Under the pieces are notes generated by a model that was not told where the DNA came from, made no database searches, and saw nothing but the letters and a program-made list of their open reading frames with translations. DNA of 64,000 nt, from contig NZ_AP025017.1 of assembly GCF_019974135.1 (NCBI RefSeq), forward strand, positions 3,106,964 to 3,170,963, read 5' to 3'. Positions 1-64,000 of this stretch are shown here, piece after piece. Each line of letters starts with the position of its first letter. The stretch's first letter is position 1. The position numbers and the translations under genes are program-made. This stretch comes from Actinomyces capricornis. Lineage in GTDB: Bacteria > Actinomycetota > Actinomycetes > Actinomycetales > Actinomycetaceae.

Positions 1-873
1 CCCGTCGTCCCGCTCCTCCACGCTCAGGCAGGGGACCTGCTCGACCAGCCACCGGCCCGAGGGCCGCAGCGTCAGGGCGGCCGTGGGCCCCGCCGCAGGG
101 GAGGCGAGCCCCTGGCCTCGGCGGTGCTTGGGAGCGCGGCGCGCCCGCGCCCGGGTGGGCAGCACGGTGGCCGCCAGCACGCGATCGAGGCGGAAGGTGC
201 GCTGCGCGCCCGCGCTCAGGCACCAGCCGAGCAGCCACAGGTGCGCGCCGTCGCTGCGCAGCTCCATGGGATCGACCTGGCGCTGGGAGGCGGTGTCGGT
301 GGCTGAGACGTAGGTGATCTCGAGCCGACGGCGCTCGCGCAGCGCCTGGCGCACACTGGCCAGTATCTCGGCCAGGTGGCGGGAGCCCGTCCTGACCTGC
401 TCCTGCTCCCCCGTATCCTCCAAGGTGTGGGAGCGCCCGGCGGCCGGCGCGGCGCAGGGGTCGAGCGGCTCATCGGGGCCATGGGACAGCAGGCCGGTGA
501 GCGCCGCCTCGGCCCCGCCCAGGGCGCGCAGGGAGTCCTCGTCGCCGGCCAGCACGGAGCGCAGGACGCGCAGGGCCATGACCAGGGACAGCGCCTCCTG
601 GCGGGACAGGCGCACGGGCCGGTCCAGGCCCAGGGGCTCGGACAGGCTCAGGCGGCCCGCCTCGAAGTCGGCGGCGTCGAAGTCGACGAGCTCACCGGGC
701 AGACCGCCGGGCAGCCCCGAGACCCACAGGGTGTTGACGTCCGCCTCGATCTGCCCGGGGGTGACGCCGAAGTGGGCGGCGGCGCGCTCAATGCTGGTCC
801 CGGGGTGCTCGGCCACCCAGGCGGGCAGGGCCAGCAGGCGGGCCAGGTGCTCGGAGGTGGGGCGGCGCGGCAT
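1..873 (-). CDS. pafC: PafC-like WYL-domain transcriptional regulator (3' end beyond window)
   Basis: Reading leftward from ATG at 873, the frame stays open for 291 codons to the window edge, so the C-terminus is missing. The N-terminus (MPRRPTSEHLARLLALPAWV) begins a winged-helix region. The second half carries the WYL-type core, with an ERRRLEITYVSATD stretch followed by GAHLWLLGW. The start lies one base after the stop of the pafB-like gene, so the two are co-transcribed and probably translationally coupled. In mycobacteria PafB and PafC form a WYL heterodimer that activates RecA-independent DNA-damage genes. The assignment rests on the tandem arrangement and the WYL features; target genes here cannot be read from sequence. 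Confidence 0.85.
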   Translation of the reverse strand, partial: MPRRPTSEHLARLLALPAWVAEHPGTSIERAAAHFGVTPGQIEADVNTLWVSGLPGGLPGELVDFDAADFEAGRLSLSEPLGLDRPVRLSRQEALSLVMALRVLRSVLAGDEDSLRALGGAEAALTGLLSHGPDEPLDPCAAPAAGRSHTLEDTGEQEQVRTGSRHLAEILASVRQALRERRRLEITYVSATDTASQRQVDPMELRSDGAHLWLLGWCLSAGAQRTFRLDRVLAATVLPTRARARRAPKHRRGQGLASPAAGPTAALTLRPSGRWLVEQVPCLSVEERDDG

Positions 874-874
874 C

Positions 875-1915
875 TCAGGCCCCCCTGCTTCCGTCAGCCC
901 CGCGGGTCTCCTCACTCAGGCCTCCCAGTGCCGCTGCCGCCCGCAGATGGCTGACGACGCTGCGGCGCAGCTGTGCGGGGGCCAGGACCAGGACCGCGTC
1001 ACCCATGGAGGCCAGCGTCCCGGCGAAGGAGAAGCGGTCCTCATAGTCCACCGCGTAGAGGTCGCGCCCCTCCAGGGCGCCCTCGGGCAGGGGCGGAGCA
1101 TCGTCGTCGGCCGGCGCGGCACCGGCCTCGACCTCCTCGCCCATGAGCCTGAGGCTCAGGGCCCGGCCGGAGCGGATCGCCAGGAGGGCGCGCTGGGGCG
1201 CCCGCACGGCGCGAGGCCGCCGGATGAAGGCGCCGGGAGGGTCCTGGACCGTGAGCCCGCTGAGGCGGGCCAGGTTGAAGGTGCGCTCCTGGCCCGCCTC
1301 CACGGCGTCGAGGTACCAGGCGCCCTGGCTCATGCGCAGGTGGTGGGGCTCGACGGTGCGCCCGCCGCTGGTGCCCGAGTGCGCCGAGAGGTAGTCGAAG
1401 GAGATGAGGCGGCGCTCATCGACGGCGGCGATGAGCACCTCGGGGATCTGCTCGCCGGACAGGTCCGCGGACAGCTCCCCCGCCCCCAGCGGCGCCGACG
1501 CATCGGCGAGGTCCTGCGCCTCTGCGGGGGCTCGCGGCTCCTCGGCCACGGCCCGCAGCTTGATGAGGGCCCTCCTGGCGGTGGCCGGCAGGCTGCCATG
1601 GCGCCAGGCCGAGGCGGCCAGGTCCAGGGCGGCGGCCTGGGAGGCGTCCAGGCGCAGCTCGGGAAGGACGTAGTCCTCCTCACTGATGCGGTAGCGGGGC
1701 TCATCGGCCCCGCCCCGGGTGCTCAGTGCGATGCCCAGCTCGCGCAGCGTCTCCTTGTCCCGCTCGAACTTGCGGCGGGCCGACTCCGCGTTGTCCGCCG
1801 CATATCCGGGCACGGCCTCGAGCACCTCCTCGGCGCTCATCCCCCGACGGGTGCTGCGCAGCGTCAGCAGGAGGTTGACCAGGCGCTCCTCGGCGCTGCG
1901 GGACTGCTCGCTCAC
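875..1915 (-). CDS. pafB: PafB-like WYL-domain transcriptional regulator
   Basis: This 346-residue protein has an N-terminal winged helix at about residues 1-80, including an ARRKFERDKETLRELG recognition stretch. A WYL domain follows from about residue 155, with the W-Y-L triad at 200-202 in GAWYLDA. A C-terminal extension completes the usual PafB length. The neighbouring gene is a second WYL protein one base downstream, matching the actinobacterial pafBC pair. By family knowledge the heterodimer is a DNA-damage-responsive activator. An IS256-family element begins only about 78 bp upstream of the start, so the native promoter may be displaced or replaced. No promoter was identified in the remaining gap. 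Confidence 0.85.
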   Translation of the reverse strand: MSEQSRSAEERLVNLLLTLRSTRRGMSAEEVLEAVPGYAADNAESARRKFERDKETLRELGIALSTRGGADEPRYRISEEDYVLPELRLDASQAAALDLAASAWRHGSLPATARRALIKLRAVAEEPRAPAEAQDLADASAPLGAGELSADLSGEQIPEVLIAAVDERRLISFDYLSAHSGTSGGRTVEPHHLRMSQGAWYLDAVEAGQERTFNLARLSGLTVQDPPGAFIRRPRAVRAPQRALLAIRSGRALSLRLMGEEVEAGAAPADDDAPPLPEGALEGRDLYAVDYEDRFSFAGTLASMGDAVLVLAPAQLRRSVVSHLRAAAALGGLSEETRGADGSRGA

Positions 1916-1992
1916 GGCCCCCAGCGTAGGTGATGGCGCCCCGATGCCCCGTCAGGCCCCGACTGCTCCGGCGTCGTGCCACTGCGGGGTGC

Positions 1993-3395
1993 GTCTCGTA
2001 GTGTGGTGGCAATTCCTGCGGGGCTTGGCCAGCCGGGGGTGCTGGGGTGGGCATCGTGGGACCCAGATTCTCGACCAAGATTCACCAGGAGTGTTCCCAC
2101 GATGCCCACGCACAAGTCTGCCGTGTCTGCCCTGATCGGGGAAGTGCTGTCCGACCCTGACCTGGCCCATGACGATGTCTTCCGCCGGATGCTGCAAGCC
2201 GGTCTGCAAGACCTGATCGATGCCGAGGCGGCCGCGGTCATCGGCGCCGGCCGCTATGAGCGCACCGAGCAGCGCACCAACAGGCGCAACGGCAAGCGAG
2301 CCAAGACACTGGCCACCACTGCCGGAGAGGTCGAGCTGGCCATCCCCAAGCTGCGCTCCGGGTCGTTCTTCCCCAGCCTGCTCAACCCGCGCAGGAGGGT
2401 CGATAAGGCCCTGTACGCCGTGATCTGCTCGGCCTGGATCGAGGGGGTCTCCACACGCAAGGTCGATGAACTGGTCAAGGCCCTGGGGTGCGAGTCAGGC
2501 ATCTCGCGCTCGAGCGTCTCGCGCATCTGCAAGGACATCGACCAGGGCGTGGGCCAGTTCCTGACCCGGCCCCTGGACCACTCCTGGTTCCCCTACCTGT
2601 TCGTGGACGCGACCTACCTCGATGTGCGCATGGGCCACCGCGTGGTCTGCCAGGCCCTGGTAGTAGCCACCGGAGTATCAGCCCTGGGCCGGCGCGAGAT
2701 CCTGGGCATGGCCATCGGGGACGCCGAGACCACCGACTTTTGGACCGAGTTCCTGCGCTCCCTGCGCCAGCGGGGATTGAGGGTCGCCAGCACCGCTGAT
2801 CCCCTGGGCGTGGCGCTGGTCACCAGTGACGCCCACGCGGGCCTGAAGGCCGCGATCAAGGCGATCCTGCCCGGGGCGGCCTGGCAGCGCTGCCGGGTCC
2901 ACTTCGCCCGCAACGTCACCCAGCACCTGGGCTCGGCCCACTCCAAGCCTGTCAATGCGCTGATCTCCACCATCTTCGCCCAGACCAGCCCCCAGGCCGT
3001 GGCCGCCCAGTACAAGCAGGTCATCGACTCCCTGCAGTCCTGGCTGCCCGCCATCGCCCAGATGCTGATTGACGCCGAGCCCGACCTGACCGCCTTCACC
3101 GCGATGCCCCGCGAGCACTGGTAAAAGATCTGGTCCAACAACCCCATCGAGCGCCTCAACCGCGAGATCAAGCGCCGCGCCGACGTCGTCCAGGTCTTCC
3201 CCGACCGCGAGTCCGTCACCCGCCTGATCGGCGCCGTCCTCCAAGAGCAGCACGAGGAATGGCAGTACAGCGAACGCCGCTACCTATCCCAGACCTCACT
3301 CCAGCAACTCACCCACACCCTGACCCACACCACCCCCGACAACCACCCCCTGATAACCCTCACCACCTAACCCAAAAAACACCACACCAAGAGAC
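1993..3395 (+). mobile_element. IS256-family insertion sequence (copy 1)
   Basis: Imperfect terminal inverted repeats flank the transposase frame. The left end at 1993-2008 (GTCTCGTAGTGTGGTG) matches the reverse complement of 3380-3395 at 14 of 16 positions. The true outer ends may lie a few bases further out, since the right flank continues into a CTTGAC shared with the second IS256-family element near 24.29 kb. I see no convincing target duplication. The element sits between pafB and the accessory region, at its left boundary. Confidence 0.8.
2102..3370 (+). pseudogene. IS256-family (Mutator-type) transposase with an in-frame TAA
   Basis: From ATG 2102 the frame encodes an IS256-type DDE transposase: GRYERTEQRTNRRNG near the N-terminus, LFVDATYLDVR around the first acidic residue, VTSDAHAGLKAA around the second, and a WQRCRVHFARN block. 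At codon 341 (3122-3124) TAA interrupts the conserved block, reading [21 protein letters not shown]. The same frame then runs on to a natural stop at 3368-3370, giving 422 residues in total. The third acidic residue, in NPIERLNRE, lies after the stop, so the truncated product should be inactive. A single C-to-T change from CAA (Gln) would explain the stop. It is called a pseudogene unless the stop is suppressed or is an assembly error. Confidence 0.88.
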
Positions 3396-3400
3396 TTGAC

Positions 3401-3712
3401 CTACGGCTGGCGCTGGTCATCCCGGCACGCGTGCGCGACGGCCAGCATGAGCCTGGCGGCGTGGAGGGCAGCCGCATCTTGCTCTCGCTTGGCGGCCACC
3501 ATGCGGCGCTGCAGAGCTCGGTGCTCTGAGGCAGCATTGCGTTGCAGACAGACAGGTGTCGGCTGTGACAGCGGGGCCGAATCGAGCCTCTTGGCAACCT
3601 GACGGCGCTGTTCCTGACGGCTGGCCTGTGCGCGCCGCCGACTGGCTCGAGTGGCCAGGTGGAGCGCCAGCAGGACCAGGACGCCCAGCAGGATGGCGGT
3701 GGTGGTGCTCAT
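3401..3712 (-). CDS. Small single-pass membrane protein, unassigned
   Basis: The 103-residue product starts MSTTTAILLGVLVLLALHLA, one hydrophobic helix at about residues 5-22, followed by a strongly basic cytoplasm-type segment (RASRRRAQASRQEQRRQ) and an alanine/arginine-rich helical tail. The ATG at 3712 was chosen because the hydrophobic segment starts there; longer in-frame starts add only a low-complexity lead. It lies 26 bp downstream of the other small gene, probably in one transcript. Its TAG stop (3401-3403) abuts the end of the IS256 element, so the original C-terminus could have been altered by the insertion. No family was recognised. Confidence 0.6.
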   Translation of the reverse strand: MSTTTAILLGVLVLLALHLATRASRRRAQASRQEQRRQVAKRLDSAPLSQPTPVCLQRNAASEHRALQRRMVAAKREQDAAALHAARLMLAVAHACRDDQRQP

Positions 3713-3738
3713 GTCGAATGCTCCTCCCGGCGCCACGC

Positions 3739-4050
3739 TCAGAACCGGGCGACAGCGCGAGCCGCGCCCAGGCCGTAGGCCTGCAGAATCGCCTCGTAGT
3801 ACGGCGCCCCAGCCGGCGCCGCCTGGTAGCACTGCTCGGCCAACCCCACCAAGGCGCTGGCGTTGCTCAGGGCGCCCGCCGCCAGTACGGCACGAGCCTG
3901 GTCGGTGGCGTGCGCCACCTCAGCCCGAGCCAAGACAGCGTCGGTCTCTCGCCTGACACCCCGCGCCACAGCCCGCGATGAGGGCTGCCCAAACGGCATG
4001 ACGCCGGTGGCGTAGGCCTCTGGAACCTGAGGGATGATCTCGTTTGACAT
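3739..4050 (-). CDS. Small alanine-rich helical protein, unassigned
   Basis: This is a 103-residue protein starting MSNEIIPQVPEAYATGVMPF. The remainder is alanine-rich and predicted helical (ARAEVAHATDQARAVLAAGA), without membrane segments. The ATG at 4050 has a GGAAGGAG Shine-Dalgarno about 10 bases upstream, which decides the start over an upstream in-frame codon. It resembles in style the short alanine-rich proteins with an MSN-I-P opening that recur in actinobacterial accessory regions; their function is unknown to me. It is divergent from the gene at 4237 and heads a two-gene unit with the membrane protein at 3401-3712. Confidence 0.6.
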   Translation of the reverse strand: MSNEIIPQVPEAYATGVMPFGQPSSRAVARGVRRETDAVLARAEVAHATDQARAVLAAGALSNASALVGLAEQCYQAAPAGAPYYEAILQAYGLGAARAVARF

Positions 4051-4224
4051 GACATTGACTCCTTCCGGCGCAGATCGAACCGACCAGCCGAGACCACTGC
4101 CACCAGCGCAGATGTGCGCGGTGTGCCTCGGCCACGAGACCAGAGTGGCCTCACGCATCTAGGAGACCTCGGCAGGGTGGGTGGAGTCGTGACACAGAAG
4201 TGACATCGTGTAGATCCAACGAGG

Positions 4225-4230
4225 TACCCT
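4225..4230 (+). promoter_or_regulatory. Candidate -10 box for a leaderless GTG-start gene
   Basis: TACCCT fits the actinobacterial TANNNT pattern and ends six bases before the GTG at 4237. There is no Shine-Dalgarno in front of that GTG, so the transcript would begin at or very near the start codon. No good -35 hexamer is evident, which keeps confidence modest. Confidence 0.4.
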
Positions 4231-4236
4231 GCGCCT

Positions 4237-5058
4237 GTGTCCGACGACGCGCATGACTCGGCAGATCAATCGCGACCAGCGCTGGTCGAGCAGGTCCTCA
4301 GTGAACTGCTAGCGGCCCGCAAGCGCCCAACGGGTCTCTCTCCCACTGGCATGACCGCCATGCCTACGGTCGTTGCCCTCCTGGGCGGAGGCGATCCATC
4401 AGTGGCCTTCACTCAACTACAGGACCGCGTTCTCCAGGTCATTGATCAAGACGACGATGTCTTGCCGATCCAGGCCGCCGCCTACTCGCTGGGATTCGCT
4501 TCCGCCCGATCCACTCACTTGGCAAGGCTCAACGACTTCGGTGCCGACTACGGCTTCGAAGCCCGGCAAGCTCGCCGCCACTCAGACACCGGCCTTCAGC
4601 GCATCGCTCACCTGATCTGCACCACCTGGACGGTGCAACTCACACCGGCATGCCATGTTTGGCTGGCCGGCCAGCCAAACGGAGCCCTCGAACTCCAGAT
4701 CTCCACGGCCTGGCCCTGGTTTATCGATATGAAGCCTATGGGTCTTGACACTTTAGATAGTGACAGTCGATGGATTCCATGGCAATCGGCTCTGCGCTTC
4801 ACAGCACCACTCGATCCCACCGCAGCCCCGGAGACTCTCTGGCTCCGCTGTCACCTGGAGCAGCCACTTCACCTCCGCCCCGTACTGCCGGTCCGCCTCC
4901 GATGGCCTGGCGAAGTCTGGCCACAGTTCACGACCACCACCGCCGATCTGCCGCCTGGGGTGTCACTGAGCATCACCACCTTGGGCAACACGTGGATCCT
5001 GTCCAGCAGTGCTTCGGGCCTGGTCAGCTTGGAGGAAGGAGATGAGCTCCACCCGTGA
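4237..5058 (+). CDS. Hypothetical soluble protein, GTG start
   Basis: The frame encodes 273 residues beginning MSDDAHDSADQSRPALVEQV. No membrane segments or signal peptide are visible. The N-terminal third is helical (LVEQVLSELLAARKRPTG, then a region ending in LLGGGDPSVAFTQLQDRVLQ). A central helical block (AAYSLGFASARSTHLARLND) precedes a C-terminal half rich in beta-type and Trp/Pro residues. It is divergent from the two small genes at 3401-4050, and the intervening 186 bp must hold both promoters. I do not recognise the family. Codon use is close to the host's GC-rich pattern, unlike the AT-rich genes that follow. Confidence 0.6.
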   Translation: MSDDAHDSADQSRPALVEQVLSELLAARKRPTGLSPTGMTAMPTVVALLGGGDPSVAFTQLQDRVLQVIDQDDDVLPIQAAAYSLGFASARSTHLARLNDFGADYGFEARQARRHSDTGLQRIAHLICTTWTVQLTPACHVWLAGQPNGALELQISTAWPWFIDMKPMGLDTLDSDSRWIPWQSALRFTAPLDPTAAPETLWLRCHLEQPLHLRPVLPVRLRWPGEVWPQFTTTTADLPPGVSLSITTLGNTWILSSSASGLVSLEEGDELHP

Positions 5059-5153
5059 TGCAGACCATATCATCTGATGAACTCAGTCTTCACCCTGTCG
5101 CTCAGGCAATACCTCTGGTATCGTGTATGGTCTTCATTCGTACCGACCGAGCC

Positions 5154-5175
5154 CGTCCCGCGGTGCTTCGGGACG
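5154..5175 (+). terminator. Possible hairpin terminator
   Basis: CGTCCCG (5154-5160) pairs perfectly with CGGGACG (5169-5175) across an eight-base loop, about 100 bp after the stop of the gene ending at 5058. No U-tract follows, so termination is a guess. The rest of 5059-5287 shows no credible gene. Confidence 0.35.
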
Positions 5176-5287
5176 CTCCACCAGGGGCGCGCCAGCACCA
5201 CTCGCTCGGAGCGTCGCCGCACCGCGAGCCCCATCTCGCTCTACACTGACCCCAGACAGTCGCCAACGACGAGCGACACCTTGAAGA

Positions 5288-5377
5288 CAGAAACGATGCA
5301 TGTAACCAGGAGCTACCGAGTGGATGCTCGGCGAACCGAACGACAGCGGAAATGGTCGTTCGGCAATGCATCGTCTG
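5288..5377 (+). ncRNA. Predicted three-way-junction structured RNA (or DNA palindrome)
   Basis: Three nested stems can be drawn. The outer stem pairs CAG+ACGATGCAT (5288-5290 and 5293-5301, with an AA bulge) with ATGCATCGT+CTG (5366-5377). Hairpin 1 pairs CCGAG (5316-5320) with CTCGG (5327-5331). Hairpin 2 pairs CCGAACGAC (5336-5344) with GTCGTTCGG (5355-5363). All pairs are Watson-Crick. There is no credible reading frame here, and the element ends about 40 bp before the promoter of the AT-rich gene pair. Alternatives are a miniature mobile element or a folded single-strand DNA site. No reverse transcriptase is nearby, so a retron is not supported. Confidence 0.45.
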
Positions 5378-5419
5378 CTTATCTTTCTGAAGCACCGGAA
5401 GTACTCTGCACCATTTGCA

Positions 5420-5448
5420 TTGACGCAATTCAAGAAGTCTGCTATAAC
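5420..5448 (+). promoter_or_regulatory. Sigma70-type promoter for a leaderless gene
   Basis: TTGACG (5420-5425) and TATAAC (5443-5448) are separated by 17 bp, close to consensus. The ATG of the next gene lies only eight bases after the -10 box and has no Shine-Dalgarno, so the message is probably leaderless or nearly so. Confidence 0.7.
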
Positions 5449-5456
5449 AGAAATAT

Positions 5457-5933
5457 ATGGCGGAACGTTTGGGAAACATTTCTGGCGATAATGAGCGGGC
5501 ATCGAATATGCCGTGCCCTGAGTGTGGTGCATTGCCTGCAGAACAGATCTCGAAGACTCTCAGTGATGAAGAATTACGACGAGTAGCGCAATGCGTCCTC
5601 GGCATTTTGCGGGCAGAAGAATCCAGCCACAAAGCAGCCGATAGATCAACAACAGTCGAACAAGACACAGTCAGTGATGATGGAAGTGATGGAGCGATGA
5701 GCGTAGCAGCCAAACTAGACACCACGCTCGCCAACGGAGTTAAAGAGCGTGAAGCGAACAACCAATCAGAGAGTGAAGGCGAAGATCTTGAAGAAATTAT
5801 TCCCGGATGGGTGGGCGCAAGAATTGTTACAGTAGTGGAGCCTATAAAGCCAGCTTTTCTTCGCAAAGCACGGATTGACGCAAGAGAACGGTACGAGGAA
5901 ACCGGTCACGTTATTCGCATTGTAACTAACTAA
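5457..5933 (+). CDS. Small acidic protein with a CPEC motif, unassigned
   Basis: The product has 158 residues. An N-terminal CPECGALPAEQI pair of cysteines is followed by a helical stretch (TLSDEELRRVAQCVLGILRAEE), an acidic low-complexity middle, and a more ordered C-terminus (PGWVGARIVTVVEPIKPAFLRKARIDARERYEE). One CXXC pair is too little to call a zinc ribbon. The gene is AT-rich relative to the host backbone and sits 33 bp ahead of the membrane protein at 5967, so the two probably form one transcript from the promoter at 5420-5448. No family was recognised. Base composition suggests horizontal transfer. Confidence 0.6.
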   Translation: MAERLGNISGDNERASNMPCPECGALPAEQISKTLSDEELRRVAQCVLGILRAEESSHKAADRSTTVEQDTVSDDGSDGAMSVAAKLDTTLANGVKEREANNQSESEGEDLEEIIPGWVGARIVTVVEPIKPAFLRKARIDARERYEETGHVIRIVTN

Positions 5934-5966
5934 TTCACCGCACAACTCAATCAAGGTGGGAATTTA

Positions 5967-7655
5967 ATGCCGTTTATTACACCTCCATCTCTTCGTAGTG
6001 TACAAGAGGAGATTGATTTTTATCTAACGCTACTGTGGCTTCGCGATAAATGGATCGCACGAAAGGTCAAATATCTTGAGTATTTGAGTAAATCTGTTAT
6101 TAAAAATACCATTTTATACGACATTGATTTTCAACAGCTACGTACAGTAGGGGGGCAACGATTAGGTTCTAAAAACCCCATTCGAATCCTCCTTCCACTT
6201 GATTTACTCGACGATCGGCCATATATGACCGAAGGTTTCGAATCTCCTTGGGGAAGTGAAGCATGTTTGGCAACTCGCCATGAAAAAGCATATTTTCAAA
6301 CGCTTATTTTTATATACGTTGCTAATATTGATAATGATTTATTATCAAAGTTAAACCAGGATATGATCAATAAGCTATTCAATAAATTTATGGCATCTCC
6401 TACGGACAAATCATTATTTGACGAAGAATTTCTCGATGGCCTCCATGTAGACAACAATCGTGATTCCATATATAACGCTCTCCATTGGTTTCGGAGTAAA
6501 TCGTTTGTTCTAGTTAATATCCCAAACGATCCCACTGTTCGCAGAGGAACTATTCGACTTTCTTTCATCACGGGCGAAGAAAAAACAGAACATAACATGC
6601 CGGTTGATGCTCACTCAAATGAATCTCCGAAATTCATAGATAGAATTCTCGCCAAACTCGACGAATTAGGGTTGAGATCATCGTCGATTTTACTACTTAA
6701 TGCTAACGGCGATGAAGACCTATGGCTTCATTTAAGGGTTCTGGCGCCAGAAGGAATGCGCGTTGACGACGTTAAACTTGGGTCGGTAGATAATCGACGT
6801 ACGTTAAGTCTGGATCACTCCATTTCTCATGGAACATCATCGATAGCCTCTTCCGTATTACTGAGATCAAACGGCAGAGTCGTTTCTGCGTCTGTACCGC
6901 CAGCAACAGACGAAAACACCCATCTAAATCTCAGAATTATAATGAATCCGAAAAGAGAAATATTGGCGTTTCCTGCCCTAGTCGCATCAATAATTTCATA
7001 TTTTATTGTTCAAGTTCTGGCTTATTATATATTATGTCAAGGAAATTCTTCAGATAGTTTATTCACTTCCACACAAGGAATGGCTCCTTTGGCGGCACTT
7101 ATTCCAGCATTTAGTGGAGCCAGAATTATTGCGTCGAAGGAGCACGAGGCGGTTAGCTTTGCCCTAGGATTAAGGCGAGCTCTTCTCGGAATTGGAGCTG
7201 TACTATCTGTTATGCTTTCAACAGTTCTGGCTTTTGGCACGGCCGACAAAACAGTTGATTGGCGTTTGCAGTTGTTTCTGTATATTTGTCTTCTTAGCCA
7301 ACTTTTACTTACATTTTTCTTTCTATTTGATATATTAAGAATTGAGTTTTGGCGAAGAGGTTTGAGGGTGAATTACAACTATGTTGTCCTAGCTCTAGCA
7401 TGCTTTCTTTTCGAGGTCTGGTCAACGATTGCATATAAAAATTCTAATTTATTCCGCTTAGCATTTGAGGGTGAGGATTTCAAGTGGAACCTTATAGTAA
7501 TAATTTCATCGTCGGTGATATGGTTGATTTTGACAATCCACCTGATACTATCACTTGTCATCGCAAAGCGATCATTGAGGCCATTGTATGTGAAATGCGT
7601 TAAGACTCGTTTTTTAAAGCTTATGGTTAACGTAAAACAAAAGGTTTGTTCGTGA
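5967..7655 (+). CDS. Large AT-rich protein with a C-terminal multi-helix membrane domain
   Basis: This 562-residue protein has a soluble N-terminal part (about 1-330) without recognisable catalytic motifs. A membrane part follows with five or six helices, including FPALVASIISYFIVQVLAYY, LGIGAVLSVMLSTVLAFG, LQLFLYICLLSQLLLTFFF, YVVLALACFLFEVW and LIVIISSSVIWLILTIHLI. A GTGGG-type Shine-Dalgarno precedes the ATG. Base composition and codon use (many AAT, ATT, TTA codons) are strikingly AT-rich compared with the GC-rich host, so the gene was acquired from elsewhere. It follows the CPEC protein after 33 bp. A large sensor plus membrane-effector layout is seen in several defence and toxin families, but I can name no homologue. 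Confidence 0.7.
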   Translation: MPFITPPSLRSVQEEIDFYLTLLWLRDKWIARKVKYLEYLSKSVIKNTILYDIDFQQLRTVGGQRLGSKNPIRILLPLDLLDDRPYMTEGFESPWGSEACLATRHEKAYFQTLIFIYVANIDNDLLSKLNQDMINKLFNKFMASPTDKSLFDEEFLDGLHVDNNRDSIYNALHWFRSKSFVLVNIPNDPTVRRGTIRLSFITGEEKTEHNMPVDAHSNESPKFIDRILAKLDELGLRSSSILLLNANGDEDLWLHLRVLAPEGMRVDDVKLGSVDNRRTLSLDHSISHGTSSIASSVLLRSNGRVVSASVPPATDENTHLNLRIIMNPKREILAFPALVASIISYFIVQVLAYYILCQGNSSDSLFTSTQGMAPLAALIPAFSGARIIASKEHEAVSFALGLRRALLGIGAVLSVMLSTVLAFGTADKTVDWRLQLFLYICLLSQLLLTFFFLFDILRIEFWRRGLRVNYNYVVLALACFLFEVWSTIAYKNSNLFRLAFEGEDFKWNLIVIISSSVIWLILTIHLILSLVIAKRSLRPLYVKCVKTRFLKLMVNVKQKVCS

Positions 7656-7930
7656 TCGTAGGACACCCTCTGTCCTTCAGTACGGTTGCAAGGATTCATA
7701 CCCCGATCTGTGGGTTACCGGAAGTGTGGTTTTGTTTAATTCTTGCCATAATATTCAAATTCTGGCGAGAAACTACTGCCAGCACAATATTCTTTAAAGT
7801 GGAATTTCTTAGGGGATAATAGATAATCACTGATCGAGCGATACGAAACCGGAGCGCACTCGCTATTCATTCTCATTTTTACGCAACGCATAGCCAGCCT
7901 ACTACCTACACGCCCTCATTACTATTATGC

Positions 7931-7936
7931 TATAAT
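7931..7936 (+). promoter_or_regulatory. -10 box (TATAAT) for a leaderless gene
   Basis: A perfect TATAAT ends nine bases before the ATG at 7946. The intervening TATAGACATA shares its core with the sequences just upstream of the starts at 9743 and 11359. No clear -35 is visible. The preceding 7656-7930 gap is AT-rich and otherwise shows only a weak 6-bp hairpin (AGGACA/TGTCCT at 7660-7676) after the stop at 7655. Confidence 0.6.
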
Positions 7937-7945
7937 ATAGACATA

Positions 7946-9085
7946 ATGACCGAAAGAAAGACAAATACTCTACGCCGTCTCCGCCGCCTCAAAGCGGCCC
8001 TAGTAGCCGTGTCTCTGACATTGTCTGGAATCCTCCTCATGATGCTGAACGGTTGGATGGCGAACCTGGATCTGGGTTCGTGGTCGTGGCTGCACGCACT
8101 GCCACTGGGCGAACTGGGCGGAACGCTGTTCGGTGCCGGGCTGTTGGGTACGCTGTTCGAATACACCTTTCGCCGTGACCAAGAAGAGTCGACGGTGGAG
8201 CGGTTCCGCGAGATCATCCGTGAGCAGGCGCCGGCCATGCGGGATGCAGTGGTGGAGGGCTTCGCCATCCATCCGGAGGATCTGAAGCGCGTGGCCAACC
8301 TGGAGCTGCTGGATGACATCGCCAGCAACGTCATGTCGCTGCGGTTGGGTGACGAGCAGTTCGCTCGGGAGATCTATACCGATATTCGCGACCAGGCCAT
8401 CCGCGCGGCCGAACGGTGGTACGACGTGGAGGTGCGCGTTCGGCTCTCTAACATGTTAGAGAGTAGTACCAAAGGTACTACTCTGTTCGACGTTACTGTG
8501 GAGTGGGAGTACACCACGGTCCCGAGTGGGTCGGTGCGCCGCTTCGCGTGCGTGTCGGACCGAGAGGAATACAAGGAGCTGCTCCTGGATGTGCCAGCCA
8601 CGTCTCCGTGGCTCATGCAGAACCGTCCAGGCGTCGATGCCGCCAGCCGCCAGTCCTACGAACTCCTGGAGCTCACCGTCGACGGCCGGCCACAGACCAT
8701 CCGCCGCAGCACCCGCAAGACCGGCCAGACCTACAGCGTCCACCTGGATGCCGCAGCATGCAGCGGGGAGGCGGTGCGGATCCGGCAGGTGTTCCGTGTG
8801 GTCACACCAACCTGGGGACATCGTCTGTACTTCGAGTTGCCACAGCCATGCCGCGGGCTATCCCTAGACATCGACTACACCAACACCGACATCGCCCACC
8901 TGACGGTCAGTGACACAGTGGCCACGAGCAGGACCGCTCAGATCACCAGGTCACCCGCCAATGTTGCCAGTCGAGTGGTCTCTGTTGATCTGCCGGGCTG
9001 GCTCTTGCCGAAGAGCGGCTTCTCCGCCAACTGGACCCTGGAAGCAGAACTGCCCCACGATGCGGAGCATCACGAGGCAGCCTGA
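7946..9085 (+). CDS. Membrane-anchored protein with large cytosolic C-terminal region, unassigned
   Basis: The product has 379 residues. After a basic N-terminus (MTERKTNTLRRLRRLKAA) come two hydrophobic segments, LVAVSLTLSGILLMMLNGW and LGELGGTLFGAGLLGTLFEY. A helical region (QEESTVERFREIIREQAPAM) then leads into a beta-rich C-terminal half. The positive N-terminus and charged residues after the second helix predict that both ends face the cytosol. Composition is back near the host's GC content, unlike the preceding gene. No catalytic motif or known domain was recognised. The promoter at 7931 suggests a leaderless message. Confidence 0.65.
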   Translation: MTERKTNTLRRLRRLKAALVAVSLTLSGILLMMLNGWMANLDLGSWSWLHALPLGELGGTLFGAGLLGTLFEYTFRRDQEESTVERFREIIREQAPAMRDAVVEGFAIHPEDLKRVANLELLDDIASNVMSLRLGDEQFAREIYTDIRDQAIRAAERWYDVEVRVRLSNMLESSTKGTTLFDVTVEWEYTTVPSGSVRRFACVSDREEYKELLLDVPATSPWLMQNRPGVDAASRQSYELLELTVDGRPQTIRRSTRKTGQTYSVHLDAAACSGEAVRIRQVFRVVTPTWGHRLYFELPQPCRGLSLDIDYTNTDIAHLTVSDTVATSRTAQITRSPANVASRVVSVDLPGWLLPKSGFSANWTLEAELPHDAEHHEAA

Positions 9086-9184
9086 TGAGTTGGTCGGCAC
9101 GTAGCCCTGTTCTCATGCCTCAGTCGCCGCCGCCCATCATGATGCTCACCTCCCCGCACTCGTCCGGCCTGTCAGCGGTTGATG

Positions 9185-9562
9185 CTACTCATACGTCTGC
9201 AAATCAGCAAGTCGAGGGCCTGTCGGGCGGAAGCTCGTCGTACTGTCCAGTAGGGCTGTGATGGCATGGGCCAGTCGTCGGGCAGTCTCTGGGCTGAGAT
9301 CCAGGCCGCTGCACCCATCGCCAACGTAGACCCACTCCTCGCTGTCAGTCTCGTAGCGGTAGCGCACTACACTGAGCTCTGCGGCCACCGCCTGACGGAT
9401 CGGGCGGCCAGTTCCATCTCCGTGACGCTCCAGCACAACGCCTGGGATCAGGCATGGCGCTGCTTCATGGACCGCGTCGGCAGGGTAGTCAGTATTGTCA
9501 TGGGGTAGCACGCACCATGCAGGGCAGGCTCCTGCGCCTTCGGGTGTATACCTCTCGCTCAT
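9185..9562 (-). CDS. DUF6907-like small protein
   Basis: This 125-residue protein has an N-terminal CPAWCVLPHDNTDYPADAVHEA block, in which a C-P-x-W-C pair is followed by a spaced histidine. Its C-terminus ends in LSPETARRLAHAITALLDS. That combination is typical of the DUF6907 proteins frequent in Streptomyces and other actinobacterial mobile regions, whose function is unknown to me. Start MSERYTPEGAG is at 9562. It lies convergently after the membrane protein at 7946-9085 and divergently from the coiled-coil gene at 9743. Confidence 0.65.
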   Translation of the reverse strand: MSERYTPEGAGACPAWCVLPHDNTDYPADAVHEAAPCLIPGVVLERHGDGTGRPIRQAVAAELSVVRYRYETDSEEWVYVGDGCSGLDLSPETARRLAHAITALLDSTTSFRPTGPRLADLQTYE

Positions 9563-9725
9563 CCCAGCACCTCCACTCTCCCCGGTAGCTCCGCCTACGC
9601 CACCGACTCAACCGCACTGCGGCAGCAAAAACCAGCGGACCGCGACAGCCGAGGGAGAACGCCGGCCTCGAACCCCTACGGGACCGTCTGGATACAAGGA
9701 AGTTTCATTGAGCTGAACAGCATTA

Positions 9726-9731
9726 TATGAT
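9726..9731 (+). promoter_or_regulatory. Candidate -10 box for the coiled-coil gene
   Basis: TATGAT lies 11 bases before the ATG at 9743. The downstream AATAGATAT resembles the TATAGACAT in front of the genes at 7946 and 11359. No Shine-Dalgarno is present. Confidence 0.45.
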
Positions 9732-9742
9732 TAAATAGATAT

Positions 9743-10144
9743 ATGACGAACGAAGATATATCCAAGCAGATTCAACAACTGAATGAGACCGTCACCGCAA
9801 TGGCGGGGACTATGCAGGATAAATTCCAGCAGATCGACAAACGCTTTGAGCAGATCGATCGACGGTTCGAGAGTATAGATGAACAACTAGCAGACATCCG
9901 CCAGGACAACAAGAACCTGACAGATATCGTCAAGGATCTGGAACTGCGCATGGAGGCTCGTTTCGTCGAGTTGCATGAGGGGCAGGCCGAACTGCGCTCC
10001 AGCATCAGCGATCTTCGTTACCAGCTCTTCCACGAGGAGGGCGCTCGTGAGATAGTGGATGAGTCAATCTACCAAGATCTGGACAAGCGTCTCCGCCTGG
10101 TCGAGGCCAAGTTCCCAGAGCTGGCACAGCAACCTGCCGCGTAG
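9743..10144 (+). CDS. Small coiled-coil protein
   Basis: The 133-residue protein begins MTNEDISKQIQQLNETVTAM and continues as a heptad-rich coiled coil: DKFQQIDKRFEQIDRRFESI, then further heptads to about residue 95. A short C-terminal helix ends in KFPELAQQPAA. No membrane segment is present. The repeated (F/I)xQIDxRFE units resemble the short coiled-coil proteins often found near toxin-antitoxin and phage genes, but no function follows. Its opening MTNEDI and the sequence just before its ATG are shared with the 50-residue gene at 11359, which looks like a shortened paralogue. Confidence 0.7.
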   Translation: MTNEDISKQIQQLNETVTAMAGTMQDKFQQIDKRFEQIDRRFESIDEQLADIRQDNKNLTDIVKDLELRMEARFVELHEGQAELRSSISDLRYQLFHEEGAREIVDESIYQDLDKRLRLVEAKFPELAQQPAA

Positions 10145-10293
10145 CAAACCGGGTTGTCCTAGCTGTCGACCCCATGTGGACGCTGTTGGATCGCGCCCTG
10201 CCTACATCCTGCATGAGGTCAACACTCGCTTCAACGCTGCTGCTACTCATCAGTCTGTAGACCATGAAGTAGCGGTCGGTGAGGCTACAGGGC

Positions 10294-10527
10294 GTGGCCT
10301 TGGGAGATCTGCAGCGGACGGTGGGCGCCAACCTGCGTGCTTACCGCAAGGAGCGCGGTCTGAGCCAGGAGGCGTTCGCCGAGGTCATCGGCGTACACCG
10401 CACCTACATGGGCGGCGTGGAACGCGGTGAGCGCAACCTGACGCTCAAGAGCGTGGAGAAGATCGCCGAGCAGCTGGGCATCGAGGCATTGGAGTTGCTA
10501 CTGCCAGGGGACTCAAAAAACAACTGA
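10294..10527 (+). CDS. XRE-family helix-turn-helix regulator
   Basis: From the GTG at 10294 the product is 77 residues and nearly all DNA-binding domain: LGDLQRTVGANLRAYRKERG, a turn, then LSQEAFAEVIGVHRTYMGGV as the helix-turn-helix, and ERNLTLKSVEKIAEQLGIEA. It matches the compact Cro/C1-type fold used by controller proteins and phage-like repressors. A second in-frame GTG at 10279 would add five residues; neither has a clear Shine-Dalgarno. It stands alone in the accessory region, with no restriction-modification genes adjacent, so its target is unknown. Confidence 0.85.
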   Translation: MALGDLQRTVGANLRAYRKERGLSQEAFAEVIGVHRTYMGGVERGERNLTLKSVEKIAEQLGIEALELLLPGDSKNN

Positions 10528-10559
10528 GAGTGCCTTCGAAAAAACCCTAGCCGCTATGT

Positions 10560-10745
10560 CTAGCGAGCAGATTCTTGTTCTTTGACTTGCAGCTGGAAGA
10601 TCTGTTGAGAGAGCGAGTCCATTGCGTCTTGCGTAGTTCGCATGTACGACAAATGCTCAACGACCATCAGACCTAGAACGATAGTGACTCCTGCCAGCCA
10701 CGCAAATAATACCAAATTCACTTTATTGAGACGATACTTTTTCAT
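10560..10745 (-). CDS. Very small single-pass membrane protein
   Basis: This 61-residue product starts MKKYRLNKVNLVLFAWLAGV. One transmembrane helix spans about residues 10-29, and a helical tail (DAMDSLSQQIFQLQVKEQES) could form a coiled coil. Reading leftward, a CATAAT box lies six bases before the ATG, with TTGATG 16 bp upstream of it, again implying a leaderless message. The single helix and small size fit membrane-active toxins, holin-like or regulatory peptides equally well. No family was recognised. Confidence 0.5.
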   Translation of the reverse strand: MKKYRLNKVNLVLFAWLAGVTIVLGLMVVEHLSYMRTTQDAMDSLSQQIFQLQVKEQESAR

Positions 10746-10810
10746 ACCACCATTATGGTATCAAATTGTGGCGCATCAAGCAATATTAAGGAAAATGATG
10801 CCCTAACTTG

Positions 10811-11212
10811 CTATCCGATCCAGAAGGTTTGACCGGTCGCAGTAGGGTAAATGACCCCACTCACGGACCGATAGCCAACAGGTCTCCAGCCAAACCATCC
10901 GTTTCGCTGATCACAACGGACTTGCATGGTGATCGTGTTGTTCGCATGCAAGCGAACACGCGGATACACGATGTCATCTCCGTTATCCCATCCCCTCGAC
11001 GTATCTCCAGTCTGCAAGGAGTGGTATAAAATACCTCTCGCCTTTGTTCCTGCTGGACATACCGATCCGCCCACGACAACGTATACATGACCAGTCCTGC
11101 TCGCAGCCTGTGCATTAGGGGACAGGACTAAACCGGTAATGCCAAGGAACAATCCAACGACCAATCCCAAGGCAGCCAAGTGGCGTGAGTGATGAGAGGT
11201 AGCGTGAAACAT
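10811..11212 (-). CDS. Small secreted protein, unassigned
   Basis: The 133-residue precursor has a Sec-type signal peptide: a basic/His start, a hydrophobic core ALGLVVGLFLGITGLVLS, and an AQA-AS cleavage site near residue 36. The mature part, about 97 residues, contains two cysteines (GGSVCPAGT and VRCDQRNGWFGW) that could form a disulfide. It contains several Gly/Trp/Tyr residues. A GGGGACTCACG leader precedes the ATG at 11212. No domain was recognised. In this context it could be a secreted effector or adhesin fragment, but nothing in the sequence decides this. Confidence 0.65.
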   Translation of the reverse strand: MFHATSHHSRHLAALGLVVGLFLGITGLVLSPNAQAASRTGHVYVVVGGSVCPAGTKARGILYHSLQTGDTSRGWDNGDDIVYPRVRLHANNTITMQVRCDQRNGWFGWRPVGYRSVSGVIYPTATGQTFWIG

Positions 11213-11344
11213 CGTGAGTCCCCTAACGCTTGAGGTGATACCCGTACGACACAGTATACCGTAAATGATACTGATTCTCTACGTCACCAAACTATTGTTA
11301 CCTTAATGTCACAAACAGCCCTGTTCTCGACAGCCCTCTTCAGT

Positions 11345-11350
11345 TATTAT
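11345..11350 (+). promoter_or_regulatory. -10 box (TATTAT) for a leaderless small gene
   Basis: TATTAT ends eight bases before the ATG at 11359. The intervening ATAGACAT is nearly the same as that before the genes at 7946 and 9743. There is no Shine-Dalgarno. Confidence 0.5.
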
Positions 11351-11358
11351 ATAGACAT

Positions 11359-11511
11359 ATGAATAATGAAGATATTATGAAGTTATGCCGACTATTCCGC
11401 GACGATCTCGATGCCATGGAGAGTCGGATGAACGCGCGGTTCGACCGTGTGGAACAGCAGGTCGATGATCTCAAGGGCCACATCGACCGCCTCTATGAGT
11501 ACGGTGCGTGA
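11359..11511 (+). CDS. 50-residue coiled-coil protein, paralogue of the 9743 gene
   Basis: The frame reads MNNEDIMKLCRLFRDDLDAM followed by a heptad-type segment ending in HIDRLYEYGA and a TGA stop. It shares the M(T/N)NEDI opening, the ARFDRVEQQVDD heptads and the upstream ATAGAYAT element with the 133-residue coiled-coil gene at 9743. That similarity in both protein and promoter is the main evidence that such a short frame is real. It is either a mini-paralogue or a degenerate copy with an early stop. No function was recognised. Confidence 0.5.
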   Translation: MNNEDIMKLCRLFRDDLDAMESRMNARFDRVEQQVDDLKGHIDRLYEYGA

Positions 11512-11562
11512 CGTGCCCAGCGCCAACCTATCCGGGGAAAGTCCGGAGAACTGCGGACGCCT

Positions 11563-12069
11563 TCACCTCACCAAGCCGTAGACGCAGACGTCATGCTGCT
11601 GGCCGCCATGCCGGTAGCGGCCGACCAGGGTGCCCTCGTGAGTGAAACCCAGCCGAGAGAACAGCGCCCGCGAGGCGCTGTTGCCGGCCAGGATCCAGGC
11701 TTCCAACCGCAGTAAGCCCAGCTCATCGTGCGCCCAAGCCATCAGTTCGGAGACCGCCTGGCGACCGTAGCCCTTGCCACGATCCTGCGGCGACCAGAGG
11801 CAGACACCAACCTGAGCGTGCCGGTTGCGCCAGTCGATGGCGTGCAGCGAGCACTCCCCCACCAGGCGACCATCTGCCTCGATGACGAAGGTGTACTCCG
11901 TGGCCGGCGTTGGGCCCGACATGGCAGCGATCTTGCGCTCCAACTCGGCTGTGGCACGCGGCCGCCAGTACGGTGGGCCGTGCTGGGCCAGCTCGTGCCA
12001 ATCCGCGCAAGCCTTGACTACAGCAGGGACGTCCGCAGGAGTCATGGAACGGATCCGAGTGTGAGCCAT
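11563..12069 (-). CDS. GNAT-family N-acetyltransferase
   Basis: The 168-residue protein starts MAHTRIRSMTPADVPAVVKA, a standard GNAT opening. It contains a GECSLHAIDW strand and the acetyl-CoA loop in SPQDRGKGYGRQAVSELMAW, with the Q/RxxGxG/A signature. The C-terminal NSASRALFSRLGFTHEGTLV fits the RimJ/RimL-like subgroup, which acetylates N-termini or small amines. The ATG at 12069 was chosen because the domain begins at once; the upstream extension is not conserved-looking. The substrate cannot be deduced. Confidence 0.85.
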   Translation of the reverse strand: MAHTRIRSMTPADVPAVVKACADWHELAQHGPPYWRPRATAELERKIAAMSGPTPATEYTFVIEADGRLVGECSLHAIDWRNRHAQVGVCLWSPQDRGKGYGRQAVSELMAWAHDELGLLRLEAWILAGNSASRALFSRLGFTHEGTLVGRYRHGGQQHDVCVYGLVR

Positions 12070-12213
12070 GGCGAGACCTGCCTTCCTGCCCGGGTGAGGT
12101 GCCGGCGAGGATGCGACGCTTGAGAGGCAGGATGGATGATACTTATAGATGTGCAGGACTGCAAGCACCTATTTTATGTACTTAATTCTGGCGGTCAGTG
12201 CGCAAAGATAGCA

Positions 12214-12960
12214 CTAATCCTTATGAAGGATAGGGTCACCAATGACGACTTCAAACGCCTTGACATCGTACTCATTATAGTTGATATCAGTACCAGCCAA
12301 CTCAATTCGAATCCGCAGCACGTTCTCAACTGGAATTTCTATCTCTTGAGACTCCCCGTTTCCGCCCGTAAGAGTATACGAGTCACCATACTTTTCGTCG
12401 TCGAGATACACAGTGAGTACTGCGGGCTGATCAGAATCTTTAGCACGTTGATAGATCCCTACCGTTGCTGTGAGTCTTTTGTAGTTCTTTCCAAGATCAT
12501 ACTCGACAGAATCAGGGCTATCTCGACATTTGCTAACGTAGCATCTAGCATAGATAGAGTTGTTAAATTGCTTGCCGTCTAGACTGTATGACTTATCGAA
12601 CTCCCAGGGGATTTGGCTAACTTTGTCAACAGGAGTGAGTTTGCTGAGAAATACTGTCTTCGAAGACGAAGAAGAAGGCGGCGTAATTGAGGGATGGAGA
12701 GACGTGGCTGTCGGCGTCGGATTTTTTGCACCGTCATCATTAGAAGTGCCACCCTCACTATTTACGGGATCGATAACATGACCGTCTGGTGATTCCGTAG
12801 ACGAAGAAGCCGTCACCCTCTCCTTAATCCACACCCCCACCGTGGGATCTCCGGTCCAGTCAATCACTTTAAGGAATAATCCCCCTAACGCAGTCCCTGT
12901 CGCCGCAACCACAACAGCTACAGCGAAAGTTTTCCATCTCCCTCGCTTAATCTTCATCAT
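12214..12960 (-). CDS. Membrane-anchored protein with an NPCBM-like carbohydrate-binding domain
   Basis: The 248-residue protein starts with a basic stretch and one hydrophobic helix (TFAVAVVVAATGTALGGLFL), an N-terminal anchor. A Ser/Thr/Pro-rich linker at about residues 50-100 follows. The C-terminal domain resembles NPCBM modules: SYSLDGKQFNNSIYARCYVS, a Val-Glu-Tyr-Asp-Leu strand, RLTATVGIYQRAKD and a closing IRIEL strand. An AGGAGG Shine-Dalgarno about 10 bases upstream supports the ATG at 12960. NPCBM domains bind galactose-type glycans next to glycosidases; here no enzyme is attached, so it may be a surface lectin or sensor. Composition is more AT-rich than the host core. Confidence 0.65.
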   Translation of the reverse strand: MMKIKRGRWKTFAVAVVVAATGTALGGLFLKVIDWTGDPTVGVWIKERVTASSSTESPDGHVIDPVNSEGGTSNDDGAKNPTPTATSLHPSITPPSSSSSKTVFLSKLTPVDKVSQIPWEFDKSYSLDGKQFNNSIYARCYVSKCRDSPDSVEYDLGKNYKRLTATVGIYQRAKDSDQPAVLTVYLDDEKYGDSYTLTGGNGESQEIEIPVENVLRIRIELAGTDINYNEYDVKAFEVVIGDPILHKD

Positions 12961-13114
12961 TCAGAATCAACCTCCTAGGGGATTGTATTTGGGCATGATT
13001 TATGTTATTATACTTCTTAATCGATGTTGCGATCGGTGTGTTCTTTAGGAATCGAAGGATACGCCGATCATCGCATCCGTGGCGGTCTTAAACTTCTTCT
13101 GGGAAGGAATCGCC

Positions 13115-13318
13115 ATGTGCAAGCACGATCAGAAAAGATCAGGGATTCGATGGATTCGATATTTTGCCCTAGGGTGCATGGGCGCGAGCATAACATGCCT
13201 CGCAAAGGCAGGATGGAGTATCTACAATAAAGATCTCTCCTCGCTTATCACAAGCCTCGCCCTGGGCTGTATCATAGGCCTCATCTCTTCTTTCTTGACG
13301 TACGTTTTTCAAGATTGA
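13115..13318 (+). CDS. Small two-helix membrane protein
   Basis: The ATG at 13115 has a strong GGGAAGGA Shine-Dalgarno six bases upstream, which decides it over an upstream in-frame codon. The 67-residue product starts with a basic MCKHDQKRSGIRWIR, then two hydrophobic helices, YFALGCMGASITCLAKAGW and LITSLALGCIIGLISSFLTY. No family was recognised. A hairpin follows 16 bp after its stop. It is one of the few genes in this region with a conventional leader. Confidence 0.6.
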   Translation: MCKHDQKRSGIRWIRYFALGCMGASITCLAKAGWSIYNKDLSSLITSLALGCIIGLISSFLTYVFQD

Positions 13319-13334
13319 AAGAGCCCCTAGATCG

Positions 13335-13361
13335 TGCCCCGGAACATGTGTGTCCGGGGCA
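13335..13361 (+). terminator. Hairpin terminator
   Basis: TGCCCCGGA (13335-13343) pairs perfectly with TCCGGGGCA (13353-13361) across a nine-base loop, 16 bp after the small membrane-protein gene. Only a weak T-rich stretch follows. Confidence 0.6.
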
Positions 13362-13563
13362 TATCACTGTTGTTTGTAATGCTCAGTAAATATAGACCAC
13401 CCTTAGGGTTAGGTTAATATCAGCGTTGGCCACTGATAGATTTTCAAGAAGATTCGATCCGAAATTATACTATATCAATCTTACTCTGTCAAACGGGGCG
13501 CTACTGCCGCGTGCGCGGTTCAGCCTCTCAGAAAGGGGAAGTAACGTCCAGTTTTAGTTTTTA

Positions 13564-13592
13564 TTGGCATACACTCGCAATCTTGCTATAAT
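13564..13592 (+). promoter_or_regulatory. Near-consensus sigma70 promoter of the VbhA/Fic pair
   Basis: TTGGCA (13564-13569) and TATAAT (13587-13592) are 17 bp apart. The ATG of the antitoxin lies 11 bases after the -10 box, with no Shine-Dalgarno, so the transcript should have almost no leader. Confidence 0.75.
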
Positions 13593-13603
13593 TATAGGCA
13601 GCT

Positions 13604-13804
13604 ATGACAACAGCTGAACTAAACCATCGCAAGCGAATCGTTCGAGCAGTCATCGGTTCGCAGGAGCTCGAGGGCGCACCGGTCAGTACACAGACGAAGC
13701 GCGTCCTGGACGCATTTGCCCGCGGTGAGGCAACCGGGCAAGATCTACGGGTCGCCATCCAACAGCCCCATATCACCGACACATCAGCGAAGCCACATCA
13801 ATAG
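13604..13804 (+). CDS. VbhA-like antitoxin of a Fic toxin pair
   Basis: The 66-residue protein starts MTTAELNHRKRIVRAVIGSQ and contains SQELEG at residues 19-24. That is the class I Fic-inhibition motif (S/T)xxxE(G/N), whose glutamate blocks ATP binding in the Fic active site. A helical tail with DAFARGEATGQDLRVAI completes the antitoxin VbhA fold. It lies 16 bp upstream of a Fic-domain frame, as in the vbhA-vbhT arrangement. The antitoxin is intact while its toxin is destroyed, so it may now be without function or may act on Fic proteins elsewhere. The strong promoter is at 13564-13592. Confidence 0.82.
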   Translation: MTTAELNHRKRIVRAVIGSQELEGAPVSTQTKRVLDAFARGEATGQDLRVAIQQPHITDTSAKPHQ

Positions 13805-14337
13805 GATTCGGCTATAGTCTATGATTTTGACTACCGACCCGTATCTTGATCCTGCTACTGGCGTGATGTGCAACCAGCTTGGCATCACCGATGCCACCAT
13901 ACTCGCCCAGATGGAAGAACTGACTGTCAGCGTTGCAGCGGCTGAGATTCTCAACTCCTTCCAACCCGCTCGCTGGGATGCCGCACTCCTGCAGCACTTA
14001 CACCGCGAGTAGTTCGGCCAACTCTATACTTGGGCTGGTCAGTACCACATCGTGGAGATCAGCAAGGGCACTTCACGCTTCGCTATAGCTCAGTACATCT
14101 CATCGCAGGTAGAAGCTGTCTTCGCCGACCTGGAACGGGAGCGTCAGGGCTGGAACCCCGGCGACCCTGCTGTGCTCGACCGCTTGGCGCACTACTACTC
14201 CGAGCTCAACGCCATCCATCCTTTCCGCGAGGGCAACGGCCGCACCATCCGCTTGCTGCTCAGTTTGTTATCCAACCGTTACGGCTGTGGCTCGATTGGA
14301 GCGCCATAACCGCCGAAGAGAACACCCGAGCGAGTAC

Positions 14338-14343
14338 ACTAGC
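14338..14343. repeat. Target-site duplication of the IS481-type element (left copy)
   Basis: ACTAGC directly precedes the left terminal repeat. The identical ACTAGC directly follows the right one at 15414-15419. It fits the NCTAGN target preference known for IS481. Confidence 0.9.
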
Positions 14344-15413
14344 TGTTCTTCCCATGGAGGTTGTGTGCGGCGTGGTGTGAGAGGGTAGGCGAGGACCTCC
14401 GGTATCGATGTGGGTTACCACGCTCACTCGATCCACGGAGGTCCTCGTGTCATATGTTACTCATGCTCGTGCTGCTCTGAGTGTTCAAGGGCGGCTCAAG
14501 ATCGCCAGGCTGGTTATCGACCAGGGGTGGGCCCAGGCCCGTGTCGCCCAGCGGTTCGATGTCAGTCGGGGCACGGTGTCCAAATGGGTGGCCCGCTACC
14601 GCACCGGTGGCCGCGCGGCGATGCAGGACCGCTCCAGCCGCCCGATCAGCTCACCGCGGCGCACTGCCCGGCGCACCGAGAGGCGCATCATCGCCCTGCG
14701 CACTACTCGCCGCTGGGGCGCCCACCGGATCGCCTACCACCTCCATCTTCCCCAGTCCACGGTCTCCAAAGTGCTGCACCGCTACCGGGCACCACTGCTG
14801 GGACACATCGACAAGACCACCGGTGCGCGCCTGCGCAGGCCCCGGCCCGTGCGCTACGAGCGCCGCGCCCCGGGCGAACTGGTGCACGTCGATGTCAAGA
14901 AGCTCGGCCGGATCCCCGATGGCGGCGGCTGGCGCACCCTGGAACGCTCCGCAGGCGCCCACCGCTCATCGATGGGGTACTCATACCTGCATTCAGCCAT
15001 CGATGACTACTCCCGCCTGGTCTACTCCGAGATCCTGGACGATGAGCGCCAGGACACCGCTGCCGGGTTCTGGCACCGGGCCCGGGCGTTCTACGCCTCC
15101 TTGGGGATCACCGTGCAACGAGTGATGACCGACAACGGCTCGTGCTACCGCTCCAAGGCTTTCAACACCGCTTTGGGCAGCAGCGTCAAGCACCAGTACA
15201 CCCGCCCCTACCGGCCCCAGACCAACGGGAAGATCGAGAGGTTCCACCGCACCCTGGTCGAAGAATGGGCCTACGCCCGCCACTACGACTCCGACCAGGA
15301 ACGCGCCCAGGCCTACCCCCACTGGCTCCACCACTACAATCACCACCGACCCCACACCAGCATCGGAGGCAAACCACCCATCGACCGCGCCCACAACCTC
15401 CATGGGAAGAACA
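14344..15413 (+). mobile_element. IS481-family insertion sequence, complete
   Basis: The element is 1,070 bp with perfect 22-bp terminal inverted repeats at 14344-14365 and 15392-15413. The left end opens TGTTCTTCCC and the right end closes GGGAAGAACA. Its 6-bp target duplication (ACTAGC) is intact, so insertion is probably recent. It carries one transposase gene. It sits inside the Fic toxin gene. Confidence 0.93.
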
Positions 15414-15418
15414 ACTAG
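14447..15418 (+). CDS. IS481-family transposase
   Basis: The GTG at 14447 follows GGAGGTCCTC, a good Shine-Dalgarno, and gives 323 residues. The N-terminal part holds two helix-turn-helix regions (FDVSRGTVSKWVARYRTGGR and RIAYHLHLPQSTVSKVLHRY). The integrase-type catalytic core has the three acids in ELVHVDVKKLG, RVMTDNGSCYRS and the RPYRPQTNGKIERFHRTL block. The C-terminus ends HNLHGKNN inside the right terminal repeat. The TAG stop at 15416-15418 is not part of the element: it is supplied by the CTAG in the duplicated target, a neat consequence of the insertion site choice. The gene appears intact. Confidence 0.93.
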   Translation: MSYVTHARAALSVQGRLKIARLVIDQGWAQARVAQRFDVSRGTVSKWVARYRTGGRAAMQDRSSRPISSPRRTARRTERRIIALRTTRRWGAHRIAYHLHLPQSTVSKVLHRYRAPLLGHIDKTTGARLRRPRPVRYERRAPGELVHVDVKKLGRIPDGGGWRTLERSAGAHRSSMGYSYLHSAIDDYSRLVYSEILDDERQDTAAGFWHRARAFYASLGITVQRVMTDNGSCYRSKAFNTALGSSVKHQYTRPYRPQTNGKIERFHRTLVEEWAYARHYDSDQERAQAYPHWLHHYNHHRPHTSIGGKPPIDRAHNLHGKNN

Positions 15419-15419
15419 C
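15414..15419. repeat. Target-site duplication of the IS481-type element (right copy)
   Basis: ACTAGC matches 14338-14343 exactly. It contains the stop codon used by the transposase. Confidence 0.9.
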
Positions 15420-15695
15420 CTTCCATGGGGACGAGAGTGAGCTGCGGACGCTGCTGCGGAAGGTGGCGACTCGTTCTTGAAATGATCAAGATACCAATGG
15501 TGTTGAGTAATGATCCTCTAATGTCGACCTAGTAATTGTAAGATGCTGCATAATCGAATATTTTCTTAGTAACATCTGTTTGTAATGCCCACCATTCTAT
15601 AGAGTCGTCTTCGAACATAAACTAAATGTATCTACACCGTTCGAACAACAAGGCGAACCAGACTTCAGCTCCAGACAATTAGAGAGGACATCAAC

Positions 15696-16580
15696 ATGAC
15701 TAAACGCCACAAGGCCAGAGACTGTTACGATCGCACACTGAATTCCCACCATCTCCGAAATAGCTATGTAGCGACTGCTCTAAGAAAGGAGCATCAGAGA
15801 AGGATCGAGAGAGCGCAATTTATTGATGAGCAATTTCCTGAGTGGTTCAGTGGCATCGACCAACTGCTAGCTGGATTACGTTCCATGGGCTCCAAGACGG
15901 GAAGCACGGAACTTAGAAGGCTGCTAGCGCGCACAGAAAACGAGGCGTTGCGAAGCGTCCGGGCAATCTTTGGCGATGATGAACAGACGCTCAATGACTC
16001 ATCGCGTGTTTTAATGGAGATTGAGGTTCTTCTGATGGAGTGGGCTCTCGATACTACGCGTATCCAAAAATGGGGTGAGAGTGACGAAGAAGAGCGGCAT
16101 AAAGTATATGGGTTTGGGAAAGTGCTTCAACGAGTAAAACAGAAAAAGGAAATCGATGATAGTCTCGAAATGCCGGAGCGAGCGGAGTATAATATTCATT
16201 CTAAAGTACTTCATCCTAGCCCGGGAGAGCCTGAAGAGCTATTGCAATCATTCGACATGCAGGCATCTGAAATGATTGTTCATCTCGGACGAATCTTCCA
16301 CAAGGCGCTCAAAGTTGTGCGCACTACGGCATCACCCGCCGAGGTTCCAGAAGAGGAGATACGTTTTCCTGGAGAAGCATGGGCTACTTTATGGGAAAAG
16401 TTCGTCGTCGAGCGAAACCGCTATCTTGCCAGCATGCTCGCCTCGCAAGGAATGTATATGCTACCACGGCAACCTTATCCGAAAGGCACACGAAGAGTGG
16501 TGCCGATCACTCCCACAAAGCGCATAGGTGCATCATTCTTTAAACAGGAAACCGAAATGCAGAGAACTACTCAGATCTAA
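15696..16580 (+). CDS. Hypothetical all-helical protein
   Basis: The 294-residue soluble protein starts MTKRHKARDCYDRTLNSHHL. It has an AGAGAGGA ribosome-binding site about eight bases upstream. The body is predicted mostly helical and charged, including LRSVRAIFGDD and RVLMEIEVLLMEWALDTTRI. A conserved-looking YNIHSKVLHPSPGEPEELLQ block recalls the Tyr/His motif of DUF5677-type, HEPN-like proteins, but the match is too loose to name. Composition is lower in GC than the host. It lies 66 bp before the rhuM operon; the RhuM gene has its own promoter, so joint function is only possible. Confidence 0.55.
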   Translation: MTKRHKARDCYDRTLNSHHLRNSYVATALRKEHQRRIERAQFIDEQFPEWFSGIDQLLAGLRSMGSKTGSTELRRLLARTENEALRSVRAIFGDDEQTLNDSSRVLMEIEVLLMEWALDTTRIQKWGESDEEERHKVYGFGKVLQRVKQKKEIDDSLEMPERAEYNIHSKVLHPSPGEPEELLQSFDMQASEMIVHLGRIFHKALKVVRTTASPAEVPEEEIRFPGEAWATLWEKFVVERNRYLASMLASQGMYMLPRQPYPKGTRRVVPITPTKRIGASFFKQETEMQRTTQI

Positions 16581-16609
16581 AAAGGCAAGCTTAATCCAGT
16601 CCTCATCGC

Positions 16610-16639
16610 TTGTAGCGAGCTACAATCAAGAGGTATACT
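16610..16639 (+). promoter_or_regulatory. Promoter of the RhuM operon with an embedded palindrome
   Basis: TTGTAG (16610-16615) and TATACT (16634-16639) are 18 bp apart. The start codon at 16646 follows six bases after the -10 box without a Shine-Dalgarno. Between the two boxes, overlapping the -35, lies the perfect inverted repeat TGTAGC-GA-GCTACA (16611-16624), well placed for a repressor. Confidence 0.6.
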
Positions 16640-16645
16640 ATTTGT

Positions 16646-17704
16646 ATGCATGACGCACCCGACTCAGAGCCATCTCGTAAACTCATCCGCAACTCCACGG
16701 CCGAGTTCCTGATCTTCACCGCACAGGACGGCGGGAGCAGTATTGAGGCTCGCTACGAGGATGAGACGGTCTGGCTGACTCAGAAGTTGATGGCGGAGCT
16801 GTTCGGGGTGGATGTGCGCACTATCAGTGAGCACCTTGGCAACGTCTTCAAGTCAGGAGAGCTGGGACGTGACGCAGTTATCCGGAAGTTCCGGATAACT
16901 GCCACCGACGGCAAGAGTTACGCCACTCAGCACTACAACCTCGACGCCATTATCTCGGTGGGCTATCGGGTCAACTCGGTGCGTGCCACTCAGTTCCGCC
17001 AGTGGGCTACCCGGGTACTGCGAGACTTCGCCATCCGGGGCTACGCCATCGACCGAGAGCGAATGGAGAACGGGACCTTCCTGGGACAGGACTACTTCGA
17101 GCGACTACTGGAGGAGATCCGGGAGATCCGCCTGTCCGAGCGCCGCTTCTACCAGAAAGTCACTGACATCTACGCCACCAGTGTGGACTACAACAAGGAT
17201 GCTCCGACCACCAAGCGCTTCTTCGCCACCGTACAGAACAAGCTCCATTATGCCGTCCATGGACAGACTGCCGCTGAACTCATCAAGTCTCGAGCTGATG
17301 CTGCCCGGCCTCACATGGGCTTGACCACCTGGGCCAGCAGCCCCGACGGCAAGATCCTGCCCAGCGACGTCACCATCGGCAAGAACTATCTCACCCGCGA
17401 GGAGTTGGCGGACCTGGGGCGCCTGGTCAACGCCTTCCTCGACCTGGCCGAATCCCGCGCCCGTCGCCACATTCCCATGACAATGGAGGATTGGGCCAAG
17501 CGTTTAGATACCTTCCTCAATCTCGACGACCGCCAGATCCTCGAAGGTGCCGGCCGCATCTCCAAGACCCAAGCAGACGACCACGCCCTGAGCGAGTTCG
17601 AGAAGTTCAGGGTGGTGCAGGACCGCAAGTATGTGAGTGATTTTGATCGACTAGAAGATGCTAGCATTGAAAGGAGGGTAGGCAATGACGAAGAAAACGA
17701 TTAA
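16646..17704 (+). CDS. rhuM: RhuM-family protein
   Basis: The 352-residue protein matches the RhuM family in length and motifs. The N-terminal block reads EDETVWLTQKLMAELFGVDV, then RTISEHLGNVFKSGEL as a helix-turn-helix-like segment, followed by YNLDAIISVGYRVNSVRATQ and FRQWATRVLRDFAIRGYAID. A long helical C-terminal half contains FFATVQNKLHYAVHGQTAAE and KNYLTREELADLGRLVNAFL. RhuM was named from Salmonella pathogenicity island 3; related genes are common on genomic islands near restriction and toxin loci, and their activity is unresolved. Here the 3' end overlaps the next gene by 20 bp, so the two are coupled. The message is probably leaderless. Confidence 0.88.
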   Translation: MHDAPDSEPSRKLIRNSTAEFLIFTAQDGGSSIEARYEDETVWLTQKLMAELFGVDVRTISEHLGNVFKSGELGRDAVIRKFRITATDGKSYATQHYNLDAIISVGYRVNSVRATQFRQWATRVLRDFAIRGYAIDRERMENGTFLGQDYFERLLEEIREIRLSERRFYQKVTDIYATSVDYNKDAPTTKRFFATVQNKLHYAVHGQTAAELIKSRADAARPHMGLTTWASSPDGKILPSDVTIGKNYLTREELADLGRLVNAFLDLAESRARRHIPMTMEDWAKRLDTFLNLDDRQILEGAGRISKTQADDHALSEFEKFRVVQDRKYVSDFDRLEDASIERRVGNDEEND

Positions 17705-18464
17705 AGACAATAAGCCTAACCTGATCAAAGTCGTCTACTTCGACGAGGAGTCAGCCTCAGATTATCTGGATATGTCCGCCGGCGGTAAAGCCGCCTCCAC
17801 GAGCGAAGATGTAAAAGAGCGGACCAATGAGGCGCATGGTAAAGTCGAAGCTGGCCTCATCACGAAGCTCAGTTGGTTGCCGTTTTTTGGCGCGTCAGGC
17901 GAACTGAACGCAGGTGCCGGAGTGGCCGCAGCTGGCAAGAGCATCTTGAGCAAGACGCTGTCGAACACGATCCTGACAGACTACCTCGTCAAGTCGGATA
18001 GCGACCCTCGAGTGGTCCAGTTACAAGATCTTCGCGTGACCGCGCCTGAGGGGTCTATGGCGTACATGAAGATGTTCACACCTTACATGGTGCTGCTCAA
18101 GCTGGACGATGTGCCTTTCGACTTGGCGCGCATGGATGAAGTGCTTGCGAACGCGAAAGGCTATTACGAGTTACTCGGTGAAGATGATAACGGTTCCAAG
18201 TGTGTACTGCGATTCAACCTCAAGGCGTTCCGGAACAACTACGGGCTCACAGATCTCGGACGCATGCGCCTGGTCTTCCACGGCGTACTCGTCGGACAGA
18301 CATCCGAGCAAGCACTTACTATGGAGGCCGAGATGTCGGGCAATACGGACAGTACTACTGTGACAGCCGTTGAACTCGTCGATGGCATAGACGTACAGAA
18401 TGATGACCTCCTAGATGTGTATGACATCATCCTTGCAGGAGTTGAGGTCGAGCATGCCAAGTGA
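17685..18464 (+). CDS. DUF6414-like protein coupled to RhuM and an AAA+ ATPase
   Basis: The 259-residue protein starts MTKKTIKDNKPNLIKVVYFD. It continues with EESASDYLDMSAGGKAAS, the YFDE-x-SASDYL opening that I associate with DUF6414. A glycine/alanine-rich amphipathic stretch (ASGELNAGAGVAAAGKSILS) follows at about residues 70-90, then a beta-rich body to the C-terminus. AAAGGAGG-like bases precede its ATG inside the end of rhuM. It overlaps both neighbours (20 bp upstream, 11 bp downstream), so all three are translated from one message. DUF6414 has no established role that I know; coupling to an ATPase suggests a partner or substrate adaptor. Confidence 0.65.
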   Translation: MTKKTIKDNKPNLIKVVYFDEESASDYLDMSAGGKAASTSEDVKERTNEAHGKVEAGLITKLSWLPFFGASGELNAGAGVAAAGKSILSKTLSNTILTDYLVKSDSDPRVVQLQDLRVTAPEGSMAYMKMFTPYMVLLKLDDVPFDLARMDEVLANAKGYYELLGEDDNGSKCVLRFNLKAFRNNYGLTDLGRMRLVFHGVLVGQTSEQALTMEAEMSGNTDSTTVTAVELVDGIDVQNDDLLDVYDIILAGVEVEHAK

Positions 18465-19614
18465 TACGACAGTCACCATCTACTACGGCCCGCTGTCGTG
18501 GTTCAATGAACAGCTGGGAGAAAAGGAGTACACGTCCTTTCTTGACATTGTCTATGAGCACGACGAGGCCAAGCGGCGCCATACCCTTGTTATTGAAGGT
18601 CAGGAGGCGCCACCCAAGGAATCTGCACCGAGACCGAATTGTGTAGCGGCGGATTCGAGCGACTACGCTAGTTTAAGCGAACACGCTATCACCAACTTTA
18701 TCGGTCTTATGCGATCTATCAACCCCAAGTATCTTCATCTGCACAACCCACCTGCCCACGTTCACTCACAACTTGAGCGAGCGTTCACAACTAAGGTGAA
18801 GCGCTATGAATATCCGACAGTGACGCGAGATATGCTCGTACGCTTCCGCGACGGATTCGCCGGACATCTTGTAGGTCAAGCGACTGTTATGGAGGCACTA
18901 CTTGCGGCGCTGTATCCACTGACCACGGCACGGCAGACGAAGCCAGTCGTTTTAATGTTCTACGGCCCGTCCGGTGTCGGTAAGACTGAAACCGCACAGT
19001 TCATCAACGGTTTACTCGGGGGGAAGTTGCTGCGCAAACAGTTCTCTATGTTCCACAATGACAAGTTCGCATCGTATTTATTTGGCGGAGCGCACCTCGA
19101 GGCCTCCTTCGCACGCGACTTACTCGATCGTGAGTCCGGTGTCATCCTTATCGATGAGTTCGACAAAGCAAACTCGGTCTTCCACAGCGCCTTCTACCAG
19201 TTATTCGACAGTGGCGTGTTCGAGGACAAGAACTACAGCGTCAAACTCGGCCCATCCTTGATCATTTGCACCTCAAACTACGCCACCGAAGACGAAATCC
19301 GCAAGACTCTCGGCGACGCTCTCTATTCACGATTTGACTCCTTGATTCACTTCAAGCCACTCTCCAAGAATGAGATCTATCAGGTTATCGACAGGATTGT
19401 TGATAACCGCTTCTCGAAGCTCAGACTTGACGAAAAAGCGCGACTGGACCCCAGTGTTATCAAGACTATGCTGTATCCGCTAGCCAACAAGGGAGGCAAT
19501 GTGCGCAAGCTCGGTAAATTAGCCGACGAGGTTATTTCGCTGGTGTTGGTGCGCGACATACTGAAAAACACTAGCCAGACCGGTAGCGGAACCAATGCGG
19601 AGGATGGGTCATAA
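18454..19614 (+). CDS. Clp/HSP100-like single-ring AAA+ ATPase
   Basis: From ATG 18454 the product is 386 residues. The N-terminal 120 residues are unlike Clp N-domains and contain a YYGPLSWFNEQLGEKEYTSF opening and FIGLMRSINPKYLHLHNPP. The AAA+ core follows: Walker A GPSGVGKTET at about 171, Walker B GVILIDEFDKAN at about 229, sensor 1 IICTSNYA, and a C-terminal small domain with KGGNVRKLGKLADEVI. The core resembles the second (AAA_2) module of ClpA/ClpB, but only one AAA module is present and no ClpP-binding loop is obvious. An upstream in-frame start at 18415 lies deep in the previous gene and was rejected. The architecture suggests a remodelling motor specialised for its operon partners. 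Confidence 0.8.
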   Translation: MPSDTTVTIYYGPLSWFNEQLGEKEYTSFLDIVYEHDEAKRRHTLVIEGQEAPPKESAPRPNCVAADSSDYASLSEHAITNFIGLMRSINPKYLHLHNPPAHVHSQLERAFTTKVKRYEYPTVTRDMLVRFRDGFAGHLVGQATVMEALLAALYPLTTARQTKPVVLMFYGPSGVGKTETAQFINGLLGGKLLRKQFSMFHNDKFASYLFGGAHLEASFARDLLDRESGVILIDEFDKANSVFHSAFYQLFDSGVFEDKNYSVKLGPSLIICTSNYATEDEIRKTLGDALYSRFDSLIHFKPLSKNEIYQVIDRIVDNRFSKLRLDEKARLDPSVIKTMLYPLANKGGNVRKLGKLADEVISLVLVRDILKNTSQTGSGTNAEDGS

Positions 19615-19623
19615 ACGACGAGG

Positions 19624-19699
19624 GTTATTCAGAGAGGAGTTGATCGCATGCGTTTGCCCAGGTCAGAGGGTGTACGCTCCAGCTCCTGAATAACCTTCG
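19624..19699. repeat. Palindromic repeat, copy 1
   Basis: The two ends (AGGGTTATTCAGAGAGGAG and, reversed, AAGGTTATTCAGGAGCTGG) form an imperfect inverted repeat around a central CCCAGGTCAGAGG. A related element with the same core lies at 27372-27457. It starts about 10 bp after the AAA+ stop codon and might also act as that operon's terminator. The rest of 19615-19829 contains no credible gene. Confidence 0.7.
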
Positions 19700-19829
19700 A
19701 CGAATCGCGACAATGATATCAGTAAAATACTGTTCATAGCATTTGCATCTTTAGTGGGTGTATTGCTTATTTATATACGTCTGTTCTGTTCGGCATTCAT
19801 CCAAATAGAGGTTAAGAATATGTAGTCAA

Positions 19830-20378
19830 TCAACGTTGAATTTGCGATATCACATCGCTCAATGAACTTGGCGCAAAGACACCTCTAAGAACAATCGCAT
19901 AAAGTCCGATAATCTCAACGACGGTCGAAGCGAACCATCCTAGAATCACTTTATCCGACGGCCACATTCCATGAACTGCTTGAATGACTGCTAACAGCAT
20001 AAACGAACCATTAACGACCCATACTTGAATTTTTGTCAGCCGTATAATCTCTGATGCTAACTTGTTCCTCATCTCAAGGCCAGTTCTAAGATCTTCGATG
20101 AAGGCATTATTCAGGGCGGCTTTTCTTTTAGACTCTTCCAAGCGCAGAATTTTTTTGAACGACAGAACTGAATCAGACTTAAAAGTGTCATCAGTGTTCT
20201 TTAATCGAAATGAGCGCTTTGGTGAGCCTATATCACTGTCGCTAACTTTGGATCCACCAGGTAGCGGAGCGATTGGCTTGCTGGCAGTATCCAATAAAGG
20301 TATGTAACTCGCGATTTGTTGAATCGATAATTCCGAATTATTTGATTGAAACTGGCTGTCAGACACAAATGACTCCAA
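19830..20378 (-). CDS. Two-helix membrane protein paired with an ImmA-type peptidase
   Basis: The 182-residue protein has a disordered, Ser/Pro-rich N-terminus (MESFVSDSQFQSNNSELSIQ onward), a basic helical middle (SFKKILRLEESKRKAALNNA) and two C-terminal transmembrane helices, VVNGSFMLLAVIQAVHGMW and VILGWFASTVVEIIGLYAIV. It begins 26 bp after the stop of the metallopeptidase gene, so the two are co-transcribed. The soluble tail plus short membrane hairpin is a layout seen in membrane-disrupting effectors. Cleavage of such a tail by the adjacent protease would be a plausible switch, but this is inference. No named family was recognised. Confidence 0.6.
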   Translation of the reverse strand: MESFVSDSQFQSNNSELSIQQIASYIPLLDTASKPIAPLPGGSKVSDSDIGSPKRSFRLKNTDDTFKSDSVLSFKKILRLEESKRKAALNNAFIEDLRTGLEMRNKLASEIIRLTKIQVWVVNGSFMLLAVIQAVHGMWPSDKVILGWFASTVVEIIGLYAIVLRGVFAPSSLSDVISQIQR

Positions 20379-20404
20379 ACCTCACTTAAAGCATCATTGT
20401 TTCT

Positions 20405-21145
20405 CTATAAAATGATAGAGAGTTCATGCAAGCGATTCTGCATCGTGACTTCCGACACTCCGAAAGCATGCGCTACAAGTTCAACGGGCATTCCGAGCCC
20501 CGCAAATTCTTCAACTTCTGCCCGGGGCATCAGTAACGAATGGGCAAAACGGTCTGCAAATAATTCAGACTGATTCTGATCAGGTAAACCTGAAGGAGTA
20601 GGCTTACGACCTGCGAGGATCAATAGGTCACTTGTCATGGTTTCATCAGAAAACCCAAATGGCCCTCTAATTGGTTCATCGAGACTTTCGATCTTCTCAA
20701 TATAGTGACCAATTTCGTGGGCAATCGTGAACCGCTTGCGTGGGGTACTTGCACCTTCGTCTACAAATATCGATGGCATCGACTGATCGGCGGTCTTTAA
20801 AATTAGACCAGCCAGACGCCCTGGAATTTGCGCAAAATACACGTCCATGCCCATCGACACAGCGATAGCGTTCGGGTCTACCGGATACTCGCCGTCCCAA
20901 TGCCTTTCTAGTACTGCATCAGCCCAGCACTCTGCTCGACGCAAATCGACAGATTCACGCGTTCCGTCCATGGTGTCGGAGCTGTTTGCAGCCATCTGGA
21001 GCATCCGCCGCCTCTCTGTGTCCTCGTCCTCGTTCTGAAGTTCATCAACCCGGGCAAACTTATATCCGAGCCTACCAGCATACGATCCCAGATATCGCTT
21101 CAACCGTGATGCCGGGCCGCACTCACCATCATAACGTTCTCGCAT
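20405..21145 (-). CDS. ImmA/IrrE-family metallopeptidase
   Basis: The 246-residue protein contains the zinc motif HEIGH at residues 143-147 within FTIAHEIGHYIE, and the downstream ELFADRFAHSLLMP block that supplies the third ligand and is diagnostic of the ImmA/IrrE (M78) family. The C-terminal helix-turn-helix-like VELVAHAFGVSEVTMQNRL is also typical. In ICEBs1 and in Deinococcus such enzymes cleave a partner repressor. No XRE repressor is adjacent here; the partner gene encodes a membrane protein. The start at 21145 follows a near-consensus promoter with almost no leader. A later ATG (MLQMAAN) would give a shorter form beginning nearer the domain. Confidence 0.88.
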   Translation of the reverse strand: MRERYDGECGPASRLKRYLGSYAGRLGYKFARVDELQNEDEDTERRRMLQMAANSSDTMDGTRESVDLRRAECWADAVLERHWDGEYPVDPNAIAVSMGMDVYFAQIPGRLAGLILKTADQSMPSIFVDEGASTPRKRFTIAHEIGHYIEKIESLDEPIRGPFGFSDETMTSDLLILAGRKPTPSGLPDQNQSELFADRFAHSLLMPRAEVEEFAGLGMPVELVAHAFGVSEVTMQNRLHELSIIL

Positions 21146-21156
21146 AATTACGAGTT

Positions 21157-21185
21157 ATTATAACTATTTATATCGACAACGTCAA
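21157..21185 (-). promoter_or_regulatory. Near-consensus sigma70 promoter of the ImmA-type operon
   Basis: Read leftward, TTGACG (21185-21180) and TATAAT (21162-21157) are 17 bp apart. The start codon at 21145 lies 11 bases beyond the -10 box. No Shine-Dalgarno is present. Confidence 0.78.
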
Positions 21186-21393
21186 GACTTATAGGTGACA
21201 GCAATCGCTTGGCGTATCCTCAGTACTTAAGTCCGCCGTGTTGTCGAAGTGAATCTACCTCTTCCGTTTGGGAAACGATCATCCGGTCAAGCGAAAAGTA
21301 CATGTGACCTTGGGCACTATTCAGGCTCAAGCCATGCAGTGCGCCTGTCACAGCTGTCGTCGCGCTTCCGTCCTTGTTGGCGGCGATCATCTT

Positions 21394-22900
21394 CTAGGTA
21401 TCGTTGCCTCTCGCGCTCAGATGCCTCCGCACCGTCCCCCGATCGAACCCGAGCTCCAGGCCGATGTCGATAAGGGAGACACCCTGGGCGACGAGCACCT
21501 CGGCGCGCTGTCGGTGCTCCGGAGTGAAGCGGTGGGGCCCTCGACGAGCAGGCCCGGGGCGCTGGCGCCAGATGGCACGCACCGTGTTCTCGTGCACGCC
21601 GTGACGCTCCGCTACGGCGCGGGCGCCGAGGGTACCGTTGGCCTCTCGCCGGATGGCAGCTCGCTTCTCACGTGAGATAGGGCGATTCTCGATGTGGATT
21701 ATCCTTCGCACGACCGTGGACTGCTCGGGTGGCGGGGTGGTGTCGTTGTCTGCCAGCTTCGCGGTATCGTCGAGAGGCCGCTCCTCCAAGTCGGGCCTGG
21801 TCCACCCCCGTTGCAGGAGGCGCTCACGGAATCGGAGCAGGCTCCTCCAGTTCTTCGTGTCGAAGGTGCTGAGGCGCACCACGGTGCTCGAATACGAACC
21901 CGCAGCAAGCGGGGTCGTGGCTGGAGCCATCTCAGACGACGAGTGATGCTCACCCTTGGCGGTGGGCGTTTTTCGTTGTCCTGACAACCCTGGGATGGGT
22001 GTCTGGCTCGGGTCGGCATCCACAGTGCTGGCGTGCTGGTACGCCGCCTGCCGTAATCCGGGGCTGGCCAGCTGATCAAAGGGGAAGCTGAGGATGGCAG
22101 CGGCAGTGCTGTGCTGCTCGGGGTCCTGGGTGAAGACGGGGCCTGTATCTGCGGTTGGGGCTGGCTGGTGGGCTGCGTGGTGGCCGGTCGCTCCGGTACC
22201 TCTCCGGGTTGTCTGCTGCCCAGCAGCCCCGACCTCCGACCGGTTGGTCGGTCGATCAGCAGCAGCATCCTCGGCATCTTTGGCGCCTCCCCGGGAGGCG
22301 GCTCCTCCACTGCCCGCAGTCCCGGTCTCGCCTGCTGCGTGAGTGGCTGGGGTGGTATGCCCCGTCCGCTCAGGGCCATCCTTGGGCTGGCGGGGATCGG
22401 CGGGCAGCACCACCTGCCCGTCCTCATCAACCACCGGATTCACCAACACCCGCTGGAAGAAGACGCGGTCGAGCTGCTTCTTCAGGTGCTCCGGCGCGGC
22501 GGTGTAGAGCCGAGCGCAGTCCTCCAGCAGGTCCAGGGCCTGGGCCAGGTGCTGGCGGACGAGGGTGGCGTCCGCCTGGTAGCCATCGAGCTGACGCTGG
22601 ATCCCAGAGATCTGCCGGGTGAGGCGGTCCTGTTCCTCCTTGAGCAGTTCCAGGGGAACAGCCCCGGCGTAGTGGGCCTGGAGGAGCTGACGGCGCTGGT
22701 CCTCCAGGCTAGTGCGCCGGGCGGTCAGAGAGCGGATATGGCGAGCCTTGTCTGCCTCGATGCGCTCGAGCTCAGCCAGCAGATAGGCCTCGATGGCCTG
22801 GCGGTCCGCCTCCTCCAGGTGGATCTGCCCATACAGCTCAGCCACCCGCGCCTCGACCTGCTCGATGAGGACAGCTCGAAAGGCACAGGTCGTGAGTAGT
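21394..22900 (-). pseudogene. Large serine recombinase, C-terminal fragment truncated by IS256
   Basis: The remaining ~500 residues begin at the IS256 end and lack the N-terminal resolvase catalytic domain and most of the recombinase domain. What is left is the coiled-coil domain of a large serine recombinase (LIEQVEARVAELYGQIHLEE through LEDCARLYTAAPEHLKKQLD and RVFFQRVLVNP). A long Thr/Ala/Gly-rich linker and then an unusual C-terminal extension with two helix-turn-helix-like segments (GARAVAERHGVHENTVRAIW and SLIDIGLELGFDRGTVRRHL) follow. Such recombinases integrate phages and conjugative elements, so the fragment marks a former integrated element. No matching N-terminal part is found on the other side of the IS. 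The gap 21146-21393 shows no gene. Confidence 0.8.
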
Positions 22901-22902
22901 GC

Positions 22903-24290
22903 CCCATAGAGTGGTGTAGCCGCTGGTGGTCGCGGACCCGCGCTGAGCGTGGGCGCGGTCACCGTGTGGCCCTTCGAGGAATCTCCTACAACCCACTCGA
23001 AAGGACATCGCACGATGACCGCTCCTCATATTGTCGACCCTGCTGCCGTGTTGGACCAAGCCCTGGGGCAGGCTTCCCCGGATCTGATGCGCTCGTTGCT
23101 GCAGACAGTGATCAACGCCCTGCTCTCAGCTGACGCTGATTCGGTGTGCGGCGCTCAGTACGGCCAGGCCAGCCCTGAGCGCCGGGCTCAGCGCAACGGC
23201 TACCGTCACCGGGACCTGGACACCCGGGTGGGCACGATCGATGTCGCCGTTCCCAAGCTGCGCACCGGCTCCTACTTCCCCGACTGGCTGCCAGGGCGCC
23301 GCAAACGAGCGGAGTCCGCGCTCGTGACAGTGGTGGCTGACGCCTACCTGGCGGGAGTCTGGCCCCGCCGCATGGACAAGCTCGTAGAGACCCTGGGCAT
23401 CAACAGCCTGTCGAAATCCCAGGTCTGGCGCATGGCTGCTGAACTCGATGAGCATGTGACCTCCTTGCGCAACCGGCCCCTGGATCAAGCGGGCCCCTTC
23501 ACCTTCGTGGCCGCCGACGCCCTGACGATGAAGGTGCGCGAGGGCGGACGAGTCGTCAATGCCGTGGTGCTGACCGCCACCGGGGTCAACTCCGATGGTC
23601 ATCGTGAGGTCCTGGGCCTGCGGGTAGCCACCGCCGAGAGCGGGGCAGCGTGGAACGAGTTCCTGGCAGACCTGGTAGCCCGGGGCCTGAGCGGGGTCAG
23701 GCTGGTGACATCCGACGCCCACAAGGGCCTGGTGGAGGCGATCGCGGCGAACCTGCCCACAGCCTCCTGGCAGCGCTGCCGCACTCACTACGCCGCCAAC
23801 CTGATGACCATCACCCCCAAAAGCGCCTGGCCCGCTCTCAAGGCCATGCTCCACAGCGTCTATGACCAGCCCCACGCAGCAGCTGTCCAGGCCCAGTTCG
23901 ACCGTCTCCTGGACCACACCCGCCAGAGCCTGCCCCAGGTCCACGACCACCTGGACGCCGCTAGAGCCGATCTCCTGGCCTTTACAGCCTTCCCCACCGA
24001 CGTATGGCGCCAGATCTGGTCCAACAACCCCCAAGAGCGCCTGAACAAGGAGATCCGCCGCCGCACCGACAGCGCCGGCATCTTCCCCAACCGTCAGGCC
24101 ATCATCCGCGCGGTCGGCGCTATCCTAGCCGAGCAGACCGACGAATGGGACGAAGACCACCACTACCTCGGCCTAGAAATCCTGACCCGCTGCCGCACCA
24201 ACACCACACCACAGGACGATCCAACCCCACCACCAGCCCTAACAGCCCGACCGCCTCGCCGAAGGACCCCTACACCACCCCCAAGGACTT
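22903..24290 (+). mobile_element. IS256-family insertion sequence (copy 2)
   Basis: Terminal repeats share the core GTGGTGTAG (22911-22919) with its complement near 24270-24278, with weaker extension outward. The right end runs into AAGGACTTGAC, as in copy 1. The transposase is a distinct family member from copy 1, so these are two different elements. The left end interrupts the serine recombinase. No clear target duplication is seen. Confidence 0.78.
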
Positions 24291-24292
24291 GA
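23015..24292 (+). CDS. IS256-family transposase, intact
   Basis: From ATG 23015 the product is 425 residues. Catalytic landmarks are FVAADALTMKVREGG (first acid), RLVTSDAHKGLVEAI (second) and IWSNNPQERLNKEIRRRTDS (third), with the family-specific SWQRCRTHYAAN block. The longer upstream start at 22949 was rejected because the domain begins after MTAPHIVDPAAVLDQAL. The C-terminal proline-rich tail runs up to the right end of the element. It keeps an uninterrupted IWSNNP block, unlike copy 1 at 2.1 kb. Confidence 0.92.
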   Translation: MTAPHIVDPAAVLDQALGQASPDLMRSLLQTVINALLSADADSVCGAQYGQASPERRAQRNGYRHRDLDTRVGTIDVAVPKLRTGSYFPDWLPGRRKRAESALVTVVADAYLAGVWPRRMDKLVETLGINSLSKSQVWRMAAELDEHVTSLRNRPLDQAGPFTFVAADALTMKVREGGRVVNAVVLTATGVNSDGHREVLGLRVATAESGAAWNEFLADLVARGLSGVRLVTSDAHKGLVEAIAANLPTASWQRCRTHYAANLMTITPKSAWPALKAMLHSVYDQPHAAAVQAQFDRLLDHTRQSLPQVHDHLDAARADLLAFTAFPTDVWRQIWSNNPQERLNKEIRRRTDSAGIFPNRQAIIRAVGAILAEQTDEWDEDHHYLGLEILTRCRTNTTPQDDPTPPPALTARPPRRRTPTPPPRT

Positions 24293-24414
24293 CCCACGAT
24301 GAGGCCGAGCGCTCGGAGCACTGGTGTACGAAGGGGCCAGCACCACACGAGTGCGTGTAGAATCACCGCGGCAGGCGACTCGCCTACCGCTCCGCTCGCG
24401 TGAAGGAGACACAG

Positions 24415-24810
24415 GTGGGGAACCTCGGCAACTACCAGACGATGGTGACGTTCGCCAAGCAGGTCGGCGGGCCCCTTGCTCTGGCTGCAGTTACGGCAGT
24501 GAGCGGCTGGGCTGTTGGGCGTGGTGCCGAAGCGGGCGGCAAAGCTGTCTGGAGACGAGTTAGGCCACATGATCAGAGGAGAGGTGTTGAGCCACAGGAA
24601 TATCCGAAACGCCTCACGATCACGAGCGACGCTGACTGCGGCGCTGGCCTCACCCTCCATGCAGGCGATGAGATCCGGGTGCTCGAGCGGGACAGCGACG
24701 CGCTGCTCGTAGAGATAATCGGAAACAACAACAACCCGCACGTTGTCTCAGCTGAAGCCCTCAGAAGCGTCTCCAACTTCGACGAAAAATTTTCAACTGA
24801 AGATCGTTGA
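24415..24810 (+). CDS. Small protein with one N-terminal membrane helix, unassigned
   Basis: The GTG at 24415 follows AAGGAG with a six-base spacer, which fixes the start and gives 131 residues. The N-terminus reads MGNLGNYQTMVTFAKQVGGP and continues into an Ala-rich hydrophobic helix (LALAAVTAVSGWAVGRGAEA). A basic segment follows, then a C-terminal domain with strand-rich LHAGDEIRVLERDSDALLVE. The opening M-G-N-L-x-x-Y-Q is familiar from short actinobacterial accessory proteins, but I know no function. It lies about 120 bp after the IS256 copy and 49 bp before the next gene. Confidence 0.6.
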   Translation: MGNLGNYQTMVTFAKQVGGPLALAAVTAVSGWAVGRGAEAGGKAVWRRVRPHDQRRGVEPQEYPKRLTITSDADCGAGLTLHAGDEIRVLERDSDALLVEIIGNNNNPHVVSAEALRSVSNFDEKFSTEDR

Positions 24811-24859
24811 CATGAATATGACATGCTCGATCAATGCGGAGGTTGGGTGAACATTTTCC

Positions 24860-25579
24860 GTGCTCAATACGCTCGCTGATCTTGCAACCCTACTCGCGGC
24901 AGTGCCGGTGGCTGTCGCTGCCCTAGTATTCCTATGCAAGACGCTGCCCGCCTACTTTACCTCCCCCGAAGGGTTGCGTCTCGAAGTGGTGCGAGCTATA
25001 GGCGACCCCGGCTACTTTGTGCGAATCACGAACTATGCCTCAGTAGAGCGCCGCATCGAGTATGTCGGAGTTATGCCCGCTAGTTTTCGCCCCCTTTGGC
25101 CACCTCGCGCACGCTTCACCCGCCGCGTTAGTACTAAGAGGAATTCGGTCGAATCCCTAGTCGAACATACCATCTCAGTCAGAGCGGATATCACTCTCCC
25201 GAGCGGTGCAAGTCACTCGTTTCTCGTGCCGCAGCCGCTCGACCTAGAGGAGGCATCGGAGTCGACAGTCAAGGACTACGAAATTCTCGTCGAGCGTGAC
25301 GCTCAGTGGCACCGTGATCACGGTGGACGTCCGTCGATTGTTCCATATGTGCGACTTGCGGCTGGGAACATGGTGCTAGGAAAGAAAATACGTCTTGAAA
25401 GAGAACTTCAGTGTTTGGCCATGATGTCCTGTCGCTGCGGACACTCTCCGAGTCAGCATCAGATCGTCAAGCGAAAGAGGTTGGCGGCAAAGATGTCGTT
25501 TCTGGCGCGATGCGAGAAATGCGGATGTCGGCGCTATAGAGAGGTTGGCGAGCAGATAGAGGTCGGTGAAGGATCTTAG
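24860..25579 (+). CDS. Membrane-anchored protein with a C-terminal zinc-ribbon-like motif
   Basis: This 239-residue protein starts at GTG 24860 with one N-terminal hydrophobic helix (LLAAVPVAVAALVFLCKTLP). A central domain of mixed composition follows. The C-terminus has paired cysteines, CRCGHSPSQHQ and ARCEKCGCRRY, that could bind zinc. No Shine-Dalgarno or good -10 box is apparent at this GTG, so the start is uncertain. Composition is lower in GC than the host. No family was recognised. The region 25580-25860 after it is AT-rich and shows no gene I can support. Confidence 0.55.
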   Translation: MLNTLADLATLLAAVPVAVAALVFLCKTLPAYFTSPEGLRLEVVRAIGDPGYFVRITNYASVERRIEYVGVMPASFRPLWPPRARFTRRVSTKRNSVESLVEHTISVRADITLPSGASHSFLVPQPLDLEEASESTVKDYEILVERDAQWHRDHGGRPSIVPYVRLAAGNMVLGKKIRLERELQCLAMMSCRCGHSPSQHQIVKRKRLAAKMSFLARCEKCGCRRYREVGEQIEVGEGS

Positions 25580-25860
25580 AAGCGCCTCATCAGGCGAGAA
25601 GCGGGGAATCTAGCCGGCAGCAGATGGTGGTTATACTGTACTTACGGCGGCATCGCTGAGCTCGATGCTGGGCGATGCGTAGCACAAAGGTGTTGGCGAG
25701 CTCTGAATGCCACCTTCTCGTTGCTCCGCTTTCATTGTATATTGAAGGGAGTAACGAATGTCTATACTGCAAAAGATCCACGGCCTCCAGGCTCGTTATA
25801 CAATGAAATTTTGAAGCGAGCTCGAAGTGAATATCAGCTCGTCGCTCAGTCGAGTAAACG

Positions 25861-27356
25861 GGCTCTTCCGGTTTGAGGGGGTAGCTAGGTGCTCAGTCGG
25901 TGTCTGAGGCCTCCGGCGTGGATGAGGGATCGGGTGATGTAGTGGGTGAGGTTGTGCAAGCCCTGGGCGATGCCGCGTAGGTGCTCGAGCCTGTCGTTGA
26001 TGGTCTCGGTGGGGCCGTTGGAGGCGCCGGGGTGGTCGAAGTAGGCCAGGATGTCCTCGGTGGGGCCGGTTCAGGGTCCGCTCCAGGCGGGAGGCCTGCT
26101 GGATGCCGGCTGGCACCCCGGTGGCGATGGAGTCGATCAGGGCGCTCATCACTGGCCTGCCGGCGGCGGGATCGGGGTTGCGGTAGGCGTCGATCATCTT
26201 CTGGTGCACCGCCCAGGTGACCTCCACAGCAGTGTGGCGCTGGTCGGCGAGCAGTACCTTCAGGAGCCCGGCCTGCCTCTCGGTGAGCAGGCTGTCCCTG
26301 GTCAGCAGGGCCCGGCGCGCCGTGTACAGGGGGTCATTGGCCCTCCCGCGCCGCCCTGTGGTGGCCTGCTGGACCCTGCGGCGGGTCTCGTCCAGGGCGT
26401 CGCCGGCGAGCTTGACCACGTGGAAGGGATCCATCACCGCCCGCGCGGCCGGTAGTTGCTCGGCGGTGGCGGTCTTGTAGCCGGTGAAGCCGTCCATCGC
26501 CACGATCTCGACACCGGCGCGCCAGGCGGGGTCGCGCTGGGCCAGCCAACAGGCCAGGGCCTTCTTCGAGCGGCCCTCGATCATGTCCACCAGCCTGGCC
26601 GGACCACCACTACCCTCGCGCACGGGGGCCAGGTCGATCACGACGCTCACGCACCGCTGGCGACCCCGGCGGCGCCACACATGCTCATCGACCCCCAGGA
26701 CCCACGCCCCCCTTTCAGGCGGGTCTTGACCTCGCCCAGGGCCCTCATGCCGGCCTCCAGGACGGCGTCCTTGGCGGTGTCCCACAAGACCCCCAGGCGC
26801 GCCGCGACCCGCGAGACCGCCATATTGTCGATCGCAACCGCCTGAAGAGCCCACCGGATCGAGCCGCGCGCGAGCAGTCCCCGGGGCTGGGCCGCAGCGC
26901 TGATATCGAGCCTCCAGGTCCGCCGGCAGCGCCGACAGGCGATCTCGGGGACCCTCACCAGCAGGCGGGCCACCCGTCCCCAGGCCGGGGCGTGGGCCAG
27001 GACGCGCGCGTCGGTGCCCCTTGCGCCTGCCCATGGCACCGCAGGAGGCGCAGAACAAGCGCTCGTCACAGGCCCCGATGACAGGACGGCACCGCACCCA
27101 CAGTGCTCGGCGCCCGCCGGAGTCGATGATCCGCTGCCCAGTGGCCTCAAGCCCCAAGGCATCCAGCCCCAGCAGCCGATCGGGATCGACAGGATCGAAC
27201 ACCCCGACCAGCGGGGCAGGACAGGTAGTGCGGGCCATCGTCGAGGCCCTCAGCATCATGGTCGGTCTTGAGCAACCCCATGATCACCCAGGACCTCAAC
27301 CCCGCCCCACCAGCCCCACTCCGACCAGGCCCCTACCACCTCAAACCGGAAGAGCC
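25861..27356 (-). mobile_element. ISL3-family insertion sequence, decayed
   Basis: The 24-bp terminal repeats at 25861-25884 and 27333-27356 match at 23 of 24 positions; the left begins GGCTCTTCCGGTTTGAGG, a typical ISL3 end. The element is 1,496 bp with one leftward transposase gene. No 8-bp target duplication is evident, so the flanks have changed since insertion. Confidence 0.88.
25885..27238 (-). pseudogene. ISL3-family transposase with several frameshifts
   Basis: The N-terminus reads MARTTCPAPLVGVFDPVDPD and LFCASCGA, as in ISL3 enzymes with their Cys-rich zinc region. Near 27030 the reading shifts to another frame, where RVLAHAPAWGRVARLLVRVP, CRRCRRTWRLD and AVAIDNMAVSRVAARLGVLW continue the protein. 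Near 26720 it shifts back (WVLGVDEHVWRRRGRQRCVS, VEIVAMDGFTGYK, MDPFHVVKLAGDAL). Near 26070 a one-base insertion in a C-run displaces the end (TEDILAYFDHPGASNGPTET and LEHLRGIAQGLHNLTHYI, ending RLST). Three shifts make an active enzyme unlikely, although all involve GC-rich runs prone to sequencing error. Confidence 0.85.
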
Positions 27357-27371
27357 GGTTATGATGCGCCA

Positions 27372-27457
27372 AAACTAGAGGGTTATTCACAGAGGCGGAT
27401 TTCATTTACGTTCACCCAGGTCAGAGGCTACTTGCTTCAGCCTGTGAATAAGCCTCT
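27372..27457. repeat. Palindromic repeat, copy 2
   Basis: The ends are GAGGGTTATTCACAGAGG and, reversed, GAGGCTTATTCACAGGCTG. Between them lies the same CCCAGGTCAGAGG core seen at 19624-19699. It interrupts a transposase remnant, so it behaves like an inserted miniature element. Confidence 0.7.
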
Positions 27458-27711
27458 AAGGTCAGTTCCACCTGCTGCCTGAGCCCCAGGCGGTAGCCCA
27501 GCAGGCTCTGGCCCCGCGATTCGAGCACCTGACCGATACGCCGGACAAGCTCATCGACATCCTCATCGCACAGCCCCGTGGTAGACTTATAACGCATCGG
27601 CCGTCTCCCCATGAGAATCGAGTGTGGTAACCCAATTCTCTCCCGAGACTGCCGATGCGCCCACTAACGACACGAACAAACCCCCGTGAATAACACCCTA
27701 AGGTTCTCTCA
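27458..27711 (-). pseudogene. IS5-like transposase remnant with one terminal repeat
   Basis: Reading leftward from ATG 27597 the frame gives MRYKSTTGLCDEDVDELVRR, IGQVLESRGQSLLGYRLG and LRQQVELTLEA. This resembles the N-terminal region of IS5-like transposases before their helix-turn-helix. It then runs into the palindromic repeat and stops. At the other side, CCCGTGAATAACACCCTAAG (27688-27707) resembles the GTGAATAA ends of the palindromic element and is probably a terminal repeat. All catalytic parts are missing. Confidence 0.55.
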
Positions 27712-27815
27712 CCGGGCGGCCAGCCCTCGACAATACAACGCCCCATCCGGCGCATAAGCCCCATCATCAGCAGCATCGAGGCCCAACGCAGCCCCCGCCC
27801 CGTCTGCGGCCCATG

Positions 27816-29015
27816 TCAGGACTTCGCCGCCGCTTCGATCGAGGCCTGAGCCCTCCCCTCCCTCCAGCGCGTGTACCTGCTGGCCAGGGAGTTGTAGGAC
27901 CAGTGCCATAGGAGCTCGACCGGGCCGCGGGCATGGAACCGCAGCCACAGCTTGCTCGCCGTCACCAGGAGCGCCGCGATCAGCACATAGATCACCAGAG
28001 TGTACAGCTCTGACCATGGACCCCGGATCACCCTCGCCATCCCCAGCCCGTAGTCGTAGAACACGAATGCCGCAATGAGATTCTGCGCCAGATAGCAGGT
28101 CAGGGCCATCCGACCGACATCACTCATCGCCCGGCCGAGCAGGCCAAGACGATCACGCCGGGCGTAGAACGCCGCCACCGCAGCCAGAAGACCTATAGAC
28201 ACACCAGCCGACGTCACATACCTCGTGAAGGCCGCAGCCATCTCATGCGCACCCGTGAGGCGAATGGCCCAATCCACCGGCAGGCCGACACCGAAGGACA
28301 AGCACATGATGATCCGACGCAGACGAGCCCCCTCCGGAGCGAAGATCCCCGCACGATAGAGGTGGACCCCCACCAGGTACAGCGCCGTCCCCATGAGGAG
28401 GATGAAAGGAATCTCCAGCCGCATCAGCAGGACGTGCTGAAGCCGGAAGATCACATCACCCCAGTAGGACGAGTGATCATACTGCGCCAGGACCCCGATC
28501 GTGTCATCCTTGAGCTCATCACGGTGCACGTAACCCACCACACTGATCGCCGCCATGAGCACGACATGAACCGCCAGGGCCGCATACATCCATATCTTCT
28601 GCGTCCTGGGGCTACGGGCCGTCACAGCGGCGATGACCAGGGCCGTCAACCCATACCCCATGAGCACATCGAACTCGAAGATGAAGATGAAGTTCAGCAC
28701 GCCGTCAAGGATCAGAAGTCCAGCCCGGATCGGGTACGTCCCGGGCCAGGACAGCCCCTTGCGGATCGCCGACTGCCGTTGAATCTCCAAACCAATACCG
28801 AACATGATCGTCAGCAGCCCGATGAACTTGCCATCGGTCACCAGGTTGAGGCAGGTCCTGATGACAGTATTCGCCATCGACGTCACCGGCTCTTCACTAT
28901 CGATAGCAGCGAAGATCGCGATATTCGTCAGCAGCGTCCCAAGGATCGCCAACCCCCGCAATACATCCAGCGCCACCAGGCGCCTGTACTCGGTGAACAC
29001 AGCGGCTCTCATCAT
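27816..29015 (-). CDS. DUF418-family multi-pass membrane protein
   Basis: The 399-residue protein begins near RRLVALDVLRGLAILGTLLT, the hallmark opening of the YeiB/DUF418 family. Eight or more transmembrane helices follow, and the conserved C-terminal block includes GRMALTCYLAQNLIAAFVFY and YDYGLG. A GGGGGAC stretch before the ATG-ATG at 29015 supports that start over an upstream ATG at 29036. The family is related to acyltransferase-type membrane proteins, but its reaction is unestablished. It marks the return to host-type composition after the IS-rich region. Confidence 0.82.
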   Translation of the reverse strand: MMRAAVFTEYRRLVALDVLRGLAILGTLLTNIAIFAAIDSEEPVTSMANTVIRTCLNLVTDGKFIGLLTIMFGIGLEIQRQSAIRKGLSWPGTYPIRAGLLILDGVLNFIFIFEFDVLMGYGLTALVIAAVTARSPRTQKIWMYAALAVHVVLMAAISVVGYVHRDELKDDTIGVLAQYDHSSYWGDVIFRLQHVLLMRLEIPFILLMGTALYLVGVHLYRAGIFAPEGARLRRIIMCLSFGVGLPVDWAIRLTGAHEMAAAFTRYVTSAGVSIGLLAAVAAFYARRDRLGLLGRAMSDVGRMALTCYLAQNLIAAFVFYDYGLGMARVIRGPWSELYTLVIYVLIAALLVTASKLWLRFHARGPVELLWHWSYNSLASRYTRWREGRAQASIEAAAKS

Positions 29016-29480
29016 CGTCCCCCATCGGTAGCCCAATCGTCAGCCCCGGTCACCACCCGAGAGAAAACCGGTACGCCAGAACCACAGCAAGTCTCATGTC
29101 ACGATGGAGTATCCGCATCGGCCCCGAGGATGAGCACCGTATCCCTCGCGAGATGGCACGCCGGCGCAGAGCCCCACCCCCTTGTCACCTCCCCGAGGAG
29201 GAGACATCCCCCTCCAGAGTAGGAGCTGACGAGGAGCATGCCTCTCCTCCCGATGGACACTCTCTCCTCATCCATGCGAGTCGCCGGCCGATTCCTCCAC
29301 ACGGTCAGAAAAGGCCCCGTATCACCGACCTGAGCGCACACGACGACGCGGCCACCGATTCGGTGGCCGCGTCGTGCTCCTCTCCGCCAGCATCCGCCGG
29401 CTCCCCCGCCCCTCACCGGAGCAGGCTGCCTCAGCCCGGGCTCAAGCCCAACAAGTTCGGCTCAGGCCCGCCAGTTCGGC
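29016..29480. other. Intergenic region without a credible gene
   Basis: This 465-bp gap separates two leftward genes. It should hold the promoter of the DUF418 gene near its left end. The strong hairpin at 29343-29375 probably ends the glucokinase transcript. I see no conserved frame in the remainder. Confidence 0.5.
29343..29375 (-). terminator. Strong hairpin terminator downstream of ppgK
   Basis: ACGACGCGGCCACCG (29343-29357) pairs perfectly with CGGTGGCCGCGTCGT (29361-29375) across a three-base loop, giving a 15-bp stem. It is about 105 bp beyond the leftward ppgK stop. No U-tract follows, as is common in GC-rich actinobacteria. Confidence 0.75.
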
Positions 29481-30227
29481 TCAGGCCCGGGAGGCCTGGT
29501 AGGCGGCGCCCACGATGCCCGCGGTGTTGAGCAGCTGGGCGGGCACGATCGGCGTCTTGAGCTCCAGGAGGGGAAGGAACTTCTCGTGCTTGCGGGACAC
29601 CCCGCCGCCCACGACGAACAGGTCCGGGGAGAAGAGCATCTCCACATGGGAGTAGTAGCGCTGGAGCCGCTTGGCCCACTTCTTCCACGACAGGTCCTGG
29701 AGGGTCTTCTGCCCCGCCGAGGCCTGCTTCTCGGCGTCGTGCCCATCGATCTCCAGGTGCCCCAGCTCGGTGTTGGGCACCAGGGTGCCGTCAACGATGA
29801 CCGCCGAGCCGATCCCCGTGCCCTGGGTGGTGACGATGATCGTGCCCGGCACCCCCTTGGCCGCGCCATAGGCGACCTCAGCCAGGCCCGCGGCATCGGC
29901 GTCGTTGAGAGCCACCACGGGACGGCCCAGAGCCGCCTCCATCACCTCATTGACATTGGCACCCGTCCACGACTGGTCAAGGTTGGCCATGAAGGGCACC
30001 ACCCCGTGGACGATCGGGGCGGGCAGGGCCACACCCACCGGGATCTCCGGCCCCACCTCGAGCTGCTCCAGCAGCTGGCGGCAGACCTCGGCCACCGCCT
30101 CCGGCGTCGCCGGCACCGGCGTCTCGATCCGCACGCGCTCGCCGGCGAGCTCGCCGGTCTCCAGGTTGACCAGGGCGCTCTTGATCCCAGAGCCGCCAAT
30201 GTCGATGCCGCATGCCAACGTTGCCAT
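29481..30227 (-). CDS. ppgK: Polyphosphate glucokinase (ROK-type)
   Basis: The 248-residue cytosolic enzyme phosphorylates glucose using polyphosphate or ATP. The N-terminal phosphate-1 motif is [20 protein letters not shown]. Further motifs are [17 protein letters not shown] (catalytic Asp), [18 protein letters not shown] (phosphate-2) and [15 protein letters not shown]. Length and motif order match the actinobacterial PpgK. The ATG at 30227 has GGGAGGAAT just upstream. It would feed glucose released by the maltodextrin enzymes elsewhere in the window into glycolysis, although it lies in a separate unit. The hairpin at 29343-29375 ends the transcript. Confidence 0.93.
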
Positions 30228-30276
30228 GATTCCTCCCAGGTGCCGCCATCCGAAGCGATAAGACTCACGGCTAAGG

Positions 30277-31299
30277 CTATAGCACCGCCCACCCCGCGGG
30301 TGCGGGGATGCGACGTCGCCTCTGTACCGATCCGCCAACGGCCTCACCCCGCCGGCCGCCCACGCCCGGCGCAGCAGGCAGCCACGCACGGGAGGCGGCC
30401 AGGCGCCGCAGGCCCACCAGCCCGGGCGCCGACCACTGGCACCAGCCGGGAACCCACCGCGACAGCCCCAGGTCGATGAGCCCGTTGACGGCGGTGGCCG
30501 GCTTGATCAGGATTCGCTCCCCGAAGCGGTAGTCCTGGCCGCGCACCAGCCGCATCGCCAGGTCGGAGCGCTGCGAGGCGAGGTAGCGGCGGGCCTTGAG
30601 GGCGTGCACGCAGTCCGAGACGATCCGGATCGTCCCCGCCCCCTCAATGAGCGGCACCACGCCGACGATGTTCTCCCAGGTCGAGCGGCTGGTGGTCTCC
30701 AGGAGCACCGGGCCGCGGTAGCCGAGCTCACGGATGTGGCGGCGCATGAGCTCGGCCTCGGGGGTCGGCCCGGCAACGGCGCCACCCGCCAGGACGAGCA
30801 CCGGAGGCGCCCACCGCCCGGCCGGCCCGTCATGGCAAGCCCGCCTCAGGCTGCGCAGCCCGGCCCGCACCCGCGCCCGGTTCTCCCTGCCCGCTCGAGG
30901 CCCGGCGTCGGCAAAGCCCAGGACGACGACGGCCGGCGGCCCGCCCGCCACCGCCCCGAAGGGCACTGCCGCTGCTCCTCCGACCCGCGCCCCCTCCGCC
31001 GATGGCCCATCGAGGGGTCCCAGCCCCGAGCGGCTCGCCCACCAGTGCACCAGCTCGCCGGCCCCGAGCACACCGGCGCACAGCAGCGACCCGCCCAGGA
31101 TCAGCCGGCGCCTGCGCCCCGCCCGACCACACCCGGCCCGGCCGCGTCCCGCCCAGCGCCGCACCGCCGAGCCCGGCGCCATCCGACGCCGACGCACCCG
31201 GCCCTGTGCGCGCCCACCGGAGGCCCGGAGCCCCTGGAGCCATCCGGGCATGCCCCGTGCCCGCTTCCCCGCCATCGTCCCTGTCATCTTCCCTGTCAT
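30277..31299 (-). CDS. DUF218 / YdcF-like protein with an N-terminal membrane anchor
   Basis: The 340-residue product starts MTGKMTGTMAGKRARGMPGW, continues with a very Arg-rich stretch and one hydrophobic helix (LILGGSLLCAGVLGAGELVH). The DUF218 domain follows: PAVVVLGFADAGP, LVLAGGAVAGPTPEAELM, RRHIRELGYRGPVLLETTSR, STWENIVGVVPLI, RIVSDCVHALKARRYLA. The S-T-W-E-N and S-D-x-x-H-x-x-R positions are family hallmarks (YdcF, SanA, ElyC). Proposed roles involve the cell envelope. Several in-frame ATGs exist, so the exact start is uncertain. It follows the exporter gene at 31407 by about 110 bp and might share its transcript. Confidence 0.78.
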   Translation of the reverse strand: MTGKMTGTMAGKRARGMPGWLQGLRASGGRAQGRVRRRRMAPGSAVRRWAGRGRAGCGRAGRRRRLILGGSLLCAGVLGAGELVHWWASRSGLGPLDGPSAEGARVGGAAAVPFGAVAGGPPAVVVLGFADAGPRAGRENRARVRAGLRSLRRACHDGPAGRWAPPVLVLAGGAVAGPTPEAELMRRHIRELGYRGPVLLETTSRSTWENIVGVVPLIEGAGTIRIVSDCVHALKARRYLASQRSDLAMRLVRGQDYRFGERILIKPATAVNGLIDLGLSRWVPGWCQWSAPGLVGLRRLAASRAWLPAAPGVGGRRGEAVGGSVQRRRRIPAPAGWAVL

Positions 31300-31406
31300 G
31301 GTGGAGCACCCCGCGTGGCGCTCCACCGCGCAGAGTATCGCCCCGGGGTCAGGCGCAGGCCGGCCGGTGCGCCAGGCAGGGACGGCCATCCGCCGCGCCC
31401 CGCGGC

Positions 31407-32213
31407 TCAGGCACCGGCCAGGGTTGCCGCGGTGGTGGCGGCGCACACGCCCAGGAGCAGCAGGCCGAGCAGGATGGTCAGGACGTGCCCGGGGACCCTC
31501 CGGGTGAAGGAGCCGCCCAGCATCCCACCGCACATGGAGGCCCCGGCGAAGAGCAGGACCACCGGCCAGTCGATGACCACCCCCGTGCCGACCCTAGCGA
31601 GCAGGCCCGTGACCGAGGCGATGACCATGACCAGCAGGGAGGTCCCCGCCGCCTCCTTGATGGGGAAGCCCAGGGCCAGCGCGAGCATGGGCACCACGAT
31701 GAAGCCTCCCCCCACCCCGAAGAAGCCGGTGAGCAGGCCCGTGGCGGTCGCGGCCAGGGCGATACCCGGCAGCCCGCGCCTCCTGCGCTCCTGCCGCGCA
31801 GGCGCAGCCCCAGTGCCCGCCGTTCCGCCGCCGGCAAGGAGGGCCCGCCTCGCGCTGAGCCCCCGTCGGAGCATGATGAGGCCCACGACCAGTAGCAGGG
31901 TGCAGAACAGGCGCATGAGGAGCAGCTCATCGAGCCGGACCGAGGCCCGCGCGCCCAGGACGGAGCCCACGATGCTCAGCACCCCGAACAGCAGGCCGTC
32001 GCGCCAGCGCACGCGGCGGTCCCGGGCGGCCGAGCGCAGGGAGACCAGCGCGGTCAGTCCCACGATGAGCAGACTGCCCGCGGCGGCGTCATGCGGCGAC
32101 TGGCCCAGCACGTAGGTGAGCACAGGCACGGAGAGGACGCCCCCGCCCGCACCCAGGGCGCCCACGACCACGCCGATGAGCAGACCCGCAACCACGGCGG
32201 CAAGGAATGTCAT
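31407..32213 (-). CDS. TauE/SafE-family sulfur-anion exporter
   Basis: The 268-residue membrane protein has two homologous halves typical of TSUP permeases: VVAGLLIGVVVGALGAGGG early and ALAATATGLLTGFFGVGGG in the middle, each followed by VP and further helices. Seven or eight helices are predicted. Its ATG overlaps the stop of the maturase gene by four bases, so it belongs to the sulfatase operon. TSUP proteins move sulfite, sulfonates or related anions. Next to a cytosolic sulfatase, export of released sulfate or sulfite is the natural reading, by inference from context. Confidence 0.88.
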   Translation of the reverse strand: MTFLAAVVAGLLIGVVVGALGAGGGVLSVPVLTYVLGQSPHDAAAGSLLIVGLTALVSLRSAARDRRVRWRDGLLFGVLSIVGSVLGARASVRLDELLLMRLFCTLLLVVGLIMLRRGLSARRALLAGGGTAGTGAAPARQERRRRGLPGIALAATATGLLTGFFGVGGGFIVVPMLALALGFPIKEAAGTSLLVMVIASVTGLLARVGTGVVIDWPVVLLFAGASMCGGMLGGSFTRRVPGHVLTILLGLLLLGVCAATTAATLAGA

Positions 32214-33517
32214 CGCCGCACCACCCCCGGCCGCTCCATCGCCCCGGGCTCGGGCCTCATGGCCCTGACCTCGGGGCCCATGATCTCTGCAGGGGCTCGG
32301 CCGGCCCTGATGAGGCGCGCCATCGCCATCAGGTCGGGCAGGGCGTGGGCGTAGAAGGCCTCATACCCTGGGCACAGGTAGTTGTGCCCGGGCTCGCCGT
32401 CCACGGAGGAGGTGAAGCGGTCCTTGGGGCAGCCTCCCCAGCACAGGCCCAGCACGGGGCAGCGGCGGCACTGGGCGGTCAGCTCCCGGTTCTTCTTCTC
32501 CGAGAAGCGCCGCATCGTCGGGGTCGCCACCAGGTCGGCGAAGCCGGCCTCGGCGATGCTGCCCAGGCGCCACAACGGCTCCACCCAGTGGTCGCAGGCG
32601 AAGACATCCCCGTTGAACTCCATGGCCAGGTTGTTGCCGCACTCGGGGGCGTGGACGCATGCCGCATGGATGCCGAACAGGGATGACAGGGCGGTGTCGA
32701 TATCCTGGACGAAGACCGTCGCGACGTCGTGGGTGATCCACTCCTCGAAGACCTCGATGAGGAAGGCGCCGTAGTGCTCGGGCCCCACTGAGCGGGAGGT
32801 GGTGGCGTCGCCCTGCTGGCGGTAGAGCAGGCGGCGCCCCCCGCCGGTCCTCCACCCGCTCTCGGCGGTGGGCAGGTCCGCGGCCCGAACCCGCTCGACG
32901 ACGGGGATGAACTGGAGGAAGCGGGCCCCCAGCTCGTCGCGGAAGTAGCGGTAGACCTCCGCCCCCCGGTGCTGGTTGGCCGCGTTGACGGTGCACAGGA
33001 TGTTCGTCCTGACCCCGGCGCTCTGGAGGTGGTGCCATCCGCGCAGCACCATGGCGTGGGTTCCCCGCCCGCCCCGGTTGACCCGGTAGGCGTCGTGCAG
33101 CTCCTCCGGCCCGTCCATGGACACGCCCACGAGCACGTCGTGCTCGGCCAGGAAGGCCGCCCACTCCTCATCGATGAGGGTGGCATTGGTCTGGAGCGCA
33201 TGGGCCACGCTCTGGGTGGGCCTGCGGTGGCGCTCGCACAGGTCCATGGCGGCGGTGAAGAAGTCGATGCCGCGCAGTGTGGGCTCCCCGCCCTGCCACA
33301 GCATCGTCACCTCGCCGTCGGGGCTGGCCGCCAGGTACTGGGCCACGTAGGTCTCCAGTGTCTCGTGACTCATCAGCTGGCGCGGGACGTCGTAGAGCAG
33401 CTCCTTGGACAGGAAGAAGCAGTACTGGCAGTCCAGGTTGCATCCCGCCCCTGTCGGCTTGGCGATGACGCTCAGGGGCAGGCGGCGCGGCGCCGCCGAT
33501 GCCGGGGACCGGCTCAT
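32210..33517 (-). CDS. Anaerobic sulfatase-maturating enzyme (radical SAM, SPASM)
   Basis: The 435-residue protein has the radical-SAM cluster CNLDCQYC with cysteines at about 26, 30 and 33. Further landmarks are GEVTMLWQGGEPTLRGIDFF, QTNATLIDEEWAAFLAEHDV and LVGVSMDGPEELHDAYRVNR. The C-terminal SPASM cysteines lie in CVHAPECGNN, DVFACDHWVEP and CRRCPVLGLCWGGCPKDRF. This class oxidises the Cys or Ser of sulfatases to formylglycine without oxygen. It overlaps the sulfatase gene by four bases, which names its substrate. It suits a facultatively anaerobic host. Confidence 0.95.
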   Translation of the reverse strand: MSRSPASAAPRRLPLSVIAKPTGAGCNLDCQYCFFLSKELLYDVPRQLMSHETLETYVAQYLAASPDGEVTMLWQGGEPTLRGIDFFTAAMDLCERHRRPTQSVAHALQTNATLIDEEWAAFLAEHDVLVGVSMDGPEELHDAYRVNRGGRGTHAMVLRGWHHLQSAGVRTNILCTVNAANQHRGAEVYRYFRDELGARFLQFIPVVERVRAADLPTAESGWRTGGGRRLLYRQQGDATTSRSVGPEHYGAFLIEVFEEWITHDVATVFVQDIDTALSSLFGIHAACVHAPECGNNLAMEFNGDVFACDHWVEPLWRLGSIAEAGFADLVATPTMRRFSEKKNRELTAQCRRCPVLGLCWGGCPKDRFTSSVDGEPGHNYLCPGYEAFYAHALPDLMAMARLIRAGRAPAEIMGPEVRAMRPEPGAMERPGVVRR

Positions 33518-35067
33518 CGGGCGGCGGGGGTCGGCGGGTGGGGGCGGTCGAGCACGGGTGCCACCGGCCGGCCCGCCACGAGGGCGCCGTCGACGACGAA
33601 GCCCTCCTCGCGCCCCTCCAGCTCGGCCATGAGCGCCCGGCGGCCGCGATCCAGCGCCTCGGCGTAGCGCTCCTGGCCGGCGCAGTCGATGAGCTCATCG
33701 GGGTCCTCGCCCAGGTCGAAGAGCTGCTCGCGGCCGGTACCCGACCACCACACGTACTTCAGCTCGCGCCGATCGCCCGCGTCGCCGTCGCCGTCGCTGA
33801 AGCGGATCCACTGCAGGGACTGGCCCAGGACCAGGTGCTCGCCGTGGAGGTAGTCCCGCCACGGCTGGTGCGGCTCGCCCTCGTCCCGCCCCTCGCGCAG
33901 CCGGGAGGCCAGGGAGCGGCCCTCGACGCCCTCGGGGATGGGCAGGCCCACCAGCTCCAGGAGCGTGGGCATGAGGTCGCGCAGCTCGACGATCTCGTGG
34001 CGCTCGATGCCCTGGGCGATGCCCGGGCCGGAGATGACGAAGGGAACCCGCGAGGAGCCCTCGTAGGGGTAGCCCTTGCGCCACAGGTCGTGGTCGCCCA
34101 TCATGTCGCCGTGATCGGAGACGAACACGATGTAGGTGTTCTCCAGGACGTGGAACTCCCCCAGTGCTTGGAGGATGCGTGAGACCTGGCCATCGATGTG
34201 GGTCATGTGCCCGTAGTAGCCGGCCCGGGCACGCTGGGTGTCCCGCTCCCGGTAGCGCGCCACGTGGCTGGTGGGGTCGTGGTCGCGCCGCAGCCCGCCC
34301 AGGGCCTCCTCCTCCCACTGGCCCAGCCGGGGCCCGGCCAGGCCGCCGTGGTCGTAGCGCTCGAAGGCCCACCGGGGCGGGTCGTAGGGCGCATGGGGCC
34401 GGTGGAAGGACAGGTAGAGGAGGAAGGGTGCGGTCGGGTCACGGCGGTAGAGCCAGCGGATCGCCTGGGTGGCCACCCACGTCGTGGGGTGCAGGCGCTC
34501 GGGCTTGTCCCACGGGCGGGCGACGACGGAGTTGCACTCCAGCCCGGAGTCGATGTAGTCCTCCGCCGCCGTGGCCCCGGCCTGCTCGCGCAGCCAGGTG
34601 AGGTAGTCGTCGTGCAGCGCCGGGTCGCGCTGCCGGTCGCGCGAGTAGTGCAGGTACCCGTCGTGGAGGATGACGTCGTCGAAGCCGATGCGCACCCGCT
34701 CGGGCCAGTAGTGCATCTTGCCGATGGCCTGGGTGTGGTAGCCCGCCTCCCGGAAGGCGCGGGGCAGGGTGCTGGCCACGTCGAAGTCGACGCCGTCGCT
34801 GTAGCCCACCCGCCGGTGGGAGCCCGGGCTCAGCCCGGTCATGAGACTCATGCGCGCGGGCACGCAGGTCGGTGCGGCCGAGTAGGCCTGGCCCATAACG
34901 GCGCCCTGGCCCGCGACCTGGTCCAGGTAGGGCGTCTCGACATCCGGGTGCCCCAGGATGGACAGGCAGTCCCCTCGCCACTGGTCCGCGCAGATGAGCA
35001 CGACATTGGGGCGCGGGTCGGACGGCACCCGGGCCTCCCCGGGGCCGCGGGTCTCAGAGCTGCGCAT
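33514..35067 (-). CDS. Cys-type sulfatase, apparently cytoplasmic
   Basis: This 517-residue enzyme opens with RPNVVLICADQWRGDCLSIL, which has the metal-binding Asp. It carries the formylglycine motif CVPAR at residues 68-72 (CVPARMSLMTG). Other active-site pieces are QAIGKMHYWPERV, YLSFHRPHAPYDPPR and FVSDHGDMMGDHDLWRKGYP. No signal peptide or lipobox is present, so desulfation should happen in the cytosol, after ABC import. It overlaps its maturase gene by four bases and follows the permease gene by 10 bp. The family includes arylsulfatases and glycan sulfatases; the substrate is not readable, but the sugar-type transporter favours a sulfated glycan fragment. Confidence 0.93.
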   Translation of the reverse strand: MRSSETRGPGEARVPSDPRPNVVLICADQWRGDCLSILGHPDVETPYLDQVAGQGAVMGQAYSAAPTCVPARMSLMTGLSPGSHRRVGYSDGVDFDVASTLPRAFREAGYHTQAIGKMHYWPERVRIGFDDVILHDGYLHYSRDRQRDPALHDDYLTWLREQAGATAAEDYIDSGLECNSVVARPWDKPERLHPTTWVATQAIRWLYRRDPTAPFLLYLSFHRPHAPYDPPRWAFERYDHGGLAGPRLGQWEEEALGGLRRDHDPTSHVARYRERDTQRARAGYYGHMTHIDGQVSRILQALGEFHVLENTYIVFVSDHGDMMGDHDLWRKGYPYEGSSRVPFVISGPGIAQGIERHEIVELRDLMPTLLELVGLPIPEGVEGRSLASRLREGRDEGEPHQPWRDYLHGEHLVLGQSLQWIRFSDGDGDAGDRRELKYVWWSGTGREQLFDLGEDPDELIDCAGQERYAEALDRGRRALMAELEGREEGFVVDGALVAGRPVAPVLDRPHPPTPAAR

Positions 35068-35077
35068 GGCACCTGCC

Positions 35078-35944
35078 TTACTTGATCCCGGTCATCGCGA
35101 TGCCCTGGACGATATGCCTCTGAGTGAGCACGAACAACAGGCACACCGGGATGAACAGCATGAGGGATCCCATGGCGGTGAGGTTCCACAGGGTGAAGCT
35201 CTCCCGGTTGAACAGGGACAGGCCGATGGGGATGGTGCGCATGGCATCGGACTTGGTCACGATGAGGGGCCAGAGGAACTCGTTCATCTGGAACACGAAG
35301 GTGAACAGTCCCAGGACCACCAGGGCGGGCTTGGTCTGCGGCAGGACGATCGAGCGGTAGATGCGCAGCTCGCTCGCGCCGTCGACCCTCCCGGCCTCGA
35401 TGAGCTCATTGGGCACCCCGGTGATGAACTGGCGCATGAGGAAGATCGAGAAGGCGCTCATGAGGAAGGGGGTCACCAGACCCTGATAGGTGTCCAGCCA
35501 TCCGATCTGGCTGAACCAGACGTACAGCGGGATCATGCGCACGAAGAAGGGGATCATCATCGTGGACAGGATGAGGATGAACATGAGGTTCTTCCCGGGG
35601 AAGTCGAACTTCGCGAAGGCGTAGGCCACCACCGGCGCGAGGAGCAGGTGGGAGCAGGTGATGAGCCCCGCCACCAGCACAGAGTTGAGGAAGAACCGCC
35701 CGAAGGGCGCCGCCTGGAACAGGCGGGCGATGTTGCCCCACTGGATCTCCTCGGGCCACAGCACGGCGCGCCCGCCCGCGACCTCGGCGTCGGACTGGAA
35801 GGCCAGGGAGACCATGTAGACCAGCGGGGCCACGGCGACCAGGGCTGCCAGGACGATGATGATGAGCGAGACGGCGCGCGCCCCGGGGAACAGGGCCTCC
35901 TGCTTGAGCCCGCGGTGGGCCGCGGCCTTTGTGGATGAGGACAT
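35078..35944 (-). CDS. ABC sugar permease, MalG-type
   Basis: The 288-residue protein starts MSSSTKAAAHRGLKQEALFP and has six transmembrane helices. The EAA loop is ELIEAGRVDGASELRIYRSI followed by VLPQTKPALVVLG, as in the CUT1 family. Its ATG overlaps the stop of the partner permease (TGATG). With the permease at 35944-36870 it forms the membrane channel. No ATPase gene lies in the operon, so a shared MsiK-type ATPase encoded elsewhere is expected. Confidence 0.93.
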   Translation of the reverse strand: MSSSTKAAAHRGLKQEALFPGARAVSLIIIVLAALVAVAPLVYMVSLAFQSDAEVAGGRAVLWPEEIQWGNIARLFQAAPFGRFFLNSVLVAGLITCSHLLLAPVVAYAFAKFDFPGKNLMFILILSTMMIPFFVRMIPLYVWFSQIGWLDTYQGLVTPFLMSAFSIFLMRQFITGVPNELIEAGRVDGASELRIYRSIVLPQTKPALVVLGLFTFVFQMNEFLWPLIVTKSDAMRTIPIGLSLFNRESFTLWNLTAMGSLMLFIPVCLLFVLTQRHIVQGIAMTGIK

Positions 35945-36870
35945 CACAGTGCCTCCTTCTTCCTGCCGACCAGGAGTTGGATCATGGAGAAGATAAGGAT
36001 GACGACGAGCAGGAGGAAGGACATCGCCGAGGCGTAGCCCAGGTTCCCGCTGGTGAAGGTCTCCTGATAGACCTGGTAGACGTACAGGGACGTGGCGTTC
36101 CCCGGCCCGCCGTTGGTCACGATGTAGGGCAGGCCGAACTGCTGCAGGGAGCTGGTCATGCCGATGAGCATGACGAACAGGGTGGTGGGTGCCAGCAGCG
36201 GCAGGGTGATGGACCAGAAGCGCCGCCACACCGAGGCGCCGTCGAGCCGCGCCGCCTCGTAGAGCTGCTGGTCGATGCCCTGGAGCCCGGCCAGGAAGAG
36301 CAGCATGACGTACCCCGACTCCTGCCACACCGTGATGCCCACGAGGGTGGCCAGGGGGTGGGTCGCCAGCCACTGCTGCTCGGGCAGGCCGACGGCCGAC
36401 AGGACGGCGTTGAGCACCCCGGTGGTGGGGTCGAGCATGTTGCGCCACATGAGTCCGATGATGGCGATGGAGGTCATGTAGGGGGTGAGGATCATCGTGC
36501 GCACCACGGTGCGCCCCCGGAACTCCTGGTTGAGGATGAGCGCCAGGACCAGGCCGATGACCGTGGACAGCGCCAGGCAGGCGAAGGCGTAGACCAGGGT
36601 GATGACGAAGGCGTGGCGCACCACCGGGTCGTTGATGATCTGGGTGTAGTTGGCTGCCCCCACGGGGGTGAGCGTGGTGAAGCCCCGGGTGAAGGAGAGC
36701 TGGAACTCGCTGGCGATGGGCCAGAAGAAGAAGATCCCGAAGTACAGGACGGCGGGGAGAAGGAAGAGGTAGGCGGTCAGGCACTGTCGGCGCCGCATCC
36801 CCGTGCCCCGCCCGCTGAGGGCGGGCAGGGCACGGGAACCGGGCGCGCCGCGCCGGGCTGGGAGGCTCAT
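35944..36870 (-). CDS. ABC sugar permease, MalF-type
   Basis: The 308-residue protein has a short basic N-terminus and six helices beginning LTAYLFLLPAVLYFGIFFFW. The EAA loop reads GIDQQLYEAARLDGASVWRR FWSITLPLLAPTT without interruption. NPG-type residues near the C-terminus (YIVTNGGPGNATSLYVYQVY) are typical of CUT1 oligosaccharide permeases. It starts four bases after the binding-protein stop and overlaps the next permease by one base. It imports the substrate for the sulfatase. Confidence 0.93.
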   Translation of the reverse strand: MSLPARRGAPGSRALPALSGRGTGMRRRQCLTAYLFLLPAVLYFGIFFFWPIASEFQLSFTRGFTTLTPVGAANYTQIINDPVVRHAFVITLVYAFACLALSTVIGLVLALILNQEFRGRTVVRTMILTPYMTSIAIIGLMWRNMLDPTTGVLNAVLSAVGLPEQQWLATHPLATLVGITVWQESGYVMLLFLAGLQGIDQQLYEAARLDGASVWRRFWSITLPLLAPTTLFVMLIGMTSSLQQFGLPYIVTNGGPGNATSLYVYQVYQETFTSGNLGYASAMSFLLLVVILIFSMIQLLVGRKKEAL

Positions 36871-36873
36871 CGC

Positions 36874-38202
36874 TCAGGCCTCCAGCAGGGGCTTGGCCGT
36901 GGCCTGGTAGGTGGACACCGCTGCCGCCGCGTCACTGCCGTTGAGGATGACCTCCTCGTACATGACCTTCTCGGCGTCGGAGATCTTCGCAGTGCTCGTC
37001 GAGCCCCAGAAGGCCCGGTCCGGGGCCACGGCCACCTCACGGGCCTTGGCGACCACCGACAGGTTGGCGTCGTTCTTCACCGTCGCGGACTCGGCCCAGG
37101 ACTTGCGCGAGCAGGCCATGCCCACGGACTTGGTGATCTCCTCCTGGACCTCGGTCTTGGTCATGGCCTTGATGAGCTCCCAGGCCAGGGCCGCATTCTG
37201 GGACTTGGCGGGGATCATGAGGCCCGAGCCGGCGATGGTCGTGCTCTGCCCGGCCGCCCCGGTCAGGGGCATGCCGATGGCCAGGGGGAAGCTCGGATCC
37301 TCGGTCTGGATCGGGCTGATGTCCCAGGGGCCGGTGATGATGAGGCCCGCGCGGCCGGTGGTGAAGGCCTTGCGGGGGGCGGAGTACTCGTTGGAGGCCA
37401 CCGGGACGGGGGCCAGGGAGTCGGTGTAGATGAGGTCCTTCTGGAAGTTCAGGGCCTGCTCCAGGGCGCTGGAGGGCGTCATGGGCTCCTCCCCCTCGGC
37501 GGTCCACTTCACCCCGTTCTGCAGGTACCACGGCCGACCGTAGGCCGAGTCGTTGTTGAGGGCGCAGCCGTACTCCACCCCGGAGTCCTTGATGGCCTTG
37601 GCCGCGGCCTTGAACTCCTCCCAGGTGGTGGGCATCTTCACGCCCGCGGCGTCGAGCATGCTCTGATTGGCGAAGACCAGCCCACCCATGGTCACGTGCA
37701 GGGGAATGCCGTAGGTCGTGCCCCCCTCCTGGCGCAGCGCCAGGCCCGACTCGACGAAGTCGTCGAGGAAGCCGTCCTCCTCCTTGGCGATGAAGTCGTC
37801 CAGGGACAGGATGTTGCCGTCGGCGCCCCAGCGGGTCGACCACCAGCTGCCGCTCTCCTCGACCAGGTCCGGGGTCTGGCCGGACAGGAAGTCGGCGGTG
37901 AGCTTCTGCTGGAGGTCGGCCCACTGGAAGGTCTGGACGGTGACCGTGATGCCGTGCTCCTTCTCGAAGTCGGAGATGACGTCGAGGTACGGCTGGTAGT
38001 CGTGGCCCGCCGAGAGGTAGAACTGGAGCTCCTTGCCGGTGCGCTCGCCCTCGACGCCGCCGCCGGAGGCCGTGGCCTGGCTGCCATTGGAGCCCACGCC
38101 CTGCGGGCCGGAGCAGGCCGCCAGGGAGGCGGCGGCCAGTGCGGCACTGCCGGTGAGGAAGGTGCGTCGGGGCATGGAGGGTAGGGAACGGGTACGCATC
38201 AT
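36874..38202 (-). CDS. ABC sugar-binding lipoprotein of the sulfatase operon
   Basis: The 442-residue precursor has a twin-arginine-like signal (MPRRTFLTGSAALAAASLAA) with lipidation at Cys30 in LAAC. The mature part has the CUT1 solute-binding fold: VISDFEKEHGITVTVQTFQW, DFLSGQTPDLVEESGSWWST, GIPLHVTMGGLVFANQSML and GRAGLIITGPWDISPIQ. It follows the LacI gene by 42 bp with GGAGGCGCAAT before its start. It captures the substrate at the cell surface. Substrate identity is unknown; the downstream sulfatase points to a sulfated saccharide. Confidence 0.92.
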   Translation of the reverse strand: MMRTRSLPSMPRRTFLTGSAALAAASLAACSGPQGVGSNGSQATASGGGVEGERTGKELQFYLSAGHDYQPYLDVISDFEKEHGITVTVQTFQWADLQQKLTADFLSGQTPDLVEESGSWWSTRWGADGNILSLDDFIAKEEDGFLDDFVESGLALRQEGGTTYGIPLHVTMGGLVFANQSMLDAAGVKMPTTWEEFKAAAKAIKDSGVEYGCALNNDSAYGRPWYLQNGVKWTAEGEEPMTPSSALEQALNFQKDLIYTDSLAPVPVASNEYSAPRKAFTTGRAGLIITGPWDISPIQTEDPSFPLAIGMPLTGAAGQSTTIAGSGLMIPAKSQNAALAWELIKAMTKTEVQEEITKSVGMACSRKSWAESATVKNDANLSVVAKAREVAVAPDRAFWGSTSTAKISDAEKVMYEEVILNGSDAAAAVSTYQATAKPLLEA

Positions 38203-38244
38203 TGCGCCTCCTGGTTGAGGGGTTGTTTTCTGATCGTGTTGTCG

Positions 38245-39276
38245 TCACCGCGTCGTGCGACGCGGGAACAGCCGCCATCGTTCGGTGATGACGGAAGCCG
38301 GTGGTGCCGGGTCTGCCAGCCGTGCGATGAGCGCGGCCAGCACGGCGTCGATAGACTCGTCGCTGAGTCCCACGCTGGTCAGGGGCTGCTCCAGCCTCAG
38401 GGCGTCGGAGGAGTTGCCGGTCCCGACGATGCTGAGCTCCTCGGGCACCCTGATGCCCAGCTGGCTGGCGGCCATGGCCAGGCCGATGGCCACGCGGTCG
38501 GCGCCGCAGTAGACCGTGTCGGGCAGCAGGTCTCGGGCGCGCAGGTCGGGCAGGCGGCGGACCGCCTGCTCGAAGGCGCTGGGGATGGAGGAGTCCACGT
38601 GCATGAGCAGAATGGGCTCGGCCCCGCGCCGGCGCTGGAAGTCCTCGTAGGCGCGCCACCGCACCGAGCGGCGGGCCCGGGCCGGATCCGCCTCCTGAGC
38701 GGCCATGGCGATGGTGCGCGAGCCGCGGTCGACCAGGGTGCCCAGGGTCTCCACGACGGCGTCGTACTCCTCGTAGTGGACCTGGTCGTACCCCTTGGGG
38801 TCGCCCTTGTCCGCACCCAGGATGACAGTGGGCAGCGGCGGGGTGGGGAGGGCCTCGAAGAGCCGGGCGAGCTGGTCGCGGGAGATGCTCACGATCCCGC
38901 CGTCGCAGATGCCTGAGCGCAGAGCATCGGTGATGATCCTGATGTCGCCGTCGATGACGGGCAGCGCGAGGATCTGGAGGCCGTGGCGCTGGAGCATCCG
39001 CGCCGCCCGCAGCAGGTAGCGCTCGACGAAGCGGTTCATGGGGGGCTCGTAGAACAGCACGACGGTGCTGGTCCTCCCCCGCCTCAGCGCCCTGGCGCTG
39101 CGGTTGCGCACATAGCCCAAGTCGTTGGCGACGGCGCTAACCCTCTCGACGGTCTCGTTGCTCAATCCACGCTCAGAGGCCTTGCCCGCCAGCACGTAGG
39201 ACACGGTGGAGGTCGACACACCGCAGGCGGCGGCGATATCGGTCAGGCGCACTCGGGTCCGGGTCACAGCATCCAT
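38245..39276 (-). CDS. LacI-family regulator of the sulfatase operon
   Basis: From ATG 39276 the product is 343 residues. The DNA-binding domain reads VRLTDIAAACGVSTSTVSYV LAGKASERG, as in LacI proteins. A sugar-binding periplasmic-type core follows (STVVLFYEPPMNRFVERYLL, DTVYCGADRVAIGLAMAASQ, LSIVGTGNSSDALRLEQPLT). It is the first gene of the leftward operon and probably represses it through the site at 39302-39322. The N-terminus is unusual only in having an alternative ATG nine codons upstream. Confidence 0.9.
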   Translation of the reverse strand: MDAVTRTRVRLTDIAAACGVSTSTVSYVLAGKASERGLSNETVERVSAVANDLGYVRNRSARALRRGRTSTVVLFYEPPMNRFVERYLLRAARMLQRHGLQILALPVIDGDIRIITDALRSGICDGGIVSISRDQLARLFEALPTPPLPTVILGADKGDPKGYDQVHYEEYDAVVETLGTLVDRGSRTIAMAAQEADPARARRSVRWRAYEDFQRRRGAEPILLMHVDSSIPSAFEQAVRRLPDLRARDLLPDTVYCGADRVAIGLAMAASQLGIRVPEELSIVGTGNSSDALRLEQPLTSVGLSDESIDAVLAALIARLADPAPPASVITERWRLFPRRTTR

Positions 39277-39301
39277 GATGCATCGTGCCCCACGACACAA
39301 C

Positions 39302-39322
39302 AAACGTTAATCTCAATCGTTT
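39302..39322. promoter_or_regulatory. Candidate LacI-type operator
   Basis: AAACG (39302-39306) and CGTTT (39318-39322) form an inverted repeat with partial symmetry inside it. It lies 26 bp before the regulator's start, where autoregulation of the whole operon would be expected. The stretch is notably AT-rich against its surroundings. Confidence 0.5.
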
Positions 39323-39470
39323 CGCGTGATTTGCGACACTTTTCCTGGGGGTCCTGCACTCCCTCATTCGCCTCCCCGGGGCGCCGACCGCCCGGAGCAA
39401 TGCCCCCTCACCTGGGGCGATTCATGGGCGACTCGCCCCGACGGCGCCCATCGCACCGCCGACTCGCAGT

Positions 39471-39542
39471 GGACCCGGCCGGACTCGAACCGACGACCAA
39501 CGCGGTGTAAACGCGTTGCTCTACCAACTGAGCTACAGGTCC
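39471..39542 (-). tRNA. tRNA-Val (anticodon UAC)
   Basis: Read leftward, the sequence begins GGACCTGTAGCTCAGTTGG and folds as a cloverleaf. The anticodon stem ACGCG/CGCGT encloses TTTACAC with anticodon TAC. The T-arm is GGTTCGAGTCC and the acceptor end GGGTCC. CCA is not encoded. Confidence 0.95.
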
Positions 39543-39706
39543 CTGGGGCCGCGCCGGCCCGAAGCCCGAGGGCCGCGGGGCCACCGGCCCGAAGCAGGCA
39601 GCAGGCTACAGCACCCGTGGGCACGCCCCGGGGGCCGGCCCACCTGCCGGCCGGCGCCCACCCGCGGGCGCCCGTCACCGGGGAGACCGGCCGGCCCAGT
39701 GCGGGT

Positions 39707-39740
39707 GCTGATCGCCGGCCCGCACCGCCCGGCGATCAGC
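39707..39740 (-). terminator. Hairpin overlapping the DUF3052 stop codon
   Basis: GCTGATCGCCGG (39707-39718) pairs perfectly with CCGGCGATCAGC (39729-39740) across ten bases. The stop codon of the leftward gene lies in the right arm. It is probably the terminator of that transcript. Confidence 0.6.
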
Positions 39741-40140
39741 GCCCGCGGGAGGAGACGCGAGTCCCACTCCAGTGCTCGCCCAGCGACGCCGTCGAGGTCG
39801 CATGCATCCCCGCCGTCGCGGCAGCCTCCTCCACCTCCGCAGAGGGCACGGCACCGGCGGTGCGAGCCCTGGGCGTGAGCACCCAGATGATGCCGGCGCC
39901 ATCGAGGTTGGCCTGGGCATCCACCAGGAGATCGGTGAGGTCGTCCACGTCGCCGTCCTCGGCGCGCCACCACACGATGGCCGAGTCCGCGACGTCCTCA
40001 TAGTCCTCATCGACCAGCTCGGTGCCGGTCTCAGCCTCAACAGCCCGCCGCAGGGAGGGCTCGACGTCGTCGTCGTACCCGAACTCCTGGATGATGAGGC
40101 CCGAGGAGAAGCCGAAGGCCCCACCTGCTGTGCTCGTCAC
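39736..40140 (-). CDS. DUF3052-family protein
   Basis: The 134-residue protein starts at GTG 40140 (MTSTAGGAFGFSSGLIIQEF). It contains GYDDDVEPSLRRAVEAETGT, the acidic DEDYEDVADSAIVWWRAEDG and a C-terminal IIWVLTPRARTAG strand. These features and its divergent position next to aceE match the actinobacterial DUF3052 family, as in Mycobacterium tuberculosis Rv2239c beside Rv2241. The function is unknown. The small acidic fold and fixed neighbourhood suggest an accessory role linked to central metabolism, by inference only. Confidence 0.88.
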   Translation of the reverse strand: MTSTAGGAFGFSSGLIIQEFGYDDDVEPSLRRAVEAETGTELVDEDYEDVADSAIVWWRAEDGDVDDLTDLLVDAQANLDGAGIIWVLTPRARTAGAVPSAEVEEAAATAGMHATSTASLGEHWSGTRVSSRGR

Positions 40141-40501
40141 TTGTTCACACCGTCCTTCCGGGCCCTGGCCCGTCTGCCCGTACTCAAGGCGCCCGCGGTC
40201 GGGCCCCGTGGCACTAGCCCACCGCACCAGCCGTCCGCGCGCAAGTGAGAACGCTCGCCCACCCGCCGGATCGCGCCGCTCCCCTGCTTCCGGGGGGCCC
40301 ACCCCACGGGCGCATCAGTGACCCACCGCACACGTGACATGGGACCTTTTTCCTTCACAGGTGCATCCGCCAGAACTCTCAGAACGTAGATTAGGATCGT
40401 CAATCACTGCGGCCTGACTCGCCGGGCTCGCCGCCGACGACGAGTCGGGGCGGCCCTGGCGAGCCGGTCCCCACCGCACAGACGCGAGGAAGAAGGAACC
40501 C
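40141..40501. other. Divergent promoter region of DUF3052 and aceE
   Basis: This 361-bp gap separates two divergent genes and must hold both promoters. An AGGAAGAAGGAACCC stretch just before 40502 is a plausible aceE ribosome-binding site. I could not identify convincing -35/-10 pairs and see no small gene. Confidence 0.5.
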
Positions 40502-43261
40502 GTGAGCCCCACCAGTGACTCCACTCCGCTCATCGATGGCCTCCTGACCAAGGTCACGGACAACGATCCCGAGGAGACTAGTGAGTGGCGCGAGTCCCTC
40601 AACGCCCTCATCGAGGACAAGGGCGGCCCGCGGGCCCGCTTCATCCTGCTGTCGATGCTCGCCGAGGCCCGCCAGCGGAACGTCACGGTGCCGGCTCAGC
40701 TGACCAGCCCCTACATCAACACCATCGACGTCGCCGACGAGCCCTACTTCCCCGGCGATGAGGACGCCGAGCGCACCTACCGCCGCTGGCTGCGGTGGAA
40801 CGCCGCCGTCATGGTCACCCGCGCCCAGCGCCCCGGCGTCGGCGTCGGCGGGCACATCTCCTCCTACGCCTCCACCGCCACACTGTACGAGGTGGGCTTC
40901 AACCACTTCTTCCGCGGCAAGGACCACCCCGGCGGCGGGGACCACCTGTTCTTCCAGGGCCACGCCTCCCCCGGCAACTACGCCCGGGCCTTCATCGAGG
41001 GCCGCCTGAGCGAGGCCGACCTCGACGGCTTCCGCCAGGAGGTCTCCCACCCCGCCCGCGGCGAGGGGCGCGGCCTGCCCTCCTACCCCCACCCGCGACG
41101 GATGGAGGACTTCTGGGAGTTCCCCACCGTGTCCATGGGCCTGGGACCCGCCGAGGCCATCTACCAGGCCTGGTTCGACAAGTACCTCACCGGTGCCGGG
41201 ATCAAGGACACGTCCCAGCAGCACACCTGGGCCTTCCTGGGCGACGGCGAGATGGACGAGCCCGAGTCCCGCGGCATGCTCCAGCTCGCCGCGGGCCAGC
41301 AGCTGGACAACCTGACCTTCGTGGTCAACTGCAACCTCCAGCGCCTCGACGGCCCCGTGCGCGGCAACGGCAAGATCATCCAGGAGCTCGAGGCCTTCTT
41401 CAAGGGCGCCGGGTGGAACGTCATCAAGGTGATCTGGGGCCGCGGCTGGGACCAGCTCCTGGCGGCGGACAAGGACCACGCCCTGGAGCACCTCATGATG
41501 GAGACCCTCGACGGGGACTACCAGACCTTCAAGGCCAACGACGGCGCCTACGTGCGCGAGCACTTCTTCGGCCGCGACCCGCGCACCGCCGCCCTGGTCA
41601 AGGACTGGACCGACGACCAGATCTGGGCCCTGCAGCGCGGCGGCAACGACTACCGCAAGATGTACGCCGCCTACAAGGCCGCCATGGAGCACAAGGGCCA
41701 GCCCACCGTCATCCTGGCCCACACCGTCAAGGGCTACCTCCTGGGCGAGCACTTCGCCGGGCGCAACGCCACCCACCAGATGAAGAAGCTGGGCCTGGAG
41801 GACCTCAAGGCCCTGCGCGACCGCCTCCACATCCCCATCACCGATGAGGAGCTGGAGGCCAACCCCAAGATGCCGCCCTACTACCGCCCCGCCCAGGACG
41901 ACCCGGCCCTGCTCTACATGCTGGAGCGGCGCCGCCAGCTCGGGGGCTTCCTGCCCGAGCGGCGCGACAGCGGCAGGCAGCTCGAGCTGCCCGGCGACAA
42001 GACCTACGACATCCTCAAGTCCGGCTCGGGCAAGCAGGAGGTCGCCTCCACGATGGCCTTCGTGCGCCTGCTCAAGGAGCTGCTCAAGGACAAGGGCATC
42101 GGCCGGCGCATCGTGCCCATCGTCCCCGACGAGTCGCGCACCTTCGGCCTGGAGTCCCTCTTCCCCACCAAGAAGATCTTCAACACCCAGGGGCAGAACT
42201 ACACCCCGGTGGACGCCGACATGATGCTGTCCTACCGCGAGTCCGAGTCCGGACAGCTCATGCACACCGGCATCAACGAGGCCGGCTCGGCGGCCCTCTT
42301 CCAGGTGGCCGGCACCAGCTACGCCACTCACGGCGAGCCCATGATCCCGGTCTACATCTTCTACTCGATGTTCGGCTTCCAGCGCACCGGCGACCAGTTC
42401 TGGGCCGCCGGGGACCAGTTGGCGCGCGGCTTCATCATCGGGGCCACGGCCGGGCGCACCACCCTGACCGGTGAGGGCACCCAGCACATGGACGGCCACT
42501 CCCCGCTCATCTCGGCCACCAACGACGCCGTCGTCACCTACGACCCCGGCTACGCCTATGAGATGCGGCACATCGTGCGCGACGCCCTGGAGCGCTGGTA
42601 CGGCCCCGACTCGGGCCGCAACCGCGACGTCATGTACTACCTGACGGTCTACAACGAGCCGATCCACCAGCCGGCCGAGCCCGAGGGCGTCGACGTCGAG
42701 GGCATCATCCGCGGCCTGTACCAGCTGCAGGGCGCGCCCGAGGGCGATGGCCCCGAGGTCCAGCTGCTGGCCTCGGGCGTGGGCCTGCCCTGGATCGAGG
42801 AGGCCCGCAACCTGCTCCAGCAGGACTGGGGCGTGCGCGCCTCGACCTGGTCGGTCACCAGCTGGAACGAGCTGCGGCGCGAGGCCCTGGAGGCCGAGCG
42901 GCACAACCTCCTCCACCCCCAGGACGAGCGGCGCGTGCCCTACCTGACCGCCAAGCTGTCCCAGGCCCACGGCCCCTTCGTCGCCACCAGCGACTACGAC
43001 CACCTGGTGCCCGACCAGATCCGCGCCTGGGTGCCGGGCGACTACCACACCCTGGGCGCCGACGGCTTCGGGTTCTCCGACACCCGCGCCGCCGCCCGCC
43101 GCCACTACCTCATCGACGCCCAGAGCGTGGTGGTCAAGGCCCTCCAGGCCCTCGCCGAGCAGGGTGTCATGGACCGCTCGGTCGTCGCCGAGGCCGTGGC
43201 CCGCTACGACCTGTCCAATGTCAACGCGGGTACCTCCGGCGGCCAGGGCGGGGAGGCCTGA
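40502..43261 (+). CDS. aceE: Pyruvate dehydrogenase E1 component (homodimeric type)
   Basis: The 919-residue enzyme starts at GTG 40502. It is the thiamine-diphosphate-dependent E1 of the pyruvate dehydrogenase complex, decarboxylating pyruvate and passing the acetyl group to lipoyl-E2. The cofactor motif is [14 protein letters not shown] followed by [20 protein letters not shown]. Other family blocks are [20 protein letters not shown] near the N-terminus and [20 protein letters not shown] in the second half. The length is typical of AceE. No E2 or E3 gene is in the window, as in other actinobacteria where they lie elsewhere. Confidence 0.97.
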
Positions 43262-43266
43262 GCCGG

Positions 43267-43962
43267 ATGATCCGCTCTGCTAGCGGCCCGGCGCTGCTGC
43301 GCCGGGCCGTGGTCAGCGGCGTGTGCCTCGTGAGCCTGTCCGCCTGCGGCCTCCTGCCGCAGGCGGACGGCTCGGCACCGGACGCCGCACCCGCCGCCCA
43401 GGCCCCTGAGGCTCAGGCCGACGACGCCGCGCAGGCGCCCGTCGATCCGCAGGACTCCGTCGGGCTCGACCCCCTGGAGTACGGCAACTGCACCTCCCAG
43501 GATGTCGCCGACGCCGAGGGCGAGACCCCCGACCCCCAGGACCTGGACATCAGCAACGATCGCGCCAGTGCCCAGGCCGAGGTGGATCACACCGTGGCCG
43601 GCGCCGAGACCGTCACCATCCCGGTGGAGGCCGAGGAGTACGCCAGCGTCATCTCGATCGGGCCCGGCACCCGCCATGCGGTCATCGAGGCCTCCCACCT
43701 GACCTACGTCATCGACAGCGGGTTGGAGACCCTGACCATCCGGGGCAGCGGCAACATCGTGTGGGTCGACTCGGTGCGCAGTGTCGTCTTCGAGGAGGGC
43801 ACGATCGTCAAGCACGGCCTGGTCGAGCTCGACTCGGGCTACTACAACCATGTGTTCTGGCGTGACTCCGCTCCGGTCTCCGAGCAGGACGACACCGACA
43901 CCAATGTGATCGCCAGGGACTCACTGGCCCATCTCGTCGCCTCCTGCTCCCCCGCCTCCTAA
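43267..43962 (+). CDS. Lipoprotein, DUF3060-like
   Basis: The 231-residue precursor has a lipoprotein signal with Cys27 in LVSLSAC. An Ala/Pro/Asp-rich linker to about residue 70 follows. The C-terminal domain is beta-rich with DUF3060-like repeats: HAVIEASHLTYVIDSGLETL, TIRGSGNIVWVDSVRSVVFE and EGTIVKHGLVELD. It starts five bases after aceE stops and may be co-transcribed. It would be exposed on the outer face of the membrane. Its role is unknown; the link to aceE may be only positional. Confidence 0.72.
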   Translation: MIRSASGPALLRRAVVSGVCLVSLSACGLLPQADGSAPDAAPAAQAPEAQADDAAQAPVDPQDSVGLDPLEYGNCTSQDVADAEGETPDPQDLDISNDRASAQAEVDHTVAGAETVTIPVEAEEYASVISIGPGTRHAVIEASHLTYVIDSGLETLTIRGSGNIVWVDSVRSVVFEEGTIVKHGLVELDSGYYNHVFWRDSAPVSEQDDTDTNVIARDSLAHLVASCSPAS

Positions 43963-44066
43963 GGCGCCGGGACCTGCCCCCCTGAGCCCGCGCCGCGGCC
44001 GGAGGGCTCGGCGAGTACCGCCCGGCCACCAGGTGCGATAGCCCGGCGGGCCAGCGCGGTGGGCGC

Positions 44067-45557
44067 TCAGAATCCGTGGATGCCCGCGGCGTCGGGAGCA
44101 GTGGGAATCGTGGGCGGCGTGGAGGGGTCGGTGCCGGTGTAGGTGCTCATGTCGCGGTAGTGGGGCCGCAGCAGGTTCTCCGGGCTCAGCAGCTCATCGA
44201 GGACCCTCTCCTCCAGCAGGCCCATCTCCAGGACGACCTCACGCACATTGCGCCCCGACCGTGCGCACTCGCGCCCGACCCGGTCCCCATTGTGGTGACC
44301 GATGACCGGGTTGAGATAGGTGACAATGCCGATGGACTCCAGCACATTGCGGCGGCACACCTCCTCATTGGCCTCGATCCCGGTAATGCACAGCTCGCGC
44401 AGCGAGGACATCGCACGAGTGAGCAGATTGAGCGACTCGAAGCTGGCCTGGGCGATGACCGGCTCCATGACGTTGAGCTGGAGCTGGCCGGCCTCAGCGG
44501 CGAAGGTCAGCGTCACATCGTTGCCGATGACCTTATAGCACACCTGGTTGACCACCTCGGGGATCACCGGGTTGACCTTGGCCGGCATGATCGAGGACCC
44601 GGCCTGGCGCTCCGGCAGCCGGATCTCCCCCAGACCGGCACGGGGCCCGGAGGACAGCAGGCGCAGATCGTTGCAGATCTTCGAGAGCTTGACGGCCAGG
44701 CGCTTGATCGCGGCGTGCATGGACACGTAGGCGCCGGTATCACTGGTGGCCTCCAGGAGGTCCTTGGCGCCGCGGATGTTGAGGCCGGTGATGGCCCGCA
44801 GGTGGCGCACCACCGTGTCCTGATAGGCGGGCGGGGTGTTGAGGCCCGTGCCGATCGCGGTGGCACCCAGGTTGACCTCCAGCAGCAGCGCCGAGTTGTT
44901 GCGCAGGCGGGGCACCTCCTCCTCCAGGAGCACCGCGAAGGCCTCGAACTCCTGTCCCAGGCTCATGGGCACCGCATCCTGGAGCTGGGTGCGCCCCATC
45001 TTCAGCACAGTGTCGAATTGCCGCCCCTTGGCGCGCATCGCCCCGATGAGGCGGTCGAGCTCCTCGATGAGCTCCTCGACCAGCGCATACAGTCCCAGGC
45101 GAAACCCCGTCGGGTAGGCGTCATTAGTCGACTGCGACTTATTGACGTGATCATTAGGGTTGATGACGTCGTATCGGCCCTTGGGGTAGCCCAGGTGCTC
45201 CAGCGCCAGGTTGGCCACCACCTCATTGGTGTTCATGTTGACGCTTGTACCAGCACCGCCCTGGAACTGGTCGACCGGGAACTGGTCCAGGCACCGGTTC
45301 GATGCCAGGATCTGTCGGCATGCCCAGATGATCGCCTTGGCAATATCATCGTCGAGCGTGCCCAGCTCCACATTCGCCTGCGCCGCCGCCTGCTTGACCT
45401 GCACCATCCCGCGCACAAAGGCCGCCTCATCGCCGACGCAGGAGCCCGAGAGGCGGAAGTTCTCCATGGCCCGCAGGGTATGGATTCCCCAGTAGGCCTC
45501 ACGCGGCACCTCCCGCGTCCCCAGGAGATCCTCTTCGGTTCTGGTGGCCTGTGACAT
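44067..45557 (-). CDS. aspA: Aspartate ammonia-lyase
   Basis: The 496-residue enzyme converts L-aspartate to fumarate and ammonia. The fumarase/aspartase signature [11 protein letters not shown] is intact. Other landmarks are [37 protein letters not shown] and [19 protein letters not shown]. The ATG at 45557 follows GGAGGAGCAGCG, favouring it over an upstream in-frame ATG. The gene stands alone, divergent from the PucR-type regulator, and probably supports fumarate respiration or ammonia release. Confidence 0.94.
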
Positions 45558-45807
45558 CGCTGCTCCTCCAGTAGTCCACACACGCCTATAGTTGACAGGT
45601 ACACAATAGGCCATGCCGTGCTCGATTGCCCATTCATCCGGTATGAACCCACAATAAGGTCACAACTTAGTCACATGTAGCGCCACGCCCACCGGCCCGA
45701 TCCTGCGCCAGTTCCCCGGATTCAGCGGCAAACCCGTGTCGGATCACACGCCATGCCCGACGAGACGCTCCTGTGATTGAGGTTTTCCAGTATGTACCAT
45801 CCCAGTC

Positions 45808-47001
45808 ATGGACGAGTTGAGCACTCCGGGAGTGACTGCGCTGCGAGACGCGCAGGACACGATTATTGAGCACTCACTGGACCGCATCAGTTCGGCCCAC
45901 GATTTCTACCGCACCCTGCCCGAGGGTGATCGGGAGCAAATTGCAGCGGTGGCACGCCTGGGCGTGACCATGTTCGTGGACTCCGCGGAGAACCCCGGTC
46001 AGACCCTGTCCCCCTCCCAGATCTTCTCCGTGGCCCCGGCCGCCCTGACCGGCGTCATCACCCTGGAGCAGACGCTGGCCCTGGTGCGCACGGTCCTGGA
46101 CGTCGTCGTCGACGAGGCCCCCAAGGCCGTGCCGGATGAGGACCACGATGCCGTGCGCATCCTCGTGCTCACCTTCGGCCGGGACGTGGGCTTCGCCGCC
46201 GCCGAGGTCTACGCGCGCGCCGCCGAGGCCCGCGGCGCCTGGGACGCCCGCCTGGAGTCGGTGGCCGTGGATGCCATGCTCCACGACAGCCCCGAGGACG
46301 CCACCACCAGGGCCGGATCCGCAGGATGGCGGGGCATCGGGCCCGTCGTCGGCATCGCGGCCCGAACCTCCCTGGACGCCCTGGGCATCTCCCGCCTGCG
46401 CCACGAGTGCCGCACCCTGGCCACCGACTGCCTGGTCTCCGTGCGCGGCGACTCCGTGCTCATCGTCCTGGGCGGCTCCCCCGAGTCCGACCACAGCACC
46501 GCTGCCTCCAAGTCCGAGCCCGCCGAGCGCGCCGTGGACTCCGCGGCCATGCAGATCGCCGGCGGCCTGGGCGGCTCGGCCGTCGTCGGCCCTGTCGTCT
46601 CCGGGGTCTCCCAGGCAGGACGCTCCCTGCGCTCGGCCCTGGCAGGACTGCGGGCCATCCCCGGCTGGCAGGAGGCCCCCAACCCGGTCCACGCCGACGA
46701 CCTCCTGCCCGAGCGCCTCCTGGCCGGCGACGAGCTCGCCGGCGAGCAGATCCTGTCCCTGGTGCACGCCCCTCTTCACGCCATGGGCGACCCCTTCGAG
46801 AGCACGGTGGCCACCTACCTCGCCCTGGGCGGAAGCCTGGAGGCCACCGCCCGCAGCCTCTTCGTCCACGCCAACACCGTGCGCTACCGCCTGGGGCGCG
46901 TCAGCGAGCAGGTCGGCTGGGACGCCACCAACGCCCGCGACGGCCTCATGCTCCACATGGCGATCATCGCCGGTCGCCTGGCCGCCGGGCGCGAGGAGTA
47001 G
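45808..47001 (+). CDS. fasR: PucR-family regulator, FasR-like
   Basis: The 397-residue protein has a GGDEF-like central region typical of PucR/CdaR proteins and a C-terminal helix-turn-helix: FESTVATYLALGGSLEATAR, SLFVHANTVRYRLGRVSEQV. It directly precedes acpP and fabF. In corynebacteria, mycobacteria and Streptomyces the gene in this position (for example Rv2242) is FasR, a regulator of fatty-acid synthesis genes. Assignment to FasR rests on this order, since the substrate-sensing residues were not checked. The gap to acpP is 154 bp. Confidence 0.82.
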   Translation: MDELSTPGVTALRDAQDTIIEHSLDRISSAHDFYRTLPEGDREQIAAVARLGVTMFVDSAENPGQTLSPSQIFSVAPAALTGVITLEQTLALVRTVLDVVVDEAPKAVPDEDHDAVRILVLTFGRDVGFAAAEVYARAAEARGAWDARLESVAVDAMLHDSPEDATTRAGSAGWRGIGPVVGIAARTSLDALGISRLRHECRTLATDCLVSVRGDSVLIVLGGSPESDHSTAASKSEPAERAVDSAAMQIAGGLGGSAVVGPVVSGVSQAGRSLRSALAGLRAIPGWQEAPNPVHADDLLPERLLAGDELAGEQILSLVHAPLHAMGDPFESTVATYLALGGSLEATARSLFVHANTVRYRLGRVSEQVGWDATNARDGLMLHMAIIAGRLAAGREE

Positions 47002-47155
47002 AAGGAGTAGCCTTCCGGCAGTGCGCGCGGCGCCCCACCGGCCCATCGCGACCGACCACAGCCACCGCCGTCGGCAGTGGCCAGTGGCGGCCCGCCGGGA
47101 CGCCGCGCCGCGCCCACGGCCGACCGCGCCCGCCACAGCGATAAAGGAGATCGCC

Positions 47156-47401
47156 ATGACCCAGAGCACCGAGGTCCTTGAGACCATCACCCGGATCGTC
47201 GCCGAGGAGGCCGGGGTGGAGGCGTCCTCCATCACCCGGGACAGCCGCTTCGCCCAGGACCTGGACATCGACTCCCTGGGGCTGCTGACCATCGCCACGC
47301 AGGTGGAGGAGCACTTCTCCGTCGCCCTGGACGACTCCCTCATCCCCACCCTGCCCACCGTGGGCTCCCTGGTGGACCTGGTCACCGCGCAGCAGGCCTG
47401 A
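47156..47401 (+). CDS. acpP: Acyl carrier protein
   Basis: The 81-residue protein carries the phosphopantetheine site DLDIDSL with Ser40. Helices before and after it (STEVLETITRIVAEEAGVEA and LGLLTIATQVEEHFSVAL) match the ACP fold, as does the acidic surface. AAAGGAGA precedes the ATG at 47156. It ends two bases before fabF starts, so the two are one transcript. It carries growing acyl chains as thioesters. Confidence 0.95.
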   Translation: MTQSTEVLETITRIVAEEAGVEASSITRDSRFAQDLDIDSLGLLTIATQVEEHFSVALDDSLIPTLPTVGSLVDLVTAQQA

Positions 47402-47403
47402 GG

Positions 47404-48681
47404 ATGACCGCCCCCGCACCGGGCCAGGGCCGCGCCGGGGCGGCCCCCGCCTCCCGCCAGGTCCTCGTCACCGGCATGGGGACCGTCAACCCCCTGGGCG
47501 GGGACGTTACCGCCACTTGGGAGGGCCTGCGCCACTCGCGCTGCGCGGTCACCGCGCTGGCCCCCCCGTGGGTGGCCGAGCACGACCTCCCCGTGTCCAT
47601 CGCCGCCCCCCTGGCCATCGACCCCGGCGAACTGCTGCCCCCCAGGCTCCTGCGGCGCCTGGACCGGGCCTCCCAGTGCGCGCTGCTGGCCGCCCGGCAG
47701 GCCTGGACGCAGGCCGGCGAGCCCGAGGTCGACGGCGACGCGCTGGCCGTGTCCCTCTCCCCCGGCATGGGCCCGGTCCTGTCGGTGATGGAGTCCTGGG
47801 ACACCCTGCGCAGCCGGGGCCCGAGGCGGGTCCTGCCCACCTCCATCCCGGCGCTCATGCCCAACGCCCCGGCGGCGAGCGTGGGCATCGAGCTGGGGGC
47901 GCGCGCCGGCATCCACGCCCCGGTCTCCGCCTGCGCCTCGGGGGCCGAGGCCATCGCCTACGGCGCGGACCTCATCGCCCTGGGCCGGGCCGAGGTCGTG
48001 GTGGCCGGAGGCACCGATGCGGCCCTCCACCCCATGACCGTTGCCGCCTTCGCGGCCATGCGCGCTCTGTCCACGCGCGATGAGGATCCCGGCACCGCCT
48101 CGCGCCCCTTCGCCCCGGACCGCGACGGCTTCGTCCTGGGAGAGGGGGCCGGCGTCGTCGTCCTGGAATCCGCCGAGCACGCCCGGGCCCGGGGCGCCCA
48201 GGCGCTGGCGGTCCTCGCCGGTGCCGCGGTGACGGCCGACGCCTACGACGTGGCCCGCCCCGAGCCCGGCGGCGCCCAGCAGGCCAGGGCCCTGCGCCTG
48301 GCCCTGGAGCGGGCCGGCGTGGAGGCCGGCCAGGTGGGGCATGTCAACGCCCACGCCACCTCCACCCCGGCGGGCGACGCCGTGGAGGCCGCGATGCTCG
48401 CCGCCACCGTCCCCCGGGCCGCCGTCAGCGCCACCAAGTCGGCCACCGCTCACCTCCTGGGAGGGGCCGGCGGACTGGAGGCGATCCTGGCCATCCAGGC
48501 GCTGCGCGAGCGCTGGGCCCCTCCGACCCTCCTGCCCGCCGGAGTGGACCCGGAGATCGCCGCCCTGGGTCTCGACGTCGTCGGCCCGACCGGGCGGGAT
48601 CTGCACGGCCTGGAGGTGGCGGTCAGTACCTCCTTCGGCTTCGGCGGGCACAACGTCGCCCTCGTCCTGACCCGGCCCTGA
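47404..48681 (+). CDS. fabF: Beta-ketoacyl-ACP synthase II
   Basis: The 425-residue elongating condensing enzyme has its nucleophile Cys177 in PVSACASGAEA and the two catalytic histidines in VNAHATSTPAGD and KSATAHLLGGAGG. The C-terminal SFGFGGHNVALVL is the usual glycine-rich end. The N-terminus has about 18 extra, disordered residues before VLVTGMGTVNPLGG. It pairs with acpP. Neither fabD nor fabH lies between the regulator and acpP, unlike the Streptomyces and mycobacterial clusters. Confidence 0.94.
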   Translation: MTAPAPGQGRAGAAPASRQVLVTGMGTVNPLGGDVTATWEGLRHSRCAVTALAPPWVAEHDLPVSIAAPLAIDPGELLPPRLLRRLDRASQCALLAARQAWTQAGEPEVDGDALAVSLSPGMGPVLSVMESWDTLRSRGPRRVLPTSIPALMPNAPAASVGIELGARAGIHAPVSACASGAEAIAYGADLIALGRAEVVVAGGTDAALHPMTVAAFAAMRALSTRDEDPGTASRPFAPDRDGFVLGEGAGVVVLESAEHARARGAQALAVLAGAAVTADAYDVARPEPGGAQQARALRLALERAGVEAGQVGHVNAHATSTPAGDAVEAAMLAATVPRAAVSATKSATAHLLGGAGGLEAILAIQALRERWAPPTLLPAGVDPEIAALGLDVVGPTGRDLHGLEVAVSTSFGFGGHNVALVLTRP

Positions 48682-48885
48682 CTACAGCTCCCCCGGCGGG
48701 CTGGGCACGCGGTCGGCCGAGCCGGATCGGGGTGGCGCGGCGGGAGAGGAGGGCGATGCATGCCCTGCCACCGGGTCACCACTGCGGCCTCATGCGCCTG
48801 GCAGCACCCGGCACGGCGCGCCAGGCCACCGGGGAGTCCCCCGCCGTCCGGGGGCCCACCGCACCGGAGCCGGTAGCCTGCTGCC

Positions 48886-49491
48886 ATGCCCCTCCTCCGA
48901 CGCCGCGCCACTGCCCAGCCCCCTGATGACCTGCTCGCACTCGTCGATGAGCGCATCCTGGGAGCCGTTCCGCTGTCCCAGGACGACTCCTCCTGGGCGG
49001 TGGCCACCGCCCACCACCTGGTGATCCTCAGTCGCGGTGCCCACGCTGCGGCCGGTCCGCGCAAGGGCGATGCCCCCAACGCCGATGCCCCCGGACCTGA
49101 GCCCCACGCCGAGCGCTACGGCTGGGACGAGGTGGAGCACGGCTCCTGGGATGCCGAGGAGCGGGCCTTCACCCTGCGGTGGACCCGGATGGAGCACCCC
49201 GACCTGGTGCTGAGCGTGCCCGCGGGGGTGCGCCGCGAGGCCGGGTATGTGGAGTGCGACGTCGAGCCCTTCGCCAGGGCCCTGCGCCAGCGGGTGGAGG
49301 CCGCCATCGTCCACAGCGCCACCACCACCCTGCCCAGCGGCGCACCGGCCTCCGCCAGCATCCGACGCGACGCCCAGGGGCGCCTGTACCCCATCACCCG
49401 GCCCGCGCACTGCCCCGATCAGGCCGACGCCGCCGCGCTACGAGACCTGGAGCGGCGGGCCGCAGACGGTGTGGGTCTGCCCACAACCTGA
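48886..49491 (+). CDS. Conserved actinobacterial hypothetical protein
   Basis: The 201-residue soluble protein starts MPLLRRRATAQPPDDLLALV. It has a strand-rich body with WAVATAHHLVILSRG, GWDEVEHGSWDAEERAFTLR and WTRMEHPDLVLSVPAGVRRE, and a helical C-terminal part. The layout resembles a PH-like fold, but I cannot place it. It lies between fabF and tRNA-Asn, in a host-type composition region. The gap 48682-48885 before it shows no gene. Confidence 0.7.
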   Translation: MPLLRRRATAQPPDDLLALVDERILGAVPLSQDDSSWAVATAHHLVILSRGAHAAAGPRKGDAPNADAPGPEPHAERYGWDEVEHGSWDAEERAFTLRWTRMEHPDLVLSVPAGVRREAGYVECDVEPFARALRQRVEAAIVHSATTTLPSGAPASASIRRDAQGRLYPITRPAHCPDQADAAALRDLERRAADGVGLPTT

Positions 49492-49582
49492 CCTTCGCGC
49501 GTCATCTCGCGGTTTTCTCCGGACGTGGCGATTCGACGATGACACGGAATCATTGCTACAGTTCAACCCGCACAACGCGCAT

Positions 49583-49654
<72 letters not shown>

Positions 49655-49770
49655 CTCCTCGGAAGCCCCGGCCCCCACGGCCGGGGCTCCGTCGTTCCCC
49701 GACGCTTCTCGCATGGTCACGCACCGGCCCGGTGGTCGGCTCCGGGCCGCAGCCGTGCGAGGATGAGCCC

Positions 49771-50262
49771 ATGGCTTACCGCGACATCCGCATTATCGGC
49801 GACCCGGTGCTGCGCACCGAGTGCGACTGGATCACTGATATCGACCACTCCGTGAAGTCCCTCGTCGAGGACCTCCTGGAGACGGTGGACGAGGACGGCC
49901 GCGCCGGCCTGGCCGCCAACCAGATCGGGGTGAGCCTGCGAGCCTTCTCCTGGAACATCGACGGCGAGATCGGCTACATTCTCAACCCCAAGCTCGTGGA
50001 GACCTCCACCGAGGAGTACCAGGACGGCGACGAGGGCTGCCTGTCCGTGCCGGGCCTGTGGTTCCCCACCCAGCGCGCCTGGTACGCCCGGGCCGAGGGC
50101 ATCGACCTGGACGGGCGCACGGTCGTCGTCGAGGGCGAGGAGCTCATGGCGCGCTGCATCCAGCACGAGCTCGACCACCTCGATGGCCACCTCTACCTCG
50201 ACCGCCTGGACCGCAAGAACCGCGCCCGGGCCATGAAGGAGTTGCGCGCCCAGGGCCTGTAG
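49771..50262 (+). CDS. def: Peptide deformylase
   Basis: The 163-residue metalloenzyme removes the formyl group from nascent N-terminal methionine. Its three motifs are intact: [16 protein letters not shown] (metal Cys) and QHELDH (metal histidines and catalytic Glu). The start [15 protein letters not shown] at 49771 matches the family; the upstream in-frame codons belong to the tRNA region. A strong convergent hairpin follows its stop. Confidence 0.96.
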
Positions 50263-50360
50263 GGACCGAGCCCGGGAGTGGCCCGCCGCCGCGGGGCCTG
50301 GACCCACCCGCCGCTCGCCACGCCCCTACCCGAGGCCGGCCCGTCCTCCCCCAGCGCACC

Positions 50361-50397
50361 GGGCCCCGGTCACCGACATCTGCGGTGACCGGGGCCC
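50361..50397. terminator. Bidirectional hairpin terminator
   Basis: GGGCCCCGGTCACCG (50361-50375) pairs perfectly with CGGTGACCGGGGCCC (50383-50397) across seven bases. It lies between the convergent def and DUF3145 genes and could end both. Confidence 0.82.
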
Positions 50398-50443
50398 GGC
50401 CTCATGCTCATCGTAGGAGGCGCCGCTCTCCGGCGACCCAGAC

Positions 50444-50944
50444 TCAGCCGACCCGGTGCAGCCAGCGCACCGGGGCGCCGGCGCCGGCGTAGCGGAAGGG
50501 CTCGAGCTCGTCGTCCCAGGCCTGGCCCACGGCCAGGTCCAGCTCACGGCGCATCCGGTCGGGATCGGCCGAGTGCATGAGCGCGGCACGGATGCGGTCC
50601 TCGGGGACCACGACGTTGCCGTGGACATCGGTCTGGGCATGGAAGATGCCCAGGTCGGGAGTGTGGGACCAGCGCCCGCCGTCGGTCCCGGCACTGGCCT
50701 CCTCCGTGACCTCGTAGCGCAGGTTGGCCCATCCGCGCAGCGCGGAGGTCAGGGTGGCTCCGGTACCGGCGGGGCCCACCCAACTGGTCTCGGCGCGCAT
50801 CATGCCGGGGGCCGCGGGCTGGTCGATCCAGTCCAGGTGGACGCGCGAGCCCAGCACCTCGGCGGCCGCCCATTCGACGTGGGGGCACAGCGCCCGGGGT
50901 GCAGAGTGCACGAAGATGACACCGCGGGTGTAGGCACCGATCAT
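50444..50944 (-). CDS. DUF3145-family protein
   Basis: The 166-residue protein starts MIGAYTRGVIFVHSAPRALC at 50944. It continues with PHVEWAAAEVLGSRVHLDWI, AETSWVGPAGTGATLTSALR and a C-terminal block with MRRELDLAVGQAWDDELEPF and RWLHRVG. These fit DUF3145, an actinobacterial family of unknown role usually found close to fabF, as here. Frames extending upstream lack family features. Confidence 0.88.
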   Translation of the reverse strand: MIGAYTRGVIFVHSAPRALCPHVEWAAAEVLGSRVHLDWIDQPAAPGMMRAETSWVGPAGTGATLTSALRGWANLRYEVTEEASAGTDGGRWSHTPDLGIFHAQTDVHGNVVVPEDRIRAALMHSADPDRMRRELDLAVGQAWDDELEPFRYAGAGAPVRWLHRVG

Positions 50945-51217
50945 GACTTTCGCCTCCTGATGTGATCGAGATTCGCCTTCCCCAACGGTCTCGATCCTCA
51001 GCGGATGCTTCTCATGACGCACGCGGCGTGCACGCACATTGTGCCCCACCGCCCACCGGTGGTCCAGCCCGCCGGCGAGGAGCCCCGTCTCGATCGCGTC
51101 TCGGCGCCGGCGATTCCACGGGGGTCGCGCTGCCCACAGGCCCATCGGCGCGCCCTGCGACCTCCCAGGGCCGGCACGGGGCCGGAGCCCGGCCAGCGCG
51201 GGCCCGCGCCCGGGCGC

Positions 51218-53230
51218 CTACAGGCCCTGCTTGATGCGCATCCGGCGCTGCTCCAGTGAGGTGATCTCGGCAAGCAGCCCGCGGTAGCCCTCCTCATCCT
51301 GACCCGAGGCGCGCCGGTGGCGCGAGCGCAGCTCGGCCAGGCGCCGGTTGATGCCCATGACCGCCAGGGAGCTGAGCACGCCGGTGGCGTAGCGCTCCAG
51401 CGCCCCGGGGTCGAGCTCCGCCCCCCGCCCGCGAATGGTGGGCAGTGGCAGGGGGGCGACGGCCAGCTCGGTGATGGCGGCGTCGATGACCCCCACCGCC
51501 CCGGCGCGCACCTCCTCGATCCACCGCTGGGTGGCGCGGCGCACCGCCTCAGGCTCGGCCAGCCCCGCCGCCAGGGCGCCCTGGATCATCTCCTGGGCCC
51601 GGGCCGCCCCGCCGGCGGCCTCGATGGCCTCGTAGACGGCCCGGTGGGTCGACTGGCTGAAGGAGCCCGCCCCGATCTCGTCGGCCCCGGCCGCCGCCGC
51701 GGCCGTGGGGATCTGGATGATCACCGCCAGGGCCTCGCGCTCCAGGCGCTCGACCGGGTCGCTCACCGGCGCCAGCCCGCGGGGCCGGGGCGGGCCCTGC
51801 GCGCCGTCGGGCCCCTCGATGGGCCACTGCTCCTCGGGCGCCGGGTGCGCACTGCGCCGCTCGGCGGCCCTGACGGCGCCGACCACCTCGCCGTCGGGCA
51901 GCCCCAGCCAGCCCGAGAGGCGGCGGGTGTACTCGCGCTTGAGGGCCCGGTCCCTGATGCCCGCCACCACGGGTGCGGCCGCGCGCAGGCCCTGGATGCG
52001 GCCCTCGGGGGTGTCGAGGTTGAGGCTGGCCAGGGAGGAGCGGATGACGAACTCGAACAGGGGCACGCGCCGCTCCAGCAGGCGGGGGATGCCCTGGTCG
52101 CCCTCCCGCATGCGCAGGTCGCAGGGGTCCATGCCCCCGGGGTCGACCGCCACGAAGGTCTGGGTGGCGAAGCGCTGATCCTCGCCGTAGGCCCGCAGCG
52201 CCGCCTTCTGCCCGGCCGCATCGCCGTCGAAGGTGAAGATGACCTCCCCACCGCGGGCCTCGCGGCCCTGCCCGGTGATGACGCCCGCGGCCGGGTCGGC
52301 CACGTCGCCCAGGAGGCGCCGCACCACGCGCACGTGATCGGCGCCGAAGGCGGTGCCGCAGGTGGCCACCGCCGTGGTCACCCCCGACAGGTGCGCGGCC
52401 ATGACGTCGGTGTAGCCCTCGACGACAACCACGCGGTGTCCCCGGGCGATGTCCTTCCTGGCCAGGTCGAGTCCATAGAGCACCTGGCTCTTGTGGAACA
52501 CGGCGGTCTCGGGGGTGTTGAGGTACTTGGGGCCCTTGTCGTCCTCCGACAGGCGCCGGGCCCCAAAGCCCACGGTGGCGCCGGTGATGTCGCGGATGGG
52601 CCAGATGAGGCGGTCGCGGAAGCGGTCGTAGACGCGGCTGCCGTCCTGGCCGCCGCGGCTGCACAGCCCGGAGTCGACCAGCTCGGCCTCGGTGTAGCCG
52701 GCGCCGCGCAGGTGGCGGGCCAGGTTGTCCCACCCCGCCGGGGCGTAGCCGACGCCGAAGTGGACGGCGGCGCGGCGGTCGAAGCCGCGGGAGGTCAGGA
52801 AGTCCCGGGCGGCCTGGGCGCCGGGGGTGGCCAGCTGCTCGGCGAACCAGGCCTCGGCCAGGCGGTTGGCGTCCATGAGGCGCTGGCGCGTGCCGGGCTC
52901 CACCCCGCGGCGCACCTGCCCGCCCTCCTCGTAACGCAGCTGGACGCCGGTGCGGTCGGCCAGGTACTCCACCGCCTCGGTGAAGCCCAGGTGGCTGATC
53001 CGCTGGATGAAGGTGATGACATCCCCGCCCTCGCCGCATCCGAAGCAGTGCCAGTAGCCCAGCTGGGGCCGCACGTGGAAGGAGGGGGTGCGCTCGTCGT
53101 GGAAGGGGCACAGCCCCTTCATGGATCCCACGCCCGCGCTCTTGAGGGTCACGTGCTCGCTGACGACATCCTCGATGCGGGCGCGCTCGCGCACGGCCTC
53201 GATGTCCTCGCGCTTGATCAGTCCCGGCAC
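51218..53230 (-). CDS. dnaG: DNA primase
   Basis: The 670-residue primase starts at GTG 53230 (MPGLIKREDIEAVRERARIE). The N-terminal CHC2-type zinc site is CPFHDERTPSFHV...CFGCGEGGDV. The TOPRIM core has HRVVVVEGYTDVMAAHLSG and VIFTFDGDAAGQKAALRAY. A C-terminal helicase-interaction region follows. It synthesises RNA primers at the fork. An upstream in-frame ATG lies inside the inverted repeat at 53282-53349 and was rejected, because the family begins at LIKREDI. It lies downstream of dgt in the same direction, a common actinobacterial pairing. Confidence 0.96.
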   Translation of the reverse strand: MPGLIKREDIEAVRERARIEDVVSEHVTLKSAGVGSMKGLCPFHDERTPSFHVRPQLGYWHCFGCGEGGDVITFIQRISHLGFTEAVEYLADRTGVQLRYEEGGQVRRGVEPGTRQRLMDANRLAEAWFAEQLATPGAQAARDFLTSRGFDRRAAVHFGVGYAPAGWDNLARHLRGAGYTEAELVDSGLCSRGGQDGSRVYDRFRDRLIWPIRDITGATVGFGARRLSEDDKGPKYLNTPETAVFHKSQVLYGLDLARKDIARGHRVVVVEGYTDVMAAHLSGVTTAVATCGTAFGADHVRVVRRLLGDVADPAAGVITGQGREARGGEVIFTFDGDAAGQKAALRAYGEDQRFATQTFVAVDPGGMDPCDLRMREGDQGIPRLLERRVPLFEFVIRSSLASLNLDTPEGRIQGLRAAAPVVAGIRDRALKREYTRRLSGWLGLPDGEVVGAVRAAERRSAHPAPEEQWPIEGPDGAQGPPRPRGLAPVSDPVERLEREALAVIIQIPTAAAAAGADEIGAGSFSQSTHRAVYEAIEAAGGAARAQEMIQGALAAGLAEPEAVRRATQRWIEEVRAGAVGVIDAAITELAVAPLPLPTIRGRGAELDPGALERYATGVLSSLAVMGINRRLAELRSRHRRASGQDEEGYRGLLAEITSLEQRRMRIKQGL

Positions 53231-53281
53231 GGGCCCATGGTAGGCGAGGCCGGCGCCACGACGCCCACCCCTCCCCTTCTT

Positions 53282-53349
53282 TTCGACAATTTGCATGAGA
53301 TCGGCCTTTTCCAGGCCTGGAGAAGTACGATCTCATGCAAATTGTCGAA
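53282..53349. repeat. Perfect 22-bp inverted repeat between dgt and dnaG
   Basis: Arms at 53282-53303 and 53328-53349 are perfectly complementary over 22 bp (the left arm begins TTCGACAATTTGCATGAG) with a 24-base centre that itself contains the palindrome AGGCCT. It is AT-rich within a very GC-rich setting. It ends two bases before the dgt stop. It could be a terminator, a transcript-processing site or a miniature mobile element. Confidence 0.8.
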
Positions 53350-53351
53350 GG

Positions 53352-54788
53352 TTAGACCTGGGAGAAGAGGCCGCACAGGCTGGCGTGCCAGGCGCGGGCG
53401 GAGGTATCAGTCAGCGAGGCGATCTGATCCACCACCACGCGCAGGCGCTCGTCCTGGCCCTCCGCGCACTGCCAGTCCTGGGCGAAGGCCGGGTCCAGGT
53501 GGGCCCCCCGGCCCTCCATGAGGGCGTCGGCCAGGTCGAAGATGACCGTGCGCTGTCTCAGGTAGACCGGCTCGTGCTCGCGTGGGGCCATGACGTAGCG
53601 CACCGCCGCGCCCTTGAGCACCAGGATCTCGGCCGCCGTGGCCTCGGGGATGACCAGGTCCGCCCCGTAGCGGGTCAGCCGCCCCTGCCCGTAGACCTCG
53701 CGGGTGGCCTGGGCCACGGAGGACACGAAGCGGCCGATGAGCTCGCTGGTGAGGTTCTTCAGGTCCGCGGCGTCGGCCCGCGAGCCGGTGTAGGACCGGA
53801 TCCAGAAGGGCACGGCCACCAGGCGCTCCCAGGCGGCCCCCAGGACATCGGCGCTCATGGCTCCCCCGTACCACTGCCGGGTCTCCTCGACCAGCCGGTC
53901 TACCTCGGCCTGGTCGCCCAGGCGAGCGGGGTCCATGCGCCCCAGGGCGATGGCGTCCTCGACGTCGTGGACGGAGTAGCCCACGTCGTCGGCCAGGTCC
54001 ATGATCTGGGCCTCCAGGCACCGCCGGCCCTCGGGGGCGCCCTGGCGCATCCAGGTGAAGATCTCGGCGTCCTCGGGGTAGGCGCAGTACTTGCGCAGGC
54101 TCTTGGCCCGCGCCTCCCCCGAGCCGCCGCCCTTGGCCCAGGGGTACTTGGCCACCGCGTCCAGGCCGGCCCGGGTGAGGTTGAGGCCCACGGACCTGCC
54201 CGCGGCGTCCACAGTCTTGGGCTCCAGGCGGGTCAGCAGCCGGAAGGTCTGGGCGTTGCCCTCAAAACCGCCGATCCGATCGGCGACGACGTCCAGCGCC
54301 TTCTCGCCGTTGTGCCCGTAGGGCGGGTGGCCCAGGTCGTGGCTCAGGCAGGCGGCGTCGACGACGTCGGGGTCGCATCCCAGCGCCTGGCCCAGGGCCC
54401 GCCCCACCTGGGCGACCTCCAGGGAGTGGGTCAGGCGGGTGCGAACGAAGTCGTCGGCCGAGGGCCCCAGCACCTGGGTCTTGGCCCCCAGGCGGCGCAG
54501 CGCCGAGGAGTGCAGCACCCGCGCCCGGTCGCGCTCGAAGGGAGTGCGCCGGGGATCCTTGCCCGACTCGGCCAGGAATCGCTCGACGTCGTGATCGCTG
54601 TACCCGCCGACCGCGGCGGGGATCGATGAGCCGGGCAGGGCTCCGGAGGCAGCGCCAGGACCGGTGAGCGGGCCGGAGGCCGCCCCGCAGGAGCGGCCTC
54701 CCCCGGGGCCGCTGGGGGACTCGGCAGCGGAGTCGGCAGGGGGCTGGGGCGGGGCCGAGGCAGAAGGCACGTGAGGGTGCGCGGACAT
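53352..54788 (-). CDS. dgt: dGTP triphosphohydrolase
   Basis: The 478-residue HD-domain enzyme splits dGTP to deoxyguanosine and triphosphate. The metal ligands are in TRLTHSLEVAQVGRALGQAL, CLSHDLGHPPYGHNGE and the downstream IMDLADDVGYSVHDVEDA. The start MSAHPHVPSASAPPQPPADS at 54788 adds a Pro/Gly/Ser-rich disordered head of about 65 residues before GGYSDHDVERFLAESGKDPR. It is divergent from the GH13-like gene at 54867 and upstream of dnaG. Confidence 0.93.
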   Translation of the reverse strand: MSAHPHVPSASAPPQPPADSAAESPSGPGGGRSCGAASGPLTGPGAASGALPGSSIPAAVGGYSDHDVERFLAESGKDPRRTPFERDRARVLHSSALRRLGAKTQVLGPSADDFVRTRLTHSLEVAQVGRALGQALGCDPDVVDAACLSHDLGHPPYGHNGEKALDVVADRIGGFEGNAQTFRLLTRLEPKTVDAAGRSVGLNLTRAGLDAVAKYPWAKGGGSGEARAKSLRKYCAYPEDAEIFTWMRQGAPEGRRCLEAQIMDLADDVGYSVHDVEDAIALGRMDPARLGDQAEVDRLVEETRQWYGGAMSADVLGAAWERLVAVPFWIRSYTGSRADAADLKNLTSELIGRFVSSVAQATREVYGQGRLTRYGADLVIPEATAAEILVLKGAAVRYVMAPREHEPVYLRQRTVIFDLADALMEGRGAHLDPAFAQDWQCAEGQDERLRVVVDQIASLTDTSARAWHASLCGLFSQV

Positions 54789-54866
54789 GACCACAAGGTA
54801 ACGCAGGGTGGGGTTACGATGTCTGAACTGTCGGGCGCCCGCCTGACATGACGGGAGACTGCTTCT

Positions 54867-56093
54867 GTGAGCACCACCACCACGCTCGTCCACCGGCCGT
54901 ATGACGGACCGGAGGAGTGGTGGCGCCACGCGCTGGTCTACGAGTTCTTCTCCCCCGATCTGGGGGCCGCCGAGCTCCGGTGCAGCGACTCGGTCCTGGA
55001 CCATATCGCCTCCCTGGGCTTCGATACGGTCCTGCTGCGCCCGAGCCTGGTGGACCCGGCGACGCAGATGAGCGCGGTGTCGGGCACCATCGCGCGCGCC
55101 CATGAGCGGGGGCTGCGCGCCATCGTCCGGGTCTCGGGCGCCCTGGGCCCGATCACGGGCCCTCATGCCGGGCGGCACACCGCCTACCTCACCGGGGTGG
55201 AGCGGCCCGGGGAGGACATCCTGCGCCGGGCCGAGGGATACCTGCGCGCCGGCGCCGACGGTATCGACCTGGGCACCATCGTCCCGCCCTCGGTCACCCG
55301 GCAGACGGACCTGGGCACTTTGAGCCGGTATGTGGCGATCCTGCATGGCATGGTGGCCGAGTACACCGAGGACGGCGTCGTGGGGGCCGATGTCACCGCC
55401 GATCACCCCGACTCCCTGCGCCACCACCTCCAGGACGACTGGGTCCACCACCTGCGCGATGACCGCCTGACCCTGGCCCGCTGGGATCCCGGCTCGATGA
55501 CCGCCCACCTCACCCAGTCCTTCGATGAGCGCTCCCGCTTCGGGACGCCGCCCAGCTGGCGCTTCATGCCGCCCCATGCACTCCTGGAGGAGCTGGACCC
55601 CGGCGACGGCATGCGCTGGTACGCCACCGACCCCGCGGAGCGACTGCGCCGCGCGACGGCTCTGCAGTCGATGATGCTGGCCCTGCCGGGCTCGGTCTAC
55701 CTGCGCCAGGGCGATGAGATCGCCATGGCCGACGCCGATAAGCCCAGCGACCCGCTGGCGCTGGCCGATCTGGTGGCCCGCCTCGCCCAGGAGCAGCACA
55801 CCGCCGTCGGCTCACCGGTGGCCACGGTCCGCCACGCCACCCATGTGCGCCGGGAGCACGGCCTGGCCTCGGCACCGATGGCCTTCGTCACGGGCCTGGA
55901 GTGGAGCGGCCCCGAAGCCCTGACCTTCCTGTCACGCGATGTGCTGGTGCTGGTCAACATGTCTGAAACCTCACTCATCCTGCCCGCGGAGGCGCGGGTG
56001 CTGCTGTCCTCCCAGTCCTTGGGGCAGGACGAGGGCCGGATCCTCGTTCCGCCGACGACGGCGGTGTGGCTGGAGGCGGCCACGGTCGCCTGA
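54867..56093 (+). CDS. GH13-like protein, catalytic residues missing
   Basis: The 408-residue protein starts at GTG 54867. The amylase fold is recognisable from WWRHALVYEFFSPDLG, HIASLGFDTVLLRPSL and the C-terminal ALPGSVYLRQGDEIAMADAD. The usual catalytic regions are altered. The DGFRxD nucleophile region is replaced by GADGIDLGTIVPPS, with Gly at the Asp position. The D-x-V-x-NH and NHD regions are absent. It should not hydrolyse glucan bonds by the GH13 mechanism. It heads the maltodextrin cluster and lies 122 bp before the binding protein, so a regulatory or glycan-binding role is possible. Confidence 0.75.
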   Translation: MSTTTTLVHRPYDGPEEWWRHALVYEFFSPDLGAAELRCSDSVLDHIASLGFDTVLLRPSLVDPATQMSAVSGTIARAHERGLRAIVRVSGALGPITGPHAGRHTAYLTGVERPGEDILRRAEGYLRAGADGIDLGTIVPPSVTRQTDLGTLSRYVAILHGMVAEYTEDGVVGADVTADHPDSLRHHLQDDWVHHLRDDRLTLARWDPGSMTAHLTQSFDERSRFGTPPSWRFMPPHALLEELDPGDGMRWYATDPAERLRRATALQSMMLALPGSVYLRQGDEIAMADADKPSDPLALADLVARLAQEQHTAVGSPVATVRHATHVRREHGLASAPMAFVTGLEWSGPEALTFLSRDVLVLVNMSETSLILPAEARVLLSSQSLGQDEGRILVPPTTAVWLEAATVA

Positions 56094-56133
56094 GACGACC
56101 GCTGAAAACCGGCCTGCAAACTTCGTACAGTCC

Positions 56134-56162
56134 TTGCAAAGTTTGCACGGCGCGGCTACATT
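56134..56162 (+). promoter_or_regulatory. malE promoter with overlapping LacI-type operator
   Basis: TTGCAA (56134-56139) and TACATT (56157-56162) are 17 bp apart. The perfect palindrome TGCAAA-G-TTTGCA (56135-56147) overlaps the -35 box. A related half-site, TGCAAACTT, lies at 56115-56123. This fits repression by the LacI-family protein at 62437. Confidence 0.75.
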
Positions 56163-56214
56163 CAGTGCATCCCCAGGGGCGACCCGCCCCGACCTGATTC
56201 GAAGGAGAATCCTC

Positions 56215-57516
56215 GTGGCACTCAACCGCCGGTCGTTCCTGACCATGACTGCTATCGCCACCACCCTGAGCGCCGTGGCTGCCTGCGGCTCTCAGGACTC
56301 GGGCCAGTCCACCGGCTCCACCAGCGCCGACGGCGCGCAGGGAGCCAGCAGCGGCGCCACCGACGGCGCGCCCGCCCGCGACGCCAACGCCGACCTGGTC
56401 ATCTGGGCCGACGAGAAGAAGGCCGGCTCCCTCAAGGAGATCGCCGAGAAGTGGGGCAAGGAGCAGGGCATCACCGTGGCCGTCCAGGTGGTGGCCAACG
56501 AGACCCAGGACAGCTTCGTCACTGCGAACCAGGCCGGCAACGGGCCCGACATCGTGCTCGGCGCCCACGACTGGATCGGCAACCTGGTCCAGAACTCCTC
56601 CATCGCCCCGGTGACGCTGTCCAAGGAGGCCCAGGCCAACTTCGACGAGGTCGCCCTCAAGGCCGTCACCTACGACGGCCAGACCTACGGCGTCCCCTAC
56701 GCCGTGGAGACCCTCGCCCTCTACGTCAACAAGGGCCTGACGCAGGTGGCCGAGCCCGCCTCCATCGAGGAGCTCGTCGAGGCCGGCAAGGCCGCCGGCA
56801 CCGACGTCGTGCTGTCCCTGCCCGTGGGCGAGGAGGGCGACGCCTACCACCTCCAGCCCATCTTCACCGCCGGTGGCGGCTACCTCTTCGGCAAGGACGA
56901 CCAGGGCAACTACAAGGCCGACGACCTGGGCGTGGGCTCGGAGGGCTCCATCAAGGCCGCCGAGATGATCCAGCAGTTGGGCAGCGAGAAGGTCCTGCGC
57001 AAGTCGATCACCAATGACAACGCCATCGCCACCTTCACCGAGGGCAAGTCCCCCTACCTCATCTCCGGCCCCTGGGCCCTGGCCGATGTCAAGAAGGCCG
57101 GAATCGACTACGCCGTGGCCAAGATCCCCGGCTTCAAGGACATCGAGGGCAGCCAGGCCCGCCCCTTCGTCGGCGTCAACTGCTTCTACGTGGCCTCCAA
57201 GGGCAAGAACAAGGCCTTCGCCGAGAGCTTCGTGGCCGACGCCGCCAAGGACTCCACCTTCGCCGAGTCCATGTTCCCCTCCAACGAGCTCCCGCCGGCC
57301 CAGAAGGACCTGGCGGAGAAGCTCGCCTCCTCCAGCCCCGAGATGGTCACCTTCGCCAAGCTCGCCGCCGAGACCGACCCGATGCCCGCCATCCCCGCCA
57401 TGGGCGCGGTGTGGAAGCCCCTGGGCCAGGCCCAGGCCAACGTCATCGACGGCGCCGACCCGAGCTCGACGATGACCAGCGCCGCGGAGGAGATCAAGAA
57501 GAGCATCTCCAGCTGA
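56215..57516 (+). CDS. malE: Maltose/maltodextrin-binding lipoprotein
   Basis: The 433-residue precursor starts at GTG 56215 with MALNRRSFLTMTAIATTLSA and Cys24 in VAAC. The mature part resembles MalE: DLVIWADEKKAGSLKEIAEK, WGKEQGITVAVQVVANETQD, GPDIVLGAHDWIGNLVQNSS and YGVPYAVETLALYVNKGL. A GAAGGAGAA stretch precedes the start. It is first in the permease operon, with a perfect 14-bp hairpin after it that would favour higher expression than the permeases. Confidence 0.9.
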   Translation: MALNRRSFLTMTAIATTLSAVAACGSQDSGQSTGSTSADGAQGASSGATDGAPARDANADLVIWADEKKAGSLKEIAEKWGKEQGITVAVQVVANETQDSFVTANQAGNGPDIVLGAHDWIGNLVQNSSIAPVTLSKEAQANFDEVALKAVTYDGQTYGVPYAVETLALYVNKGLTQVAEPASIEELVEAGKAAGTDVVLSLPVGEEGDAYHLQPIFTAGGGYLFGKDDQGNYKADDLGVGSEGSIKAAEMIQQLGSEKVLRKSITNDNAIATFTEGKSPYLISGPWALADVKKAGIDYAVAKIPGFKDIEGSQARPFVGVNCFYVASKGKNKAFAESFVADAAKDSTFAESMFPSNELPPAQKDLAEKLASSSPEMVTFAKLAAETDPMPAIPAMGAVWKPLGQAQANVIDGADPSSTMTSAAEEIKKSISS

Positions 57517-57529
57517 CCCCTCCGCGCCC

Positions 57530-57563
57530 GGCTGGGGGCCGGGTCATCGCCCGGCCCCCAGCC
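57530..57563 (+). terminator. Hairpin between malE and malF
   Basis: GGCTGGGGGCCGGG (57530-57543) pairs perfectly with CCCGGCCCCCAGCC (57550-57563) across six bases, 13 bp after malE. It is likely to be a partial terminator or 3' stabiliser that gives excess binding protein over permease. Confidence 0.78.
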
Positions 57564-57697
57564 GTTACGGCGCCCGACGGCGCAGCGCGCCCCCTCCCAT
57601 CCCCAGGGCCGAACCCACCCCCGCCCACCGACAACCTCTCTCTCCCCCCCAGCCCACCCGCTTGCCTGAAGCCCGTACAGGAAAGGCCCCCTTGACA

Positions 57698-59275
57698 ATG
57701 TCGTCCGCCCCCACCGCACCCGTGCGGGAGAAGTCGACCACGCTGCCCGGCATCCTAGGACGGGTCGCTGTGCTCTCCGTGACTCTGGCCACAGCGATCT
57801 ACCTGCTGCCCCTGCTCATCTCCTTCCAGATGTGGATGTGGCTGGCGATCGTGGTCCTGGCCACCATCGCCATGTTCGCGCTCTACTCCACAAAGAGGTT
57901 CGTGCCCGGCAAGTACCTCTTCCCGGGCTCCTTCTTCCTCGCGGTCTTCCTCATCGTCCCGATCATCCTGACCGTCCAGACCTCCTTCACCAACTTCGGG
58001 GACGCCTACCGCGGCACCAAGGAGGAGGCCATCACCTCCATCACTAACAACTCGGTGGTGCAGACGGAGGACTCGCCCCTGTACAACCTGTCGGTGGGCA
58101 CCACCGGGGATGCCGCCGAGGGCCCCTTCTCACTGTTCCTGGTCAACCCCGAGACCCAGGAGGTGCTCTTCGGGGCCGACGGTGAGCGCGTCCAGAAGGC
58201 CAAGGGCTCCGAGGTCACCGTCAGCGACGGCTTCGTCACCGCCGCTGAGGGCTACACGATCCTGACCCCCAAGGAGATCAACACCGCCTACGAGAAGATC
58301 TCCTCCCTGACCCTCTCGGTCTCGGACACCAGCGCGATCAAGGTCCAGGGCGTGCGCGAGGCCTTCGAGGGCACCAAGCAGATGGTCTACGACGAGGCGG
58401 CCGACACCATCACCAACACCGCCACCGGCGAGGTCTACACGGTGCAGAAGGTCGGGGTCTCCGACCGCTTCGTCAACGCCGATGGCCAGAGCCTGCCCCA
58501 GTCCTGGAAGCAGAACGTGGGCCTGACCAACTACGAGCGGCTCTTCTCCAACAAGTCCATCAGCGGCGAGTTCTTCAAGTCCTTCGTGTGGACGGTCACC
58601 TTCGCCTTCTTCTCGGTGTTCCTGACCTTCATCGTCGGCTTCTTCCTGGCCCTGGTCCTCAACGACGACCGCATCAAGGGCCGGCGCCTCTACCGCTCCT
58701 TCCTGCTGCTGCCCTACGCGGTGCCCGGCTTCATCTCCCTGCTCATCTGGTCCAACTTCTACAACCAGGACTTCGGGCTCATCAACGAGACCCTGCACCT
58801 CAATATCCCGTGGCTCTCCGACCCCACCTGGGCCAAGATCGCCATCCTGCTGACCAACACCTGGATGGGCTTCCCCTACATGTTCATCGTGTGCACCGGG
58901 GCCCTGCAGTCCATCCCCTCCGATGTCAAGGAGGCCGCCAAGATGGACGGCGCCACCGGCATCCAGACAACCCTGCGTATCACCGCCCCGCTGCTGCTGG
59001 TGGCCGTGGCGCCGCTGCTGGTGAGCTCCTTCGCCTTCAACTTCAACAACTTCAACGCCATCGAACTGCTGACCGGGGGCGGCCCCTTCGCTGCCACGGA
59101 GTACACCCGCGGCGGCACCGACATCCTCATCTCCATGGTCTACCGCATCGCCTTCGGCGGGTCGGGGGCGGACTACGGCTTCGCCTCGGCGGTCTCCGTG
59201 GTGCTGTTCGCCATCACCGGAGTGCTGGCCGCCGTCCAGTTCCGCGCCACCAAGGCCCTCGAAGACATCAACTGA
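57698..59275 (+). CDS. malF: Maltose ABC permease, MalF-type
   Basis: The 525-residue permease starts MSSAPTAPVREKSTTLPGIL. After three N-terminal helices there is an extracytoplasmic domain of about 170 residues, comparable in position to the P2 domain of Escherichia coli MalF. Five further helices follow. The EAA loop reads IPSDVKEAAKMDGATGIQTT LRITAPLLLVAVAP. LTGGGPFAATEYTRGGTDIL precedes the last helix. The upstream GGAAAGG supports the ATG at 57698. It forms the channel with malG; the ATPase is encoded elsewhere. Confidence 0.92.
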   Translation: MSSAPTAPVREKSTTLPGILGRVAVLSVTLATAIYLLPLLISFQMWMWLAIVVLATIAMFALYSTKRFVPGKYLFPGSFFLAVFLIVPIILTVQTSFTNFGDAYRGTKEEAITSITNNSVVQTEDSPLYNLSVGTTGDAAEGPFSLFLVNPETQEVLFGADGERVQKAKGSEVTVSDGFVTAAEGYTILTPKEINTAYEKISSLTLSVSDTSAIKVQGVREAFEGTKQMVYDEAADTITNTATGEVYTVQKVGVSDRFVNADGQSLPQSWKQNVGLTNYERLFSNKSISGEFFKSFVWTVTFAFFSVFLTFIVGFFLALVLNDDRIKGRRLYRSFLLLPYAVPGFISLLIWSNFYNQDFGLINETLHLNIPWLSDPTWAKIAILLTNTWMGFPYMFIVCTGALQSIPSDVKEAAKMDGATGIQTTLRITAPLLLVAVAPLLVSSFAFNFNNFNAIELLTGGGPFAATEYTRGGTDILISMVYRIAFGGSGADYGFASAVSVVLFAITGVLAAVQFRATKALEDIN

Positions 59276-59293
59276 ACCGGGAGGACACGAGCC

Positions 59294-60217
59294 ATGACAA
59301 CCACAACCACCACAAGCACCTCGCCCTCCCCGAAGGCCGCCTCCCCCGTCATCGAGAACCGGATGTCCTTCGGGCGCTGGTTCCGCGAGATCGGGTGGCG
59401 CCACGTCGTCGGCGTCATCGCCCTGGTCTTCGCCGCCTTCCCGGTGCTCTACGTCGTCTCCGCCTCGCTCAACCCCCTGGGCACGGTGGCCTCCACCCAG
59501 CTCATCCCCACCCGCTTCAGCCTGGTCCACTACCAGGCCCTGCTCTCGGGTGCGCACGGCCCCTTCCTGCAGTGGTACCTCAACACGATCATCATCTGCT
59601 CGGTGGTGGCCGCCACCCAGATCTTCTTCTCCCTGCTGGGCGCCTACGCCTTCTCCCGCTTCCGCTTCAAGGGCCGGCGCGGGGGCCTGCTGGCACTGCT
59701 GCTCATCATGATGTTCCCCGCGATCCTCTCGGCGATCGCCATCTACAACATGATCTCCCAGATCGGTGAGGTCATCCCCGCCCTGGGCCTCAACACCCTG
59801 ACCGGCTACAGCCTGGCCCTCATGGGCGGCTGCCTGGGGCAGGTCTGGCTCATCAAGGGCACCTTCGACACCATCCCCCGCGAGCTGGACGAGGCCGCCA
59901 TCATCGACGGCTGCACCCACTGGCAGGTCTTCCGCATCATCCTGCTGCCCACGCTCAAGCCCATCATCGCCACCACCTTCCTGCTGGCCTTCGTGGGCAT
60001 CATCAGCGAGTTCCTGCTGGGCTCGATCTTCCTGACCGACGACTCCACCAAGACCCTGGCGGTGGGCCTGTACGGGATGCTCTCCGGTGACCGCTCCAAC
60101 AACCTGGGCCTGTTCGCCGCCGGCGCGGTGATGACCATGGTGCCGGTCATCGCCCTGTTCCAGTTCCTCCAGCGCTACATCGTCGGCGGCTCCACCGCCG
60201 GCGCCGTCAAGGGCTGA
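59294..60217 (+). CDS. malG: Maltose ABC permease, MalG-type
   Basis: The 307-residue protein starts with a Thr-rich head (MTTTTTTSTSPSPKAASPVI). Six helices follow, and the EAA loop is IPRELDEAAIIDGCTHWQVF RIILLPTLKPIIAT. The C-terminal FLQRYIVGGSTAGAVKG is the usual MalG end. It begins 18 bp after malF with GGGAGGACACGAG ahead of the ATG. A very strong hairpin follows its stop. Confidence 0.93.
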   Translation: MTTTTTTSTSPSPKAASPVIENRMSFGRWFREIGWRHVVGVIALVFAAFPVLYVVSASLNPLGTVASTQLIPTRFSLVHYQALLSGAHGPFLQWYLNTIIICSVVAATQIFFSLLGAYAFSRFRFKGRRGGLLALLLIMMFPAILSAIAIYNMISQIGEVIPALGLNTLTGYSLALMGGCLGQVWLIKGTFDTIPRELDEAAIIDGCTHWQVFRIILLPTLKPIIATTFLLAFVGIISEFLLGSIFLTDDSTKTLAVGLYGMLSGDRSNNLGLFAAGAVMTMVPVIALFQFLQRYIVGGSTAGAVKG

Positions 60218-60243
60218 GTCCACGCCGCGGACGGGTGACCCAT

Positions 60244-60289
60244 GGGCGCGGGTTGGGCACGGGGAGGACCCCGTGCCCAACCCGCGCCC
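60244..60289 (+). terminator. Perfect 21-bp hairpin between malG and the GH13 gene
   Basis: The arms 60244-60264 (starting GGGCGCGGGTTGGGCACG) and 60269-60289 are perfectly complementary with an AGGA loop. It begins 26 bp after malG. It should terminate or protect the transporter transcript. No U-tract follows. Confidence 0.8.
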
Positions 60290-60346
60290 GCCCCGGGCCT
60301 GTTCCGGCACAGCGCACCCCGCACAGTTGAGGAGGGCAGCAGGACG

Positions 60347-62377
60347 ATGTCCCGCCAGCACACCGGCCACCAGGTCGGCCAGCAGATCGGCCAGCACAGC
60401 AGCGGCCACGGGCCAGGGCCCGATACTTCCCACCTCGACTCCGGCCCGGTCGCCGGGAGTATCGCCGCCGGCGTCGAGCCGCACCACGACACCGGCCCGG
60501 CCTACCTGCTCGGGCAGCGGGCCGAGGGCGCCACGCTCACCGCCCGCCTGTGGGTGCCCACCACCGCCGAGCACCGGGCGATCGTGCGCCAGGTGGTCGA
60601 CGGCGAGCCGGTCAACACCGAGATGGAGCGGGTCGTCCAGGCCCCGGGCGGCACCTGGTGGCAGGGGCCGGTGCGGCTGGTCAACCCGGTCAACCGCTAC
60701 CGCTTCCTCATCCTGGAGCCAGGCTCGGCCACCCCCTACCGGTGGCTGCACGCCGCCGGCCTCAGCAACCATGACATCCCCGACGCCACCGACTTCCAGG
60801 TGCTCTCCCGCGATGAGGGCCCGCAATGGGTGGCCGACGCCGTCGCCTACCAGATCTTCCCCGACCGCTTCGCCCCCTCGGCCCACGGCGGCCGGCGCCG
60901 GGCGCCGGACTGGGCCCGGCCCCACGGGTGGCTCGATGAGCCGCCGGTAGAGGGCGACGCCGCGGCGCAGGCCTGGTACGGCGGGGACCTGGATGGCATC
61001 ACCGAGCACTTGGACTGGCTGGAGGCCCTGGGGGTGGACACCGTCTACCTCACCCCGGTCTTCCCTGCGGGCTCGGTCCACCGCTACGACTCGACCACCT
61101 TCGACGAGGTCGACCCGCTCCTGGGCGGCACCCCCGCCCTGGAGCGCCTGAGCCGGGCCCTCCACGCCCGCGGCATGCGCCTGGTGCTGGACCTGACCAC
61201 GAATCACACCGGCGAGCGCCACGAGTGGTTCCGCTCCGCCCAGGCCGACGCCGCCAGCACCGAGGCGGGCTTCTACTCCTTCACCCACCACCCCGACCAG
61301 TACGCCTCCTGGCTGGACGTGCCCTCCCTGCCCAAGCTCGACCACCGCAGCCCCGAGCTGCGCCGGCGCCTGCTGCTGGGGCGCGACTCGGCGGTGGGGC
61401 GGTGGCTGGCCCCGCCGGTGAGCGCCGACGGCTGGAGGGTGGACGTGGCCAATATGACCGGCCGACTGGGCATGGTGGACCTGGCCCACCAGGTGGCCGG
61501 GGACATGCGCGCCACCATGCGCCAGGCCGAGGCCGATGACGGCCGCCAGCGCTGGCTGGTGGCCGAGCACGGGCATGACGCCTCGGCCGATCTTCAGGGG
61601 CCCGGCTGGCACGGGACGATGAACTACCTGGGCTTCACCAAGCCCCTGTGGGCCTGGCTGTCCGATCCGGACCCGGCCGATGGCCTGACCTGGCTGGGGC
61701 TGCCCATGCCCCTGCCCCGCCTCGACAGCCCGGCAGTGGTGGCGGGCATGCGCCAGTGCCTGGCGCAGATGCCCACCGTCTCGGTGGAGCGCTCCATGAA
61801 CATGCTGTGCTCCCACGACACCCCCCGGGTGCGCACGGTGGTCGGCTCGCGCCAGGCCCACCTGGTGGCGGCCACCGCCCTGTTCACCATGGCGGGGGTT
61901 CCCACGATCTTCTCCGGCGACGAGCTCGGCGCCCGCGGCCGCACCGGGGAGCACTCGCGCACCACCATGCCCTGGGCCCGCAACGCCCACGGGGCCCTGC
62001 GGGCCGATGAGGTGGAGGCGGCCGGCTCCTGGGGGCCGGTGGACCGCGAGGTGCTCGAGCGCTACCGGCACCTCAGCCGTCTGCGCCGCGAGCTGGTGGC
62101 GCTGCGCCGCGGCGGCACACGCTTCCTCCACAGTGGGCCCGACATGCTTGTATGGTTGCGCACACACCCTCAGGGTGACGTCCTGGTGGTGCTGGCCCGA
62201 TCGGCATGCGATGAGCTGGTTGTGCCCCTGGAGCAGCTGCCCGCCCGCGGCCTGGACCGCGCCTGGGCCTTCGACGCCGTCGAGGTCCAGCAGACCGGTG
62301 GTGGGCCAGGCGCCCGGCTGCGCATCCGCGCCCCCGGGCCCGGCTCCGCCGTCGCGGCTCTTGGGCCATGGCAGTAG
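60347..62377 (+). CDS. GH13 alpha-glucosidase / cyclomaltodextrinase-like enzyme
   Basis: The 676-residue cytosolic enzyme has an N-terminal beta-sandwich (LTARLWVPTTAEHRAIVRQV) as in neopullulanase-type proteins. The barrel follows: AVAYQIFPDRFAPSAHGG, LVLDLTTNHTGERHEW, DGWRVDVANMTG with the nucleophile Asp near residue 366, WLVAEHGHD with the acid/base Glu near 406, and MLCSHDTPRVRTVVG with the transition-state Asp near 490. All catalytic residues are present. The start at 60347 follows TTGAGGAGGGCAGC. It should cut imported maltodextrins into glucose and maltose. Confidence 0.9.
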   Translation: MSRQHTGHQVGQQIGQHSSGHGPGPDTSHLDSGPVAGSIAAGVEPHHDTGPAYLLGQRAEGATLTARLWVPTTAEHRAIVRQVVDGEPVNTEMERVVQAPGGTWWQGPVRLVNPVNRYRFLILEPGSATPYRWLHAAGLSNHDIPDATDFQVLSRDEGPQWVADAVAYQIFPDRFAPSAHGGRRRAPDWARPHGWLDEPPVEGDAAAQAWYGGDLDGITEHLDWLEALGVDTVYLTPVFPAGSVHRYDSTTFDEVDPLLGGTPALERLSRALHARGMRLVLDLTTNHTGERHEWFRSAQADAASTEAGFYSFTHHPDQYASWLDVPSLPKLDHRSPELRRRLLLGRDSAVGRWLAPPVSADGWRVDVANMTGRLGMVDLAHQVAGDMRATMRQAEADDGRQRWLVAEHGHDASADLQGPGWHGTMNYLGFTKPLWAWLSDPDPADGLTWLGLPMPLPRLDSPAVVAGMRQCLAQMPTVSVERSMNMLCSHDTPRVRTVVGSRQAHLVAATALFTMAGVPTIFSGDELGARGRTGEHSRTTMPWARNAHGALRADEVEAAGSWGPVDREVLERYRHLSRLRRELVALRRGGTRFLHSGPDMLVWLRTHPQGDVLVVLARSACDELVVPLEQLPARGLDRAWAFDAVEVQQTGGGPGARLRIRAPGPGSAVAALGPWQ

Positions 62378-62436
62378 GCCGGAGTGCGCAGCAGCCGCCG
62401 AACCGCCGTCGAACGCACCCACTGAAAGGACCACCC

Positions 62437-63456
62437 GTGAACCAGCGCATCACCCTGGCTGACATCGCCGAGCAGGCAGGTGTGTCCACCGCCACGGTCT
62501 CGCGGGTCCTCAACGCCAAGTCCAATGTGGCGGCCTCCACCCGCCACCAGGTGCTCGCGGCCCTGGACGTCCTGGGCTATGAGCGCCCCGAGTCGGTCCA
62601 CCAGCCCTCACGCGGGCTCATCGGCCTCATCGTGCCCGAGCTGAGCAACCCCATCTTCCCCCTCTTCGCCCAGGAGATCGAGCAGCTGCTGGCCCCCACC
62701 AGCCACACCCCCCTGCTGTGCACCCAGGCCCCGGGGGGCATCAGCGAGGACGAGTACATCGAGATGCTGGTGGACCGGGGCGTGGAGGGCATCATCTTCG
62801 TCTCGGGGCGGCATGCGGACACCACCGGCGATGTCACCCGCTACCACCGGCTGCGCGAGCAGGGCGTCCACGTGGTGACGATCAACGGCAACGCCCCCAC
62901 CATCACCGTGCCCGGCTTCGCCACTGATGACAGTGCCGCCTCCCGCATCGCGGTCAACCACCTGGTGTCCCTGGGCCACCACCGCATCGGCCTGGCCATC
63001 GGCCCCACCCGGATGGTCCCCGCGCAGCGCAAGCGCTCGGGCTATGGGCTGGCCATGCAGGAGGCCCTGCCCGAGGAGCCCCTGCGCATCATCGAGAACC
63101 TCTACACCTATGAGGGAGGCATCACCGCGGGCGCCCGGCTGCTGGAGCAGGGCTGCACCGGGATCGTATGCGGCTCCGATGTCATGGCCCTGGGCGTCAT
63201 CCAGGCCGCGCGCAATGCCGGGCTGGAGGTGCCCCGGGATGTGTCGGTCATCGGCTACGACGACTCCCCCCTCATCCCCATGACCAGCCCTCCCCTGACC
63301 ACGGTGCACCAGCCCGTGACCGCCATCTGCCGGGCGGCGGTGAGCACGATCCTGGGCGCCATCGCCGGGGAGGTGCCCGTGGAGGCCGAGATGCTCTTCG
63401 CTCCCGAGCTCATCGTGCGCAGCTCCACCGCAGTGGCCCCGCCCGAGGCCGCGTAG
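62437..63456 (+). CDS. malR: LacI-family maltose regulator
   Basis: The 339-residue repressor starts at GTG 62437 with MNQRITLADIAEQAGVSTAT VSRVLNAKSNVAAS as its DNA-binding domain. The effector domain reads GLIGLIVPELSNPIFPLFAQ, FATDDSAASRIAVNHLVSLG, GIVCGSDVMALGVIQAARNA and VSVIGYDDSPLIPMTSPPLT. It lies 59 bp after the GH13 gene. Its likely site is the TGCAAA-G-TTTGCA palindrome before malE; maltose or a maltodextrin would be the inducer by analogy with MalR. Confidence 0.92.
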   Translation: MNQRITLADIAEQAGVSTATVSRVLNAKSNVAASTRHQVLAALDVLGYERPESVHQPSRGLIGLIVPELSNPIFPLFAQEIEQLLAPTSHTPLLCTQAPGGISEDEYIEMLVDRGVEGIIFVSGRHADTTGDVTRYHRLREQGVHVVTINGNAPTITVPGFATDDSAASRIAVNHLVSLGHHRIGLAIGPTRMVPAQRKRSGYGLAMQEALPEEPLRIIENLYTYEGGITAGARLLEQGCTGIVCGSDVMALGVIQAARNAGLEVPRDVSVIGYDDSPLIPMTSPPLTTVHQPVTAICRAAVSTILGAIAGEVPVEAEMLFAPELIVRSSTAVAPPEAA

Positions 63457-63494
63457 CCCCGGGCAGCGCATCCGGAGCCGGGATCAGGGCGGGC

Positions 63495-64000
63495 TCAGCG
63501 CGACCAGGTGCGCGCCAGCCTGGCGCCGATGGCCTCCACCCGCGCCTCGATCTCCTGAGCGGTGCCGGCGTCCCAACTGGCATCCCGGTGGGCGCCCGGC
63601 TGCCCGCCGGCCGGCCCGGCCATCTGCTCGACGTCGTAGGCCGCGCTGATCCCGGCGGCGGCCAGCTCGCCCCGCGGCACGGCGCTGCGCCCGGCCACCA
63701 GGATCGCGGGCAGGGCCCGGCTGGCGGCGGCGCCCCCCACCACGGCCACCAGGGAGTCGGCGACCACGTCGTAGGCCTCGCCGCAGGCGGTCACCACCGC
63801 ATCGCGGTCCGCCATGGCGCCCTCAAGGCCGATGAGCCCGGACATCACCACCGCGCCCGGCCTGGCCCAGGCCCCCAGGGCGCGCAGCGCCAGGGCCGCC
63901 CCGCCGCCGGCCCCTGTGCCCCAGCTGGTCACGGACAGGCGCGCCTGGGCGCCTCCCACCACCGGCAGCAGCGGGCGCTCCGAGCCCTGCGCCTCCCGGG
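63495..64000 (-). CDS. Glycerate-kinase-like protein, C-terminal part (5' end beyond window)
   Basis: The frame is open to the right edge, so only about 168 C-terminal residues are seen. They include VTSWGTGAGGGAALALRALG, ARPGAVVMSGLIGLEGAMAD and ALPAILVAGRSAVPRGELAA, in the order of the GlxK-type glycerate kinase C-terminal domain. The usual TGEG motif appears as VTACGEAYDVVADSLVAVV, which is divergent. It may be a distant family member. The missing N-terminus prevents a firm call. Confidence 0.55.
   Translation of the reverse strand, partial: REAQGSERPLLPVVGGAQARLSVTSWGTGAGGGAALALRALGAWARPGAVVMSGLIGLEGAMADRDAVVTACGEAYDVVADSLVAVVGGAAASRALPAILVAGRSAVPRGELAAAGISAAYDVEQMAGPAGGQPGAHRDASWDAGTAQEIEARVEAIGARLARTWSR

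Follow-up and report, generated by a model that had tools for sequence, protein, structure and literature searches.

Gene content of the locus

Three overlapping genes lie on the forward strand of the window, the 64,000-nucleotide stretch of Actinomyces capricornis DNA (contig NZ_AP025017.1, positions 3,106,964 to 3,170,963) that we analyzed, each in a different reading frame. The genes and the elements found around them are as follows.

16610..16625, + strand: perfect palindrome TTGTAGCGAGCTACAA, upstream of the -10 element, a possible operator; one match in the window
16634..16639, + strand: TATACT, a likely -10 element, 6 nt before the RhuM ATG (read directly)
16646..17704, + strand: RhuM family protein (352 aa); an HTH-like region near the N terminus covers about residues 19-66 and the Virulence_RhuM domain residues 77-328
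17672..17677, + strand: AGGAGG, a Shine-Dalgarno-like site for DolA within the 3' end of rhuM (read directly)
17685..18464, + strand: DolA (DUF6414), 259 aa, the first gene of Dodola; PADLOC DolA match, 1.2e-75 over residues 11-254
18454..19614, + strand: DolB, 386 aa, an AAA+ ATPase of the Clp/HSP100 type with a single module and an N-terminal domain of its own; PADLOC DolB match, 3.9e-137 over residues 6-372

The rhuM and dolA genes overlap by 20 bp, and dolA and dolB by 11 bp. Coordinates, strand and overlaps are all as the initial annotation had reported, and its family assignments were confirmed by profile matches: RhuM to PF13310 (1.5e-109; 365.6 bits against a cut-off of 33.7), the second protein to DUF6414 (PF19952, 4.5e-28) and the third to AAA_2 (4.6e-13). 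An alternative upstream start for the third open reading frame is mechanically possible at 18415; because M1 (18454) is invariant across all 24 aligned DolB sequences, we took 18454 as the start. The setting is IS-rich, as had been noted, with Mutator-type, integrase-core (IS481-like) and ISL3 transposases at 1976, 14408, 22949 and 25796, and the neighbors searched in the window include no R-M gene next to the trio.

The annotation had also given the operon its own promoter, a claim for which the evidence is divided. A TATACT or TATAAT hexamer lies 6-7 nt before the start of all five full-length RhuM genes inspected in the genus, the one in the window and four others, while a consensus scan found no promoter on the + strand. 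The likely -10 element lies so near the RhuM ATG, at 6 nt, that the operon transcript may be leaderless. The palindrome TTGTAGCGAGCTACAA matches once in the window at up to two mismatches, against 0.05 matches expected by chance. No copy was found ahead of the other four full-length RhuM genes inspected, and we therefore rejected it as an operator for RhuM autoregulation.

The second and third genes are Dodola

The trio had been put forward as a candidate undescribed system. The second and third proteins match the PADLOC models for DolA and DolB, and the genes are therefore Dodola; dolB lies directly after dolA, as that system is defined. Since this pair of a DUF6414 protein and a Clp-like ATPase is already in PADLOC, we rejected the idea of an undescribed three-gene system. 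Passages of two reports describe Dodola as a two-gene system active against Bacillus and streptococcal phages, SPP1 and dairy phages among them (PMC11514479, PMC12322248), and in the one from 2025 its mechanism is listed as unknown. A passage in one Dodola paper gives the ClpB domain to DolB yet reports a Clp structural match under DolA, so the two names may be exchanged there. According to a 2024 survey, Dodola genes outside defense islands tend to have R-M genes close by.

The locus shares with described Dodola both protein families, the dolA-dolB order and the close coupling of the two genes. It differs in that a third gene, encoding RhuM, precedes and overlaps dolA, and in that its DolB is only 32-36% identical to five aligned Bacillota members. 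In sum, the system is a known one, and its arrangement here is new.

The added RhuM protein matches the PADLOC single-gene candidate PDC-S05 (1.3e-155). Like that candidate, it is a full-length RhuM with an N-terminal HTH-like region, which matches HTH_Crp_2 at 1.4e-05 (25.4 bits, below the cut-off of 27); unlike it, the gene neither stands alone nor belongs to an R-M operon but shares an operon with Dodola.

DolB is a single-module Clp-like ATPase

The description of the third protein as a single-module Clp/HSP100-type ATPase with an unrelated N-terminal domain held up well. Its profile matches the D2 domains of ClpC and ClpA, and loose patterns for Walker A/B, sensor 1, the Arg finger and sensor 2 were found in 24 of 24 aligned DolB rows. 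ClpA and ClpC have a GYVG pore-loop motif and a ClpP-docking loop. The pattern G[YF]VG was found in none of the 24 DolB rows, and the stretch after sensor 1, the site of the ClpA docking loop, is mostly missing when DolB is aligned with ClpA. An [IVL]G[FL] tripeptide occurs at residues 266-305 in three of the 24 rows, where the aligned position falls after the Arg finger. DolB retains the D2-type AAA+ module and its catalytic residues, and differs from ClpA, ClpC and ClpB in having a single module, another N-terminal domain and neither GYVG nor most of the docking-loop stretch. We rejected DolB as a ClpP partner on the last ground.

The homology to ClpC/ClpA D2 domains could be taken to mean that the locus is no defense system but an operon for a Clp-like chaperone that serves housekeeping or stress; the DolB model also has hits in all 14 control genomes, presumably from Clp paralogs. 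We consider this highly improbable: DolB scores far under the NCBIfam equivalog cut-offs (51.2 bits against 993.15 for ClpA, 51.5 against 884.95 for TssH and 29.8 against 1232.1 for ClpB), DolA occurs in only one of 394 class-level genomes, the setting is IS-rich, and in relatives DolAB is coupled to R-M, CBASS and Gabija genes.

We also rejected the idea that this DolB came from a phage: a search of 50,697 phage records gave it no match at E<=1e-20, and as a single sequence it had none in viral contigs. The DolB alignment found at least 35 distant Clp-type loci in viral contigs, at 22-37% identity, and a DolA scan identified two viral contigs that carry DolA (L107 and L108).

DolAB recurs as a pair, mostly without RhuM

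A single scan of genome contigs, using search patterns derived from the DolB of the window, gave 19 further loci, so that the resulting set of 20 (window included) leans to close relatives; the loci are related and not independent. A DolA sequence lies directly upstream of DolB in all 20, with an in-frame stop in L036 and only a partial frame in L038. RhuM is intact at two of them, the window and L033 (Actinomyces OT448), and is present as a remnant at L032 (A. bowdenii DSM 15435), where an internal deletion, frame changes and a stop have broken it; the DolA and DolB frames beside it are open, at 92% and 89% identity. RhuM was not found at the remaining 17, for two of which (L045 and L046) the DNA searched spans only 5.5 and 3.1 kb.

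DolB exceeds 450 bits in three of 99 near relatives, the window's genome counted; the other near-relative matches listed do not go beyond about 100 bits, a level that Clp paralogs would be expected to give. In the class-level draws of 394 genomes, RhuM was found in five (four over the cut-off) and DolA only in the window's own. Among 49 Actinomyces genomes, six carry RhuM, three beside DolAB (one of these the remnant) and three without a DolB above 450 bits; another A. bowdenii record has a full-length RhuM (P0122). A metagenomic DolA (P0002) and a metagenomic RhuM (P0124) have the same longest contig size, 3983 bases, which suggests a possible further case of RhuM with DolAB. The DolA homologs collected numbered 570. 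As far as these surveys reach, the trio is rare and, in the genomes seen, confined to Actinomyces.

The initial annotation had staked its proposal on the three families occurring together and on more than one gene being conserved in relatives, and the outcome is mixed. The families are rarely found together, with RhuM at three of 20 DolB loci, once as a remnant; the conserved core is the pair DolA and DolB rather than one gene, and the trio is shared as a block by two Actinomyces species.

The trio is shared as a block by two Actinomyces species

Positions 16626-19596 of the window align with an Actinomyces contig (L060) at 82.9% DNA identity over 2993 bp, whereas the rest of the 16 kb of the window that was compared shares only stretches of 192 and 108 bp with it. 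Because the block recurs at this identity where the flanks share so little, it is more than a chance association. Between the window and the other Actinomyces trio, NG86 estimates of dS are similar for RhuM, DolA and DolB (0.72, 0.75 and 0.68), and the dN/dS ratios (0.141, 0.114 and 0.142) point to purifying selection on all three. YN00 also gives purifying selection but a higher dS for rhuM (1.35, against 0.58 for dolA and 0.60 for dolB). The 20-bp rhuM/dolA overlap is identical in the window and L033. In the DolB tree, the DolBs linked to RhuM group together in a single clade (support 94/96), and RhuMs beside DolAB, whether known (window, L033) or inferred (P0124), fall within one six-row clade (SH-aLRT 100), of which they make up three rows. 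The L033 rhuM is nevertheless nearer in DNA to that of L057, which has no Dodola, than to that of the window (NG86 dS of 0.36 versus 0.72). Our reading is a single association event followed by joint inheritance, perhaps with some recombination of RhuM, and by loss of RhuM in one lineage. Gene identities, overlaps, the DolA-DolB pairing, the trio block of two species and the decay of RhuM alone in a third species were read from the sequence itself.

The analysis supports the annotation's view of the trio as a single coupled unit, and this unit is probably anti-phage. The explanation that we favor, and think somewhat more probably right than wrong, is that the locus is Dodola with a RhuM gene acquired in front of it in a few Actinomyces, probably forming one coupled operon expressed from the RhuM promoter. 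DolB would act as an ATP-driven ring that remodels its target rather than degrading it, since its ATPase residues are kept and the ClpP-docking and GYVG pore-loop motifs are missing. DolA may serve as an adaptor or sensor of DolB, perhaps binding nucleic acid, and RhuM as a DNA-binding accessory, an effector or regulator through which the response is broadened or tuned; RhuM would not be required for Dodola itself.

Several of the same observations would also fit an ordinary Dodola with a passenger RhuM, an independent single-gene defense gene or toxin that shares only transcription and translation with the pair. RhuM alone is the PADLOC candidate PDC-S05, half of the RhuM-bearing Actinomyces genomes (3/6) have it without DolAB, and it decayed in L032 while DolAB persisted. 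It also occurs in other operons, such as the R-M operons at L114, where it lies between hsdS and a helicase-type gene, and L115. The affinity of the L033 rhuM to that of L057 and the higher YN00 dS of rhuM point the same way. Against this stand the single block, the purifying selection on three genes with similar NG86 divergence, the identical overlap in two species and the placement of DolAB-linked RhuMs in one clade, and we regard a mere passenger as possible but doubtful. Conversely, the tight coupling, the block common to two species and the selection acting on each of the three genes could be taken to indicate an obligate three-component system, with RhuM as effector or sensor and DolAB alone inactive in the window's lineage. 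This we think quite unlikely, given that RhuM was missing from the DNA searched at 17 of 20 DolB loci and that L032 keeps open DolA and DolB frames beside a broken RhuM; two-gene Dodola, moreover, protects elsewhere according to the passages cited above (PMC11514479, PMC12322248).

DolAB is coupled to varied defense genes

Upstream of the pair, a named gene overlaps DolA by 1, 4 or 20 bp at 10 of the 20 loci. The partner is a type III Res protein at five (L034, L035, L041, L043 and L048), HsdR at L042 and L044, a CBASS Cap15/2TM effector that follows a CD-NTase at L037, and RhuM in the window and L033; at L050, a Res-type open reading frame is followed by a 10-bp gap before DolA. Downstream, a 4-bp overlap follows DolB at 11 of 20 loci, 10 of them with a named partner: a PDC-S06/AAA_13 protein, PrrC-like by a weak PADLOC match, at five, GajA and then GajB (Gabija) at four, and a Hypoth_ymh protein at L037. 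The eleventh, at L036, is an open reading frame with a GajA-like start, recognized by eye, that no PADLOC model matched. Both joins are present at eight loci. Some partners were named by blastp cluster (PDC-S06 of L044 and L048, HsdR of L044, and GajB of L039, L043 and L047). No named coupled gene was found upstream of DolA at L032 (which has the RhuM remnant), L036, L038, L039, L040, L047 and L049. At L036 a 122-aa open reading frame spans the DolA start, at L039 a 76-aa one overlaps DolA by 1 bp, and at L049 a 126-aa one lies 2 bp away and a DUF4365 protein 283 bp from DolA; L045 and L046 meet a contig edge upstream of DolA.

Mapped onto a 23-row DolB tree, the partner labels, which were set by hand with unlabeled rows left out, require at least eight changes upstream and at least eight downstream. 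The exchanges are seen directly in the DNA blocks of individual pairs: L041 and L048 have DolAB and the downstream DNA in common (93%) but not the upstream DNA, L041 and L043 have the upstream DNA and DolAB in common (91%) but not the downstream DNA, and L043/L048 (92%), L039/L041 (87%) and L034/L035 (79%) share DolAB alone. Across all 167 locus pairs with a DNA block over DolAB, the block stops near the DolA start in 55, begins later in 104 and runs on in 8; at the other end, it stops near the DolB end in 42, ends earlier in 110 and runs on in 15. We read swaps only from the 15 pairs whose DolAB-spanning blocks are at least 79% identical, in which homology stops at the DolA 5' end in 10 (in one of these, L039-L048, about 140 bp before it) and at the DolB 3' end in 11. 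Both the first DolA codons and the DolB tail vary in any case, and this sets the exact break points; exchange of partners is favored by the lack of homology beyond them. On this evidence, DolAB looks like a swappable cassette.

More tentatively, DolAB might be a portable joint that in Actinobacteria is inserted stop-to-start between first-line and second-line defense modules, with DolA/DolB remodeling or licensing the coupled partner and RhuM in the window being one such exchanged partner; we hold this to be a possibility worth stating rather than a likely account. The first-line modules would comprise type I or III restriction enzymes, the CBASS effector and RhuM, as well as a TIR gene on an enterococcal plasmid, and the second-line modules the PrrC-like ATPase, Gabija and Hypoth_ymh. 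Against it count the small number of loci and their relatedness, the variability that both DolA and DolB show at their ends, and the tendency of defense genes to cluster anyway; much of this pattern would also arise if the genes resided together in defense islands and were selected for co-expression.

Layered operons of this type have been described in a HEPN survey, passages of which report RhuM-like genes in R-M operons with PrrC-like proteins and a position of RhuM that resembles that of Doc in R-M/PrrC neighborhoods (PMC3710099). The present loci differ from the operons in those passages in that no R-M gene lies beside the trio among the window neighbors searched and in that, in relatives, DolAB itself lies between an R gene and a PrrC-like gene.

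What makes the trio worth following up is chiefly that DolAB is coupled to many unrelated defense genes, which suggests how Dodola may work, and the pattern suggests that the partners of Dodola, not DolAB alone, deserve testing. If DolAB controls adjoining nucleases or CBASS, this would help to explain the wiring of layered defense operons, and RhuM, which is widespread, with at least 7999 relatives scored, and has no settled activity, would gain a directly testable partner. If the trio is only Dodola and a neighbor, the locus is ordinary.

Plasmids yielded matches as well: 31 records have DolB-like matches (at least seven inspected) and 17 have DolA (seven inspected). RhuM was not annotated in any of 10 plasmid regions (L062-L067 and L109-L112), no dolA was annotated in L063, L066 and L067, and the DolB match of L066 is split in two pieces. 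In most plasmid regions, as at the remaining loci, at least one side has no coupled gene that could be named, and no named defense gene is closely coupled upstream of dolA in L064, L065 and L109-L112. In the enterococcal plasmid (L062), the TIR gene lies 12 bp before dolA.

Genes and elements flanking the trio

Four features lie close to the rhuM-dolA-dolB trio in the window:

13821-14309: Fic/Doc gene, apparently in pieces
14408-15418: IS481-like transposase, following the split Fic/Doc gene
16610-16625: perfect palindrome TTGTAGCGAGCTACAA, adjoining the RhuM promoter
19830-21145, minus strand: M78 (ImmA/IrrE-like) peptidase gene and small-protein gene

The palindrome is found nowhere else in the window. 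Within the Fic/Doc gene, the match to Fic is confined to 14052-14306; at the corresponding place in the A. bowdenii locus (L032), we observed an unbroken Fic ORF of 236 aa.

On the other side of the trio, the M78 peptidase gene, which was matched by the PADLOC capP model (1.4e-19), adjoins the gene for a small protein whose family is unassigned. This pair is convergent with DolB and is kept in A. bowdenii. An ImmA/IrrE peptidase gene is also present just past DolB in the Leuconostoc plasmid regions L111 and L112.

Other genes beside RhuM in Actinomyces

A protein of 554-556 aa without a Pfam match is encoded directly 3' of RhuM in genome G040 (L059:5351-8169) and directly 5' of the RhuM remnant in A. 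bowdenii (L032:2987-4657), the likeness between the two being judged by eye from their first residues. At two further Actinomyces loci (L057:4675-7622 and L058:7168-10182), RhuM is preceded by two proteins of ~290-316 aa that are similar from one locus to the other, and those of L057, where RhuM occurs without Dodola, had no match in Pfam or PADLOC. This gene run is possibly another RhuM operon.

Dodola beside CBASS and on mobile or viral contigs

In the related DolB locus L037 (3614-8417), genes for a CD-NTase and a Cap15/2TM effector are followed, in one tightly packed run, by dolA, dolB and the gene for a Hypoth_ymh protein, apparently a single operon uniting CBASS and Dodola.

DolA and DolB are also encoded, together with recombinases, on a mobile or viral contig (L107:6870-12706), where an OLD-type nuclease and a UvrD-like helicase, Gabija-like by eye, lie 286 bp beyond DolB. 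On a second, viral contig (L108:7774-9724), DolA and a DolB-like AAA ORF have an integrase-like gene on one side and HNH/terminase-like genes on the other (names assigned by eye); here Dodola is apparently part of a phage genome.
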